From a virus: 49,172 bases of DNA. Made by a program: the position numbers and the translations under genes. This document shows positions 1 to 49,172 of the stretch, piece by piece. Positions within the stretch are counted from its first letter, which is position 1; each line of letters starts with the position of its first letter. The stretch spans positions 1 to 49,172 of the IMG/VR virus record IMGVR_UViG_3300010354_006498. One strand, written 5' to 3'. The notes beneath the pieces are model-generated. The model did not search any database, had not been told where the DNA came from, and saw only the letters and a program-made list of their open reading frames with translations.

Positions 1-779
1 CCAATGTTTTCTTCTAACCAGAACCACATTTTTTTATCCCAAAACTCATTACAATCAAACGGTACTGAATAATCCACCATCATATCGTCAAAAGCAAATG
101 GCGATTTATAAATGTGAATATTATTATTACCACCTGCTCCGTTTTGTTCTAATATTTTTCTTGTTGATTTTATCGATGACATTGTAATGCCATGAACCTG
201 CCGTCTGTTACTAACAACATCTCGCCAATCTGTATAATGTAAGAATGAATTTATAAGTCCAGAACACGTTACACCACTACCCATAGAAACAACTAAGTGG
301 TCAAAGTCATTATCTTTCAACACTTCTTTCATTCTACTTCCCATGTAGTTAATATACATTGGGTGGTTGAATGCATACGGTAACATTTGCCAACCATTCT
401 CTGTTGCTTGTTTCTTTACACGATTGTTAAGTATTGCCATTATGTTTGGTTTGAGTGGATTTAATTTTCCACCATTCCCCAATACTTTTTCAATTAAGTT
501 TGGAGGAAACTTCTTTGTTTCTGGATAAGAAGAAATAAATTCTATACCTTCTTCTTTACAAAGTCCAGATAAAACCCAACCTGTCCAACTTCCGTATACT
601 GAAAGGTGTGTTAGTGGTTTACTTTTATCTACCGCTGGACTTCTTAGAATCTGTCTAATTCCTTCTATCTTTGCCCACCTTGGATAATTTATTCCATCAC
701 CAACTAAATCATCACGTTTAACCCAAACTTTTTTTCCTTTGAGTTCATATTCCTCAATCGGTGTTTGTATTAAATCCAT
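1..779 (-). CDS. Fold-type II PLP-dependent enzyme homologue (ACC deaminase / D-cysteine desulfhydrase-like), partial
   Basis: The gene begins with ATG at 779 and runs off the left edge, leaving 259 visible residues. It resembles the ACC deaminase/D-cysteine desulfhydrase family: a VWVKRDDL motif (residues 18-25) sits near the N-terminus and a phosphate-cup-like loop SMGSGVTCSGL lies mid-protein. Aligned without gaps from KRDD, the family motif GGNK-x-R-K-L-E becomes NYPR-W-A-K-I-E. The lysine that normally forms the Schiff base is therefore Arg34, while the second lysine (Lys37) is kept. The usual S-N-H substrate motif is also not evident. The enzyme may use different chemistry or have lost PLP catalysis. 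Its start overlaps the end of the amidotransferase gene by 10 bases, so the two are translationally coupled and probably act in one pathway. The substrate cannot be read from sequence. Confidence 0.72.
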   Translation of the reverse strand, partial: MDLIQTPIEEYELKGKKVWVKRDDLVGDGINYPRWAKIEGIRQILRSPAVDKSKPLTHLSVYGSWTGWVLSGLCKEEGIEFISSYPETKKFPPNLIEKVLGNGGKLNPLKPNIMAILNNRVKKQATENGWQMLPYAFNHPMYINYMGSRMKEVLKDNDFDHLVVSMGSGVTCSGLINSFLHYTDWRDVVSNRRQVHGITMSSIKSTRKILEQNGAGGNNNIHIYKSPFAFDDMMVDYSVPFDCNEFWDKKMWFWLEENI

Positions 780-2275
780 TTGAATATTCCACTATTGTTG
801 CCAATAAGTTCGCCCTTCATCTTTTTATGTGAGAATCCATGAATCTTTTCAAAGTTATCACCAATTACATGAAGCATCTTTTTTCTATTACGAAAGTTTA
901 TTTCTTTATCATTTAAAATAATATCTTCAATAAACCCTTTGAAGTTTGTACCTTTTTGAAAAGCACGTTTTTCTTGTTCAATAACTTCTTTAGGTAAGTA
1001 CGGTCTGAATGCATCTGCAAGTGGAAGTTTCCATTGCGATTTATCAGATAAAAATTCGTTGGTTAAGTTAGTAGTGTAATCTAAAAAATCAATATCGAAA
1101 AATGGGCAACGTAATTCTATTGTTCCATAATACATAAAAATAGTATTACCGCGTAACAAATTACCGTAGTATTGTTTTTCAAATAGTTTTTTCCTAATAT
1201 CCGACCAATCTGGTTTCTTACTAAACATCCGTATCATTCCATAAGAACCATACGCTTCATCAGAACCTTCACCACTAAAAGCAACTTTTATTCCATCCTT
1301 TGCCATTTGTTCTGCAATAAAAGATTGTAGAACACCAACTTGCATTTGAACAGTCGATGGGTATTCAATAACTTTAATAGATTCTAAAAATCTTTGTTTC
1401 AATAACTCCACGTTTCTTGGAACTGAAACTTCTACTAATTGAACACCTAAATGATTCGCAACCATTCTTGCGTATTTTAAGTCAGGTGAATCTTCATCGA
1501 AAGCAATTGTATATGCTTTTAAGTTCGGTATCTTAGTGGATAATAAATACGTTATAACAGCGGAATCAATCCCACCAGACAACGAAGTTGCAATAGGTAC
1601 ATCAGACAACAATCGTTTACTTACCGCGTTCTCCAGCAGGTTATAGGTGGCTATGGCGCATTCTTCATGTGTTTCAGGTGAAGTAACTTTGTTTGAAAAG
1701 TTCCAATAGTAATCTTTGTGAACTACTATTTTATCCGTGCTTACATCTATTTCTACTAAAGAATTCTTTGGTACAAACTTAATTTCAGCGTTTGGTAATT
1801 GTTCAACAATAGATTTTATTTCACTTGCTATAATGTAAGTGTTGTTATTGAAAATATATAAAGGAAGTTTACCAACCCAATCACGTGAAAGAATTAACTT
1901 ACCATTATCCCAAATAACGAAAGAAAACATACCGTTGAGTCTTTTCAATTCTTTTTCTTTATATACAAATAATATAAGTTCTGAATCTGAATTCGACTTA
2001 AAAGAATATCCTCTTTCTTCGTATTCTTTTCTTAGTTGTGGGTAATTCCATATTTCACCGTTAGCTACTAAGTGAATACCTTCCCACTCCATAGGTTGAT
2101 TCCCTGCAGCAGAAGTATCGTTAATTGCAAGGCGATTATGTCCAAGTATAACTTTTCTATCACCCCAAGAAAATTCTTGAATACCGCGGTTATCTTTACC
2201 ACGGTGAGCGATGGTTTCCAACATATTATCAACATCGGTTTTTGTATAACCGACCGTTGCTATTATACCACACAT
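770..2275 (-). CDS. Glutamine-hydrolysing asparagine synthase-type amidotransferase
   Basis: A 501-aa AsnB-type enzyme. The N-terminal glutaminase domain starts MCGII, so Cys2 is the nucleophile after Met removal; HNRLAI and NGEIWN match the glutamine-binding segments. The C-terminal synthetase domain has the ATP-binding PP-loop SGGIDSA and the motif FSGEGSDEAYG. Both halves look catalytically intact. Family members move glutamine ammonia onto an AMP-activated carboxylate; besides free aspartate the substrate may be a sugar, peptide or nucleotide adduct. The gene starts one base after the stop of the thymidylate synthase-like gene and overlaps the PLP-like gene by 10 bases. That packing argues for a shared biosynthetic role rather than housekeeping asparagine synthesis, which is my inference. 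The family call is firm; the substrate is unknown. Confidence 0.9.
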   Translation of the reverse strand: MCGIIATVGYTKTDVDNMLETIAHRGKDNRGIQEFSWGDRKVILGHNRLAINDTSAAGNQPMEWEGIHLVANGEIWNYPQLRKEYEERGYSFKSNSDSELILFVYKEKELKRLNGMFSFVIWDNGKLILSRDWVGKLPLYIFNNNTYIIASEIKSIVEQLPNAEIKFVPKNSLVEIDVSTDKIVVHKDYYWNFSNKVTSPETHEECAIATYNLLENAVSKRLLSDVPIATSLSGGIDSAVITYLLSTKIPNLKAYTIAFDEDSPDLKYARMVANHLGVQLVEVSVPRNVELLKQRFLESIKVIEYPSTVQMQVGVLQSFIAEQMAKDGIKVAFSGEGSDEAYGSYGMIRMFSKKPDWSDIRKKLFEKQYYGNLLRGNTIFMYYGTIELRCPFFDIDFLDYTTNLTNEFLSDKSQWKLPLADAFRPYLPKEVIEQEKRAFQKGTNFKGFIEDIILNDKEINFRNRKKMLHVIGDNFEKIHGFSHKKMKGELIGNNSGIFKWI

Positions 2276-2276
2276 A

Positions 2277-2975
2277 TTATTTATTGAGTATGTTTAACAA
2301 TTCTTTTGTTTTTTTCAATTCGTTGTTCATTTTACCGATGTGGCAAGAACAAGCCAGTACACTAACCTTTCCCAATTCTAATCCACTTTCTTTTGCTAAA
2401 AACTTACCCATACTAACTAAAGCAGAATAATCAGCGTAACCACTCTTAGAAACTCTATTGGAACGTAGAACAGAAGTTAAATACAACTTACCGTTGCGAG
2501 GTTTTAAGTCAATCATCAACATACAAGGTTGAGAATAAGGATTTCGTGAATCACGTGATGGGTCAAATATAATTAACTCACAACGTTTAACCGCTTTACC
2601 TTGCTTCAAAATTTTAATAACATTTTCAACTTGATTGAATGTACCTTGCCAACTAACCATTCTTCCCCAATAGGACTGATGCCAATGGTCTTTAATGAAC
2701 TGATATTCTAATCCTTCTTCTGCTTGAAAGAAATCGTTAATTGGTTTCTTAGGTTGGGGTTCTACAAACGTAACAGATGAAGCAAAATCAATTCTATCAT
2801 CGCCCATTATTTCTCTGAAGTGTGAATCAAACCAATCGTCACTTTGAAATTCTGTAATTTCCATCATTACATTTAATTCTTCGATTAATTCACCGACCTT
2901 TTCTCCCCGCTCTAATAAATGTTTGGAAACTTTTACCCAAGCATCGCCAGGAGAAACCGCTTCTATAACTGTCAT
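2277..2975 (-). CDS. Thymidylate synthase-superfamily enzyme, dCMP-type (possible dCMP hydroxymethylase or methylase)
   Basis: A 232-aa protein whose C-terminal half matches the TS fold. QPCMLMIDLK carries the nucleophile Cys151. RSN (171-173) corresponds to the phosphate-binding Arg-Ser of TS, and SCHIG (210-214) to the conserved His near the end. Counting without gaps from that Arg, the position that is Asn177 in E. coli TS is Asp182. Asn binds the uracil ring in TS, whereas T4 dCMP hydroxymethylase has Asp there, so the predicted substrate is dCMP or another cytosine nucleotide. The length is close to T4 gp42 (246 aa). Other TS residues are not kept: Arg174 replaces Asp169 and Gly214 replaces the terminal Tyr, so folate use and the exact reaction are uncertain. 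The SD-like GGTGA precedes ATG. It lies 9 bases after thioredoxin and 1 base before the amidotransferase. Confidence 0.75.
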   Translation of the reverse strand: MTVIEAVSPGDAWVKVSKHLLERGEKVGELIEELNVMMEITEFQSDDWFDSHFREIMGDDRIDFASSVTFVEPQPKKPINDFFQAEEGLEYQFIKDHWHQSYWGRMVSWQGTFNQVENVIKILKQGKAVKRCELIIFDPSRDSRNPYSQPCMLMIDLKPRNGKLYLTSVLRSNRVSKSGYADYSALVSMGKFLAKESGLELGKVSVLACSCHIGKMNNELKKTKELLNILNK

Positions 2976-2984
2976 ATATCACCA

Positions 2985-3242
2985 TTATAAATTTTCAATT
3001 GCAATTTCGTAATTTCTTTTAGAAACTAAACCAGTAATTCTATTTGCTTCAACGCCATTTTTCATAAATATCACAGTTGGTACTCCACGAACACCCCATT
3101 TTGCTGCATCTATTGGGTCATTATCAACATCAATAACTGTATATTGAATCGTTGGATTTTCTTGAATAATCGCTTGCATAATAGGTTTAAGTTGTTTACA
3201 TGGCATACACCACGACGCTGTGTAATGTTTAATGGTAATCAT
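2985..3242 (-). CDS. Thioredoxin
   Basis: An 85-aa single-domain thioredoxin. The redox motif WCMPC is at residues 12-16 and the cis-proline loop GVPT lies in the second half, both at the usual places. It is shorter than E. coli thioredoxin (109 aa), as is common for phage thioredoxins and glutaredoxins. An AAGGA ribosome binding site precedes the ATG. It is the first gene of the left-edge cassette, so it may reduce an enzyme of that pathway. It may also regenerate the class II ribonucleotide reductase encoded about 5 kb upstream, whose C-terminal cysteine pair needs an external dithiol. A TATAAATA box lies 25 bases ahead of the start. Confidence 0.92.
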   Translation of the reverse strand: MITIKHYTASWCMPCKQLKPIMQAIIQENPTIQYTVIDVDNDPIDAAKWGVRGVPTVIFMKNGVEANRITGLVSKRNYEIAIENL

Positions 3243-3266
3243 ATCCGTCCTTAGATGAAAATAAAT

Positions 3267-3274
3267 TATTTATA
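3267..3274 (-). promoter_or_regulatory. T4-type late promoter box (TATAAATA)
   Basis: Read on the minus strand this is an exact TATAAATA, the consensus -10 of T4 late promoters. It lies in the 61-base gap between the large structural gene and thioredoxin, 24 bases ahead of the thioredoxin ATG. It is the only intergenic copy I found in this orientation. In AT-rich DNA an 8-mer can arise by chance, so confidence is modest. Confidence 0.35.
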
Positions 3275-3303
3275 CAAATATACGAAAAATATTTCAGATA
3301 CCA

Positions 3304-6003
3304 CTATACATCTTGTTTAGCCATCTTTATTTTTATAAATAAATCATCATCGTGTTCTTTCTTTATAGGTTTATTAAATTTAGCAACTGCTATTAAATCT
3401 TTATCGTCATTATATAAACCAACAGTTGTAACATAAGTTATCGGTTGCTCAGACATACAATCGTATTTTAATCTACCAATTGAGTTTACGGCACTTGGGT
3501 TATTTGTGTAAGTTGCTTCCGATGCAGGTACTCTAACTATATAATGTGAAACACCTCGTTCTTTTACTTTTCTAGCTCTTATTGAATATCCAAGAGAAGC
3601 AGCACCACTTATTGCTGTAAATATCTTTAATGAATTATCACCGTCTATATTAGAACCACTCACACTATTGAATGATAGTTCTTCATTCAATCTATTACCA
3701 TTTAATACAATCAACCCAAGAGTTGGATAAACTTTACCATATGTTGTGTATTGTGCATTTGTAGTAATACTACCCGTGCCTGTGTTGTAAATTCCACGAA
3801 TCAATGAACCACTTACTAAGTCATAAGAAGCATACGGATCTTCTTTACAATTTGATTCATTTATATATTCAGAATTATCTACTAAACTTATAATCTTATT
3901 TGAAGAGCTTGGTTGAACATTACTGCCAGTATAATACCTGTTTGGATAAGCAGTTCCGTTTAGTTCCTGTAATGATATTTCAAAATTACCTGGATCTATT
4001 CTATCACCGTATGATTCACGATAAAAATTTATATTGTAAATATCCTTTGGTGTTTCTATACTTCCTGTATAATAAAAACTAAAGTTTGTTTCTGGTGATT
4101 CAAGCGCCATTAATCTATACTTACTGTATATTACTTTTGATGGTGATTTATATTCATATTGTGAATCGTATGTTGAACCAGAACCCTCAGCATTTCCATA
4201 AGAAACGGTAAAGTAAGAACTACTACCACACGTATTACAACCAGTAATATTATAATAATAATCATTAGAACCAGTTTGAATTGAATTAGTTACATAGCAA
4301 TCAACTGATTCTTCTGCACTAAACATTCCACCAACTACACTTTGTATATTTCCAACTATAATATCACTATCTAAAATCTTATGATAAGTAAAATCTGTTC
4401 TTTCAATCAACGGCTTATCTTTACATTTCTCAACTCTTTCTATTCTTGAAACTATTGGAGTAAGTCCAGCGGGTGGAATTGTAAAAATAGTAGAGCCATC
4501 TGTTCTTATCCTTGATTCATAATCAGCATAAATAGCAGGTGGTGTTGACTCTGGACAAATTTCATAAATCTCTGAGCGGGTTATTTGTCTACAACCACAG
4601 TCTGTTCTTTGTTCTTCGTATGGTTCTTTTATAACTCTGACGCGTAAACATTCACAATCTGGTAAATCTTTGTTAACTCTTTGTGCTTCCCAATCGATAA
4701 CCGTACCTTCTTCTATTTCAATACTAGAAGAAAATTGCATTGCAGGAGCACCGGCTGAGTCAGAAAAACAAGGTTGTTCCCTTTCAAAATAAACAATGAA
4801 TTCTTCATTCAAACTATACTCAGTTCTAAGTCCTTCAAAGCATCTTCTATATGGAACTGCTTCTATTCTTCTATTATCTATAAACATCCTCATACCAACT
4901 TCAAGTGGTGCGTCTGGTGTATTGACTGGTATTGGAAAGTATGTTCTAAAAAGAAAGCCTTTTGGTTTTACATCAACTGTACGTATACCAGACACAGCTG
5001 CTAAACTCTTGTTCTTAATATTAAAATTTAATCTTGGAACATCTGGTTCTACTATTTGAAATAAACCTATTGCAGGTTTGCCAGAAATGTTTTGACCTGT
5101 TTCAAATTCCTTTACACTCTTGTGTGTTAAATTTAATCCAGTACCAAATGGATCACGATATAAACTTTTTTTCCTTATTTCTTCTGAGGTTGTTTCTATT
5201 TTGTTAGCATCTAAATATTTCAATGACCCATCAATACCTACTTCCACATAACACTCACCACCGTTTATAGTGTATATAAGCGGTTCTTTCCACATACCGA
5301 GTGGATTGGCTGAAATTATTGAGTTTATTCCAGGAGTTGAATAAAGACTGGCAACAAAATTTAAGTTCTCACTAAATAGAACGGATTGCCCACTTTGTGT
5401 AATAGTAAACACATTATTTCTTTTTTCTGCTGCTCCACCATAACCATCGTCTATTATAGTATCAGTTATATATTCCGTAGTCTTTGTTTCGTTTGTGGTA
5501 GTATCAAGCCAATCAATCATTATTTTCAATTCAGGATATGGCCAAGTACCTAAAAACCAAACATAACCGTTTGGTGCAATAGTATAATGAACGCCTTCAT
5601 CCAACGGTAATTGACGATAATTATCAATTATCATAATTTTATATATCTTGGCTGTTTCTTTTGCAAAATCTTCAACTAATACATTTCGAGAAGTACCGCG
5701 TATTCTTGCATTTTCTCTATCGTATATAAATCTTAATCTGTATTTATAAAATCCAACTGGTCTATATTTCAAAACATCTTTGGTAAATTCTCTATCAACT
5801 TCTTTCCATCTTGTATTTTCACAAAAAGGTAAAGTTATATTATAAACATCTACTAGTTCACCTTTATCATTAAGTGCTTGCATACCAGAGAAAACAGGAT
5901 CACCATATTCAATTCCATTCCAAATAATAGCACCATTTTCATCTTGTACTAAATCTTCTTGTTGAATAGTAACACCATTTAAGTATGTAACATTTCTTCT
6001 CAT
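3304..6003 (-). CDS. Large putative virion structural protein
   Basis: About 899 aa from ATG 6003; a GTG two codons upstream (6009) is an alternative start. No enzymatic motif is visible. The protein is rich in Tyr, Ser, Gly and Asn and in beta-type sequence. The middle holds cysteine clusters (CECLRV, CGCRQ, CNTCG), unusual for a phage surface protein, which could form disulfides or bind metal. The C-terminal segment YVTTVGLYNDDKDLIAVAKF resembles C-termini I recall from structural proteins of marine T4-like phages. It lies at the end of the small-gene block, well away from the baseplate genes. A tail-fibre-associated or head-decoration role is possible. Function is not established from sequence. 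Confidence 0.55.
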   Translation of the reverse strand: MRRNVTYLNGVTIQQEDLVQDENGAIIWNGIEYGDPVFSGMQALNDKGELVDVYNITLPFCENTRWKEVDREFTKDVLKYRPVGFYKYRLRFIYDRENARIRGTSRNVLVEDFAKETAKIYKIMIIDNYRQLPLDEGVHYTIAPNGYVWFLGTWPYPELKIMIDWLDTTTNETKTTEYITDTIIDDGYGGAAEKRNNVFTITQSGQSVLFSENLNFVASLYSTPGINSIISANPLGMWKEPLIYTINGGECYVEVGIDGSLKYLDANKIETTSEEIRKKSLYRDPFGTGLNLTHKSVKEFETGQNISGKPAIGLFQIVEPDVPRLNFNIKNKSLAAVSGIRTVDVKPKGFLFRTYFPIPVNTPDAPLEVGMRMFIDNRRIEAVPYRRCFEGLRTEYSLNEEFIVYFEREQPCFSDSAGAPAMQFSSSIEIEEGTVIDWEAQRVNKDLPDCECLRVRVIKEPYEEQRTDCGCRQITRSEIYEICPESTPPAIYADYESRIRTDGSTIFTIPPAGLTPIVSRIERVEKCKDKPLIERTDFTYHKILDSDIIVGNIQSVVGGMFSAEESVDCYVTNSIQTGSNDYYYNITGCNTCGSSSYFTVSYGNAEGSGSTYDSQYEYKSPSKVIYSKYRLMALESPETNFSFYYTGSIETPKDIYNINFYRESYGDRIDPGNFEISLQELNGTAYPNRYYTGSNVQPSSSNKIISLVDNSEYINESNCKEDPYASYDLVSGSLIRGIYNTGTGSITTNAQYTTYGKVYPTLGLIVLNGNRLNEELSFNSVSGSNIDGDNSLKIFTAISGAASLGYSIRARKVKERGVSHYIVRVPASEATYTNNPSAVNSIGRLKYDCMSEQPITYVTTVGLYNDDKDLIAVAKFNKPIKKEHDDDLFIKIKMAKQDV

Positions 6004-6025
6004 AACCACCTATAATTGAATTGAA

Positions 6026-6379
6026 TTAACCGATTGCAGAATATATTACACCGAATTCTTGTGAACTAAATTTTTCTTTTGCTGCAGATAATAAAACATT
6101 TTTAATTTCTGTGATGTATTGATCAACAAAATAATGTGAGCCTTCTTCTGCTTTTACGATTTCTTTTACTGCTTCTAATACTTTTTGGTATTTTTTATCA
6201 CCAACTAATTTTGCAAGTTCAATAAGTCCTGATACCATGTCTTTATCTTCCTCACAGCACTTAATCATTTTCTTAGCAGAAGTTTCTACTTTTTTATCAA
6301 TGCCTTCTACTTCTTCACGAATTTTTTTTAATACATCACCTGCTTCGTTTAACAGTTGTTTTCTTGATGATATGTTCAT
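6026..6379 (-). CDS. Small helical protein with N-terminal NE tag (paralogue of the gene at 7700-8059)
   Basis: A 117-aa, charged, mostly helical protein with a clear AGGAG site 9 bases before ATG. It begins with RKQLLNEAG (residues 6-14), which fits a T4-type prohead protease site after Glu12. The C-terminal half resembles the 119-aa protein encoded at 7700-8059: both share K-x-Q-x-VL, a central AEGS or AEEGS, and a final E-[FY]...I segment. The pair therefore looks like a duplication that kept both the tag and the body. No known domain is recognised. A head-packaged internal protein is my favoured reading, on the basis of the tag alone. Confidence 0.6.
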   Translation of the reverse strand: MNISSRKQLLNEAGDVLKKIREEVEGIDKKVETSAKKMIKCCEEDKDMVSGLIELAKLVGDKKYQKVLEAVKEIVKAEEGSHYFVDQYITEIKNVLLSAAKEKFSSQEFGVIYSAIG

Positions 6380-6382
6380 TTT

Positions 6383-6589
6383 TTAACTCCTACGAGATAA
6401 GATAAAATATAGTCCAAAAAATAATAGAGCTACCGAATAAAATATAATATCGGTAAGTATGTAACTCTCTGTAAATTTCATCACTAAAGCAAATGCCGCA
6501 TCGAATCCAAGAGGATTGAAGAATGTCCCAAGCACTAAACATATTTTTGCCAATACATTTCTGTATTCTCTTTGTTTTTTTTCTGACAT
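6383..6589 (-). CDS. Small membrane protein, two predicted transmembrane helices
   Basis: A 68-aa protein with a basic N-terminus (SEKKQREYR) and two hydrophobic stretches, roughly residues 13-38 and 42-63, ending in Arg-Arg-Ser. This topology fits a small holin-like or other inner-membrane phage protein. No lytic enzyme is visible next to it, so a lysis role is only a possibility. It follows HSP20 after a strong terminator and a promoter-like box, and precedes a tagged small gene by 3 bases. The ribosome binding site is weak (GGCGGA close to ATG); an overlapping 70-aa frame starting 13 bases earlier looks less protein-like. Confidence 0.5.
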   Translation of the reverse strand: MSEKKQREYRNVLAKICLVLGTFFNPLGFDAAFALVMKFTESYILTDIIFYSVALLFFGLYFILSRRS

Positions 6590-6638
6590 TCCGCCATCCC
6601 ATTTATAGTTGCCTTGATGTGATAAATACTATTGTACT

Positions 6639-6647
6639 TATAAATAT
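6639..6647 (-). promoter_or_regulatory. Promoter-like box (ATATTTATA)
   Basis: One of 12 intergenic copies of an ATATTTAT core on the coding strand. It lies just after the HSP20 terminator and about 50 bases before the small membrane protein gene. Confidence 0.45.
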
Positions 6648-6662
6648 GGGATAAATAAAAAA

Positions 6663-6682
6663 GGGTGATGTTTCCACCACCC
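6663..6682 (-). terminator. Intrinsic terminator after the HSP20 gene
   Basis: Read on the minus strand the hairpin has an 8-bp stem GGGTGGTG / CATCACCC (one G-T pair) with a GAAA tetraloop, followed by TTTTTTATTT. It lies 19 bases after the HSP20 stop codon. Confidence 0.85.
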
Positions 6683-6700
6683 CTAATACAGCATCTAATT

Positions 6701-7090
6701 TTATTTAATTTTAATAGTTACTTCTTCTGGCTCAATGGGTTTAACCATTGGAACGGAAACATGAAGAATACCATTCTCAACCGAAGCAGTTATTGCTTTA
6801 GCATCGTATGGTTTTGCTAGTTCATAATTCAATTTAATAGTTTTTTCACCAATAAATTGATTTACCGCTTTTCTTTTCCCTTCAATACGAAGTAATTTAC
6901 CTTTTACAGAAACACTAATTTCTTCTTTTGAGAAGCCAGGAACTTCTGCGTAAATGTCCAATGAATCTTCACCATGAAATAACTTATAACCTTCTGGTTT
7001 AGTTTGATGGTAAATTCTCGGAACTGATAAACTGTTCATTAATTCATTAAACAAATCATTTTCTTTTTTAAGAATTGAATTGGTTAACAT
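6701..7090 (-). CDS. Small heat shock protein (HSP20 / alpha-crystallin family)
   Basis: A 129-aa sHSP. The alpha-crystallin domain covers about residues 40-129: LDIYAEVPGFSKEEISVSV matches the family's A.lPG.....i.V signature, and VENGILHVSVP is the A.(L/V)xNGxLxxxxP hallmark. The C-terminus EVTIKIK holds an I-x-I-type motif for oligomer contacts. Such proteins are common in T4-like cyanophages and are thought to act as ATP-independent holdases during infection. The AGGAGG site is the strongest in the window, and a terminator follows, which together suggest high expression. Confidence 0.93.
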   Translation of the reverse strand: MLTNSILKKENDLFNELMNSLSVPRIYHQTKPEGYKLFHGEDSLDIYAEVPGFSKEEISVSVKGKLLRIEGKRKAVNQFIGEKTIKLNYELAKPYDAKAITASVENGILHVSVPMVKPIEPEEVTIKIK

Positions 7091-7122
7091 AATAACAACC
7101 TCCTAAAATAACATTGAAAAAA

Positions 7123-7308
7123 TTAATTAGATGATTTTGCTTCTTTGGCTTCCGCCACGGAAGCTTGATTATAAGGTGTAATTAATTTCTTAATTCCACC
7201 TGCTGCTTTACGAGCAATTGCAGCGTCTTTCTTTTTTGTTGAGTTGTGCGCTGTCACAAACTCATTGTACAGATTTGAAATCTGTTCAAATAATTCTTGT
7301 TTAGTCAT
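7123..7308 (-). CDS. Histone H1-like (Hc1-type) small basic protein
   Basis: A 61-aa, lysine- and alanine-rich protein. The order of features matches the small Hc1-like proteins widespread in Bacteroidota and Chlamydia: an N-terminal helix (ELFEQISNLYNEF), then K-K-x-A-A-x-A-R-K-A, then IKKLI, a Tyr and S-V-A-E-A-K. Those proteins bind and compact DNA. Here it could coat phage DNA or modify the host nucleoid. It has a good AGGAG site and sits between HSP20 and a membrane-anchored coiled-coil protein. The match is by pattern, not by search. Confidence 0.55.
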   Translation of the reverse strand: MTKQELFEQISNLYNEFVTAHNSTKKKDAAIARKAAGGIKKLITPYNQASVAEAKEAKSSN

Positions 7309-7374
7309 AACAAGTCTCCTAACTTATAAAAAATGTGTGTTATAGTTCTATGGATTCATTTTAAAAATTATTAT

Positions 7375-7647
7375 TTATTTTACTTTATTTAATCCATCAA
7401 TTCTTTCATGTAAGAATTTTATTTCTTTTTCAATCTTTGAACCGAAACTGTCAATTCTGGAATCTATTGTTCTTCTGATTTCTCTTTGCTCATCAACAAT
7501 AATTCTATCCATAGTATCTTGGTTTCTAACTAAATTATTTAGTTCTTTGTTTGTTTTGTTTATTCTGAACATACCCACAACTACAACCACAACTGCCGTT
7601 AAAACTGTAACTGCACATACACCCAATAAAAATGATGTAATATCCAT
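7375..7647 (-). CDS. Membrane-anchored coiled-coil protein
   Basis: A 90-aa protein with one N-terminal transmembrane helix (about residues 4-27, including a run of valines). A charged coiled-coil tail follows, with heptad-like spacing of Ile, Leu and Phe from residue 35 to the end. The single anchor plus a long helical tail resembles inner-membrane spanins and other small phage membrane proteins, but no partner spanin or endolysin is visible. It has an AAGGAG site about 9 bases before ATG. Function unknown. Confidence 0.55.
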   Translation of the reverse strand: MDITSFLLGVCAVTVLTAVVVVVVGMFRINKTNKELNNLVRNQDTMDRIIVDEQREIRRTIDSRIDSFGSKIEKEIKFLHERIDGLNKVK

Positions 7648-7699
7648 AACTATACTCCTTCATTATTCCAAAGAACTATAACACCTTTAACTATTTAAT

Positions 7700-8059
7700 T
7701 TACAAACTACCAATAACAGCAGAATATTCTTTAGCATTCATACTTTTTTTAGCAAGCGCTGTCAATTCATTGTATATACGATCTCTATATTTACTAATTT
7801 CACTCGGTAGAGAACCTTCTGCATTGTGAATACCATCAATTGATTTCAATACGGTTTGGTGTTTTTTTGATTTTAAATATGTTGCCAAAGCCATCAATGA
7901 TTCTGTATGTTGGTTATTATCGGTAAATTTTTCCATTTTATCCGCAAGATTTCTTATTGGTGAAGAAACTTTTTCTTCGTCTGCTTCGTTTACCATCTTT
8001 GCAAAAATACTCTTTGCTAGGTTTTGTAGTTCTCTGCCTTCATTGACTAAATCTCTCAT
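7700..8059 (-). CDS. Small helical protein with N-terminal NE tag
   Basis: I place the start at ATG 8059 (119 aa), not at the TTG four codons upstream, because GGAA lies about 8 bases before this ATG. The protein then begins MRDLVNEGRELQ, nearly the same as the start of the nested protein encoded at 15204-15893 (KDLVNEGRRIQ). The tag fits a prohead protease site after Glu7; a second candidate follows at KMVNE. The remainder is helical and resembles the 117-aa protein at 6026-6379. No enzymatic motif is seen. It is probably a packaged internal protein or core component, on tag evidence only. Confidence 0.6.
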   Translation of the reverse strand: MRDLVNEGRELQNLAKSIFAKMVNEADEEKVSSPIRNLADKMEKFTDNNQHTESLMALATYLKSKKHQTVLKSIDGIHNAEGSLPSEISKYRDRIYNELTALAKKSMNAKEYSAVIGSL

Positions 8060-8114
8060 TACATTTTCCAAATTGATTATTAAAGTGTGTACATATAGAA
8101 ATAACTATATAAAA

Positions 8115-9968
8115 TTATTTAATTTCACACGCACCACCGGCACACGCTAATTCACCAGACAAATCAGTATTATCATCCATTTCCACAATCTTTGATAAGT
8201 CAACATCGTGTAATTTTTCCATTAGTTGATTATACTTTTCTTCTGTAATATCTTCAAATGGAGCTTGAATATATGAGCCACCATCGTAGTTGAGAACAGA
8301 AAGTCCGTTGAAATGTTCTTTGTTTTCCCACATCCAATTACCAACCGCATCCCATTCATGTTCACGAATAGAAACTGTTGCAGAAATATTATGAGTGTTC
8401 ATACCAGTACGATGACCCGGCTTAATCCAATTTTGATTAAACCACTTTACTCTTTCTAATAATTGTAATGGTGACTCACTACGAAGTATTGAGTGTTCGG
8501 GGGCTTTTTGTGGAACACCAATTACTGCGGTATCATGTGGACGAAAATATTCATCCTCAACCAACTCTGGGTGATTGATTGCAAGATAAGAATAAATTGC
8601 TTCATTCTTTCCAACACGAACTCTACGTAAATAGAAATCATTATGCCATGCATGAATACCAGATGAACACCCAAGAGTTAAAGACGATGTACCTGCTGGT
8701 TTAATTGTTGTTGTACGAGCAGATTTATTAATACCAAGTATAGAAGCAACTCTTTCATTTTCTTCTCTTGATACTTTAGCTGCTGCTTTCAAATCCATTT
8801 TCATTACTTTACCTGAACCAATACCTGTCATACCAACACCAAGAAGAGCATCCTTCTCAGTTGTTCTTTGCCAAATAGGGCGAAGATAATGGAAGTCTGT
8901 ATAACCAGCTTGAAGTGTACCGATGAATGTAGCAGCACGAACTCTTGCTTCTAAATCTTCTTGGTCAACAACATCTGATACATTTACTTCACAAAGGTTA
9001 CAAAATTGGAAAGGACGAAGTGCAATTTCGCAACATGGGTTTGTTCCCCAATCTTTATCATTAGAAAGATAAATACCAGGTTCACCTGCATTAGATAATT
9101 CTATTTTCTTCCAAAGTGATTTGAAAAATTCCTCAGATACTTTACTGCGAAGAAGAACGGCAGAATTATTTGCTCTACCACGTTGTGGATCTAATTCCCA
9201 CCAGTTTCCAAACTTACATGAAATCATATCGTCATCATCTGCGGAGAAAAGAGAAATGAGAGCAGCACGACGAATACCACCTGCAAGAACTGCATCTGCA
9301 ATATGGCAAACAATATCATGTACTTCAATCGGTGAAAGTTGTTCACCATCGCCTTTCAAGTCAAGAATAGCACGGATTTTTTCAATACAAATTCTAAGTG
9401 GCTCAGGACCAGGCGCTTTACCACCACTTGTAATTAAACGAGAACCTTTCTGACGAATATCTGAATAATCAAAGTGGATAGATGAACCACCTGTAAAATA
9501 AGACTTTACGAGTGCCTTAACCGCATCAGCCCAACCTTCAATTGAATCGCCAATAAGATAACGACGTTCTTTAGATTTTGGTTTATGAATAGGAGGAAGT
9601 TGTTCTACATGATGCTTTTGAACTGAGTAACCTACACCTGTACCACCGAGTAAAAGAAACATTACTTCACCAAATGCACGCCAATCATCAATCGGTAAAT
9701 ACGCACAGTTGTAAATTCTATTTGGTGAAATTTCAATTGGTTTACCACCAAATTGAAGTGAACGCATAGATGGAAGTACCTTTTTATCATAAACAAACTT
9801 ATAGACATTTTCAATTTCGTCTGCTAGTTGTGGGTACTTACGTTGGTGCATTTCTTTATTTCTTGTCACCAACTCCGTCCAAGTTTCTCTTCTATTCAAT
9901 TCTGGTAAGTAACGTGAGTATTTCATATACACAGTAATTTCAGAAAGAATCCGATTACTAATCTCCAT
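8115..9968 (-). CDS. Class II (adenosylcobalamin-dependent) ribonucleoside-triphosphate reductase, monomeric type
   Basis: Start chosen at ATG 9968 (617 aa) because GGAG lies 7 bases ahead; a longer frame would start inside a terminator. The protein resembles the Lactobacillus leichmannii RTPR type. The active-site motif NPCCEI (residues 310-315) holds the thiyl cysteine Cys312 and Glu314. Cys88 (YNCAYLP) and Cys323 (FCNLCE) fit the substrate-reducing disulfide pair. The C-terminus ACAGGACEIK holds the external relay pair, spaced five residues apart as in the family. It makes dNTPs for phage replication and needs B12, which the host must supply. At 617 aa it is shorter than the 739-aa Lactobacillus enzyme. 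The thioredoxin gene about 5 kb downstream is a plausible reductant. Confidence 0.93.
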   Translation of the reverse strand: MEISNRILSEITVYMKYSRYLPELNRRETWTELVTRNKEMHQRKYPQLADEIENVYKFVYDKKVLPSMRSLQFGGKPIEISPNRIYNCAYLPIDDWRAFGEVMFLLLGGTGVGYSVQKHHVEQLPPIHKPKSKERRYLIGDSIEGWADAVKALVKSYFTGGSSIHFDYSDIRQKGSRLITSGGKAPGPEPLRICIEKIRAILDLKGDGEQLSPIEVHDIVCHIADAVLAGGIRRAALISLFSADDDDMISCKFGNWWELDPQRGRANNSAVLLRSKVSEEFFKSLWKKIELSNAGEPGIYLSNDKDWGTNPCCEIALRPFQFCNLCEVNVSDVVDQEDLEARVRAATFIGTLQAGYTDFHYLRPIWQRTTEKDALLGVGMTGIGSGKVMKMDLKAAAKVSREENERVASILGINKSARTTTIKPAGTSSLTLGCSSGIHAWHNDFYLRRVRVGKNEAIYSYLAINHPELVEDEYFRPHDTAVIGVPQKAPEHSILRSESPLQLLERVKWFNQNWIKPGHRTGMNTHNISATVSIREHEWDAVGNWMWENKEHFNGLSVLNYDGGSYIQAPFEDITEEKYNQLMEKLHDVDLSKIVEMDDNTDLSGELACAGGACEIK

Positions 9969-10018
9969 TTTTATCTCCATCATTTTTTTATTGAAAACGT
10001 CATTTTTATTGTAAAAAA

Positions 10019-10050
10019 CAAAACCATACACAAATAAGTATATGGTTTTG
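10019..10050 (-). terminator. Intrinsic terminator between the 200-aa gene and the reductase
   Basis: On the minus strand a 13-bp stem (CAAAACCATATAC paired to GTGTATGGTTTTG, one wobble) encloses a 6-base loop and is followed by TTTTTT. It ends the replication-gene unit before the ribonucleotide reductase. Confidence 0.8.
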
Positions 10051-10076
10051 ATTAAAAAAATTGGGTTTTAATAAAA

Positions 10077-10679
10077 TTATTTCATAACCCATTTTTCACC
10101 GTCCCACCACTCAAAACCAGGTAAATCTGATTTATAACCAAACTCATCATACCACTCTGAAATGTACATATAAGGATAAGAGTGTTCTCTTAACTTATGT
10201 AAAAAGAAGTAATTAACCATTGGGGTTATACCGCTTTTATCTAAACGCCCACCTATTAAGGTGGATACAAATGGTATATCATCAAACCATAACAATATCG
10301 AAAAAACAGAATCGTTGAAATAATAAATTTCATGTGGAAATAAAACAGTATATGCTACTTCGTCTAAGACTACGGCAGGATATAAATGTTTACAGTTTTC
10401 TAATATCTGTTTGTAATCACCGTCAGTTGATACTTTTATTTTGTTCAACCTACGTCTTCTGTTACCAGAAATAGGAGCAATCTTTACTCTCGATGATCTT
10501 GACTGATACCATTTTCCATCACGAGTTGGAAGCCAACCACTTTCAAACAATTCTTTACTAGATTCACCATCAGGAAAACAAAACAATTCGCATAAAGCTG
10601 AGCCACTTTCTAAGTCATACTTACCATTTACGTGACTTACCTTTGTTCTCATTCTGTACTCTCGTTTGTGAATAATCAT
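10077..10679 (-). CDS. Unknown protein with faint resemblance to arginyl/leucyl-transferase GNAT folds
   Basis: A 200-aa protein rich in aromatic residues. Two segments recall bacterial aminoacyl-tRNA-protein transferases: SGWLPTRDGKWYQSRSSR followed by an arginine-rich GNRRRRL, and near the C-terminus YISEWYDEFGYKSDLPGFEW then WDGEKW, similar to the GYW...YK...G.W ending of those enzymes. The order fits, but identity is low and the call stays tentative. The ATG at 10679 lacks a clear ribosome binding site; an in-frame ATG nine codons later has a GAGAG upstream and is an alternative. It lies directly after the helicase gene and is followed by a strong terminator. Confidence 0.4.
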   Translation of the reverse strand: MIIHKREYRMRTKVSHVNGKYDLESGSALCELFCFPDGESSKELFESGWLPTRDGKWYQSRSSRVKIAPISGNRRRRLNKIKVSTDGDYKQILENCKHLYPAVVLDEVAYTVLFPHEIYYFNDSVFSILLWFDDIPFVSTLIGGRLDKSGITPMVNYFFLHKLREHSYPYMYISEWYDEFGYKSDLPGFEWWDGEKWVMK

Positions 10680-10729
10680 GTATTATTCGTAACAACGAAA
10701 CATGATAAAACGATAGCATTGTATAAGTA

Positions 10730-12082
10730 TTAGAATCCTTCTAATTCTTTGAATTTTTGTGAAAGCGCTTTCTTTACATTCTTTTCACCTTTCATAGTAA
10801 CCGTTACAGTTTTACCCATATCAGAGTTTGGTTCGTATATTTCTATATGGCCAGTCATTGTGTTTACCTTACTTGGAAACGTCATACCATCTGGACCAAA
10901 CCTATTTTTGATAATATGCCATCTGCCTGTACCACCGACTTTATCATCTAACTTTCTTGATAGTGACATTACAAAGTCAGCAATCATCATTTTATTATAT
11001 GATTCTGAAACCTTGCCACCTTCAATAACATCGTCTTCTAATGAAGAACGATTTGCTTGTGAAGCAGTCCAAATTGGAAGTTTGTATAAGCCAGCAATTC
11101 CTCTAAGGTCTTCATAAATATCATTTAACTCCAATCTCTTATCACCTGCTTTTGCGGGTTTAATCAAGTCTGCGTAATCAACAATAATCAAATCTGGCGG
11201 TTTACCTTGACCAATACATTTCTCGATGTGAGAAGTAAGTGTGTTAATAGATGGAGTTTTTGTTGGATAATACTTAACAATTAATTCTCCTTTTAAGTTC
11301 TCCATTGCCGATTTGATTTTCTCTTGTGCGTGTTCTTCGCCTAAGTTTTGAAAAGCAATCTTTGTAAAGTAAGCATCGAATCTTCTTGCAACATAATGTT
11401 GATTCAATTCAAGTGTATAATAAATAACACGTTTACCAGCTTTAACTGCGTTTGCTGCGAGACTTACTAAACCCCATGACTTACCACCACCTGCTGGAGC
11501 AACTAATACACCAAGTTCTCCTGCTGCTAATCCACCTGACATAATATCGTTAATAACATTCCAACCTGTTGGAACACATTCTCTTGCACCTTCTGCATAA
11601 CGGGATACTACATCGATTTTATATTCGTGTCCAATATCTTTATCCGCTCCTGCTTTAAGTGCGTTATCAATTTTCTTTTTAATCAAATCATACTTACCAC
11701 TTCTGAGTAAGTCAACCGATTCCAATATTGCTATTTTCATCTTTTGATTTTTACAAAACTCAAGTACAGTATTTTTAACATACTCATCATCAGCATTATC
11801 TGTGTACTTTTTTACTTGTTTAAGTGCGTCAAGTACCGTTGTTTTCAATACTTTATCATCTACCGCTAGTAATTCAGATTTGAATACGTCTGAAGTTGGA
11901 GGACTTTTATATTTCTCATAATAAGAAATAATCTTCTCAACTAACCAAGAGTTTGCCTGTGATTCAAAATAAGTTGGATCTATAAGGTCTGACACTTGTT
12001 GTAGGAATTCTCTGTCTTTTAATAGTGATATAATTACTTTTGTTTGAAATGTTTGACCATATTGGGATAAATTATCCTGCAT
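10730..12082 (-). CDS. Replicative DNA helicase, DnaB/gp41 family
   Basis: A 450-aa RecA-fold hexameric helicase. A helical N-terminal domain (residues 1-150) is followed by the ATPase domain with Walker A APAGGGKS (195-202), Walker B LIIVDYADL (298-306) and the sensor-type motif SQANRSS. A basic, FKELEGF-terminated tail ends the protein. The size and N-terminal domain match T4 gp41 and DnaB. It would unwind the fork 5' to 3' with the phage polymerase. Its start overlaps the 5' nuclease gene by 11 bases, and it belongs to the co-directional block with UvsX and SSB. No primase is visible in this window. Confidence 0.93.
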   Translation of the reverse strand: MQDNLSQYGQTFQTKVIISLLKDREFLQQVSDLIDPTYFESQANSWLVEKIISYYEKYKSPPTSDVFKSELLAVDDKVLKTTVLDALKQVKKYTDNADDEYVKNTVLEFCKNQKMKIAILESVDLLRSGKYDLIKKKIDNALKAGADKDIGHEYKIDVVSRYAEGARECVPTGWNVINDIMSGGLAAGELGVLVAPAGGGKSWGLVSLAANAVKAGKRVIYYTLELNQHYVARRFDAYFTKIAFQNLGEEHAQEKIKSAMENLKGELIVKYYPTKTPSINTLTSHIEKCIGQGKPPDLIIVDYADLIKPAKAGDKRLELNDIYEDLRGIAGLYKLPIWTASQANRSSLEDDVIEGGKVSESYNKMMIADFVMSLSRKLDDKVGGTGRWHIIKNRFGPDGMTFPSKVNTMTGHIEIYEPNSDMGKTVTVTMKGEKNVKKALSQKFKELEGF

Positions 12083-13115
12083 ATATATTCCGAATCGTAT
12101 TTAGATTTCCAAAATTTCTCTGTAACCAATATTCAAAATTAGGTATAGCAGAATATAATTTATCTGCTATAAATAATTTATCCAACTCAATTTTATTTAG
12201 TGTTTGGATTTCACCATCGACCATGCCACGTATAGATGATTTAAAACTTTGTGAAATATCAACATCATGTAATTGCATAATCTGATAGTTAGTTTCTAAT
12301 ACACTAATGTTATTTTTGAGTTCATTGATTGCTTTAGATTTATTATCATACAATTTACAAAATTCTATGAACATATCTAAATCAATTTTTCTTTTTTCTG
12401 AAAGTATCGGAAAGTGTTTCAATATTGTTTTTTCACCAAGGCCGTTTATACCTTTTATGTTATCAGATTTATCACCTAACAGTGCTTTGAATAAAATAAA
12501 ATTCTCACACCACACTCCAGTTTCTTCTAACAGATTTTCTGGTGTATATAACTTCTTTTTCGTTGGTAAATAAACAGAAACTTGTTCTGATACTAATTGA
12601 AGAAAATCCCTGTCATTTGATAATATAACAGATTTTTCTTTGAAATAAAAAGAAAGGTAGGCAATAACATCATCAGCCTCAATATTATCCATCGATATAA
12701 TGGTTAATGGCAAATTCTGTAAATATGAAAACAGACGAAACAGTTGAAACCTCATAGACTTTTGTTCATCCTCAAGATTCTCAAAACCCGCAACCCTATT
12801 CAATTTAGATTTAATTGCTCTACCTTCCTTGTAATTTGAATATATTTTTTTTCTTCTTAGTGAACCACCCTTTCCATCAAACACCACAACAACCCGCGTG
12901 GGGTTAACCATGCGGACTGTTGCAGCCAGTGATTGGAGAAAACCAGAAAGACCACCGATGTGTTGCCCATCCTCGTTAAGAGTAGGAATAGCTGAGAATG
13001 TTCTTATAAATAAGTTCATTCCATCTACAATCAAAACCTTACTATCGCGGTGTAAATTACCTTGTAGTTCTTTCTCGGTTTCTATTTCTTGAAGTAGTTT
13101 CTGATACTTGTTCAT
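12072..13115 (-). CDS. 5'-3' exonuclease / RNase H of the FEN family (T4 RNase H-like)
   Basis: A 347-aa FEN-family nuclease. Metal-binding acidic residues sit in the expected order: DGMN (Asp31), FDGKGG (79-84), EADD (146-149) and NDRDF (167-171). A helix-hairpin-helix follows at GDKSDNIKGINGLGEKTI (214-231), as in T4 RNase H and Taq 5' nuclease. It would remove RNA primers and flaps on the lagging strand. The ATG overlaps the stop of uvsX by one base (TAATG), and its end overlaps the helicase start, so the three are translationally coupled. The extra C-terminal 90 residues are not assigned. Confidence 0.92.
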   Translation of the reverse strand: MNKYQKLLQEIETEKELQGNLHRDSKVLIVDGMNLFIRTFSAIPTLNEDGQHIGGLSGFLQSLAATVRMVNPTRVVVVFDGKGGSLRRKKIYSNYKEGRAIKSKLNRVAGFENLEDEQKSMRFQLFRLFSYLQNLPLTIISMDNIEADDVIAYLSFYFKEKSVILSNDRDFLQLVSEQVSVYLPTKKKLYTPENLLEETGVWCENFILFKALLGDKSDNIKGINGLGEKTILKHFPILSEKRKIDLDMFIEFCKLYDNKSKAINELKNNISVLETNYQIMQLHDVDISQSFKSSIRGMVDGEIQTLNKIELDKLFIADKLYSAIPNFEYWLQRNFGNLNTIRNIYAG

Positions 13116-14260
13116 TATATTTCATCATCAATTGATTGATTTGAAATAACTACTTCATCAATACGAGCGGAGTCAAGTTGTTGGTATTTCATAATTACCT
13201 TTTCGGCAATTTCATCATAAACCATTTCTTTTAATTTTGGATGATTCATAATTTTTTCAACAAAGTCTTTCGATTGAAATTTAATAACTTCACCAGTTTC
13301 TTTGTTTGTCCATGAATACCAAGCACCTGCTTGTGCAACGAGGTTATAATCTTTCATCGTAGTAAGCCAACTGCTATAGTCATCTATACCAGAGTCAAAA
13401 TAAATCTCGTATTCACATTCTCGTAGTGGTGGACCAACTCTATTCTTTACTAATTTAGCCTTTACTCTTGAACCCACTATTTCATCGTGTCCCTCAACCT
13501 TTGCTTTAATAGCACCGATTGAAGAAAGACGAAGACGAACAGAAGCATGGAAAGGAATACCTTTACCACCTGGTGTTGTCCATGGGTCTGAGAATGCAGG
13601 AGCATTTAGTTTTTGACGAAGTTGGTTTGTGATAATAAGACAAATACGTTCTCTACCGATTAAGTTTGTTATTTTTCTCATTGCTTTTGAAATGATAAGT
13701 GCTTTTGCCGTAGCATAACCATCTTTATCAAAATCTGCAGCCATCTCTGTTTTAGTAGATGCACCCGCAATAGAATCAACAACAATCGTAACTAATCTAT
13801 TTTTATCAGAAGAACGAACCTTCTCGATAATAACCTCAACCGCTTCAAAAACATCCTCTACGGTTTCCAATGGAATGTAGAGCATATCTTTAAGGTTCAA
13901 ACCAATTGCGGTTAAGTATTCGGTAGAAATAGCATTTTCTGTATCTATGTAAACTGCAAGTCCATTTTTTCTTTGAGTGTTTAGTAGAGCGTGTGCTGCT
14001 AACAAAGATTTACCTGATTGTTCTAATCCTGTTATTTCACACACTCTACCGACTGGAAATCCACCATTCTTACGATTTGAAATTGCCAAATCAAGAATTG
14101 TTGAGCCAGTACCAACCCATTCTTTTACAATCGTGGGTGCATCACTATCACCCTCAAGAAAATAAGCGGTCTTGAAATGTTGTTCTTTGAACTTTTTGTT
14201 TATTGTTTCTGCAATAACTCCACCGAGTTCATCGGATAAGTCACTCTTTGATTTTGCCAT
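13115..14260 (-). CDS. uvsX: UvsX/RecA-type recombinase
   Basis: A 381-aa RecA-family protein. Walker A is GLEQSGKS (78-85), Walker B is TIVVDSIAG, and the DNA-binding loop region includes TNQLRQK followed by TTPGGKGIPFHAS, the conserved TPGG segment after loop 2. The catalytic Glu of the ENAIS segment is present. The length fits T4 UvsX (391 aa). It drives strand exchange and recombination-dependent replication on SSB-coated DNA. It is directly downstream of the SSB gene (14-base gap), with AGGGA before its ATG. No UvsY-like mediator is recognised nearby. Confidence 0.95.
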   Translation of the reverse strand: MAKSKSDLSDELGGVIAETINKKFKEQHFKTAYFLEGDSDAPTIVKEWVGTGSTILDLAISNRKNGGFPVGRVCEITGLEQSGKSLLAAHALLNTQRKNGLAVYIDTENAISTEYLTAIGLNLKDMLYIPLETVEDVFEAVEVIIEKVRSSDKNRLVTIVVDSIAGASTKTEMAADFDKDGYATAKALIISKAMRKITNLIGRERICLIITNQLRQKLNAPAFSDPWTTPGGKGIPFHASVRLRLSSIGAIKAKVEGHDEIVGSRVKAKLVKNRVGPPLRECEYEIYFDSGIDDYSSWLTTMKDYNLVAQAGAWYSWTNKETGEVIKFQSKDFVEKIMNHPKLKEMVYDEIAEKVIMKYQQLDSARIDEVVISNQSIDDEI

Positions 14261-14274
14261 AACGTATATCCCTA

Positions 14275-15042
14275 TTAAAATAAGTCATCAAAAGAAGAAG
14301 CTATTGTTGGAGAAGTTGCTGCTTCTACAAGAGTCTTAGCAGGTTGTGCCTTTTTTGTAGAAGTTTTTACAACGTCTTCTGATTCTTCTTGTGTAGTTCC
14401 CATCCAAGTTTGTAATTGTGATTTTAATTCATCATAAGAAGGTTCTGGATAAAGTTCATTTATTTTTGGTTGCTGTTTAACCTTCTCAAGAACCGCAGGA
14501 TTTTCTGTAAGTGGTGTTTGCTTTGGTTTAACACGAATAGATGTTTCTGCGTAAGACTTACCCACTTCTTCTGCTGACTTAACAGTAACTACAATATCAC
14601 GACCGTTTTTAGGATCGGATAAATCACCGTAATCTTCATCAGCAAAAAATGTTAAAAGTTCTTCATAAATCTGTTTACCGAATCCCCAAAACTTTACACC
14701 CTCAGATTCTTGTCCACGAATAATAACTGGTAAATATGTTCTCATTTTTGGTTCGAGCTTTCTTCCCATTAACCAATCTTCTTTATCTCCAGTTTGTTTT
14801 AACTTTTCTGCAAACTCAAGAATTGGATCAGGACGACCATACGTTACAGGAGAAAGAATAGAACGCTTTCCTATATTGTAATGGAAGTAAAGGTCAATGA
14901 ATGGATTCTCTAAATTGTGAACATAGGGAACGATTCTTATTTGATGTTCACCTGGTTCTGGTTTCCAAATGTTTGAAACACGATTGTTTGTATTCTTTAG
15001 TGAAGACAAACGATTTTTAATTGCATCAAGATTGATAGCCAT
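14275..15042 (-). CDS. Single-stranded DNA-binding protein, gp32-like
   Basis: A 255-aa protein with the layout of T4 gp32. A basic N-terminal segment for cooperativity (AINLDAIKNRLSSLK) is followed by a core with IWKPEPGEHQIRIVPY and FHYNIG, then a flexible linker and an acidic C-terminal tip SSFDDLF that would recruit replication proteins. The zinc-binding Cys residues of T4 gp32 are missing; the core contains no cysteine, as in some divergent phage homologues. It has a strong AAGGAG site and a 100-base leader containing a promoter-like box, which fits high expression ahead of the uvsX-nuclease-helicase block. Confidence 0.88.
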   Translation of the reverse strand: MAINLDAIKNRLSSLKNTNNRVSNIWKPEPGEHQIRIVPYVHNLENPFIDLYFHYNIGKRSILSPVTYGRPDPILEFAEKLKQTGDKEDWLMGRKLEPKMRTYLPVIIRGQESEGVKFWGFGKQIYEELLTFFADEDYGDLSDPKNGRDIVVTVKSAEEVGKSYAETSIRVKPKQTPLTENPAVLEKVKQQPKINELYPEPSYDELKSQLQTWMGTTQEESEDVVKTSTKKAQPAKTLVEAATSPTIASSFDDLF

Positions 15043-15144
15043 GATGTAGCTCCTTAATAAATAATAAATAATGTTGAACTTCTATTGTTCAATATGTTAG
15101 TACAAATATAATGATTTAATGTTTAATATTCAAATTTTTAATAA

Positions 15145-15153
15145 AATAAATAT
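15145..15153 (-). promoter_or_regulatory. Promoter-like box (ATATTTATT)
   Basis: A copy of the recurrent ATATTTAT motif, right after the terminator at 15153-15171 and about 100 bases before the SSB start. It could initiate the replication unit. Confidence 0.4.
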
Positions 15154-15171
15154 GGGGACAAAATGTCCCCA
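15153..15171 (-). terminator. Intrinsic terminator before the replication genes
   Basis: An 8-bp perfect stem TGGGGACA / TGTCCCCA with a 3-base loop. On the minus strand an AT-rich run (TATTTATTTTATT) follows. It lies 33 bases after the stop of the gene at 15204-16532. Confidence 0.75.
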
Positions 15172-15203
15172 ATGATTTTATCTGTTAACTTTATCATGTA
15201 AAG

Positions 15204-15893
15204 TTATTGTTTAGGAACAAGTAATTTAATGTCTATTCCTGTTTGTTTCTTTAATGCTTGTTCTGCTGCCTTAACATCATTGTTACTTGCTTTTAATGCT
15301 TCAACCGCCATCTTACTTGTGCCAGGTAAATCTACTATATTAATTGGCTTAATATCACCAAAATCTTCAAAATTTTTGAAAGAACCGTACCCAAATTTAA
15401 ACTTTTTAAGTGATGATGGAAGACCTTTTAAAGATTTTAAATTATCACATTGAGCTACTTCTACCTCACCGCCACCTTCAAGATTAATTGAAAAACCCTC
15501 AAAACTAACTAAATCACATTTTTCAATTAAAACTTTAGCACATATTTTTGGCCATCTTTCTAATTTGAAAAGAGTTGGTTGTCCTGTAATATTTTTTATA
15601 TGTAAAGTTCCATTATCTAAAATTTTATTAACTGCAAGTGCTAAACCTTTTTTGTCAGCGTCCATCCATTCTTTAGTACCATCTACCCAAAAGTTTTTAC
15701 TCACGTCAACAGTTCCGTCTGATTTCTTTAATACCTTTTCTCTATCAAGTTCAAACTGCTTTACCAAAGCGGTAAAGTCCTCTGAATCTTTGAACACATC
15801 TTTTATTTTATCAAAAAACCCCTCGTTAACTTTTTTCAAAAAAGTCTCTTGGATTCTTCTTCCTTCGTTTACCAAGTCTTTTTGCTTTTTCAT
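15204..15893 (-). CDS. Nested in-frame product with its own start and NE tag (229 aa)
   Basis: Within the 442-aa frame, codon 214 is an ATG preceded by AAGGAG with 8 bases between, an ideal ribosome binding site. The product would begin MKKQKDLVNEGRRIQ, with the tag in the same N-terminal place as in MRDLVNEGRELQ from the gene at 7700-8059. The tag is therefore more convincing as a true N-terminus here than as an internal site of the long protein. Nested in-frame genes are known among phage head proteins, such as lambda Nu3 within C. The remainder contains KVNEGFF and the leucine-rich-like C-terminus. The long and short forms may both be made. Confidence 0.55.
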   Translation of the reverse strand: MKKQKDLVNEGRRIQETFLKKVNEGFFDKIKDVFKDSEDFTALVKQFELDREKVLKKSDGTVDVSKNFWVDGTKEWMDADKKGLALAVNKILDNGTLHIKNITGQPTLFKLERWPKICAKVLIEKCDLVSFEGFSINLEGGGEVEVAQCDNLKSLKGLPSSLKKFKFGYGSFKNFEDFGDIKPINIVDLPGTSKMAVEALKASNNDVKAAEQALKKQTGIDIKLLVPKQ

Positions 15894-16532
15894 TTTAGAA
15901 ACTCCTTCATTTCTGTTATACTTACTAATAATGTTAGTTCTTATAATTTCTTTTATTTTCTTACGTAACTTATTTTTCAACCGTTCATTAACCTTTATCT
16001 CAGTTTTTGGTTCTTCTGCCGGTTCTGGTGTTTCAGCTGCAGCCATTTGTTCCAAATCTGATTTTATTGATGAAGATATATTATTACCAATTGAAGCTAA
16101 ACTTGTTGATAATTTACCAACAAGTTCTTTTTCTTGTTTTGTAAGACGCCCTTTTATAAATAAGCCAACTTTACCCAAGAGTTTCTCTATATCTTTATCC
16201 CTATCGCTTTCATTTGTTTCACCAGTTGATACTGTTTTTAATTTATCAATGGAACTATATAATTTTTTTAGTATTGGATTTCCCATAAATCGCGAAGAAA
16301 CCGCTTTGAACGCTTCTTCATTTTCTGTGTAAGCCTCTTCAGATTTTACTTTACCAAACCATTTTGCAATACGCTCAGGTGCTTTCGATGAAAACATAGA
16401 ACTCAACAAACCATTTCCTTTTGAAAGGAAACTTGCAATATCTATAAAAACAATATAACTCATAGGACTTATATTGGCTAAAGAAACATCTTCATTAATA
16501 CGTACTGATTTTTTTGGATTAATTTTTTTCAT
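15204..16532 (-). CDS. Tagged precursor-like protein of unknown function, 442 aa
   Basis: The protein starts MKKINPKKSVRINEDVSL, with an NE tag ending at Glu14. Residues 15-170 are largely helical and pass through an acidic, Ala/Pro/Glu-rich linker. Near residues 180-245 come further candidate cleavage sites: KVNE, DLVNEG and KVNEGFF. The C-terminal 180 residues hold a leucine-rich-like stretch (VLIEKCDLVSFEGF, LKSLKGLPSSLKKF), which suggests a short solenoid. The KVNEGFF-D-x-x-K junction resembles the junctions in the two paralogues at 43639-46247 (LSEGFF, LNEGF). An internal start at 15893 with a strong ribosome binding site would produce the C-terminal half alone. It may be a polyprotein-like head precursor. 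No enzymatic motif is visible. Confidence 0.6.
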   Translation of the reverse strand: MKKINPKKSVRINEDVSLANISPMSYIVFIDIASFLSKGNGLLSSMFSSKAPERIAKWFGKVKSEEAYTENEEAFKAVSSRFMGNPILKKLYSSIDKLKTVSTGETNESDRDKDIEKLLGKVGLFIKGRLTKQEKELVGKLSTSLASIGNNISSSIKSDLEQMAAAETPEPAEEPKTEIKVNERLKNKLRKKIKEIIRTNIISKYNRNEGVSKMKKQKDLVNEGRRIQETFLKKVNEGFFDKIKDVFKDSEDFTALVKQFELDREKVLKKSDGTVDVSKNFWVDGTKEWMDADKKGLALAVNKILDNGTLHIKNITGQPTLFKLERWPKICAKVLIEKCDLVSFEGFSINLEGGGEVEVAQCDNLKSLKGLPSSLKKFKFGYGSFKNFEDFGDIKPINIVDLPGTSKMAVEALKASNNDVKAAEQALKKQTGIDIKLLVPKQ

Positions 16533-16542
16533 ATAATGTCTC

Positions 16543-16860
16543 TTATGGCATAAGTGTTATGTTTAATGTTTTTTGAACTAAATAAAGACTTATACTTGTT
16601 TTTTTGTTAAAAAAGTGTAGTTTGTTTCCCATTGGTTTTTTATACTCATATCCAATTTTTTTCAATGCATCAACTATTTCATGTTCTTTGTATTGACTTG
16701 CATCAATAACATTATTTGGAAGCATAGAAATTTTATTCAATTCTTTTCTAAGAGTATTGAATATAATATCAAAACCGCTTGATTCTAATAAATTCATTCT
16801 TTCATTGAGTTTTTCAATTACATATTTCGTCATTACTTCTACAAACTTTTCTTTTTTCAT
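16543..16860 (-). CDS. Unknown small protein, 105 aa
   Basis: A charged protein starting at ATG with AGAAG upstream. The N-terminal helix contains EKLNE at residues 16-20, which weakly resembles the NE tag. The C-terminal half, with a Gly-Tyr-Glu-Tyr-Lys stretch, aromatic residues and a final beta-rich segment, could be a small alpha/beta domain. It lies 10 bases before the tagged 442-aa gene, so the two are probably co-transcribed. No family is recognised. Confidence 0.45.
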   Translation of the reverse strand: MKKEKFVEVMTKYVIEKLNERMNLLESSGFDIIFNTLRKELNKISMLPNNVIDASQYKEHEIVDALKKIGYEYKKPMGNKLHFFNKKTSISLYLVQKTLNITLMP

Positions 16861-16893
16861 ATCTTCTTCTAATGTATGGAGTAATATATATTA

Positions 16894-16902
16894 CATAAAT
16901 AT
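16894..16902 (-). promoter_or_regulatory. Promoter-like box (ATATTTATG)
   Basis: A copy of the ATATTTAT motif about 34 bases before the 105-aa gene start, in the 48-base gap after the 129-aa gene. Confidence 0.4.
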
Positions 16903-16908
16903 AAATCT

Positions 16909-17298
16909 TTATAAATTATAAATATTAAGTAACATTATTTTAACAACTTTGAAACCATCCTTATTTTTCAATAAAGCACAGTTTCTATATCTTTCCCACT
17001 CTATTGGGTATTTTTTATCCAATACACCATTGTTTAAATTCATTATGAGTTCATTCAAGGCGTTAATAGTATAAATTGTATTAGTTTCTTTCTTTTGGTG
17101 AACCATTATAGAATTAGGCAAAAACTTTTTATATGTATCCATTATAATATTATAAGAAAGGATACACTCATCTTTAATATCAATTGCTCTGAACATAAAC
17201 ACTTTATTGTTTAATATATTAAAATTTTCTTTAATATTGCTCAGAGTTCCATCAATTTGATATTTTTTAGAAAAAGTACATACCAATTGTGTTTTCAA
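16909..17298 (-). CDS. Unknown protein, 129 aa, TTG start
   Basis: The first codon is TTG at 17298, supported by GAGAGAG a few bases upstream. The sequence is Asn-, Ile- and Lys-rich with alternating hydrophobic residues, and includes FMFRAIDIKDECILSYNIIM. No conserved motif is recognised, and there is no tag, signal peptide or membrane helix. It has its own promoter-like box about 36 bases upstream and is followed by another before the next gene. Confidence 0.45.
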   Translation of the reverse strand: MKTQLVCTFSKKYQIDGTLSNIKENFNILNNKVFMFRAIDIKDECILSYNIIMDTYKKFLPNSIMVHQKKETNTIYTINALNELIMNLNNGVLDKKYPIEWERYRNCALLKNKDGFKVVKIMLLNIYNL

Positions 17299-17333
17299 TA
17301 ATTCTCTCTCAATTTTTGCATAAAATGTACTTA

Positions 17334-17342
17334 TATAAATAT
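17334..17342 (-). promoter_or_regulatory. Promoter-like box (ATATTTATA)
   Basis: A copy of the ATATTTAT motif in the 48-base gap after the polymerase gene, 36 bases before the TTG start of the 129-aa gene. Confidence 0.45.
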
Positions 17343-17346
17343 CATG

Positions 17347-18567
17347 CTAAATTCTTTTAATGGTTCCGAAGTCTTCACCAGAATAAACTTTTACTGACAT
17401 TCTATCTGTTTCAAAAGCAGATTTTAGTAATAAAATGAGGTTTTCTTCATCTGGATGTATATCGAACACGAATGCATCGTACAAATACATAGAGAAAATG
17501 GACTTTTTATCTTTAAGAATCGGTAAAACATTTTTAATTTTTTTCACATTATACTCAGTTTCCAACGATTGAAGTATATAATTAAACACTTTATTAGGTG
17601 TTGGGTCTTGAATACCTCTGAAAACTTTGCCATAGAAGTGCGAATTAACATAACCGTCTTTTTCGTAACTATCCCACAGTTGATTTATTACTTCTTGTAC
17701 ACTTTGGAAGAATGGGTGTTGAATAAAATCCGATGTTATTCTTCCATAAATGTTTTGAAACACTCTTGTTTTGAATGTATCATACTCTCCATCCATTCCT
17801 AATTCCGCTTTTATTTGTTCATACGGGTGATAATCGAATGTATAATCCAACATTTTTGCTAATAACTTAATATGAAAAGCATCGTAATCAAATTGAACTA
17901 TTTTACCACCTTCAAATCTTGAGTGAATTTTATTTCGTGTACCGTCTTTTTTATTCAATGCAGAGAAATTAAAGTTATTCCACGCATTACTTGGTCTACT
18001 CGTTGCGGTGTACCACATATAATTCTGTTTCTTACGTTCATCACCAACAAGAACTTCATTCTTTTCTATTTCATAATACACGTTCGTAAAGTCATTACAA
18101 TAGTTAATACATTGTTGAGTTATTGTACTTTCACTTCTAAACTGTTCAAACCGCAAAACATACTCTGCAATCTTCTTTGCCCACTCTAATTGATTTGCCA
18201 ACGGTATAACATGACCTAAGTCTTCTATTCTAAAGAACTTAGTAGATAAAACTTCCATTCCTTTAGGGTAAAATTCTCGTGGGTTTAGATTATCACCAGC
18301 GTAATAATGTAAGTATGAGTTCAAATCAATACCTTCATTGAATCCTTGGTAAAGCATTGATTTCTTGTTAAACACAAGAGAAGTTGGCGATAACTTAATC
18401 TGAGTTAATTGAATATCGGACTCAAGTTCGTCTGGATGTGTAAAGTTAATATATTGGTCTGTGCCATCGGTGAATCGAAAGTACATACCAATTACTGTGG
18501 TATCGGATGAGTGTTTATTCCAATTTGAAAGTAAAGGAACACAAACACATGATTTATCTTGAAACAT
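17347..18567 (-). CDS. Family A DNA polymerase, polymerase domain only
   Basis: A 406-aa protein with the palm and fingers motifs of Pol I. TATSRPSN (187-194) stands in for TGRLSS. Motif A is FDYDAFHIK with catalytic Asp227. Motif B is FKTRVFQNIYG with Lys266, Phe270 and Tyr274, aligning without gaps to Taq KTINFGVLYG. Motif C is LYDAF with Asp364. A Q-helix-like NYILQSLETE lies between B and C. Two positions are unusual: His232 replaces the steric-gate Glu, and motif C reads Y-D-A instead of H-D-E. No 3'-5' exonuclease motifs are seen; the first 150 residues could be a degenerate remnant. Proofreading would have to come from another gene, as I recall for the split polymerase of phage RM378. 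T4 itself uses a family B enzyme. Confidence 0.85.
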   Translation of the reverse strand: MFQDKSCVCVPLLSNWNKHSSDTTVIGMYFRFTDGTDQYINFTHPDELESDIQLTQIKLSPTSLVFNKKSMLYQGFNEGIDLNSYLHYYAGDNLNPREFYPKGMEVLSTKFFRIEDLGHVIPLANQLEWAKKIAEYVLRFEQFRSESTITQQCINYCNDFTNVYYEIEKNEVLVGDERKKQNYMWYTATSRPSNAWNNFNFSALNKKDGTRNKIHSRFEGGKIVQFDYDAFHIKLLAKMLDYTFDYHPYEQIKAELGMDGEYDTFKTRVFQNIYGRITSDFIQHPFFQSVQEVINQLWDSYEKDGYVNSHFYGKVFRGIQDPTPNKVFNYILQSLETEYNVKKIKNVLPILKDKKSIFSMYLYDAFVFDIHPDEENLILLLKSAFETDRMSVKVYSGEDFGTIKRI

Positions 18568-18573
18568 ATTATT

Positions 18574-19266
18574 TTATTTACAATTAATACAACCTGTATT
18601 ATGTGATAAGCCAGTATCGTATTTGGAATATTTTCTGAAGTTAGTTATTACTTTAGCTAACATAGGAAATTTCTTTGAATGTCTCAAAACAATTCTTTTA
18701 TTTGTATCATGTACACCCGGCTTCATTAAAATAGAACCACTATAAATATCGTATTCTGGCCCGTCTACTTTCCAAGCAATAGTAACTAATCCGTACAATA
18801 TATGATTTATACCTTTATTCAAAGAATTATAATTTTTTACTTGATCTGCATCTATTTCAAAAAACACACGTTCTGGTTCGTTTCTCTTATAAACAAAATA
18901 TCGTAGTATCTTTCCTTTCTTTAAATTTTCAGAAGTTGGTTTTACTACTACAACTCTTGGTGCGCGGTATCTGTAAAATTGAGTAGTTTCCCCAATTATC
19001 TTTCTTTTATCACCGTTTGATAATGTAGTGAACTGTTTCAAATCTAAATACTTAAAAAAAGCGTTTGATCCTTCTTTGAAGCGAATTAATCTTTTTGATT
19101 TAATAGGATCCCACTCTTTTTCAGTATATACTTCTTTGCCAGCATACCTATGATAGTATCCAGAATATTCTTGCCAATTATCTAAGAACATATATTCTCT
19201 ACCAGAAGTAAAGAGATTTTTCTCTATCTGTTCATCGGGATAATATATTTTTCTTCTTTTTGCCAT
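18574..19266 (-). CDS. Putative baseplate-associated structural protein, 230 aa
   Basis: Start chosen at ATG 19266 because AAGGA lies 7 bases upstream; a longer frame would extend 57 bases into the preceding gene. The N-terminal segment FTSGREYMFLDNWQEYSGYY, followed by H-R-Y-x-G-K-x-V-Y-T, matches a Y-x-G-x-Y-H...G-x-x-Y-T pattern I recall from small structural proteins next to baseplate genes in large T4-like phages. The centre is beta-rich and the extreme C-terminus is CINCK. It starts 8 bases after the hub gene ends, so it belongs to the baseplate block. The exact role is unknown. Confidence 0.5.
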   Translation of the reverse strand: MAKRRKIYYPDEQIEKNLFTSGREYMFLDNWQEYSGYYHRYAGKEVYTEKEWDPIKSKRLIRFKEGSNAFFKYLDLKQFTTLSNGDKRKIIGETTQFYRYRAPRVVVVKPTSENLKKGKILRYFVYKRNEPERVFFEIDADQVKNYNSLNKGINHILYGLVTIAWKVDGPEYDIYSGSILMKPGVHDTNKRIVLRHSKKFPMLAKVITNFRKYSKYDTGLSHNTGCINCK

Positions 19267-19274
19267 AATATTCC

Positions 19275-21293
19275 TTATAATCCACCAGTAATTCTGGCAG
19301 CAGTTGATAATGTAGTTTCCCAACCACCTGCAGTAATTTTATGATCTATTTTAGTAACAACAAATACCAAACCCTCTTTATTGTATGCTGTTGGAACTAA
19401 AGATGTTTTTATAACATCCCCAAACCTAAATCCACTAATACCATCAATAGTTACAGTAAAGTCAATTGGATATAAAGCCTGATTAATCCAATGTTCATCA
19501 GAACCAGCTCCCAATTTTTTCCTCTTACTGAGTAAGCCACGGTACGCTTCACACCAAGATATATTAAATCCAGTTTTTGTAAAATTTGCTTCTGCCTTGT
19601 CCATTTCGCCTTTTACCTTTGCTAATTCTGGATTAGGAGTACCCGTTGGTGTTTCAAGATTAGCAGGTTTACCACCCCTTGCTTGTGTATAAGCAGCTGC
19701 AGCCATTGCAGCAGGTGGTTTCGATGATATACTAACAGATTTTATTATCGGTTTAAAAATAGTTGCTTCAAATTTAATTGCTTTACCGTCTACCGCCTTT
19801 GTTATAGCTTTTCCAACGTTTGCGTCTTCAATTGAAACTATTGTTTTTGCTATACCGCCTCCAACATTACCATCAAAATTACTCGGTGGTTCACATAAAA
19901 CTGCAGATATTTGATATACATCACCTGAAGCAATATTTATTCTTTTTAATACGGTTTCAAGAAACTTTGTAATATTCTTATATGGTATATTTGCAGCATT
20001 GTCTACCACAAATTCTTCATATGCTTTCTTCACCCAATCCACTCCAAGTAAAATACCAGAAATATAAATCTGTTCACCTGAACCAAATTGTGTTGCAGCT
20101 GAACCGTAGTCTGGTATACACTCTCCATATTTTCCCATTACGGAATTTGGGAAAATAACATCTATCGGATATGCCGATTTTACAGAACCATCCGTATAAC
20201 CCTGTGTATAGTTACCATTGGAAGTCACTTCTATTATACGTCCAAGTGCGGTAGCACCTCCTGTACCTTCGAACTTCTTCACTAACATATTTGTAAAATC
20301 TACAAGTGTACCAACTGTAATATACCAAAATGGTTTTACCGCTGCACCTTCTCCATCTGTTGGTGGTGGTTTTGGAGGGTTTTCCGATGCAACTTCTTCT
20401 TCATCTGGTTCACTATCTTGAAATGGCCACCCAATGCCAATATAATCTAAATATTTATTAACAGTATTACCTTTTGGTAAAGGAAATACCTCACCTGCCG
20501 TCTTTGGTTCAAATACAGGAATACCAGCTCCACCCCCATCTGTTGTTACTGGTGGTGGTGGTGGTGGATTTGGTGGTGGGTCTGCGTCTGGTTCTTTGTC
20601 ACCAAGTCCTAAATCACCATCAATAACCGAAGACAAATTACTTGCTTGTATTGCAACCTCAGTTGGATCTGTTGTTTTTTCTTCAGCTTCACCTTCGCCT
20701 GGCTTTACACTTTGATCACCTGACATACCGAGTGCAATAGTTGCTGCAGATACAATAGAACAGTCAGCGGTCATTGATAAATCTGCATTGAAAGACCAAT
20801 TAAAATTATTCACTATTCCACTAAACGATTGTCTTGAACCTGCTCCACCATAACTCCAACCCCAAGAAAGAACAACATCTTTTCCAGGAGTGAAGAACGC
20901 TTTATCAAGTCCTGCCATACTAAATCCACCACTACCGAGCTGTGGGAAATATGTAAATGTAAATTTACCTCTTAATAAAGAACCAATAGTACCATCATTT
21001 GTAACATCTATTCCCATCAATAATGGAAACTTTGGAGTATTACGTGAATTGTATAGTGTTAAGTTACCAGATGCATCTGACATTACTTTTGAACCAGGAA
21101 ATCCTAATGTAACACCACCGCCAGTTACATGACCGTACGCTGTTTTTCCATATGACCATTCCAACGCTTTATTAGTTTTTCCTGCTCTTACTTTAGCACC
21201 TGCGTTATTAGCCCTTGCTTGTAGTTCACCACTTACATAACCAAGTGATGCATGATAAAATGGATTTTCGTAACCCGTTGACCACGTAGGCAT
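19275..21293 (-). CDS. Probable baseplate hub protein
   Basis: A 672-aa protein with GGAGG six bases before ATG. The N-terminal third has a beta-rich domain in which FTPGKDVVLSWGWSYGG and RQSFSGIVNNFNWSFNAD recall the first domain of gp27/gpD-type hub proteins (a strand of 'G..V.l.wG' followed by 'F.G.v..f..s...'). A proline-rich linker (NPPPPPPV) and acidic linkers separate it from a middle domain. The last 100 residues (IDFTVTIDGISGFRFGDVIK, then VFVVTKIDHKI) again match the hub pattern of a beta domain ending in a ligand-like loop. It lies directly after the LysM baseplate gene, as expected for a hub. Puncturing or lysozyme domains are not evident. Confidence 0.6.
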   Translation of the reverse strand: MPTWSTGYENPFYHASLGYVSGELQARANNAGAKVRAGKTNKALEWSYGKTAYGHVTGGGVTLGFPGSKVMSDASGNLTLYNSRNTPKFPLLMGIDVTNDGTIGSLLRGKFTFTYFPQLGSGGFSMAGLDKAFFTPGKDVVLSWGWSYGGAGSRQSFSGIVNNFNWSFNADLSMTADCSIVSAATIALGMSGDQSVKPGEGEAEEKTTDPTEVAIQASNLSSVIDGDLGLGDKEPDADPPPNPPPPPPVTTDGGGAGIPVFEPKTAGEVFPLPKGNTVNKYLDYIGIGWPFQDSEPDEEEVASENPPKPPPTDGEGAAVKPFWYITVGTLVDFTNMLVKKFEGTGGATALGRIIEVTSNGNYTQGYTDGSVKSAYPIDVIFPNSVMGKYGECIPDYGSAATQFGSGEQIYISGILLGVDWVKKAYEEFVVDNAANIPYKNITKFLETVLKRINIASGDVYQISAVLCEPPSNFDGNVGGGIAKTIVSIEDANVGKAITKAVDGKAIKFEATIFKPIIKSVSISSKPPAAMAAAAYTQARGGKPANLETPTGTPNPELAKVKGEMDKAEANFTKTGFNISWCEAYRGLLSKRKKLGAGSDEHWINQALYPIDFTVTIDGISGFRFGDVIKTSLVPTAYNKEGLVFVVTKIDHKITAGGWETTLSTAARITGGL

Positions 21294-21296
21294 TAC

Positions 21297-21632
21297 TTAC
21301 CTCCAAGTATTATAATTGTCTAATAATGAAAGTATGCCAGTATCTTCTTGATAATATGGTATTCTTAATATAATACCAGCTGGAACATTCAGACTTCCCT
21401 TTCCCAAATTATTAACTTTGGCTATAACAAACCAAAGTGCTGGATCATTATAATATTCTTGTGCAAGAACATCTAAGCGATCACCTTCTTGTGAAAGAAT
21501 TTGAACGTCTTCTGCTTTTGAGAAATTTGGATAAAATATAGTAGACAAACGTCTAATGTATTTCTCCATACCGTCTGTTTCTATTTTCTTCGCATTGTTA
21601 ACTATATATGCACGTTCATAGCGTTTTGCCAT
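21297..21632 (-). CDS. LysM-domain baseplate protein (gp53-like)
   Basis: A 111-aa protein whose second half is a LysM-like domain: ILSQEGDRLDVLAQEYYNDP, then ALWFVIAKVNNL and PAGIILRIP. This follows the 'v..GDtLd.IA..yYgd..lW..IA..N' pattern of phage baseplate and tail LysM proteins such as T4 gp53 and P2 gpX. In phage tails this domain mediates assembly of the wedge or hub rather than peptidoglycan binding in solution. The AGAGGG site is clear. It sits between the giant repeat protein and the probable hub and is separated from the hub by 3 bases. Confidence 0.82.
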   Translation of the reverse strand: MAKRYERAYIVNNAKKIETDGMEKYIRRLSTIFYPNFSKAEDVQILSQEGDRLDVLAQEYYNDPALWFVIAKVNNLGKGSLNVPAGIILRIPYYQEDTGILSLLDNYNTWR

Positions 21633-21680
21633 AAAACCCTCTAATAATATTGATTATAGAATATACTATGTATATAATTA

Positions 21681-24600
21681 TTAACCACTTTTCTTTTTAC
21701 CCTTGGTACTTTTTTTCTTATCTGTACTACCTGAGTCAAATGTTGCACCAACATTTCTATATGCAGTTCCATAATCCATACCAAGTTCTGAACCATTATT
21801 CGCAGTAGATCCAGCAGATTCAGTTGATACCGTACCTGTTTGATTTAATGACTCCCAACCAGTAGTTGGCTGTGTAGGTACAGCTGCAGGCACACTATTT
21901 CCAGACTTAGGAACCATCACATAGTTACTAGGTTGAGTCTGTGTTGATCCACCAAGGCCAGTTAAGTTATTAGGAGCTAACGAATTAGTATCTTGTTTAG
22001 TATCTTTTTGAGTTTCTAATAACACGCCAGTACCAGGTGGATTACCTTGAACCTTCGATGTATCAGTTGCTGGAGTAGTTGCTGGATCTTTTGCAGTTTG
22101 TGTTGCTTTCGCTCCTGCAACCAATCCTCTGAAATCATCACCTGCAGTAGATGGTTTATCATTAGGGTCTTCTCGAAGTTCAGGTTGTGTGTCAACTAAA
22201 TCAGCTTCTTTTCCATCTGGTGGTGGTGAAGATAGTAATACTTTATTATCTGGATCATTAATACTTGCACGTGTACCATCGTCATTAGTATCAATTGCTC
22301 TGAAGTAATTTACTTTTTTGTCAGAACTTGGCATTAATCCAGACTCAATACCGTCACCTGTATTTCCATCGTCATACAATGAGTACATAACACCATTGTA
22401 TTCTGGACGATATACACCAAACGGAGTAAATCCAACAGATACTTGAACTGTCTTTGGTAATTGCAAAACACCAGGTGAAGATAATAACACGTTAGGTGTT
22501 ACATCATTTTCTGCTGTTCTTACTGTTTGTGATTTATCTTCTGGTAACTTTGCGGTTTCCCATGTACCACCAACATTATCAAATGTGTATGATAGTGAAC
22601 TTATAAATCCTGGCATTTTACGATATAAGTGACCAATATTCAAACGAATAACTGGACCGCGAATTAAACCAGCTGTTGTGTAATCAGGTGCTGTCCATGA
22701 TGCAAGATAATTTAACTTTCTCCATGATGCTTTCATTTCATCACGAGAACCAATATGTACAGTAAATCCAAAAGAAATACTTCTTTCATAACCATCATAA
22801 GTATAGAGTGGATCTCCTCTACCCATATATTTTACAGAATTCCATTTTGGACTATGTGTATCTTGTATACTGTCAAATGTTGCTCTAAACACTATTGCTT
22901 CAGCAGGTTTATTCACACCACCCGCACCTATTTTTAAACTTGTAAAGTAAAATTCCACTAAGTCCTCAGTACCTCTCAATCCTTCTAAATCTTTTTCGTA
23001 AACTAAGTTTTTGTTTATAGCTCTTTTTACTTGTTTAAAATCTATAATATTAATCCTATCACCACGGAATTGTCTACCTTGCTTTAAAACAGGAACAGAA
23101 GCATTTGTTTTTTTATCTTTCATGTAATGTATGTTTGACACAAATGGTAAGTTTCGTTGACTACCTGGTTCACCGTGAGAGCCCATACCAAAAAAGTTCT
23201 CTAAATTTTGCTTATGGTAACGCATAATTTTAGGGTCAGACATTATAAATTGCTTTATTTGTACTTGATCTCCTGCTGCGCTTGAACCAGATCTGCTTGA
23301 ATTAGAACTTTCTGAATCATATATATCGTGTCTAAAGTCATTGTATTTACGTGAACGTGCATTAGTTGATCCAACATCTACCTTACGTAAATTACTGTAG
23401 GTTGAAGTTAAATATTTTTTAAGTGGGTCTGTTACAGTTCCGTCACTTCTATGTAAAGATTTATCTTGGTTATTCAATGAATTAGCATAGGTTTCTGGTC
23501 TAATTCTTGATGAAAATGTTTTTGTTTTTGGTTCAAACGTACTTAGTCCCTTAATTCTATTTACCGTTTCGTTATGTAAAGATAATCCCGATCCAGACGG
23601 TAAACTACCAGATGGTGAACTTCCACCTGCGGTACTAACTGTGTTACCTGGTCCATTCGGTAATAAATTCATAAGTCCTTTAATCATACCAAATGCAGAT
23701 CTACCACTTTGATTATATTCATTCAACAATTCAGTTGAGTAACTTCCACCAGGATTTACATCACCATTTTTATCAGCAAGGTTATAATATTGATTTCTAA
23801 GTGCAGTTGGGGAATATTGAGGATTTCCTGTTGTACCAAGTCCCATTGCTGCACCCGCTGCTGCTCCTGCTGCTGCTGCAGCTCCTGCGGCAGCCGCCGC
23901 TCCTGCCGTTGGTGTAGTTGTTGTAGGAGTAGATGATGGTGCTGTTGAAGCTGGTTCAACTAAGTATGGATTAGTGGTATAGTAGGTAAGGTACGGATGC
24001 CTTGCTCTACGTATTTTTGTTCCTCCAATTCCCAAAGGAGCGCCTGGTCCACCAAACCCACTTGAAACTCTATGAATTTTTGAATGGTCAAGGTCAATTG
24101 TTAAACCAGAAATATTTGGTCTGAATGAATTTGGTAATAATTCTTTCATTAAACCAATTAATCTACTATAATCTGTTTGATCACCGTCGCTCTCTGGTAC
24201 TTCCAAAGCTTTAAAATTTGCACCAGCAGGTGTACCATCACCTAAAAATTCTCTTTTTATTGCCGTGTCACCATATCTATTCAACATAGAACTATCTAAT
24301 GCGCCAAGTAAACTGTGTCTTGGCAACCTTAAACCTATTGGTGAACCACCTACGTTTGCAATCAAAGCCAATGGATTAAATATTTGAGTAGGTGACATTC
24401 CAAATGAAGTTGCTGAAGCCAATGAATCAATAATACCGTTAGCTGGTCTTTCATCAACATTCGGATTCATCAATTGTAAACCAACTTGTTTTGCTAAGAA
24501 TAATAAACCTTTACCAGTAATCAAGAATTTACCAACACGTATAACATCATTAAGAATACGATCGGCCATTGTTACCGCACCACCACGAACTAATCCTTCA

Positions 24601-27600
24601 TCAAAGTTTACACCAAATCCCCAATGTTGTCCAATGTCTCTTAACACAAACGGTTGATCTGCTGAACCCAAGAAGTCTGGATTATAAGAGTCTGCTCTTA
24701 AATTAAACTTAGAATATTGTAAATCTAATGGTGAAGGTGAATTTCTTTTTATTGCCCATTTAGCAACATACCCTTTTTTCTCTGTAAAGTTTCTTATGTT
24801 TTCTTCGTATGTTCTTCCATAATAAGAAGAATCAGTATCGACTTTTGAATCTGGTACTTGGTTTTGTAAAGAAGATAATTTACCATTACCGAAAATCTTT
24901 TTACCAAATGTAATAGGTGCTCTTAATTCTCTATCAACAATAGAACCACCGTTTGCTTCACCACGTCCAGTTTCAATTGGTATTCTTTGTTGTAGTGTAG
25001 CATCGTATCTTAATCCTGGACTAACTATCGGATACATTGTATCTTGAGCAGAATTCATTTTAATCATAAACCCATTTCTATCATTTGGAGAATAACCAAA
25101 GAAATTAGTCATAGGAATATTATTTATCAATGATTTATTTTTTCCATTCTCAGTAGATAATGTTGAATAACTAGAAGCTAAGTTTGTATTTTCTTTGTTT
25201 TCAAAGAAAGTTTTAAACCCTTGATCAGTCATAACACTACGAGAAACTGAATCTAAGTTTGGTAATTGCATTTGTCTTCTTGGTGTAATACCAAACCAGC
25301 TAACATTCGGTGCATCTGAACGTGGACCTTTCCAATTGTATTTACCAAAATCTTCAGTATAGAAACTTTGATATGTTTGTGCAAATGTTGTAAAGCCACT
25401 TGATGGTGCATTATCCAAGAAATCAACTTCTGGTGCGTTTATCCTTCCGCCTTTCCAACCAAATTGTGTAGAATCCAAATCATAGTTAGATTCGAGTAGT
25501 GCAGGAAATGCCTTAAATCCTGGAGCGTTTTTGTTATCTATATAATCAATTGCAGGTGCATTACTTCTTTTTCCTACAAATGTAAATTTACTTGTATCTT
25601 CTTTGAACTTACTTTGTAATGGTTCTGTGTTTAAAACAAAACCATCAGAATCTTTATTATCAAAGAAATCAATTGGGTTTGGTAATTTACCAGTAAAAGC
25701 AAAGTTTGAAGATTCATGTTTGTATTCTGTTTTCAAAGGTTCTGCTTTTTGTGTAAAACCACCAGCATTCTTTCCACTTGCATCAAAGTAGTTTACACCT
25801 TTTTTAGGTTGTGAACCTTTGAAAGTAAATTCTGAAGCCTCTGTGTTATACTTTGTTTCTTCTCTTACTTCTGCTAATCTATGAAAACCTTTTTTTGTAA
25901 ATTTCTTTGTTAAGTCAAAATAATCAACTTCTGGTGCTTTATTTCGTAAACCGTTCCAATCAAATTCAGAAGCATCATCTTTTAACGTTTTTCCTGTTAT
26001 TTGGTATTTTGTTTCTTCGAGTTGTTTAGCAAACTTATGGAATCCCTTTGATGTTCTTAGATTGCCTTTATCAAAGTAATTAACTTCTGGTGCGGAATCA
26101 CGTGGCCCATCCCAATCAAAACGAGAAGCACCACCACCTAATTGATTACCAGATGTTTGATATGAAGTTGGTTCTTGTTGTTGGGCTAAAATATGAAAAC
26201 CTTTAGATGTTGCTATATTGGACAAATCAAAGTAATTTACCGCAGGTGCACTATTTCTGTTTCCATCCCAATCAAAAATGGAAGATTCTGGTATATATTT
26301 TGTATCGTATTTTTCAGCAAACGTATGAAAACCAACTGTTGTATTTTTCTTTGTTAAATCGAAATAATTAACGGCAGGTGCTGCTGGTCTATTACCATCC
26401 CAATCAAACTCAGATGATTCAGGCACATACTTTGTATCTAACTTTCTTGCAAATGTATGAAAACCAACTGTTGTATTTTTCTTAGTTAAATCAAAATAAT
26501 CTACCGCTGGTGCTTTTTCACGAGAACCATCCCAATCAAAAATAGAAGATTCTGGTACATATTTTGTTTCATAATTACGTGCAAATGTATGGAATCCAAC
26601 GGTTGTATTTTTCTTAGTTAAATCAAAATAATCTACCGCTGGTGCATCTGAGCGTGTTCCGTCCCAATCAAATTGAGAAGAGTTTGGAATATACTTTGTT
26701 ATCAAAAACTGTGTAAAAGTATTAAACCCTTCAGTTGTAAATTGTTTAAGTAAATCTAAATAATTTACCGCAGGTGCTTGTGAACGAACTCCATCCCAAT
26801 CAAATTGAGAAGATTCTTTTACATATTTAGAATCATGGAGTATATGAAATGTGGTGAAACCAGAAGTTGTATTCTTCTTTGTTAAATCAAAGTAATCTAC
26901 TGCTGGTGCTGATTGTTTTTTTCCGTTCCAATCAAATTCAGAAGAATCTGGTATATACTTTGAATCTAATTTTTGAGCGAAAGAATGAAATCCAATATTA
27001 GTATGTGTATTGGTTAAATCGAAATAATTAACAGTTGGAACATTATCTTTTGCACCATCCCAATCAAATTGAGAAGAATCTGGTATATACTTACTGTCAT
27101 ACAAATTTGAGAAAGAAGTAAATCCATCATTTGTATAAGTGTTAGTTAAATCAAAATAGTTTACAACAGGTACATTGTCTTTTGCACCGTCCCAATCGAA
27201 TTGAGAAGAATCTGGTATATACTTACTATCATAGTTCTGAGGAAACTTTGTGAATCCATCAGTTGTGTAAGTACCAGTTAAATCAAAGTAATTAACAGTT
27301 GGAACTGCTTCTTTTGCACCATCCCAATCAAATTGAGAAGAATCTTGTATGTACTTACTATCGTAGTTTTGAGCAAACTTTGTGAAACCAGTAGTAGTAT
27401 ATCTTCCAAGTAAATCAAAGTAATTAACTTCTGGTGATTGATCACGTGTACCATCCCAATCGAATTGAGAAGAATCTGGTATATAACTTGATATAAATGG
27501 CTGTGATAAGGTTTTAAAACCTTCTGTTGTGTGCTGACCACCTATATCAAAGTAATTAACGGCAGGTGCTGTTTCTCGTTTTCCATCCCAATCGAATTGT

Positions 27601-29468
27601 GAAGATTCTAAAATATAATTAGTATTGTATAATTGAGCAAATTTTGTAAAGCCAGATGTTGTATTAGTACCAGTTAAATCAAAGTAATTAACTTCAGGTG
27701 CTTTCTCTGTTTTACCGTCCCATGTGAAAGCGGATGCGTTATCTACAAAAGCGGACTCGTATAATTTAGTAAACGATTTGAATCCAACATTTGTATATAA
27801 ATTGTTTTGATCAAAAAAATCAGTTTCAGGTACATTTACAAAACCATACTTTGAACTATTAATAACAAAAGTAGTTTTTCCCATTTGTGCAAATGTTTGA
27901 AATCCTTTTGAGTTACCGTCTTGAATAAAATTAACAGCTGGTGCTGCATTTGATTTACCTTGCCAACCAAATGCAGAATCACCTACATATTTTGAATCAC
28001 CAAATTGTTGTCTTGCGGTAAATCCATCTGCAAAATCATTAGAAAAGAAATTAGATTCTTGTGTACCAATTATAGAATATTTTGATTTTTCAGGATTTTC
28101 ATTTCTACCAGAAGGTATAGTTCTTGAAACTTTATCTAAGTTGTATTTGCTATTATCTTCCAACTGCAAAGATTGTAAATCATATCTAATAGTATCAACT
28201 ATTTGAGTTGGAGTCATTTCCATTAATTTAGAAATTGGAATATATTTCGTTGGTATTTGATCTACATTAAAATCACTTAAATCTTTATCCAACTTTGTTT
28301 TTAAGTCTACCCTAAAAACTTTAGTATCTGGTATAGTAACATAATCCGTTGTTGGTATATCAGTTACAAGTTCTGGAGATTCAGTTACTCGTTCAAAAGA
28401 TAAAACAGATCGTTCTAATGCAATATCTGGATTTATTATATTATTTAATGGCGATACTAAATCTTTATTTATTAAAACAGATTGTTGTTTTAAATCATTA
28501 AATAATGGTTTACGTGTAATATTAATGTTAGGGTTAACTACATCATCATTAGGCAATACAACATTCCTCGTTGTTATATTAGCAGATTGCTTTGTTCTAT
28601 CTGTAAATAATTCCGATGGAGTTATAGGAACTTTAGGATCAGTTACATTATTTGTCTGATTATTTAAAGCGGTATTTATATTTGGTGTGGAGTTTTTTCT
28701 ATCGAATGTTAATTGAGAATCCGAAACCTCTACATCAGATTTTAAGTTATTTTGCCCAATGGCTAAACTTCCAACTTCAGTTTCAGATTTATTTAATTTA
28801 CTAGAAAATAATTCCCTACGTACATTACCAAGTTCTGATATTATATTTTCGGTTGATATATTGCTAATAGGAGTTGTTTCTAAATTTGTATTAATAGCTG
28901 AATACTTTGATACAGAATTTACTAGTCCTTCTTCAAATACTTTTTTAACAATATCATCCAACTTAGAAGTTTCTAATCTCTTTTCTATCGGTATTGTATT
29001 AAATTTATTAATATCATCTAATTTAGTACCTTCTAATTTACTTTCAATTGGATTTGTAACAAACGCTCTTGTATCATCTAAAGTAGATTTACCAAGTGAA
29101 TCAGATAATGGTTTTGTTTTGAATTGTTTTATATCGTCTAATTTCGATTTACCAAGTAGTCCAGATAATGGTTTTGTTTTGAATTTCTTTATATCGTCTA
29201 ATTTCGATTTACCAAGTGAACTCGATAACGGTTTTGTTTGAAATTTCTTTATGTCATCCAACTTAGTTGAACTCATCATTCCCGCTAAGTTACTTTGTTC
29301 AAGTGGATTTACATTAGGAGACATAGACTTGAGATTATCTGAAACTGGTGTTACATTAGCAAAATTATTACCATCCTTGGCTTTTGAAGAAGCAGGTGTG
29401 GTTTTTTCTTGCTTTACAGCGTTTGATCTAAATTTTGATAAGTCTGATTGTAAATCTACTAATGACAT
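21681..29468 (-). CDS. Giant repeat-containing tail/baseplate protein, 2595 aa
   Basis: Start chosen at ATG 29468 (AGGA six bases upstream; the codon before is GTG). Residues about 65-175 hold five to six copies of a 20-residue repeat (KLDDIKKFKTKPL-type). A low-complexity Asn/Thr-rich region leads to about 20 copies of a 44-residue repeat (roughly residues 480-1390) with the core FDWDG...APAVNYFDLT...GF..FA....KYIPESSQ. Then come an Ala-rich linker and, from about residue 2060, a beta-rich domain with KWNSVKYMGRGDPLYTYDGY and LRPIVR-like membrane-free segments such as GPVIRLNIGHLYRK. That domain recalls tube-initiator proteins (T4 gp48/gp54 type, gp19-like fold). The C-terminus is Ser/Thr/Asn-rich and ends Lys-rich. 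The position between tape measure and LysM baseplate gene fits a baseplate or tube-initiation role; the function of the repeats is unknown. Confidence 0.7.
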   Translation of the reverse strand: MSLVDLQSDLSKFRSNAVKQEKTTPASSKAKDGNNFANVTPVSDNLKSMSPNVNPLEQSNLAGMMSSTKLDDIKKFQTKPLSSSLGKSKLDDIKKFKTKPLSGLLGKSKLDDIKQFKTKPLSDSLGKSTLDDTRAFVTNPIESKLEGTKLDDINKFNTIPIEKRLETSKLDDIVKKVFEEGLVNSVSKYSAINTNLETTPISNISTENIISELGNVRRELFSSKLNKSETEVGSLAIGQNNLKSDVEVSDSQLTFDRKNSTPNINTALNNQTNNVTDPKVPITPSELFTDRTKQSANITTRNVVLPNDDVVNPNINITRKPLFNDLKQQSVLINKDLVSPLNNIINPDIALERSVLSFERVTESPELVTDIPTTDYVTIPDTKVFRVDLKTKLDKDLSDFNVDQIPTKYIPISKLMEMTPTQIVDTIRYDLQSLQLEDNSKYNLDKVSRTIPSGRNENPEKSKYSIIGTQESNFFSNDFADGFTARQQFGDSKYVGDSAFGWQGKSNAAPAVNFIQDGNSKGFQTFAQMGKTTFVINSSKYGFVNVPETDFFDQNNLYTNVGFKSFTKLYESAFVDNASAFTWDGKTEKAPEVNYFDLTGTNTTSGFTKFAQLYNTNYILESSQFDWDGKRETAPAVNYFDIGGQHTTEGFKTLSQPFISSYIPDSSQFDWDGTRDQSPEVNYFDLLGRYTTTGFTKFAQNYDSKYIQDSSQFDWDGAKEAVPTVNYFDLTGTYTTDGFTKFPQNYDSKYIPDSSQFDWDGAKDNVPVVNYFDLTNTYTNDGFTSFSNLYDSKYIPDSSQFDWDGAKDNVPTVNYFDLTNTHTNIGFHSFAQKLDSKYIPDSSEFDWNGKKQSAPAVDYFDLTKKNTTSGFTTFHILHDSKYVKESSQFDWDGVRSQAPAVNYLDLLKQFTTEGFNTFTQFLITKYIPNSSQFDWDGTRSDAPAVDYFDLTKKNTTVGFHTFARNYETKYVPESSIFDWDGSREKAPAVDYFDLTKKNTTVGFHTFARKLDTKYVPESSEFDWDGNRPAAPAVNYFDLTKKNTTVGFHTFAEKYDTKYIPESSIFDWDGNRNSAPAVNYFDLSNIATSKGFHILAQQQEPTSYQTSGNQLGGGASRFDWDGPRDSAPEVNYFDKGNLRTSKGFHKFAKQLEETKYQITGKTLKDDASEFDWNGLRNKAPEVDYFDLTKKFTKKGFHRLAEVREETKYNTEASEFTFKGSQPKKGVNYFDASGKNAGGFTQKAEPLKTEYKHESSNFAFTGKLPNPIDFFDNKDSDGFVLNTEPLQSKFKEDTSKFTFVGKRSNAPAIDYIDNKNAPGFKAFPALLESNYDLDSTQFGWKGGRINAPEVDFLDNAPSSGFTTFAQTYQSFYTEDFGKYNWKGPRSDAPNVSWFGITPRRQMQLPNLDSVSRSVMTDQGFKTFFENKENTNLASSYSTLSTENGKNKSLINNIPMTNFFGYSPNDRNGFMIKMNSAQDTMYPIVSPGLRYDATLQQRIPIETGRGEANGGSIVDRELRAPITFGKKIFGNGKLSSLQNQVPDSKVDTDSSYYGRTYEENIRNFTEKKGYVAKWAIKRNSPSPLDLQYSKFNLRADSYNPDFLGSADQPFVLRDIGQHWGFGVNFDEGLVRGGAVTMADRILNDVIRVGKFLITGKGLLFLAKQVGLQLMNPNVDERPANGIIDSLASATSFGMSPTQIFNPLALIANVGGSPIGLRLPRHSLLGALDSSMLNRYGDTAIKREFLGDGTPAGANFKALEVPESDGDQTDYSRLIGLMKELLPNSFRPNISGLTIDLDHSKIHRVSSGFGGPGAPLGIGGTKIRRARHPYLTYYTTNPYLVEPASTAPSSTPTTTTPTAGAAAAAGAAAAAGAAAGAAMGLGTTGNPQYSPTALRNQYYNLADKNGDVNPGGSYSTELLNEYNQSGRSAFGMIKGLMNLLPNGPGNTVSTAGGSSPSGSLPSGSGLSLHNETVNRIKGLSTFEPKTKTFSSRIRPETYANSLNNQDKSLHRSDGTVTDPLKKYLTSTYSNLRKVDVGSTNARSRKYNDFRHDIYDSESSNSSRSGSSAAGDQVQIKQFIMSDPKIMRYHKQNLENFFGMGSHGEPGSQRNLPFVSNIHYMKDKKTNASVPVLKQGRQFRGDRINIIDFKQVKRAINKNLVYEKDLEGLRGTEDLVEFYFTSLKIGAGGVNKPAEAIVFRATFDSIQDTHSPKWNSVKYMGRGDPLYTYDGYERSISFGFTVHIGSRDEMKASWRKLNYLASWTAPDYTTAGLIRGPVIRLNIGHLYRKMPGFISSLSYTFDNVGGTWETAKLPEDKSQTVRTAENDVTPNVLLSSPGVLQLPKTVQVSVGFTPFGVYRPEYNGVMYSLYDDGNTGDGIESGLMPSSDKKVNYFRAIDTNDDGTRASINDPDNKVLLSSPPPDGKEADLVDTQPELREDPNDKPSTAGDDFRGLVAGAKATQTAKDPATTPATDTSKVQGNPPGTGVLLETQKDTKQDTNSLAPNNLTGLGGSTQTQPSNYVMVPKSGNSVPAAVPTQPTTGWESLNQTGTVSTESAGSTANNGSELGMDYGTAYRNVGATFDSGSTDKKKSTKGKKKSG
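25290..28020 (-). repeat. Tandem 132-bp (44-residue) coding repeats, about 20 copies
   Basis: The unit is visible in the DNA as repeats of CCATCCCAATC spaced 132 bases apart, and in protein as F-D-W-D-G ... V-N-Y-F-D ... G-F-x-x-F. The central copies (about 26300-27600) are the most alike. Copies toward both ends diverge to FTFKG, FAFTG, FGWQG or YNWKG, and one copy near 27850 has lost the FDWDG core. The graded divergence suggests growth of the array from the middle by unequal recombination. Confidence 0.9.
28950..29271 (-). repeat. Tandem 60-bp (20-residue) coding repeats, five to six copies
   Basis: Near the N-terminus of the giant protein, segments of the type SKLDDIKKFKTKPLSGLLGK recur every 60 bases. 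The three copies at about 29090-29270 are nearly identical in DNA; later copies drift to TLDDTRAFVTNPIESKLEG. The pattern alternates an amphipathic helix with a Pro-containing turn. Confidence 0.85.
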
Positions 29469-29488
29469 CACGTATCCTAATTATTTCA

Positions 29489-29497
29489 TATAAATAT
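29489..29497 (-). promoter_or_regulatory. Promoter-like box (ATATTTATA)
   Basis: A copy of the recurrent motif in the 45-base gap after the tape measure gene, 20 bases before the ATG of the giant repeat protein. Confidence 0.45.
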
Positions 29498-29513
29498 AAC
29501 TTTAAGTAGATTA

Positions 29514-32500
29514 TTAAATTCTACGGCCGTATGTATTATCTATCGCTATATTATATGCTTTTTTGAAATCAATTTTTCCTTGTATCTCTTCAACTGTTTT
29601 TTCACCAAATTTTATTATGGTTGGTTGGGTTGCCATACTTTCCATAATAGAAATTAATTTATCCAATTTAGCACCCAATCCATCTCCGTCTCCACCTTTA
29701 GCTTTCCCAACTGCTCCACCAGGTGCTAAATTAGCATTAGCCCCTGGAGGTGCTGCTGTTGTACTTGCTACTGCTGTTTGTGGTATTGATGTTGCTACCG
29801 TAGTAGTTTGTGGTATTGATGATACACCAGAAGAAGTTTGTGGTACATTTGTAATTGATTTTGTTTTATTTGCTGTGTATTCACTTGCTTTTTCTGCGGC
29901 AGATTTTGGTTTACTTTCTCCACCACCAAATAAACTTGAAACCATTCCACCAACAGCAGCATCTAATGGATTTGGTGTTGACTTCTTTTCCTCAGTTCCA
30001 CCACCACCAAATAGTGAAGTCACCCCACCCATAATAGAATCAACTACTTTTGAAACAGTCCCACCTGCACCACCACCAACTTTATCCATAACTGCTGATA
30101 ATTTATCAACATCAAGTGTTGAAATAGTATCTGAAAGTTTTTTCAATGAATCTGCTATTTGACTAAATGCCTTTGCTGCTCCAGATATTTTTTCAGGATT
30201 TAACTTAGTTACAAGTTGACTCATTGATTCTAATGGACTTTTTCCACCTGCTAAACTACTAAGTCCGTCCATAAGTCCACCACTCATGTTTTTCATCAAT
30301 CCACTTAAAGCATCACCAAATTCTTCTAACTTACTTGAATCTATGTTTGATAAATTATCTGCCATGACTTTCATTGCAGCACCAATACTTGTTATACCTG
30401 CTGCAACAGCTGCTACTGTTTTTGGATCAACTTTCTCTATTATCTGCAATAATTGATCTATTGGACTATCGCCACCAATAAGACTACCAAGACCTTCCAT
30501 TATTGCGCCTGCACCTGCACCACCACCAAACATTGCAAGTGCTCCACCGATTGCGGTTATACCCAATGCAATTTTACCCAAATTTACAGGATCTAGTTTT
30601 GTTAAACTCAGTAACTTGTCTACAATTTTAACTATGTTATCACCAATGGCGTTTATTACATTAACTATTGCACCACCGATTGATGTTACTATTCCAGAAA
30701 TTCCTTCAAATATAGATTTTATTATTGCTGGAATTTGTTTTATACCTTCAATGAATACTTGACCAAGAACCTGAACAATAGTCATTAATACTGGAATCAA
30801 TCCTTTGATAAATTCACCAATTGCACCAAATACGGGAGCAAGTCCCTTTATTAATTCAGCAAAAGCACCACCTAAAACATCAGCAAATTTCATCAGTATA
30901 GGGGCCATATTCTTTATTGCAGGAGCGGCTAACCAGAGAGCTACACCAAGTGCTAGAAAAAATGCAGCCACAACGCCAATAACAGGACCAATAGGAGTCG
31001 GAGTTGCTAACGATTTTCCAAGTGCCTCCATTCCTTTTCCTATTCCTTTTAATATTCCTTCAAAAGCAGCACCAACACCTTTACCAACTGATTTTATAGC
31101 AGAACCCAATCCTTTACCAAAGTCTGCAATTTTAGCACCCATAGATTTAGCACCATCTGCTAGTTTAGATGATTTATCAAGATTGGCTGTTTGTGTATCT
31201 AACATTTTACTTGTGGCATCCCCACCACCAACGGATGCTACCGATGCTGCACCTTTGCCTGTAAGTTTACCCAATGCCTTTCCAGCAAACCCACCCATTT
31301 TTCCACTCAATTTTCCTGTGACTTTACTTGCAGCACTACCAACTTTACTCACCATTGTTTTACCCAAATCGGCTGCTTTATCTTTCATTAAGTCTAAACC
31401 TTTACCAATCAAAGCCTTACCTGCAAAAGCCGCGCCTATTAATCCAACCAACTTTAGAACACCAGTAAATCCTGATTCAACTTGCTGAACAGGTTTGGTT
31501 ATATTTTTAACACCATCGGTTGTTCCTTTTACTGCTTTTGTAACTTTTTCTGTTTTTTCTTCTACACTACCAAACAATGAAGCAATCCACGAAAGTGGTT
31601 TAATCATAAAACCAATCATACCCACCATTAGTTTGAATGCAGGGAGAGTACCACCTAAAATAATTTTAACTATACCAACAAGTATTGAAACTATTGGTTT
31701 AATAGAATGAACTACATCATCAAATACTTCCATCATACCACCACCTGCACTTGCACCTTCAAGTAAACCATGAACCATTTCAAGTATTGGAGTTGCCAAT
31801 TTAGTAAGAATTTCTTTTACTTTGGTCATAATATCACCAAACTTTTCTGCTGCACTTGCTTGTTCTTCTTGTGCTGCTTTTTCTAAAGCTAATTGAGCCT
31901 CTTCGGATTTACCCTGTGCTTTTAATTTTTCTGCTTGAGTTTTATATATATTAGAACGTTCTTCAGCAGTTGCATTTGCTAAAGATTCTTGTAATTGTCT
32001 ATCCAATCCAAGTTTTTTCATTTCTTCAGCTTTAGATAACATACCTGTCATTTCTTCAACAGACATACCAAACGCTTTTGCCATAGATTCTTGCTGAAGT
32101 ACATTCATTTCTTTGAATTCTTCCATAGAACCCATTTGATGTAATATTTCGTCTTGTAATTCTCCTGTTTTTCCTTCTAATGCTAATCGCCTTGCAGTAT
32201 CAAAGTTTATATTCTTACCAGTTAATACCCTTGCTTCCATCTCTGCACCAAGTGAGGATTCAATATCCAACATTCCCCTACCGATTTCTTTCATTCTTCC
32301 TAATTCTGTTCCAAGTAGTTTTGCTTTAGCTGCTGCAGCAATAAGTTCTTTGGTACTTCCTTTGAATCCTACTGCAACTTCTTTTGAAATACCAGCAAGA
32401 AGTTTAACAGCATTTTTAGAACTCATAATACCACCAGCAACCTTGATTGCTTCGCCAGAAAGGGTCGCCATTGATTTACCACTTAGTATAGAAAGAGAAT

Positions 32501-33983
32501 GGACATTTGCAACTTCATCTTCGGTTAATCCAAACTTCTCACTTAACAATGTTGCATCTTGAACTGTTTTTGCCATACTTGGAATTTGCATCATCTTTTT
32601 AACATCAATTCCACCCATGATATTAGAAACTGTTTTCATACCCTTAACAACTTGTTCGGTATTTACACCAACGAGTCCCATTTCATGCGCCATGTCATGT
32701 GCTGCTTCATGCGCTGCAAGTGCTTCTTTTTTTGTTCCACCAAGTTCTTTTTGAACCTCAGATACACCACCATCTAATGATAAAAATAATCCAACCAATG
32801 CTCCTACTGCTGCAAGCATTCCAAATATTACAGCCTGTGGTCCCATGAGTAATGTTTTCCCAAATCCCATTACTGCTTGGCCAGACGCTTTTAATCCAGA
32901 AACCATTCCCCCTTGAAAGCCAGTTGCTATACCTGTCAATGACTTACCAACATTTTCTTGTATGTTTTTCTTAAATGTATCAAATCCAAGAACTTTTGTA
33001 AGTGCTGCACCACCTGGTATTTTCTTTATACCTTTTTCTAATCCATCGAAAACTTTACCAAATTTTGTTGCATCAATTGCACCCTTTAATTCTTCTGTTT
33101 TTTTGATAATTTCTGCTTGCTTTTTTGCTTCAATCTCATTCTCAGTATTTAATTTCCCCTTCATATCAATCATTTTTTCAATAACATTTTCCTGTTTTTC
33201 AAAAATACCAATTTGTTTTTGAAGAAATTCTAAATCCTGCTGAGAATACTTTGTCTTACCGGCAGCGTCTTTTATTGAACCACGTTCAAAATCTTCTCTG
33301 AGTAAGTCAAGTGTTCTACCTGTTTTCTTTAACGCTAATTCTTCTCGATAAGAACTTAACTCAACATACTTCCCTTCACGAACCGCTTTTGCTGAGGCAT
33401 CCATGTCTTGTAATGTATCAACCAAATCAATATTTGTATAAAGGTTTTTACGAGTTGCGTCACCCAATGCAATCATTTCTTTACTTGTACCGTGTACTCG
33501 TTCTTCAATTTCTGCGGTTGTTTGTGTAACCAAATCAGTTACAAACTTAAACTCTTGTGTGCCTTTTATGTTTTCGGCAAGATTTTTTTGTATATCATCA
33601 TATTTTGTTTTTAATTCATCTTCAAGGTCAAGAAGTTCCATTTTAACAGCACGAGACTTTCTATACTCTTCGTTTGTTTCTTCTGTTAATTCTAATAATT
33701 CTTCTTGTGTATCTACTATTTGCTGCATACTATCTAAGTGAGTTTGCTCACTTTTAAGTATTTCACCATATTGATTATATAATTGTCCTTGAATTCCTTG
33801 CTTCTGTTTTTCTAAACCTAATAGACTTTCCTGAACTTTCTGAACCTCTCGTAAATTTGCGCTATCTGATTTAGATAATGCAACGAGTTTTTCACGAAGG
33901 TCTATAATTTCACGTGTTATTTCTGCTTCTTGTCTGCGGAGGTCACGTAACTCTTCTGATTCTTTTTTATCTTCTTTAGCCAT
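29514..33983 (-). CDS. Tail tape measure protein
   Basis: A 1489-aa protein with typical tape-measure composition. A charged coiled coil covers the first 300 residues. A long Gly/Ala/Ser-rich region with several hydrophobic helices follows (around LLMGPQAVIFGMLAAVGALV and GPVIGVVAAFFLALGVALW). Gly-rich repeats of the type 'LDGLSSLIGG.SP' come next, then a flexible C-terminus. It would set tail length and be ejected ahead of the DNA. It lies directly after the tail chaperone pair and its terminator, the canonical order. At about 0.15 nm per residue it would correspond to a tail of roughly 220 nm, longer than T4, if fully used as a ruler. The ATG lacks a clear ribosome binding site. Confidence 0.88.
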   Translation of the reverse strand: MAKEDKKESEELRDLRRQEAEITREIIDLREKLVALSKSDSANLREVQKVQESLLGLEKQKQGIQGQLYNQYGEILKSEQTHLDSMQQIVDTQEELLELTEETNEEYRKSRAVKMELLDLEDELKTKYDDIQKNLAENIKGTQEFKFVTDLVTQTTAEIEERVHGTSKEMIALGDATRKNLYTNIDLVDTLQDMDASAKAVREGKYVELSSYREELALKKTGRTLDLLREDFERGSIKDAAGKTKYSQQDLEFLQKQIGIFEKQENVIEKMIDMKGKLNTENEIEAKKQAEIIKKTEELKGAIDATKFGKVFDGLEKGIKKIPGGAALTKVLGFDTFKKNIQENVGKSLTGIATGFQGGMVSGLKASGQAVMGFGKTLLMGPQAVIFGMLAAVGALVGLFLSLDGGVSEVQKELGGTKKEALAAHEAAHDMAHEMGLVGVNTEQVVKGMKTVSNIMGGIDVKKMMQIPSMAKTVQDATLLSEKFGLTEDEVANVHSLSILSGKSMATLSGEAIKVAGGIMSSKNAVKLLAGISKEVAVGFKGSTKELIAAAAKAKLLGTELGRMKEIGRGMLDIESSLGAEMEARVLTGKNINFDTARRLALEGKTGELQDEILHQMGSMEEFKEMNVLQQESMAKAFGMSVEEMTGMLSKAEEMKKLGLDRQLQESLANATAEERSNIYKTQAEKLKAQGKSEEAQLALEKAAQEEQASAAEKFGDIMTKVKEILTKLATPILEMVHGLLEGASAGGGMMEVFDDVVHSIKPIVSILVGIVKIILGGTLPAFKLMVGMIGFMIKPLSWIASLFGSVEEKTEKVTKAVKGTTDGVKNITKPVQQVESGFTGVLKLVGLIGAAFAGKALIGKGLDLMKDKAADLGKTMVSKVGSAASKVTGKLSGKMGGFAGKALGKLTGKGAASVASVGGGDATSKMLDTQTANLDKSSKLADGAKSMGAKIADFGKGLGSAIKSVGKGVGAAFEGILKGIGKGMEALGKSLATPTPIGPVIGVVAAFFLALGVALWLAAPAIKNMAPILMKFADVLGGAFAELIKGLAPVFGAIGEFIKGLIPVLMTIVQVLGQVFIEGIKQIPAIIKSIFEGISGIVTSIGGAIVNVINAIGDNIVKIVDKLLSLTKLDPVNLGKIALGITAIGGALAMFGGGAGAGAIMEGLGSLIGGDSPIDQLLQIIEKVDPKTVAAVAAGITSIGAAMKVMADNLSNIDSSKLEEFGDALSGLMKNMSGGLMDGLSSLAGGKSPLESMSQLVTKLNPEKISGAAKAFSQIADSLKKLSDTISTLDVDKLSAVMDKVGGGAGGTVSKVVDSIMGGVTSLFGGGGTEEKKSTPNPLDAAVGGMVSSLFGGGESKPKSAAEKASEYTANKTKSITNVPQTSSGVSSIPQTTTVATSIPQTAVASTTAAPPGANANLAPGGAVGKAKGGDGDGLGAKLDKLISIMESMATQPTIIKFGEKTVEEIQGKIDFKKAYNIAIDNTYGRRI

Positions 33984-34006
33984 TATATCATGTTATAATT
34001 AAACAA

Positions 34007-34036
34007 AAAGTCCGTATAGATAAATATACGGACTTT
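34007..34036 (-). terminator. Intrinsic terminator after the tail chaperone genes
   Basis: A perfect 12-bp stem AAAGTCCGTATA / TATACGGACTTT with a 6-base loop, followed on the minus strand by TTTTTG. It lies between the chaperone extension and the tape measure. Confidence 0.85.
34019..34027 (-). promoter_or_regulatory. Promoter-like box (ATATTTATC) inside the terminator
   Basis: The recurrent motif occupies the loop and one arm of the terminator hairpin, 36 bases before the tape measure ATG. Termination and re-initiation may be combined here. Confidence 0.35.
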
Positions 34037-34038
34037 AA

Positions 34039-34290
34039 TTATTTTGGTCTAAATGTAGGCATTGCAGGTGATTTAGCTTTATTTGGCTCTTCATATTGTT
34101 TGTTATGTTCTTCAACTGCCTTAGCAACTTGTTTTATATAAAAACGTCTAAGGTGTATCGGTAATTCATAAACTTCACTCCATGTCCATCCGCCTTGTCC
34201 TCTGTAACACAATACAAATATTTCTTCATGTAAACCTATTTTATAATCAGTTCCCAGGCCAAAAAAATGATACCCCCATCGGTATATCAA
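34039..34290 (-). CDS. Tail assembly chaperone, frameshift extension (second frame)
   Basis: This frame encodes IFVLCYRGQGGWTWSEVYEL, then IHLRRFYIKQVAKAVEEHNK, a pattern typical of the second half of tail-chaperone pairs. It overlaps the 288-aa gene by 44 bases. Its only possible start in the overlap is a TTG with the AGGAG touching it, so independent initiation is unlikely. The seven-T run at 34261-34267 would let ribosomes slip +1 from the upstream frame. The product would join residues 1-284 of the upstream protein to 73 residues of this frame, giving 357 aa. The terminator and then the tape measure gene follow, as in lambda-type G/GT arrangements. Confidence 0.6.
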   Translation of the reverse strand: MIYRWGYHFFGLGTDYKIGLHEEIFVLCYRGQGGWTWSEVYELPIHLRRFYIKQVAKAVEEHNKQYEEPNKAKSPAMPTFRPK

Positions 34291-35113
34291 TCTCCTTTAC
34301 CTCACCGGTTGCATCTGATATAAATGTATATGTTAAATCAAGGTCTGGTGATATTGATTTAATATATTGTCTTAAAGCACGTGAATCCGCTGCAAATAAT
34401 TCATTATCTACAAAATGGTTTACCGCTGCTCTACCACTTTCACCATCTACGGAAGTAATAATGTGTTTGAGTCTCGTTGTAAGTTCCCTATCAATTCCAG
34501 TTCTTACTAATGCTTTATTCATTGTTTTTAATTCTGCCTGGATGTCCTTCTCCAAAGCATGAGTCATTAAACGAAATGTTACTACTCTTTTTGAATTAGG
34601 TAATTCAAAATCGAATTCGTTTACTCTCTTCTCAAATAAGCTGTAATCAACCTCCTTGTGCTCAATTTGAGTTAAATCTATTGTTACTTTTTGTTTTGTT
34701 CCAGGAGAGAATGGGTCATCAACTTCGACTTGATAATCTTTACCGTAACCCAAAATTCTCGCTGCAACCATAATTGCATTCTTGTCACCCATGTATAAAT
34801 CATTATAACTAACAGGAGTAACAATCAAAGACTCAAACAGTTTGTCTAAAACAACACCTTGTTTAATAAGGTTTTGCGATGTTAAAATATCTTCTTCCTT
34901 TGCAGTCATATATTTCATTTCAATCACACCACTTTCGAGTGGATGACCTTGCGGATATATAAGACCTTTTGAAGGTAGAGGAATAATTTCAGTTGGAAAG
35001 TTTGTACGCTTAATATCTGAAACTCTATGTTCAGATAGTAATTGGGCTTTAATGTCAGCATCAGAAGCAATTTCTTGTTGACTAACATCATAGCCGGTTG
35101 GAATTTTAGTCAT
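34247..35113 (-). CDS. Tail assembly chaperone / gp26-like baseplate assembly protein
   Basis: A 288-aa protein. The segments IIPLPSKGLIYPQGHPL, IEMKYMTAKEEDILTSQNLI and MVAARILGYGKDYQVEV match the 'PSkG..Y....i.ik.mt..EEdiL....lik.g..l..ll......d...l..gDr..il...R...yG..Y' pattern of T4-type gp26-like proteins found just before tape measure genes. It should chaperone the tape measure during tube assembly. Its 3' end overlaps the next frame across a T7 run, so a minority product probably carries a C-terminal extension. It is preceded by the FeoA-like ORF and a promoter-like box. Confidence 0.75.
   Translation of the reverse strand: MTKIPTGYDVSQQEIASDADIKAQLLSEHRVSDIKRTNFPTEIIPLPSKGLIYPQGHPLESGVIEMKYMTAKEEDILTSQNLIKQGVVLDKLFESLIVTPVSYNDLYMGDKNAIMVAARILGYGKDYQVEVDDPFSPGTKQKVTIDLTQIEHKEVDYSLFEKRVNEFDFELPNSKRVVTFRLMTHALEKDIQAELKTMNKALVRTGIDRELTTRLKHIITSVDGESGRAAVNHFVDNELFAADSRALRQYIKSISPDLDLTYTFISDATGEVKEIDIPMGVSFFWPGN
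34261..34267 (-). other. Candidate +1 (or -2) programmed frameshift site, seven Ts
   Basis: The zero frame reads TCA-TTT-TTT-TGG. A +1 slip of the Phe-tRNA on the T run keeps full pairing and continues with GGC in the extension frame. AAAGGAG lies about 25 bases upstream and a GGGGG run 5 bases before the slippery Ts. Confidence 0.55.
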
Positions 35114-35156
35114 AACTAATCCTATAACAATTTATAATAAAACAATTTTTATACAC

Positions 35157-35427
35157 TTATAAATATAAGCTATTGAGAAAATCATCTTCTTCATCAACCA
35201 ATATTATATCTACTTTTGGGTCTGGTCTAATTGCCAATCTTGTATAACTATATTGAATTTCAATTGGTCCACCAAAAGGTGCTTTTCTAATAACAGTAAA
35301 TTTTGTACCAACAACTAATCCAAGTTCTTGCAAACGTCGGATAAATGGTGTATTGCTTCCATAATATACAATGGTTGCAATGGAATCTTTATGTAAACTA
35401 CAAAAGTGTTTGATAAAAAATCCCCAT
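35157..35427 (-). pseudogene. FeoA-domain (SH3-like) ORF lacking an in-frame start
   Basis: The minus strand encodes a recognisable FeoA domain: TPFIRRLQELGLVVGTKFTV, then IRKAPFGGPIEI, LAIRP and VDIILVDEEDD, ending at TAA 35157. FeoA domains are small SH3-like barrels, best known in bacterial iron transport regulation. No ATG, GTG or TTG is in frame between the upstream stop (35430-35432) and the domain. An ATG at 35427 in another frame would read into the domain only if one T of the T6 run at 35415-35420 were skipped (+1). It is therefore a broken gene, a recoded gene, a gene with an unusual start or a sequence error. It lies between the tube and chaperone genes, and the ATG is inside the tube terminator. 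Confidence 0.6.
35158..35166 (-). promoter_or_regulatory. Promoter-like box (ATATTTATA)
   Basis: A copy of the recurrent motif overlapping the end of the FeoA-domain ORF, about 45 bases before the ATG of the tail chaperone. Confidence 0.45.
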
Positions 35428-35459
35428 ATTTACTAATATTTCTACTAATAAATATGGGG
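35422..35459 (-). terminator. Intrinsic terminator after the tail tube gene
   Basis: A perfect 11-bp stem CCCCATATTTA / TAAATATGGGG with a 16-base loop, followed on the minus strand by ATTTTTTAT. It lies 27 bases after the tube stop codon. Confidence 0.8.
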
Positions 35460-35485
35460 TAATTTCTTTTAATTCTAATATTAAA

Positions 35486-35974
35486 TTAGTATTGAAGAAT
35501 TGCGTAATCGTATGCTAATGTAAGAGAAATCTCAACAAACGCATCATTTGCCCAATCCATATCACCGAATGTAGTTGCGGTGATAAATGCACCTTTAATA
35601 GTCCATTCTTCAATTTTATCACCAACTGGACCAAGTACATGAAGTGTTAAATCTTTCTTATAGAAGTCAGAATAACCATCACGACCTGTTACAGATTCAT
35701 GTGATAAACGAACCCATTCCATTACTGCTTGTGCAGCAGAAGGAACAATAGGGTCATACAATTTAATTGAAATATCTTGCCATTCACCCTTACCTTTTAC
35801 TTTACGTTTAACATTGATATGATCGAGAGTAATTGGGTTAAAGCTGATATTAGGTCTACCAGAACCTTTTATCAAATAAGCAGGAACACCCTCGATGTAC
35901 AAAATAAATCGGTTTTGTAACTTTGGCTCAAACGGGGTAAAAAATATTTCCGTGGGGTCAAGTAATTCAGCCAT
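35486..35974 (-). CDS. Tail tube protein (gp19-like)
   Basis: A 162-aa protein, the same size class as T4 gp19 (163 aa). The pattern is that of tube proteins: an N-terminal FEPKLQNRFILYIEGVPAYL, an inner beta core with ITLDHINVKRKVKGKGEWQD and ISIKLYDPI, a helix SAAQAVMEWVRLSH, and the C-terminal GAFITATTFGDMDWANDAFV followed by EISLTLAYDYA. The last segment is the conserved 'W.l.gafi....fGd.dw......eI.ltl.yD.a' ending of T4-type tubes. It polymerises inside the sheath. A strong GGAG site and its own terminator fit high expression directly after the sheath gene. Confidence 0.93.
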   Translation of the reverse strand: MAELLDPTEIFFTPFEPKLQNRFILYIEGVPAYLIKGSGRPNISFNPITLDHINVKRKVKGKGEWQDISIKLYDPIVPSAAQAVMEWVRLSHESVTGRDGYSDFYKKDLTLHVLGPVGDKIEEWTIKGAFITATTFGDMDWANDAFVEISLTLAYDYAILQY

Positions 35975-36006
35975 TTATATCTCCAAATTTAAAATATCCT
36001 TTTAAG

Positions 36007-36015
36007 TATAAATAT
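36007..36015 (-). promoter_or_regulatory. Promoter-like box (ATATTTATA)
   Basis: A copy of the recurrent motif between the sheath terminator and the tube gene, 32 bases before the tube ATG. Confidence 0.5.
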
Positions 36016-36033
36016 AACTATTTCTAAAAAAGT

Positions 36034-36055
36034 GGGGAGAGTATTTCATCTCCCC
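36034..36055 (-). terminator. Intrinsic terminator after the tail sheath gene
   Basis: A 7-bp GC-rich stem GGGGAGA / TCTCCCC with an 8-base loop, followed on the minus strand by ACTTTTTTAG. It lies 18 bases after the sheath stop. Confidence 0.8.
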
Positions 36056-36073
36056 TTTTTATTTTTATTTTAA

Positions 36074-38512
36074 TTAAGCACCTGGAAACGCAGCACCTGT
36101 ATTTTGAATGTTGAAGTCAAGAATAATGAATTCAGCAGTTTTTGCAGGTTGTAAGAACAATTGTCCGTATAATATGTTACGATCAATAATATCAGGTGTA
36201 TTGTTACTTTCATCCATGATAACACGGAATGCATATAAACCTTGACGTTGTTGAATTGACTCAAGATATGGATTCACGATATTCAAGAAGCGAGTTCTTG
36301 TTTGTGAAGTGTTTTGTTCAAACACTAAGTATCTTGTAGAAGAAGCAATAAACTTCTTAGCTGCAATCAACAATCTACGAACATTAATACGGTCAAGTGC
36401 AGATGGACGACCTTGAAGTGTCTTTTGTCCCCATACACATACGCCTGTTGCAGGGAATACTGCAATAGGATTAATACGACCTTCGTATAATGTATCACGT
36501 TCTGCGTGTGTTAATCTTGTTTTAACTTCAACAACCTCTGTTAAACCACCACGATTCAAACCTGCAGGAGCAAACCATTCAGCAGACACACGGTCATTGA
36601 ATGCTATTACACCAGGAAGAACTACTGAAGGTGGAACCCATATTGGTTTGTTTCTATCGAAATCAAGAATTTTAACCCAAGGATAATATGTTGCTGCATA
36701 ATTTGTATCTACACCTTCAAGAGCAGATACTGCTGTTGCTATATTATCAGAAATTTGAGAGTTATCCATTACATAGAAACAGTCACCACGATTTTCACAC
36801 ATATCTATTCCGTATGTTGTAGCTGCGGAATGAATTGAGTGAAGAACACCTGGCATTACAACTAAGTTAATATCAAATTCATCTGCGTTTGATATTGCGT
36901 CAATCGCTTTCTTATATGATGTATAACCGGCTGCTGAAATCGATGAAATGTCAAAGCCTTGTGTATTACCAGCAACCATATAAGAACCTAATTTCTTTTG
37001 TAAGTTAGGCTTATGACCATCGAAGCCACCTTGGAATGGTAACATGAACTTACGTGAATCAATAGATGTATTTGTTGTTAAGTCAATATATCCAGTATAT
37101 GCTGTTGCAGATGAAGGGAAATTAGCTGCAGCATTTTGAGAATAATCACCTAAGTAGAAATCTATATTTGAACCAGTTGATTGATTTGCTGCAATTGGCA
37201 ATGGACGTAAGTAGTTAAAGTTATCTGTATTAGCGAAATCATATGAGAATCCCCAGAATACTCTTCTATTATAAACACCACCAGATGTTTGGTCTGTTAC
37301 GAAAGTTGCAGCAGGTGGTTGAGTAAATGCGCTTGGAATTGGAGTTGTAAGAGCACGGAAACCAAATGGTACTAAGTTTGGAGAAGTAGCACCGTTTGAA
37401 ACTGCTTCAGTTGTTTCTACACGAATATATTTTGATTTATTAGAATAATCACCATTTACAATAACTTTACCGTCATCATCAACTGTGATGTATCTATCAC
37501 CGATAACACGAGAAATATATTTAGGAGAATTAGGGTCTAAGTTACACTTAAATTGTTCAATTATTGTTGGACGAATATCTTCATCTTGTGTATTGAAAGG
37601 AGTTTGTGGTAATTTAGATTGATCAACAAATCTAACAATAACATCAAAATCACCATATTCAGAACCAGCAATTGTACCTGCAGCACGAACGTTTGAAATA
37701 CCAACTTTAACTTCATAGTTAGAATGAATACCATGAGATAATGTATGGAATTTGAATAAGTCAGATTTTACAGCACCAATTTTTTGTGAAGTAACCCAAG
37801 GAGTTGCTGCTTCTAAATAGTCATCTGTAAAGTCCCATGGAGAACCTGCTGAACCAGTTTCAATAGAAATAACAACACCCGCATCAGCTGCTAATGAAGC
37901 AGATGCTTGTTTCTTAAAGTTAACGTAGTTATAAACGGCATGAGTACCGTATGGGTTGTATCCGTATAAATCACCAATATATGAACTATTTTCAGGATTA
38001 ATAGAAGAGCTAAATGCAGTTCCATTTTCACTTGTTGCATTTGTGAAAGTAGATACATCAGTTGTAAATCCACCAGATACAGTTAATACGAAAGATCCAG
38101 TACCGTTTGATACTAATGTTGAATTTGCAAACAATGAAACGGAGTCACCACTGGTAACAACAAATGTTGGGTGCAACATTGAGATTAATTTTTTTCCACC
38201 AGAACCACTTGCTACAAGAGCAATTGGGTGTTTAAGTGAATATCCACCTGAACCAAGTACACGAACTATTGTTGCACTACCTGCATTGTTTAAGTAGTTT
38301 TTAGCCGTGTATGGTAAATATGATTGTTCGTAAGTACCGCCAAATTTTGTAACAAAATCGCCGTATCCCTGAACAATGGTTGGGACGAAAGCTGGTCCCT
38401 TCAAAGTTGGTCCGATGAGTGCAGCACCAATTTGACCAATTCCCTGTTGAAGGAAAGATAGGTCATTTTCGTTGGTAAAGACGCCAGGACTTACAATTCT
38501 TTCATTAGCCAC
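36074..38512 (-). CDS. Contractile tail sheath protein (gp18-like)
   Basis: I place the start at GTG 38512 (812 aa): GGAG lies 6 bases ahead of it, whereas the upstream TTG contains that site. The N-terminus ANERIVSPGVFTNENDLSFL and the following IGQIGAALIGPTLKGPAFVP are the typical sheath opening. The C-terminal region contains VWGQKTLQGRPSALDRINVR and RRLLIAAKKFI followed by FEQN, the conserved sheath contact domain. Length exceeds T4 gp18 (659 aa), implying larger outer domains. The order neck, terminator, sheath, tube follows T4 genes 13-14-15-18-19. A promoter-like box and a terminator frame it as its own unit. Confidence 0.95.
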   Translation of the reverse strand: MANERIVSPGVFTNENDLSFLQQGIGQIGAALIGPTLKGPAFVPTIVQGYGDFVTKFGGTYEQSYLPYTAKNYLNNAGSATIVRVLGSGGYSLKHPIALVASGSGGKKLISMLHPTFVVTSGDSVSLFANSTLVSNGTGSFVLTVSGGFTTDVSTFTNATSENGTAFSSSINPENSSYIGDLYGYNPYGTHAVYNYVNFKKQASASLAADAGVVISIETGSAGSPWDFTDDYLEAATPWVTSQKIGAVKSDLFKFHTLSHGIHSNYEVKVGISNVRAAGTIAGSEYGDFDVIVRFVDQSKLPQTPFNTQDEDIRPTIIEQFKCNLDPNSPKYISRVIGDRYITVDDDGKVIVNGDYSNKSKYIRVETTEAVSNGATSPNLVPFGFRALTTPIPSAFTQPPAATFVTDQTSGGVYNRRVFWGFSYDFANTDNFNYLRPLPIAANQSTGSNIDFYLGDYSQNAAANFPSSATAYTGYIDLTTNTSIDSRKFMLPFQGGFDGHKPNLQKKLGSYMVAGNTQGFDISSISAAGYTSYKKAIDAISNADEFDINLVVMPGVLHSIHSAATTYGIDMCENRGDCFYVMDNSQISDNIATAVSALEGVDTNYAATYYPWVKILDFDRNKPIWVPPSVVLPGVIAFNDRVSAEWFAPAGLNRGGLTEVVEVKTRLTHAERDTLYEGRINPIAVFPATGVCVWGQKTLQGRPSALDRINVRRLLIAAKKFIASSTRYLVFEQNTSQTRTRFLNIVNPYLESIQQRQGLYAFRVIMDESNNTPDIIDRNILYGQLFLQPAKTAEFIILDFNIQNTGAAFPGA

Positions 38513-38547
38513 TATTATCTCCAAAAAATTATAGAATTAAGTCTTCA

Positions 38548-38556
38548 TATAAATAT
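38548..38556 (-). promoter_or_regulatory. Promoter-like box (ATATTTATA)
   Basis: A copy of the recurrent motif 35 bases before the GTG start of the sheath gene. It lies within the longer inverted repeat TTTCATATTTATATGAA. Confidence 0.5.
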
Positions 38557-38573
38557 GAAATAAAAAAACCAAA

Positions 38574-38873
38574 TTATGATTTGACTGGAATAAATTTACC
38601 AGAATCTAAATCTAAAACACCGTCACCATATTTTGAATTTAGAGAATCAATTAATTCTTGTTCTTGTGTTTGTAACTTAGTGTACTCCAAGAACAGTTTA
38701 TCTCTAAACTCTGTGATTTTTTCTAATCTCTGTTTTAATAAATGTAACTCAATTTCGGTTTGACCAATTTGTGCAGTCACTCTTGCATAACCAGTCTGTA
38801 ACCCTTTTACTGAAGAAATATCTTCTTGTGAAAATTCCTTCTCACCTGTTTGTTCAACAACATTCTCTGACAT
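38574..38873 (-). CDS. Small coiled-coil protein upstream of the tail sheath
   Basis: A 99-aa protein with an acidic N-terminus and a long helix (about residues 20-80). Its regular Leu/Ile/Val spacing (QIGQTEIELHLLKQRLEKIT) and Glu/Gln-rich composition indicate a coiled coil. The C-terminus YGDGVLDLDSGKFIPVKS is a short beta tail. Small coiled-coil proteins in this position recur in marine T4-like phages, where I recall them only as hypothetical. It does not resemble a terminase small subunit (gp16), which T4 encodes near here. AGAGG precedes the ATG. Confidence 0.55.
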   Translation of the reverse strand: MSENVVEQTGEKEFSQEDISSVKGLQTGYARVTAQIGQTEIELHLLKQRLEKITEFRDKLFLEYTKLQTQEQELIDSLNSKYGDGVLDLDSGKFIPVKS

Positions 38874-38907
38874 AAAAACCTCTTTTAAAAATTAAAAATA
38901 TAACTTA

Positions 38908-38916
38908 TATAAATAT
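38908..38916 (-). promoter_or_regulatory. Promoter-like box (ATATTTATA)
   Basis: A copy of the recurrent motif about 34 bases before the ATG of the small coiled-coil gene. Confidence 0.5.
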
Positions 38917-38919
38917 GAA

Positions 38920-40053
38920 TTATTTAACTGTAAAATCATTTTCTTTTGGATATATTCCAGGCTCTGAGTTTTCTGAAATATCAATGAATTCTTCCATTTT
39001 TCTTCTGTAATAAGCGAGATTTGCTTCATCACCAGATTGATTTAGATTTCTAAAATTAGAAGAACCGTTTCCAATCCCGTTTACTCCACCTCTTGCACCA
39101 AACACACCACTTCCACCTGGTCCACGAACTGCACCTGCAATTGGATTCTCATCGGTATATCTATCAATTTGTCTGTTTGTAGTACCGTTAATAGCACTAT
39201 TATTATACAAACTTGAAAGTCCACCTATTGTTTCAAAACCAAATGACAGTTTGTTTGCAGTAACTACTCTTTGCATAGATGCTTGAGTTGCTATTTCTTT
39301 TGGTATTAAATAAGCGTGTGCTAATATAGAAAATGAAGCACGTACTACACGATCTTGTCCTGTTGTATTACTGTCTTCAATACTAACACTATCCATATTT
39401 GTTGAAAACTTAAAGAAATTTCTATCACCGAATGTTTGGCCAGAAAAATAAATAAAGTTCTCTATCAAGAAATTCAACTGATTCTGATACTCACACCAAA
39501 CAATAAAATCGTAAGTAACATCAACATAATCTGGAATAGGAGTAAGAAAGTATTCCGATGGTCTTTTCTTTTCATACAATACAGAGAATTTATCATAGGG
39601 TGTAGAAGTGTTATACTTCTGACGTGTGACATATGCAATACCTTGATTTATAGAAGCGACCTTATTACGTTTGAGTTCAGTTTTCATTGCAACACTTGAA
39701 CGTCTAAATGTTATAAGTGGAACTAATGTTTTTCCTTTTTTATCTTTTAGAAATCCATCTTTTTGAATTGAAGCCCACTTTTCAGAATTAGCGTATATAG
39801 TTGGAACTTGTATCAGTTCACCGTTGTCTTCAACTTTCAATTTCATGCTTTGATCTATAAATGATTTTATAGCAAAATCAACATCGTATAATGTAACACC
39901 AAGATTTCTTGTTTTGTCTTTATCTCTGCGTATTTGTGTACTACGAGCCTGTCCAAAATCTATCCTTGGATTTTCAGCAGATTTCATATCATCAATAAAA
40001 CTATCGGTAGTTCTCTTGAGTGGTGGTTTTCTATATCTGGAAGAATTTTGCAT
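38920..40053 (-). CDS. Tail completion / sheath-stabiliser protein (gp15-like)
   Basis: A 377-aa protein. The central part (VPTIYANSEKWASIQKDGFL with R-D-K-like KDKKGKTLVPLITFRR) matches a pattern I recall from T4-like and jumbo phage tail-terminator proteins. The region PDYVDVTYDFIVWCEYQNQL followed by LIENFIYFSG resembles tail-terminator folds, in which a beta sheet packs against a helix that counts along the tube. The C-terminal 100 residues are Gly/Asn-rich and flexible. Position between a gp14-like neck protein and the sheath equals T4 gene 15. It should cap tube and sheath and join the tail to the neck. The ATG overlaps the previous stop by one base. Confidence 0.65.
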   Translation of the reverse strand: MQNSSRYRKPPLKRTTDSFIDDMKSAENPRIDFGQARSTQIRRDKDKTRNLGVTLYDVDFAIKSFIDQSMKLKVEDNGELIQVPTIYANSEKWASIQKDGFLKDKKGKTLVPLITFRRSSVAMKTELKRNKVASINQGIAYVTRQKYNTSTPYDKFSVLYEKKRPSEYFLTPIPDYVDVTYDFIVWCEYQNQLNFLIENFIYFSGQTFGDRNFFKFSTNMDSVSIEDSNTTGQDRVVRASFSILAHAYLIPKEIATQASMQRVVTANKLSFGFETIGGLSSLYNNSAINGTTNRQIDRYTDENPIAGAVRGPGGSGVFGARGGVNGIGNGSSNFRNLNQSGDEANLAYYRRKMEEFIDISENSEPGIYPKENDFTVK

Positions 40054-40577
40054 TATATGTTGCTCGGTAAATCATTCAAATTATTTTCAATAGTTGGTCT
40101 GAACTCTTCTACATGAATTCGTGAACGTCTTGTTAAGTGAGTTGCAGCAATAATAGAAACATTGTGTCCCCATTTTTCACCAGAGAAAGCGTAGTCTGGA
40201 TTCTTACCACCAAAGTATTGATTTTCTTGTACACTATCTACTTCCCACCATTCACCATTGTATTCAATAACATCTCCAACTTCAACAAATAACTCTACGT
40301 CTTTTAACATTTCACGAATAAAACCAAATTCTGAAGTTTGTTGATAATCCTGACCAAATTCTGTACCTTCATACGCTTGTGGTTGACGATTAATTAATGC
40401 AGATACTTTTACTGGACTAAAGTAAACTTTCTTATCTGATTCATTATAAAGGTTAGTTTTAGTATCTTCCAATGAAAGTTTATATACCGCAACTTCCGTA
40501 TCTATAATGTCTGCAATTAATTCCATATTGAATTTATGTACAAGACCAGCATCTCGCGTTCCATGAAATAATGGCAT
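40053..40577 (-). CDS. Neck protein (gp14-like)
   Basis: A 174-aa protein. The segment MELIADIIDTEVAVYKLSLE near the N-terminus and the beta-rich FVEVGDVIEYNGEWWEVDSV followed by ENQYFGGKNPDY agree with gp14-type neck proteins, in which '..GD.i.f....wEV..v.e...f.G..p.y.f...' is conserved. T4 gp14 is longer (256 aa). It lies between the gp13-like and gp15-like genes, matching T4 order 13-14-15, and would form part of the collar that closes the filled head. Confidence 0.68.
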   Translation of the reverse strand: MPLFHGTRDAGLVHKFNMELIADIIDTEVAVYKLSLEDTKTNLYNESDKKVYFSPVKVSALINRQPQAYEGTEFGQDYQQTSEFGFIREMLKDVELFVEVGDVIEYNGEWWEVDSVQENQYFGGKNPDYAFSGEKWGHNVSIIAATHLTRRSRIHVEEFRPTIENNLNDLPSNI

Positions 40578-40581
40578 TTGT

Positions 40582-41712
40582 TTATCCTATGAAAATTGAA
40601 AGTGGAGTACCGTTTAGACTTGCACCCAATGCCTCCGTTTCTAATCGTTTTGCTTCTAGTAATTTACTTCTAGTCATGGTATCCAACATTGCTCTGAGTT
40701 CATCAACCAATGCCTGCTTCTCAGTTCCAGCTGCTGACAATAAATCTGCTGCATTAAGTGAAGTTTCACCATTTGGAATTGGAATGCTGCCATACTTACC
40801 ACGAACATAACCAAGATTTTCTTTTACTAAAGCAAGTGTATATTTGAATACCCAACGTCTTCCAACTGAATTTATGAACTTATACTCCATGTGTTCATAC
40901 GGAGCGTTTGACATATCTGAAACAGTTCCGTTTGGATATTTAAGTGGATTAGAGCGTTCTTCTTTTATAATATACTCAATCCATAATTTGAAATTTTTAA
41001 CTGGTACAGGAAATATCTTTAATTCATTGTTTATTAATTCAAAAGTAAACGCAGATTTACGCATTAAATCATTGAACTCAATTGCTTGAATACGCAACAA
41101 ATCCGCATACATAGGCATTAACATGAATGAAACACCAGTTGAATAACCACCAAATCCAAAAGTATCTAACATCGCTTGATTACCCAAATAAGGATCGTAA
41201 AAACGAATAGAAGCAGGTGGACCATAATGGTGTACTTTCTTAATTTCTATATTTTGAGTTGGTGCTTTAATATCACGAATAAGTGTATCTAAGTTATATC
41301 TTTGTATACCAGTTACACAATCAATGGAAGCAGAGTAAAATTTAACATTACCATTGGTAAATGTTTCACTACCATACTCAGTACCCAATTGTACAAGCCC
41401 ACCCATGTTAGTTGAAATATTTCTATGAGTTAAATTAGAAGCAGTTGGAGAACCCATTATACTTAATAGGTTCTGTTGAATGTTATATTGGTTTATGTGG
41501 TTTGAGTATTCAGAAACAGCTTCTTCAAAGCAAGCGTAAAAATTAGTTGGTTGAAGTTCAACATCCATTAGTGGATAACCAAGTCTTTTAGCACACCATT
41601 CAGCAACATTATCAGCGTCCACCTGAAATTCGGAATCACTATCAAAGAACCCAAACGGTGTGCTTCCGGTTGTGAACGATGAACTACCTGGCCAAATTGG
41701 AATATCTGTCAT
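40582..41712 (-). CDS. Neck protein (gp13-like)
   Basis: A 376-aa protein. The opening VAEWCAKRLGYPLMDVELQP, followed by FEEAVSEYSNHINQYN, matches the 'f..wclrrLG.Pvi.vel...q....i.eAi..y...' start of gp13-type neck proteins. The C-terminal ALVKENLGYVRGKYGSIPIP followed by Asn-Gly and the downstream ALVDELR helix match the family ending 'alik.qwG.nl.kf..i.lPgG'. T4 gp13 has 309 residues. It begins directly at the PhoH stop codon and leads the neck-tail series, so it should act as head-completion protein with the gp14-like protein. Confidence 0.78.
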   Translation of the reverse strand: MTDIPIWPGSSSFTTGSTPFGFFDSDSEFQVDADNVAEWCAKRLGYPLMDVELQPTNFYACFEEAVSEYSNHINQYNIQQNLLSIMGSPTASNLTHRNISTNMGGLVQLGTEYGSETFTNGNVKFYSASIDCVTGIQRYNLDTLIRDIKAPTQNIEIKKVHHYGPPASIRFYDPYLGNQAMLDTFGFGGYSTGVSFMLMPMYADLLRIQAIEFNDLMRKSAFTFELINNELKIFPVPVKNFKLWIEYIIKEERSNPLKYPNGTVSDMSNAPYEHMEYKFINSVGRRWVFKYTLALVKENLGYVRGKYGSIPIPNGETSLNAADLLSAAGTEKQALVDELRAMLDTMTRSKLLEAKRLETEALGASLNGTPLSIFIG

Positions 41713-42441
41713 TTACTTCTCTGATTTTGTTTCATCAAAATATTGTAATATACTATCAACAATCGGATGGCGGTGGTTAGTTAATAATTCATAAACCCCC
41801 AAACCATTAATTCTATCTTTCATATTATATAAATATGGTAATCCAGAATCTTTCTTATTTTTAAGATCAATTTGAGCAGAATCACCTGTTAGAATCATCT
41901 TTGAATTAACCCCAAGTCTTGAAAGAATCATCTCTAATTGTACTTTAGTTACATTCTGGCATTCATCTACAATTACACAAGACTTAACAAATGTTCTACC
42001 ACGTAGAAAACTTATAGGTGCAATTTCAATTTTATCTTCTTGTATTAATTTATCTACTTTTTCTTTACCAGATAGCATTGCCATGTTTGCATGGATAGGA
42101 GATAACCATGGGTCCATCTTCTCTTTTATATTTCCCGGTAAGAATCCAAGGTCTTCGTTTGATACAGTAGGTCTTGTAATTATAATTCTATCAACTTCTT
42201 TATAATAAAGACATTCCAATGCGATTTGAGTTGCTAATAAGGTTTTACCAGAACCAGCTTTTCCTAAAAAAACAGAAACGGTATCTGTTAATGCGTCTGA
42301 TTTAATAGATTTTTGTTCTTCGTTTAATGATAAATGAAATCCTATTTTATTTTTTATTGTTTTTCTTCCTTTCTTTATACCAGAACTATCTAATCCAACA
42401 ACATTTTCGTTTTCATTTATTTCGCTATGGGTTAAATCCAT
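41713..42441 (-). CDS. PhoH-like P-loop ATPase
   Basis: A 242-aa PhoH-family protein. Walker A is GKAGSGKT, followed by IIITRPTVSNEDLGFLPG, the PhoH hallmark RP...g.dlGfLPG. Walker B is CVIVDECQNVT, then ILSRLGVNSKMILTGDSAQI and a final TNHRHPIVDSILQYF. The family is a superfamily 1 helicase-like ATPase, common in marine phages; a role in phosphate stress or RNA metabolism has been proposed but is not settled. It lies between head genes and neck genes with a strong AGGAG site. Confidence 0.93.
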   Translation of the reverse strand: MDLTHSEINENENVVGLDSSGIKKGRKTIKNKIGFHLSLNEEQKSIKSDALTDTVSVFLGKAGSGKTLLATQIALECLYYKEVDRIIITRPTVSNEDLGFLPGNIKEKMDPWLSPIHANMAMLSGKEKVDKLIQEDKIEIAPISFLRGRTFVKSCVIVDECQNVTKVQLEMILSRLGVNSKMILTGDSAQIDLKNKKDSGLPYLYNMKDRINGLGVYELLTNHRHPIVDSILQYFDETKSEK

Positions 42442-42449
42442 GTCAACTC

Positions 42450-43049
42450 CTATAATAATTTGGAGAGAGTTTCGCTAGTTGTATTTAAGTCTTCTTCTAT
42501 TTTCAATAAAAGGTTATCTATTTTTTCTGGCTTATGTGTCCATTCAAACCCAACTAAAGCAATAAGTTCATTATTTTTTCTAATTGGATATACAACTGCG
42601 GATTTTGAACCTCTCTGTGTAAAAAAGGCTTTTGTTATTAAATCTGAAATATCTTCTACGGATGCGTATACCGCTTTATGTCCAAGTACGTCCTCCACAA
42701 AATTTGTATATAATGATATTGGTAAGTTTTGGTATCTACTAACTTCAGTGCTAACACCTTCTTCCAACGCTTCAAAAGATGTAGATAATTTAGTCATAGA
42801 TTTACCAGTTTGATATTTTCCACCATTATGCCGTTGAAATATAAATGCACGTTGACATTTATACTCAACTAATAACTGGTCTAATATTGTTTGGATTAAT
42901 TTGGAATGTGAGAGTTCACGGTCAATTTTTTTTTGTTTATATTCACCGTACTTATATTTTAAATACCAAGAAAGCACTACACCAAGGAGAGTTGCTACAC
43001 TTGGAAGTATAATCTTTAAAAGGTCTATATATTGAATGTTAAGTTCCAT
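42450..43049 (-). CDS. Membrane-anchored GAF-like domain protein
   Basis: Start chosen at ATG 43049 (199 aa) because the longer frame begins inside a terminator. One transmembrane helix lies at about residues 8-30 (LLKIILPSVATLLGVVLSWY), followed by a short basic, helical linker. The soluble part shows a GAF-like series: CQRAFIFQRHNGG, then RYQNLPISLYTNF, ITKAFFTQRGSKSAVVYPI and ELIALVGFEW. GAF domains bind small ligands or serve as sensors. A phage inner-membrane sensor or an inactivated relative are both possible. It lies 8 bases before phoH and may be translated with it. Confidence 0.6.
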   Translation of the reverse strand: MELNIQYIDLLKIILPSVATLLGVVLSWYLKYKYGEYKQKKIDRELSHSKLIQTILDQLLVEYKCQRAFIFQRHNGGKYQTGKSMTKLSTSFEALEEGVSTEVSRYQNLPISLYTNFVEDVLGHKAVYASVEDISDLITKAFFTQRGSKSAVVYPIRKNNELIALVGFEWTHKPEKIDNLLLKIEEDLNTTSETLSKLL

Positions 43050-43076
43050 TTCCAATAAATAGAAATAAGCATAAAA

Positions 43077-43100
43077 AAAGGTAACGAAATCGTTACCTTT
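43077..43100 (-). terminator. Intrinsic terminator after the 173-aa tagged gene
   Basis: A 10-bp stem AAAGGTAACG / CGTTACCTTT with a 4-base loop, followed on the minus strand by TTTTATG. It separates the head-cargo cluster from the GAF-phoH-neck unit. Confidence 0.85.
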
Positions 43101-43120
43101 ATAAAATTTAATTTTATGAA

Positions 43121-43642
43121 TCATTTCTGTGAAAATATTGTGTCAAGTTCTTTTTTAAAGAAAGCTCCAAGATTCCCAAACTTAATAGAATATAAAATAT
43201 TTTTTATTTTTTCTCTGATGCTGGTATCCCACCAAATATGTTTTAATCGCATAAATGCAGCAAATAAACCTGGAGCATCCATTGTTACCTGAAATCCGAT
43301 TGTGGTTATTATAACAGCAAATACTGAATTAGCTATTTTTTGTTTTTTATCCATTGGAACTTTGTTAAAGCCAGGTACACCGACGCTTAACATTCTCATA
43401 ATATCATTTATATAAAACTTATGCAATTTATCTGCACCTGTTCTGAGTAATTCTGCTGTTTTAGTTTTATCACCCATACCGATTTCTTTTGAAATAAAGT
43501 CTATACCTTCAGCAGCAACTCTAGCAACATCAGGCGCTGAGAGTGCAACTGCTGTGACTTCTAATGGGTCAAGTGAAAATTCTTTAACTACCGAAGTTTC
43601 ATTAAGTATATCTTTCAATTTTATATGATTTGATTTTTTCAT
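43121..43642 (-). CDS. Tagged head-region protein, 173 aa
   Basis: It begins MKKSNHIKLKDILNETSVV, with an NE tag ending at Glu15 that resembles T4 internal protein capsid-targeting sequences (cut after Glu). The body is helical. A hydrophobic stretch, IANSVFAVIITTIGFQVTMD, with the following FAAFMRL, could be membrane-active, and the C-terminus is amphipathic and basic. No family is recognised. Its start overlaps the stop of the 434-aa paralogue by four bases (ATGA), so the two and the 430-aa gene before form one translational unit just after capsid genes. Confidence 0.58.
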   Translation of the reverse strand: MKKSNHIKLKDILNETSVVKEFSLDPLEVTAVALSAPDVARVAAEGIDFISKEIGMGDKTKTAELLRTGADKLHKFYINDIMRMLSVGVPGFNKVPMDKKQKIANSVFAVIITTIGFQVTMDAPGLFAAFMRLKHIWWDTSIREKIKNILYSIKFGNLGAFFKKELDTIFSQK

Positions 43643-44943
43643 TTTATGTACACCAAATTTCCATTACGAATTTTGAATTCACCTTTTGGTAAATAACCAT
43701 CTGAAACATTTTCTTTACCGAATTGTTCATCATAGAAAGAACGTATATGCTGCATTACAGCAATTATAGCCCATGCTAAAACAACTGCGTGTGCTATTTG
43801 TACAGCGGTCATTAATGCGTCACCAAATGGAGTTAGAAACGGTTTTACAATATCAAATACAGTTTCAAACGAAAATGTACCTTTTATGCCGTATGCCCAA
43901 ATTTGATAAGATTCCAAGACTATATACGATAATATTGGAAATGTAAATGGTCCAGGTCCACCTAACTTAGCGGATACCTTTGATGATACAGGTAATAGTT
44001 TTTCTGCAGCCTGTTCAGATATAACTTCAATTAAAGTTGCTAATGGGTGAAATATTGCTTTTATACCAAGAATAACATAATCAGCAACTTTTCTTCCCAT
44101 TGGATTCTTTATAAGTACACTTGTTATATCTGCTTCATTTAATGTAAAAAGTTCTCTGATGTATTGTTTGTTTGAAAATATAGATTTATATGCTTCAGCA
44201 ATATCTTCCATTGATTTTTCTACTTCATCACCAGAAATACCCTCTGTATCAGTTGGTGTAAAATCACCCGCTAATGTTCTTTTTTCAAATAAACCACCAC
44301 CAACTAATTTTTGATTAAAATACGTTGTTAAGTGGTCATGTACAGATTTAACATCTTCAAAATCTTTTTTTGCGTCTTCGTGTTTATGTGGATGCTTTTC
44401 TTTAAAAACTTTAAACCAAGCCGCATCCATTGTACCTTTGAGTTTATCACCAACTTCCACAACCTTAGTTTTTATAAAGTTTATCATTTTATTAAATGCT
44501 GCTTTTACTTTTTCTACTAATTCTTTAATCATATCTGAGAAGTTTGCCCAAATTGTTTTAACACCTTCCCAACCTTTTATAAAAGCATCTTTAACTTTAG
44601 CACCAACATCAGTTACTTTATCCGTTGCTGCATCCCATGATTTTTTTATAAAATCCGTAAAACCTTCGTTTAAAGTACCTTCGGAAATTAACTTGTGTTC
44701 TTTATTAATTAAACGTATTGTACTTTCATTTATTTTGCTAATACCTTTATATTTCAAATAGTTGCGAACAACCAAACTTTGTGTTTCAGTTAGAACATCA
44801 GAGTTCAATATATTGTTTATTGCGAATTCATCTAAGAAAGCATAAGACATAACTTTATTTAATTGTTTTTTCTGCTCTAATTTTATTTCATTAATTAACT
44901 TAGTTAGATGAAATTTGTTATGTATTTTATTCTTATATTTCAT
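43639..44943 (-). CDS. Tagged amphipathic/hydrophobic protein, paralogue B (434 aa)
   Basis: The N-terminal segment contains HLTKLINEIKLEQ (tag ending at Glu19). Later sites KLISE-G and TLNE-GF precede a long amphipathic region (GWEGVKTIWANFSDMIKELV, continuing as coiled helices). The C-terminal third has hydrophobic segments (FPILSYIVLESYQIWAYGI and AHAVVLAWAIIAVMQ) and ends KGEFKIRNGNLVYIK. It is clearly paralogous to the neighbouring 430-aa protein: same order, the shared G-W-x-x-x-K-x-I-W-x-x-F motif, a matching GGPG.f.f segment and the same ending. The combination of tag, amphipathic helices and hydrophobic end suggests a precursor cut in the head and inserted in a membrane on injection, which is inference. 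No ribosome binding site is visible, so coupling to the upstream gene is likely. Confidence 0.6.
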   Translation of the reverse strand: MKYKNKIHNKFHLTKLINEIKLEQKKQLNKVMSYAFLDEFAINNILNSDVLTETQSLVVRNYLKYKGISKINESTIRLINKEHKLISEGTLNEGFTDFIKKSWDAATDKVTDVGAKVKDAFIKGWEGVKTIWANFSDMIKELVEKVKAAFNKMINFIKTKVVEVGDKLKGTMDAAWFKVFKEKHPHKHEDAKKDFEDVKSVHDHLTTYFNQKLVGGGLFEKRTLAGDFTPTDTEGISGDEVEKSMEDIAEAYKSIFSNKQYIRELFTLNEADITSVLIKNPMGRKVADYVILGIKAIFHPLATLIEVISEQAAEKLLPVSSKVSAKLGGPGPFTFPILSYIVLESYQIWAYGIKGTFSFETVFDIVKPFLTPFGDALMTAVQIAHAVVLAWAIIAVMQHIRSFYDEQFGKENVSDGYLPKGEFKIRNGNLVYIK

Positions 44944-44954
44944 TGCGTATTTAA

Positions 44955-46247
44955 TTATTCTTTAATAAATAATAAGTTACCGTTCTGCATTTTGAATTCA
45001 CCGATTGGGGAATATGATTCAGTTTTTTCTTTATTTACAACATCAACCAAGTTTATAACTATATTAGCAACAGTCCAACAGAATAGTGCAGTATGGATAC
45101 CCCTTACAATATCAAGTCCCACCGAAATTCCAGGAAATAATATTTTTGCAACAAACTCAACTTGAACTTCTCCCATTTTTTTCTTTATGAAAACTTCTAC
45201 AAACTCGCCAAGTAGTGTTCCAAGTAATTCAAACGCGTACGCGCCTGGACCACCAACTGATTTTGTTGCGTTTGAAAAAGCACCAAGTAACTTAGGACCA
45301 ACTGCCTTAGCAATAACTTGACCTAATTTAGCAAATGGCATGAACACCCATTGAATCAACTCTATTGCGTAATGAACAACTTTTTTCAAGGCTGGGTTTT
45401 TAATAGCGTCATCTAAGTGTTCAACCGAATGACCTTCTTTTAAATTTGCTTTTCTTTCACTTCTATTTAATAATTCACTAACTACCCCATAATCTGATAA
45501 AAGATTATTTCTTTTTCTGATTAAACTTTCTAATGCAGGAATTGCTTGTAATCCTTGTTCTGCTGCTTTAGGGTCAACTTTAGGTTCTTCATCAACAGTA
45601 CCGTTTCCTGCTAATACATCTTTTTCCCAAAATGGGTTTGTTATCCATTTTTGAAACCATGCTGATTTCCACCATTTGCCAGTTTCACCTAATTGTTTTA
45701 ATTCTTTTACAAAATCTGGATCAGCAATTAATTTCTTGTCTTTAACTTTACCCATAATTTCAGCACCAACATTTCCAACATTAGCACCAATATTACATAA
45801 TTTTAATAATCCGTTTTTTGCTGAATTAATAACTTCCTGAACCAATTCTTTGAATTCACTCCAAATTGCTTTCATTTTGTTCCAACCACCTACAACTGCT
45901 TCCTTTGCTTTATCACCAAGACTTTTCAAGCCACTCCACATATCACCAAAGAATCCCTCAGACAATTTAATGTGTCCATCTTTTAATTCGGATATAATTT
46001 TTACTTGCTTATCCAATCGTTTAATAGTTGCTTCGGTTAATGACTTTGTTTTTGTTTTACTAAATAACATTTTTAATGCTTTCGATTCTCTAACAGAAAA
46101 AACATCTGAATTTAATAATGAATCTATTGCAGTTTCATCCAAAGAAACAGCTTTTTTTGTAGTTTTGTTTAGTGTACGAACCGTCTGCTTTTGAGATAAA
46201 AGTTCGTTCATAATTGATTTTAATGAGGTTTCATTGTTGTTAGTCAT
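44955..46247 (-). CDS. Tagged amphipathic/hydrophobic protein, paralogue A (430 aa)
   Basis: Start chosen at ATG 46247 with GGAAC upstream; seven codons further upstream lack a site. It begins TNNNETSLKSIMNELL (tag ending at Glu15). A second site KLSE-GFFGDMWSGL comes before the amphipathic GWNKMKAIWSEFKELVQEVI. Hydrophobic stretches include KVVHYAIELIQWVFMPFAKL and GISVGLDIVRGIHTALFCW. The C-terminus IGEFKMQNGNLLFIKE matches paralogue B. The two genes are 11 bases apart and arose by tandem duplication; divergence is high, so the event is old. No known family is recognised. Confidence 0.6.
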   Translation of the reverse strand: MTNNNETSLKSIMNELLSQKQTVRTLNKTTKKAVSLDETAIDSLLNSDVFSVRESKALKMLFSKTKTKSLTEATIKRLDKQVKIISELKDGHIKLSEGFFGDMWSGLKSLGDKAKEAVVGGWNKMKAIWSEFKELVQEVINSAKNGLLKLCNIGANVGNVGAEIMGKVKDKKLIADPDFVKELKQLGETGKWWKSAWFQKWITNPFWEKDVLAGNGTVDEEPKVDPKAAEQGLQAIPALESLIRKRNNLLSDYGVVSELLNRSERKANLKEGHSVEHLDDAIKNPALKKVVHYAIELIQWVFMPFAKLGQVIAKAVGPKLLGAFSNATKSVGGPGAYAFELLGTLLGEFVEVFIKKKMGEVQVEFVAKILFPGISVGLDIVRGIHTALFCWTVANIVINLVDVVNKEKTESYSPIGEFKMQNGNLLFIKE

Positions 46248-46278
46248 AGTTGTTCCATATATATACAAACTGTTTTTA

Positions 46279-46287
46279 AATAAATAT
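46279..46287 (-). promoter_or_regulatory. Promoter-like box (ATATTTATT)
   Basis: A copy of the recurrent motif between the ParB-like gene's terminator and paralogue A, 31 bases before its ATG. Confidence 0.45.
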
Positions 46288-46301
46288 ATAATAAAAATAA
46301 A

Positions 46302-46325
46302 AACCCAATATTATCATATTGGGTT
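46302..46325 (-). terminator. Intrinsic terminator after the ParB-like gene
   Basis: A perfect 10-bp stem AACCCAATAT / ATATTGGGTT with a 4-base loop, followed on the minus strand by TTTATTTTTATT. It lies 26 bases after the stop. Confidence 0.85.
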
Positions 46326-46351
46326 CTATTATAAATTCGTATTAAACTAAT

Positions 46352-47347
46352 TTATTTTCTTTTTAGTTTATTTTTTATTATTTCAGAAACAATTGGCTTC
46401 AATAAGGTAAGAAGTTTTTCTTGTAATTTTTCTTTTCTTACTTTTTTAGCATAAGATTCTTGTAATCTCGTTTTATTAACTCTATTGTATTCACGGAGTT
46501 TTTTCATAATATTTTCTGTAAGTGGTTTCTGACCACGACGCATTTTATAATATGATTCCATCTTTGATTTAACATCATCACCATAAGGTTCTTTAAGGTC
46601 AATAACACCTGCCGCAATAGCTTTAGCAATCTTAGCAACTTCAGGCGCGTTAATAACAGGCATATCTACACGATTTGGAGCCCATCCTGGAATCTTCTTT
46701 GGCATTTTAGCTGCATTAGCAACCATTTTTTTCTTCGCTTCTTCTACCGAACCACCACCCCATTCTTCAAAAGCCGCTTTACATTTTTCTGCATCTTTTT
46801 CTGCCCAATATCCATTAGCTAAAACTGCATCAATAGCGTCTTCTATTGGTTTACCACCAAACTTAGATATATCACCCTTACCTGTATTACCACCTCTTCC
46901 GAGTCCTTTTGTTACAACATTAAGTGCAGTTACTAGAGCAGCACCTGGTAAATCAATCTGTGTTGCTTCAAGAGCAGCGGATGGGTCAACTAAGAATGTT
47001 GCTGCCCAACGGTGATGGCCGTCCATAATATAATTATCGTTTGATATAATCGCTTGTAAATCACCACCAGGTCCACTTGGCATAGGGTTGATTTTCATTA
47101 TTGCAGAAAAAGCAAATTCTACTGCTTTCTGTGGAACTACTTCTTTTTGTGACGGTTTTAATTTAGCTGCAGCAACAGAAACTTTTTTAGATGGAATCTG
47201 ATCATCTTTTTCATTACCATCTGCTTTTCCACCCTTATACGCTGCTTTAGCTGCGTCTGCCGGTACTTTACTTAAACCAATTGCATCGGTTGTACCAAAC
47301 ACTTTATCATCTTCAAACAGGCTTATCTTTTTCTTAGTCTGTTTCAT
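46352..47347 (-). CDS. ParB/sulfiredoxin-fold domain protein
   Basis: Start chosen at ATG 47347 (331 aa), giving MKQTKKKISLFEDDKVFG; the longer frame would start at the foot of the capsid gene terminator. The ParB/Srx signature appears as ISNDNYIMDGHHRWAATFL, with the conserved D-G-H-H-R that contacts phosphate or nucleotide in this fold. An N-terminal Lys/Ala-rich region precedes it. An Ala/Lys-rich middle and a strongly basic helical C-terminus, ending LLKPIVSEIIKNKLKRK, follow. Phage proteins with this fold have been annotated as nucleases or ATP-dependent enzymes. Its place directly after the major capsid gene suggests a late or virion role. It lacks a clear NE tag. Confidence 0.7.
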   Translation of the reverse strand: MKQTKKKISLFEDDKVFGTTDAIGLSKVPADAAKAAYKGGKADGNEKDDQIPSKKVSVAAAKLKPSQKEVVPQKAVEFAFSAIMKINPMPSGPGGDLQAIISNDNYIMDGHHRWAATFLVDPSAALEATQIDLPGAALVTALNVVTKGLGRGGNTGKGDISKFGGKPIEDAIDAVLANGYWAEKDAEKCKAAFEEWGGGSVEEAKKKMVANAAKMPKKIPGWAPNRVDMPVINAPEVAKIAKAIAAGVIDLKEPYGDDVKSKMESYYKMRRGQKPLTENIMKKLREYNRVNKTRLQESYAKKVRKEKLQEKLLTLLKPIVSEIIKNKLKRK

Positions 47348-47413
47348 TTTTTTCCCACTATTATTACAAAAATTACAAATTATAAAAAGAGCGTATCTGT
47401 TTGAACACTCATA

Positions 47414-47422
47414 GATAAATAT
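47414..47422 (-). promoter_or_regulatory. Promoter-like box (ATATTTATC)
   Basis: A copy of the recurrent motif right after the capsid gene terminator, 66 bases before the ParB-like ATG. Confidence 0.4.
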
Positions 47423-47434
47423 AATACAAATAAA

Positions 47435-47461
47435 AAAGGAGTGAGAAAATCTCACTCCTTT
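47435..47461 (-). terminator. Intrinsic terminator after the major capsid gene
   Basis: A perfect 12-bp stem AAAGGAGTGAGA / TCTCACTCCTTT with a 3-base loop, followed on the minus strand by TTTATTTG. It lies 25 bases after the stop and is among the strongest in the window. Confidence 0.9.
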
Positions 47462-47486
47462 CATTTTTTCAACTAACTATCTAAGA

Positions 47487-49133
47487 CTAGATGTCACTTA
47501 AATTTTCTACTTGGATTAAACCGTAGAATTCAGGACGAACTATTTTCTTAGCGTAGCGTGTCATTACCCCTTTACGTGGTGTAAAGTTTGTTGGGTCATA
47601 TACTAACGGTGTCATTACAAGTGGGATATATGGTGCATAAACCGCGCCAGTTTCGAGGAATTGTGTTCCACGGAAACCAACTAAGATTTGGTTTTCTAAC
47701 ATATATGGGTTCTTGTAAACTGTGATACGGCCATTTAATTGACCAACTTTTTGTACACCCATTGCGAATTTCATACCTTCACCATCAACTGCATAGCCAG
47801 GCATAGATTCAAGAATTGTAGCAACTTGTGGAGAACATACTAAGAAGTTTGCGCCACCACGTAATGTTTTCTGATGAATTACGTTTGATACTTTTTGAAT
47901 CTTTGTACCTAATGTTTGGAACCATGTTTGTTGGTTGAATGCAGAAGCTGCACCTTGTGCTGTTGAGTAGTCACCGAATGTACTTGAAGCAGAATCATAA
48001 GTGCGACCAATACGTGCTGACCATCTTTCTGTTGTTTGTGCGTTCTTAATCAACATATCAAGAATTTCTAAGTCAATTTCTTGAGAGATATACTCAGATA
48101 ACATAGAAGTTAATTCTGCTTCTGCGTCAATTGAGTGATATGCATTCAAATCTTGTGCGAATTCAGGTGTCCAAACTGCTTTCAACTTACGTGTTTTAGC
48201 AACAATAGATTCTGAACGTAATTCTAAGTTGATTTCTGGAACACCTAATGATGTTACTGAATCACCTGTTGATGCGTCTTCAAAGTCACCACGAGTTGTT
48301 GCTGTAGGTTGTTTTTCATATGCAATACCGATTGTTGCAGGTGCTGCTGATGCAGAAACAACGAATGTGATTGTTGAATTATCATTTGCTGTTGTTGTGT
48401 ATTGTGGGAAGTATGCTAAAATTGTTGAACCAGATACTTTAAATGCACGAACTGCTTCCATGTCAGGTGTTGTTAATGACGCTGATTGAACAGTAATTGT
48501 CATAATAGCACCAGCATTAAGAGATGCTGAGTAAGCACTTCTAAATTGTGTATCATGTTGGAATACAGATGTAGTATTGTATGTTACTGATCCAGTTACG
48601 AATTCTGTTGAAGATATTGCTGCTGCTTTTGCAAGTGAAGTTTGTGCTTCATTGATTGAGTAGCCAAAACGACCTGCACCATAAAGACCGCCTGATGCAT
48701 CCGCATTTTTTGCATCTTTACCTGTTACACCGAATACAGAGTCAGCTTGTGAATCTTTACCTGCACCTGTTGTGAAACCAGGTTGTGCTGTACCGTATTT
48801 GAAATCTAAGAAGAATACAAGACCTGAAGGTAAGTTCATTGGTTGAACAGAAACAAAATCTTTCGCAGCAATTTCAGAGAAAATACGGCGAACCAATGGA
48901 AGTGCAACACCTGCCCATTCTTCTGAGCCAGCTGCTGTACCTGTACGGTTTGATTCATCAATAAGTTGTTTTGCTTGGTTTTCTAAAAGAACTGCAATAG
49001 AGTTCTTTTCATAGTCATTGTTTAAGTTATCAAGTAAACCTGTTTTTGTCCATTTGTTAACAATTTGACGGTTTTCTTTGATAAGTTGCTTGTGGGGATT
49101 CCCAGAAGCGTTTAATAAAGATTGTACACTCAT
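47487..49133 (-). CDS. Major capsid protein (gp23-like)
   Basis: A 548-aa protein, similar in length to T4 gp23 (521 aa). The segment VALPLVRRIFSEIAAKDFVS followed by VQPMNLPSGLVFFLDFKYG is the gp23 hallmark (T4: MVRRAIPNLIAFDICGVQPM). The C-terminal region includes ITVYKNPYMLENQILVGFRG and PLVYDPTNFTPRKGVMTRYA, typical of the HK97-fold T4 group. The first 60 residues form a charged delta-like region ending KQLIDE-S, which fits removal by a gp21-type prohead protease after Glu60 (T4 cuts after Glu65). AGGA precedes the ATG. It opens the visible late region; portal, protease and scaffold genes would be expected to the right, outside the window. Confidence 0.96.
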   Translation of the reverse strand: MSVQSLLNASGNPHKQLIKENRQIVNKWTKTGLLDNLNNDYEKNSIAVLLENQAKQLIDESNRTGTAAGSEEWAGVALPLVRRIFSEIAAKDFVSVQPMNLPSGLVFFLDFKYGTAQPGFTTGAGKDSQADSVFGVTGKDAKNADASGGLYGAGRFGYSINEAQTSLAKAAAISSTEFVTGSVTYNTTSVFQHDTQFRSAYSASLNAGAIMTITVQSASLTTPDMEAVRAFKVSGSTILAYFPQYTTTANDNSTITFVVSASAAPATIGIAYEKQPTATTRGDFEDASTGDSVTSLGVPEINLELRSESIVAKTRKLKAVWTPEFAQDLNAYHSIDAEAELTSMLSEYISQEIDLEILDMLIKNAQTTERWSARIGRTYDSASSTFGDYSTAQGAASAFNQQTWFQTLGTKIQKVSNVIHQKTLRGGANFLVCSPQVATILESMPGYAVDGEGMKFAMGVQKVGQLNGRITVYKNPYMLENQILVGFRGTQFLETGAVYAPYIPLVMTPLVYDPTNFTPRKGVMTRYAKKIVRPEFYGLIQVENLSDI

Positions 49134-49172
49134 TTTTTTCTTCCTATAATAAAATTATTTTAAACCTGCTAA

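Follow-up and report, generated by a model that had tools for sequence, protein, structure and literature searches.

On balance, positions 3–2975 of the DNA analyzed here (the window, the complete 49,172-base IMG/VR record IMGVR_UViG_3300010354_006498, so that base 1 is the contig end) encode a phage cassette for DNA-base hypermodification, most likely at C5 of cytosine. The conserved unit consists of three genes, encoding a TS-superfamily (TS-like) enzyme, an AsnB-like amide ligase, and a PLP fold-type II enzyme. Their sequences suggest a C5 pathway on a pyrimidine, probably cytosine, that probably ends in an amide. The initial annotation had hypothesized cytosine hypermodification with an amide or amine substituent. 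Homologies of the PLP enzyme, the ligase, and the TS-like enzyme support this hypothesis, within which the base, the substituent, and the chemistry are what we infer.

Table 1. Genes at the left end of the window, all four on the minus strand
Feature	Position	Strand	Basis
PLP fold-type II enzyme, C-terminus truncated at contig end	3..779	-	Pfam PALP, PHROG_7093, M6 gp052 homology
AsnB-like amide ligase, class II glutaminase and ATP-pyrophosphatase domains	770..2275	-	Profile matches, motifs, tree
TS-superfamily enzyme (TS-like)	2277..2975	-	Profile matches, residues, AF2 model
Thioredoxin (Trx), neighbor only	2985..3242	-	Pfam

Rechecking of the ORF coordinates showed the gene order given in the initial annotation to be exact, as was its spacing: 9 bases between the Trx and TS-like genes, 1 base between the TS-like and AsnB-like genes, and a 10-base overlap between the AsnB-like and PLP genes. 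The four identities it had named (thioredoxin, TS homologue, amidotransferase, and PLP-like enzyme) are all borne out by profile matches, some below cut-off. The PLP gene lacks ~20 codons at the contig end (259 aa as compared to 279 aa in a 98% identical relative). A whole-DNA search of cultured phages with the window gave one short match.

Forty-six relatives with the TS-like gene were found. The ligase, either AsnB or CmoY-like, follows the TS-like gene in 45 of 45 informative loci (L022, which ends after TS, was left out), and the PLP gene follows the ligase in all 42 loci that extend that far (L022, L032, L033, and L045 end before it). This order of TS-like, ligase, and PLP genes also occurs in a second group of loci, with TS identity of about 50%, and because it recurs in 42 loci and in this second group, it exceeds chance. 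Across loci, the three genes are coupled by short junctions, namely a gap of 1 base or an overlap of 4 bases and, for the most part, an overlap of 10 bases. The four-gene cassette originally described thus stands for the TS-like, ligase, and PLP genes but not for Trx (Pfam thioredoxin match, 2e-15). Among the 45 loci in which TS is a gene of its own, only 8 have Trx immediately before it (ORFs of at least 50 aa), which rules Trx out as a cassette member. In many other loci, Trx immediately follows a ribonucleotide reductase gene.

Other arrangements were found as well. Two more distant TS-like loci, L232 and L233, carry the TS-like gene, AsnB, and a radical SAM gene with no PLP match within the available stretch, and the gene order in L232 differs from that of the cassette. 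This radical SAM family is tied to the cassette in a few loci (L036, L160, L161, L232, and L233). Viral scans covered the best 80 of 165 PLP relatives and the best 80 of 201 AsnB relatives. AsnB is found without TS-like in locus types III to V. Some loci lacking TS-like have PLP and AsnB beside a D-2-hydroxyacid dehydrogenase gene, and in others AsnB stands beside a GNAT-like gene with neither TS-like nor PLP. The loci lacking PLP (L232 and L233) and both of these arrangements lacking TS-like count against our preferred reading. At least one of the TS-like, PLP, GNAT-like, C5-methylase, radical SAM, and TSPPYF genes lies within five genes of AsnB in 79 of the best 80 of 201 AsnB loci.

The TS-like protein matches Pfam TS (2e-6) and TIGR03283 (2e-20, under that model's own cut-off). 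It contains the nucleophile Cys151, Arg171, Ser172, the dCMP-type Asp182, and His212, and both Cys151 and Asp182 are invariant in an alignment of the window with 48 distinct relatives. Asp182 corresponds to E. coli position 177, with the numbering transferred by eye, and the alignment around it with MilA and AfhB is ungapped. PMC8670742 gives Asp at E. coli TS position 177 as the mark of dCMP specificity. These residues suggest that the TS-like enzyme may act on dCMP. At E. coli position 169, the Asp conserved in TS is replaced by Arg in the window and by Arg or Ala in relatives. The solved structures closest to the AF2 model (pLDDT 89.5) are the phage dCMP hydroxylase AfhB and the CMP hydroxymethylase MilA, which tie by fold, and dCMP-/CMP-modifying enzymes score slightly above thymidylate synthases. 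Among solved relatives, MilA scores highest by sequence and ranks near the top by fold. The longest-covering TS match in a cultured phage collection is 24% identical.

The AsnB-like protein matches GATase_7 (6e-32) and Asn_synthase (2e-41) in Pfam and has the glutaminase residues (Cys2, Arg48, Asn72, Glu74, and Asp97) and the ATP-pyrophosphatase motif SGGIDS. It also clears the NCBIfam asparagine synthase model TIGR01536 (288 bits; cut-off, 267.1), an observation that counts against our preferred reading. The window reads TVQMQV where E. coli AsnB has TTIRAS, the Arg of which presumably has a role in the aspartate site; these columns vary among 77 bacterial AsnBs too. Residues Q310-x-Q312-x-G314 fit the pattern Q-x-[EQ]-x-G, common to C5-methylase-linked AsnBs. 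This pattern is found in 53 of 53 type I/II sequences (taken from the window and the two viral scans, for PLP and for AsnB, rather than L002–L047 as a set) and in both C5-methylase-linked sequences, whereas none of the 77 bacterial AsnBs has its Gly. The residue match to CmoY falls within a poorly aligning stretch. In the tree, AsnBs that neighbor C5-methylase and CmoA-like genes fall on one branch with the AsnB-like protein (support, 0.995), and 76 of the 77 sampled bacterial AsnBs lie apart from it. The motif and tree analyses used AsnB ORFs longer than 430 aa, with each identical sequence taken once, and the 77 bacterial AsnBs came from the best 80 of 189 genome-contig relatives; no relative among those 80 exceeds 34% identity. 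Both analyses place it with L247 and with TurkishDelight gp124, a likely member of the cluster described in PMC12783734.

A 308-aa CmoY-like ligase replaces AsnB in place in six loci. In five pairs compared with AsnB-type sisters, the TS proteins are 90–94% identical and the PLP proteins 85–92% identical. In tblastn, this ligase matches CmoY of Synechococcus phage S-B43 at 2e-5 and, at 6e-13, a gene of Staphylococcus phage F1. CmoY is an amide ligase that joins glycine to 5-carboxymethylcytosine in DNA, and the S-B43 CmoA-CmoX-CmoY system affords 5-carboxymethylcytosine and its glycine amide (PMC12783734). The ORFs of the window and of G001, G005, G008, and G009, records that may be incomplete, were searched by phmmer with three CmoX-type (C5-MTase homologue) and three CmoA-type (Cx-SAM synthase) proteins. 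CmoX gave no match at E 0.05 in this set; CmoA gave one weak, distant match (0.003), in G001 and away from the cassette.

The PLP protein matches Pfam PALP (2e-4, below cut-off) and PHROG_7093 (9e-22), returned no match in a profile search of the PDB, and is homologous over its full length to gp052 of Pseudomonas phage M6 (27% identity; tblastn, 2e-15). The L117 copy, modeled with AF2 (pLDDT 92.9), has the D-cysteine desulfhydrase/ACC deaminase type of fold (Z 24.9; rmsd 2.8 over 265 residues). Lys37, in the motif W[AGS]K, is invariant in 34 aligned PLP relatives and is the candidate Schiff-base lysine of a putative PLP-binding enzyme. Loss of this lysine, suspected from an eye alignment to ACC deaminase, was ruled out because the M6 alignment (SFSKIRG) and the invariant Lys37 indicate its retention. 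Thymidine hypermodification in M6 yields 5-(2-aminoethyl)deoxyuridine, and we take the M6 PLP enzyme to be a decarboxylase. Other genes of the gp052 cluster match Pfam ADDT, HMUDK_hel, and HMUDK_HMUD1, and PMC9476957 counts a PLP enzyme among the components of the M6-like cassette for thymidine. ADDT and HMUDK_hel (PF18724 and PF18723) were found in 0 of 34 possibly incomplete records, and HMUDK_HMUD1 (PF18748) in 0 of 15 IMG/VR records, 12 with the TS cassette, with the M6 positive control recovered. M6 gp053 had no match among the collected ORFs at E 1e-5. The lack of matches to the M6-type kinase and amino acid:DNA transferase in the records searched argues that the cassette does not follow the M6 route.

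The initial annotation had also pointed to whatever lies left of position 1, kinases included. In three close relatives, this region holds a dUTPase, small genes, a TSPPYF methylase-like gene, and DNA polymerase; in the records searched, neither an M6-type kinase nor an amino acid:DNA transferase was found. Of 45 loci, 29 have the TSPPYF methylase-like gene (Pfam-supported) at most six genes from TS, at varying positions, and many type I cassettes have DNA polymerase and methylase-like genes nearby. Surface-polysaccharide neighbors, which the initial annotation had named as contrary evidence, are absent from the labeled genes of the best 80 of 201 AsnB loci, where glycan labeling was non-systematic. 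Four large records were examined for both ThyX and ThyA: three contain ThyX or ThyA, and the fourth contains a fragment of ThyA. In most smaller records, a second thymidylate synthase was either not sought or not found. T4-type glucosyl-hmC has no support, as T4 gp42, gp56, and the alpha- and beta-glucosyltransferases gave no phmmer match at 1e-3 among ORFs of the window and four large records.

These data allow a pathway to be proposed, of which we infer the side chain, the cofactor, and the order of steps. The TS-like enzyme would attack dCMP via its Cys and install a functional handle on C5, which would enter DNA as a modified nucleotide or be finished on DNA. The PLP enzyme would then reshape an amino-acid-type side chain on C5, as is believed for its M6 homologue. 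By analogy with its relatives, the AsnB-like ligase would adenylate the side-chain carboxylate with ATP and add glutamine-derived ammonia, forming a carboxamide; in sister cassettes, the glutaminase-less CmoY-like ligase in the same slot would join another amine. The resulting polar group in the major groove could hinder restriction enzymes and similar nucleases, and cytosine decoration probably serves to hide the DNA from bacterial defenses. If the PLP enzyme is an M6-like decarboxylase, the ligase's carboxylate would be lost, barring a two-acid side chain or another PLP reaction. The TS-like enzyme has no evident route to a carboxylate, which also counts against this pathway. The handle would not have to derive from the TS-like enzyme in the loci that lack it, whether they hold PLP and AsnB or AsnB beside the GNAT-like gene. 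It is conceivable, though doubtful, that the TS-like enzyme no longer uses folate and, by itself or together with the PLP enzyme, makes a C–C bond that places a carboxylate-bearing side chain directly on C5 of dCMP. This side chain would be an amino, keto, or hydroxy acid, and the sister cassettes with 2-hydroxyacid dehydrogenase would tune the same acid among these forms. Such a reaction would provide a second, SAM-independent carboxylate handle in DNA, capped with ammonia or amines by interchangeable ligases.

The genes could instead serve auxiliary metabolism for the host, with the TS-like enzyme making a normal nucleotide, AsnB making asparagine, and the PLP enzyme acting as a threonine dehydratase or D-cysteine desulfhydrase. 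The TIGR01536 score, the PALP match, and the D-cysteine desulfhydrase fold agree with this reading, which we consider unlikely given that three of four large records encode ThyA or ThyX separately, that a CmoY-like ligase replaces AsnB in place, and that the AsnB-like protein clusters with modification-linked AsnBs. The TTIRAS stretch is altered in the window, but it is variable in the sampled bacterial AsnBs as well. MilA starts the mildiomycin pathway, and its rank among solved relatives of the TS-like enzyme would fit a cassette whose product, a modified nucleotide or nucleoside acting as an inhibitor or signal, stays free and does not enter DNA. This is improbable because many type I cassettes lie close to genes for DNA polymerase and methylase-like proteins, and because relatives of the ligase and the PLP enzyme act in DNA-base modification or belong to clusters for it (PMC12783734; PMC9476957).

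Alternatively, the target of the ligase and PLP enzyme might be a different base, such as adenine in concert with the TSPPYF methylase-like protein, or RNA, such as tRNA, with the TS-like enzyme making a separate cytosine modification. The frequent proximity of the TSPPYF methylase-like gene and the type III to V loci favor such a split, to which we give little probability, as the TS-like, ligase, and PLP genes are tightly coupled whereas the methylase-like gene shifts position. An M6-type thymidine pathway (dUMP hydroxymethylase, base kinase, amino acid:DNA transferase, radical SAM isomerase, and PLP decarboxylase) would account for the gp052 homology and, in a few loci, the radical SAM family. 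It is very improbable, considering the searches for ADDT, both HMUDK families, and gp053 described above and the dCMP-type Asp of the TS-like enzyme.

A literature search by gene set found no description of the TS-like/ligase/PLP set. The M6 and CmoY hypermodification logics were already known separately, and here they are joined: one compact cassette, in many uncultivated phages, unites M6-type amino-acid side chains with CmoY-type amide ligation, and it predicts DNA bases for which no description was found in the literature searched. The two-ligase swap exposes one step, the choice of amine added, to direct test. A dCMP enzyme whose cofactor-site residues are altered may also broaden the repertoire of the thymidylate synthase fold.

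The closest known systems compare with the cassette as follows. The TS-like enzyme has the fold of MilA and AfhB at about 19% identity (structural alignment) and shares the catalytic Cys and the cytosine-determining Asp with T4 gp42, MilA, and AfhB of phage HY126. It differs from these enzymes in having Arg or Ala for the Asp at E. coli position 169, and its neighbors are a ligase and a PLP enzyme rather than a glycosyltransferase. The ligase resembles AsnB in domain order, glutaminase residues, and family HMM but departs from the E. coli enzyme at the TTIRAS stretch. As in M6, a TS-family enzyme is paired with a homologous PLP fold-type II enzyme; unlike in M6, the TS-like enzyme is of the dCMP type, an amide ligase is added, and a 5-hmdU kinase and amino acid:DNA transferase were not detected. 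As in the S-B43 CmoA-CmoX-CmoY system, a phage gene cluster here links a cytosine C5 enzyme with an amide ligase of the Asn-synthetase type, which may have or lack a glutaminase, and the alternative ligase is related to CmoY; however, TS-superfamily and PLP enzymes stand where CmoX and CmoA would be.

Sequence evidence makes hypermodification of a pyrimidine at C5, with cytosine as the probable base, the most likely function of the cassette at base 1, the contig end. The window comprises an entire IMG/VR record. The gene spacing in the initial annotation (gaps of 9 and 1 bases, then a 10-base overlap) is exact on the window coordinates. That annotation described a four-gene cassette, of which the linkage of the thymidylate-synthase-superfamily enzyme (TS-like), the glutaminase-containing ligase (AsnB), and the fold-type II enzyme (PLP) recurs in relatives; thioredoxin (Trx) does not belong to the conserved unit, as it lies immediately beside the TS in 8 of 45 loci.

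Relatives of the TS-like enzyme, with 76-97% identity, occur at 46 loci in viral contigs. One contig stops just past the TS and was dropped from the ligase count. A ligase lies downstream of the TS in all 45 remaining loci (39 AsnB-type and six of a 308-aa type); it is immediately beside or fused to the TS in 41, and ORFs of at least 50 aa intervene in four (L010, L011, L044, and L045). The PLP gene follows in all 42 loci long enough to reach it, so the search for the same gene order in other phages, proposed with the annotation, bore out the order TS-like, ligase, PLP. A second group of loci, with TS-like proteins of ~50% identity, has mostly the same order, preceded by a methylase-like gene; in two of these (L232 and L233), tblastn gave no PLP match within the stretch examined. 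Kinases, aGPT-Pplase, and glycosyltransferases had been named as genes to look for left of base 1; there, the relatives L002-L004 show a dUTPase, small genes, a methylase-like gene of the TSPPYF family, and DNA polymerase. TSPPYF genes lie within six genes of the TS in 29 of 45 loci, often in more than one copy per locus; the L002 copy reaches the Pfam N6_N4_Mtase cut-off, and the match is weaker or absent in other copies tested.

Several loci have unusual arrangements. TS-like and AsnB are fused in one 710-aa frame in L046, from which the junction, and with it AsnB Cys2, is missing; the RNR of that locus is broken across several frames. In L230, a 484-aa ORF joins the TS-like enzyme in frame to an N-terminal part that, by eye, resembles a homing endonuclease. 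At three loci (L014, L015, and L018), a 390-aa ABC-ATPase plus GNAT-like protein is encoded immediately ahead of the TS.

Features of the genes and selected relatives, with coordinates where available
Feature	Record	Coordinates	Strand	Remarks
Trx	window	2985-3242	minus	
TS-like, 232 aa	window	2277-2975	minus	Pfam thymidylate synthase 2e-6; TIGR03283 2e-20, below that model's cut-off
AsnB-like, 501 aa	window	770-2275	minus	GATase_7 and Asn_synthase matches; TIGR01536 passed
PLP-like	window	779 to 3	minus	truncated by contig end; PALP weak; PHROG_7093 9e-22
TSPPYF methylase-like	L002	12867-14027		
TSPPYF methylase-like	L018	441-1493; 5529-6761		
TSPPYF methylase-like	L030	11000-12271; 15620-16696		
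TS-AsnB fusion	L046	8001-10133		
TS-like fusion ORF	L230	5547-7001		
ABC-ATPase plus GNAT-like, 390 aa	L018	6766-7938		
Radical SAM, 447-473 aa	L036	4224-5624		
Radical SAM, 447-473 aa	L160	2-298		partial
Radical SAM, 447-473 aa	L161	2447-3868		
Radical SAM, 447-473 aa	L232	4966-6309		
Radical SAM, 447-473 aa	L233	8991-10352		
Distant AsnB-like	L113	8001-9281		
PLP, D-2-hydroxyacid dehydrogenase, AsnB; no TS-like	L164-L167, L170, L171, L173, L175-L177, L182-L185, L191, L192			type III
PLP, D-2-hydroxyacid dehydrogenase, AsnB; no TS-like	L180, L181, L187			type IV
PLP, D-2-hydroxyacid dehydrogenase	L168, L169, L172, L174, L188, L190, L193			no AsnB in stretch examined

Cytosine as the modified base is moderately supported. 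The window and 48 distinct TS-like relatives all share Cys151, Arg171, Ser172, Lys177, Tyr180, Asp182, and His212. Asp182 corresponds to E. coli position 177 (numbering by eye), where the alignment with MilA and AfhB is ungapped; T4 gp42 likewise has Asp at the matching position (by eye). Asp at this position is described as favouring dCMP in a source that examined the residue for modified phage contigs (PMC8670742). E. coli position 169 is Arg or Ala in the TS-like family and Asn in AfhB. The AlphaFold2 model (pLDDT 89.5) is closest to 9iqu (Z 20.6), 9iqc (20.1), and MilA (20.1), which are tied, with thymidylate synthases further off (Z ~18); the titles of 9iqu and 9iqc name AfhB, the dCMP hydroxylase of phage HY126, and a riboflavin-dependent monooxygenase with dCMP and FAD. 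Because 5-hydroxy-dCMP synthase is placed in the TS superfamily (PMC13390438), a nonmethylating TS-fold dCMP enzyme is already known in phages. dTMP synthesis looks separate from the TS-like enzyme in the large records checked, with ThyX in G001, ThyA in G005, G006, and G009, and a ThyA fragment in G008. In the cultured phages nattely and ATCCB, TS relatives adjoin, or lie one gene from, an annotated beta-glucosyltransferase.

TIGR01536 calls the window AsnB an asparagine synthase, which runs counter to its reading as a modification ligase. In a tree of 160 sequences, including 77 bacterial AsnBs (from 80 kept of 189 pattern matches), one group (support 0.995) unites the phage AsnBs of cassette types I-V (I/II with and III-V without TS-like), two C5-methylase-linked AsnBs, and one AsnB from a Streptomyces genome; the remaining 76 bacterial sequences lie outside this group, as does Motura gp025. 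Q310-x-[EQ]312-x-G314 is common to all 53 type I/II rows and both C5-methylase-linked rows, and Gly at position 314 occurs in none of the 77 bacterial rows. With the window set aside, 48 of the other 52 type I/II rows keep Cys2 (three have a gap and one has Leu), and all 52 keep Asn72, Glu74, and Asp97. The top match among cultured phages, TurkishDelight gp124 (32%), has a C5-cytosine methylase (TIGR00675 1e-48) on one side and, on the other, a CmoA-like protein (TIGR00740 2.6e-25, below cut-off), and the viral contig L247 carries relatives of this trio. In Achromobacter phage Motura (L113), a distant AsnB-like gene lies within a 7-deazaguanine cluster (annotated QueD, QueC, QueE, and transglycosylase), placing an AsnB-type ligase in a third sort of DNA-modification cluster.

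In six loci (L028, L029, L034, L042, L043, and L047), AsnB is replaced by a 308-aa ATP-pyrophosphatase-type protein without glutaminase. It matches CmoY of Synechococcus phage S-B43 at 2e-5 and, at 6e-13, a gene of Staphylococcus phage F1 located between an annotated methyltransferase-domain gene and an annotated DNA cytosine methyltransferase gene. Across the swap (five pairs; four 308-aa-type loci versus AsnB-type L030/L039), TS is 90-94% and PLP 85-92% identical, whereas two AsnB-type pairs are less alike (TS 77-78%, PLP 48-71%). This high identity suggests that TS and PLP probably make a single product, capped by differing ligases. Asparagine synthase-annotated relatives of the 308-aa ligase in Erwinia phage Y3 (L341) and Salmonella phage Sen-NF (L343) lie near an annotated oxygenase gene and do not adjoin a cytosine methyltransferase gene.

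The AlphaFold2 model of PLP (pLDDT 92.9) has a D-cysteine desulfhydrase/ACC deaminase fold (best Z 24.9), and Lys37 is invariant across 34 aligned sequences. The gene matches 62 cultured-phage records (52 Pseudomonas, 8 Bordetella), all below 60% identity. The homologue in Pseudomonas phage M6, gp052 (27%), has as its neighbours gp051, a Pfam ADDT protein, and gp053, which matches radical SAM weakly; close by are gp054 and gp055, representing the two 5-hmdU kinase families, and the TS gp058. SN1, whose M6-like thymidine cassette includes a PLP enzyme (PMC9476957), is also among the matches.

Sister cassettes were counted at 80 of 165 PLP loci and 80 of 201 AsnB loci, within five genes. Neighbours of PLP include TS-like (37/80) and D-2-hydroxyacid dehydrogenase (28/80); those of AsnB include TS-like (58/80), PLP (59/80), GNAT-like (15/80), and CmoA-like plus C5-methylase (1/80). 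TS-like was absent from all 10 dehydrogenase-type records tested, and TS-like and PLP were both absent from all seven PLP-less AsnB records tested (the six GNAT-type records tested and one C5-methylase type). In L244-L246 and L248-L259, a 485-aa AsnB precedes a ~175-190-aa GNAT-like protein and TSPPYF genes; many of these sets fill the RNR/Trx-DNA polymerase slot, the site of the TS-AsnB-PLP cassette in other phages.

Homology and synteny provide good support for a base-modification pathway. The side-chain chemistry is proposed more tentatively: the TS-like enzyme would make a handle on C5, PLP would reshape it, and the ligase would convert a carboxylate to an amide cap. Lee et al. (2022) reportedly found that the M6-type PLP enzyme decarboxylates a base-linked amino acid. 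Such a reaction would remove the acid required by the ligase; therefore, another PLP reaction, a two-acid side chain, or PLP action on a donor would have to apply.

In S-B43, CmoX makes 5-carboxymethylcytosine with a cofactor provided by CmoA; glycine is attached to this base in DNA by CmoY, which is homologous to Asn synthetase (PMC12783734). A second cluster of ligases described in that paper carries a glutaminase domain and is proposed to use ammonia, and the main text has no mention of thymidylate synthase or PLP (PMC12783734). A search of the window and four large records gave no CmoX match and a single weak one for CmoA. ADDT and HMUDK_hel were each found in 0 of 34 records, and HMUDK_HMUD1, detected in M6, in 0 of 15 IMG/VR records (12 with the TS cassette); all these records are possibly incomplete. 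Radical SAM proteins occur in 6 of 12 records, generally not at the cassette; a separate 447-473-aa family lies in or beside the cassette of five loci. Because the core enzymes looked for did not turn up in the records searched, the cassette falls outside the CmoA-CmoX-CmoY system and the M6 pathway in their defined forms. It appears to work like parts of each.
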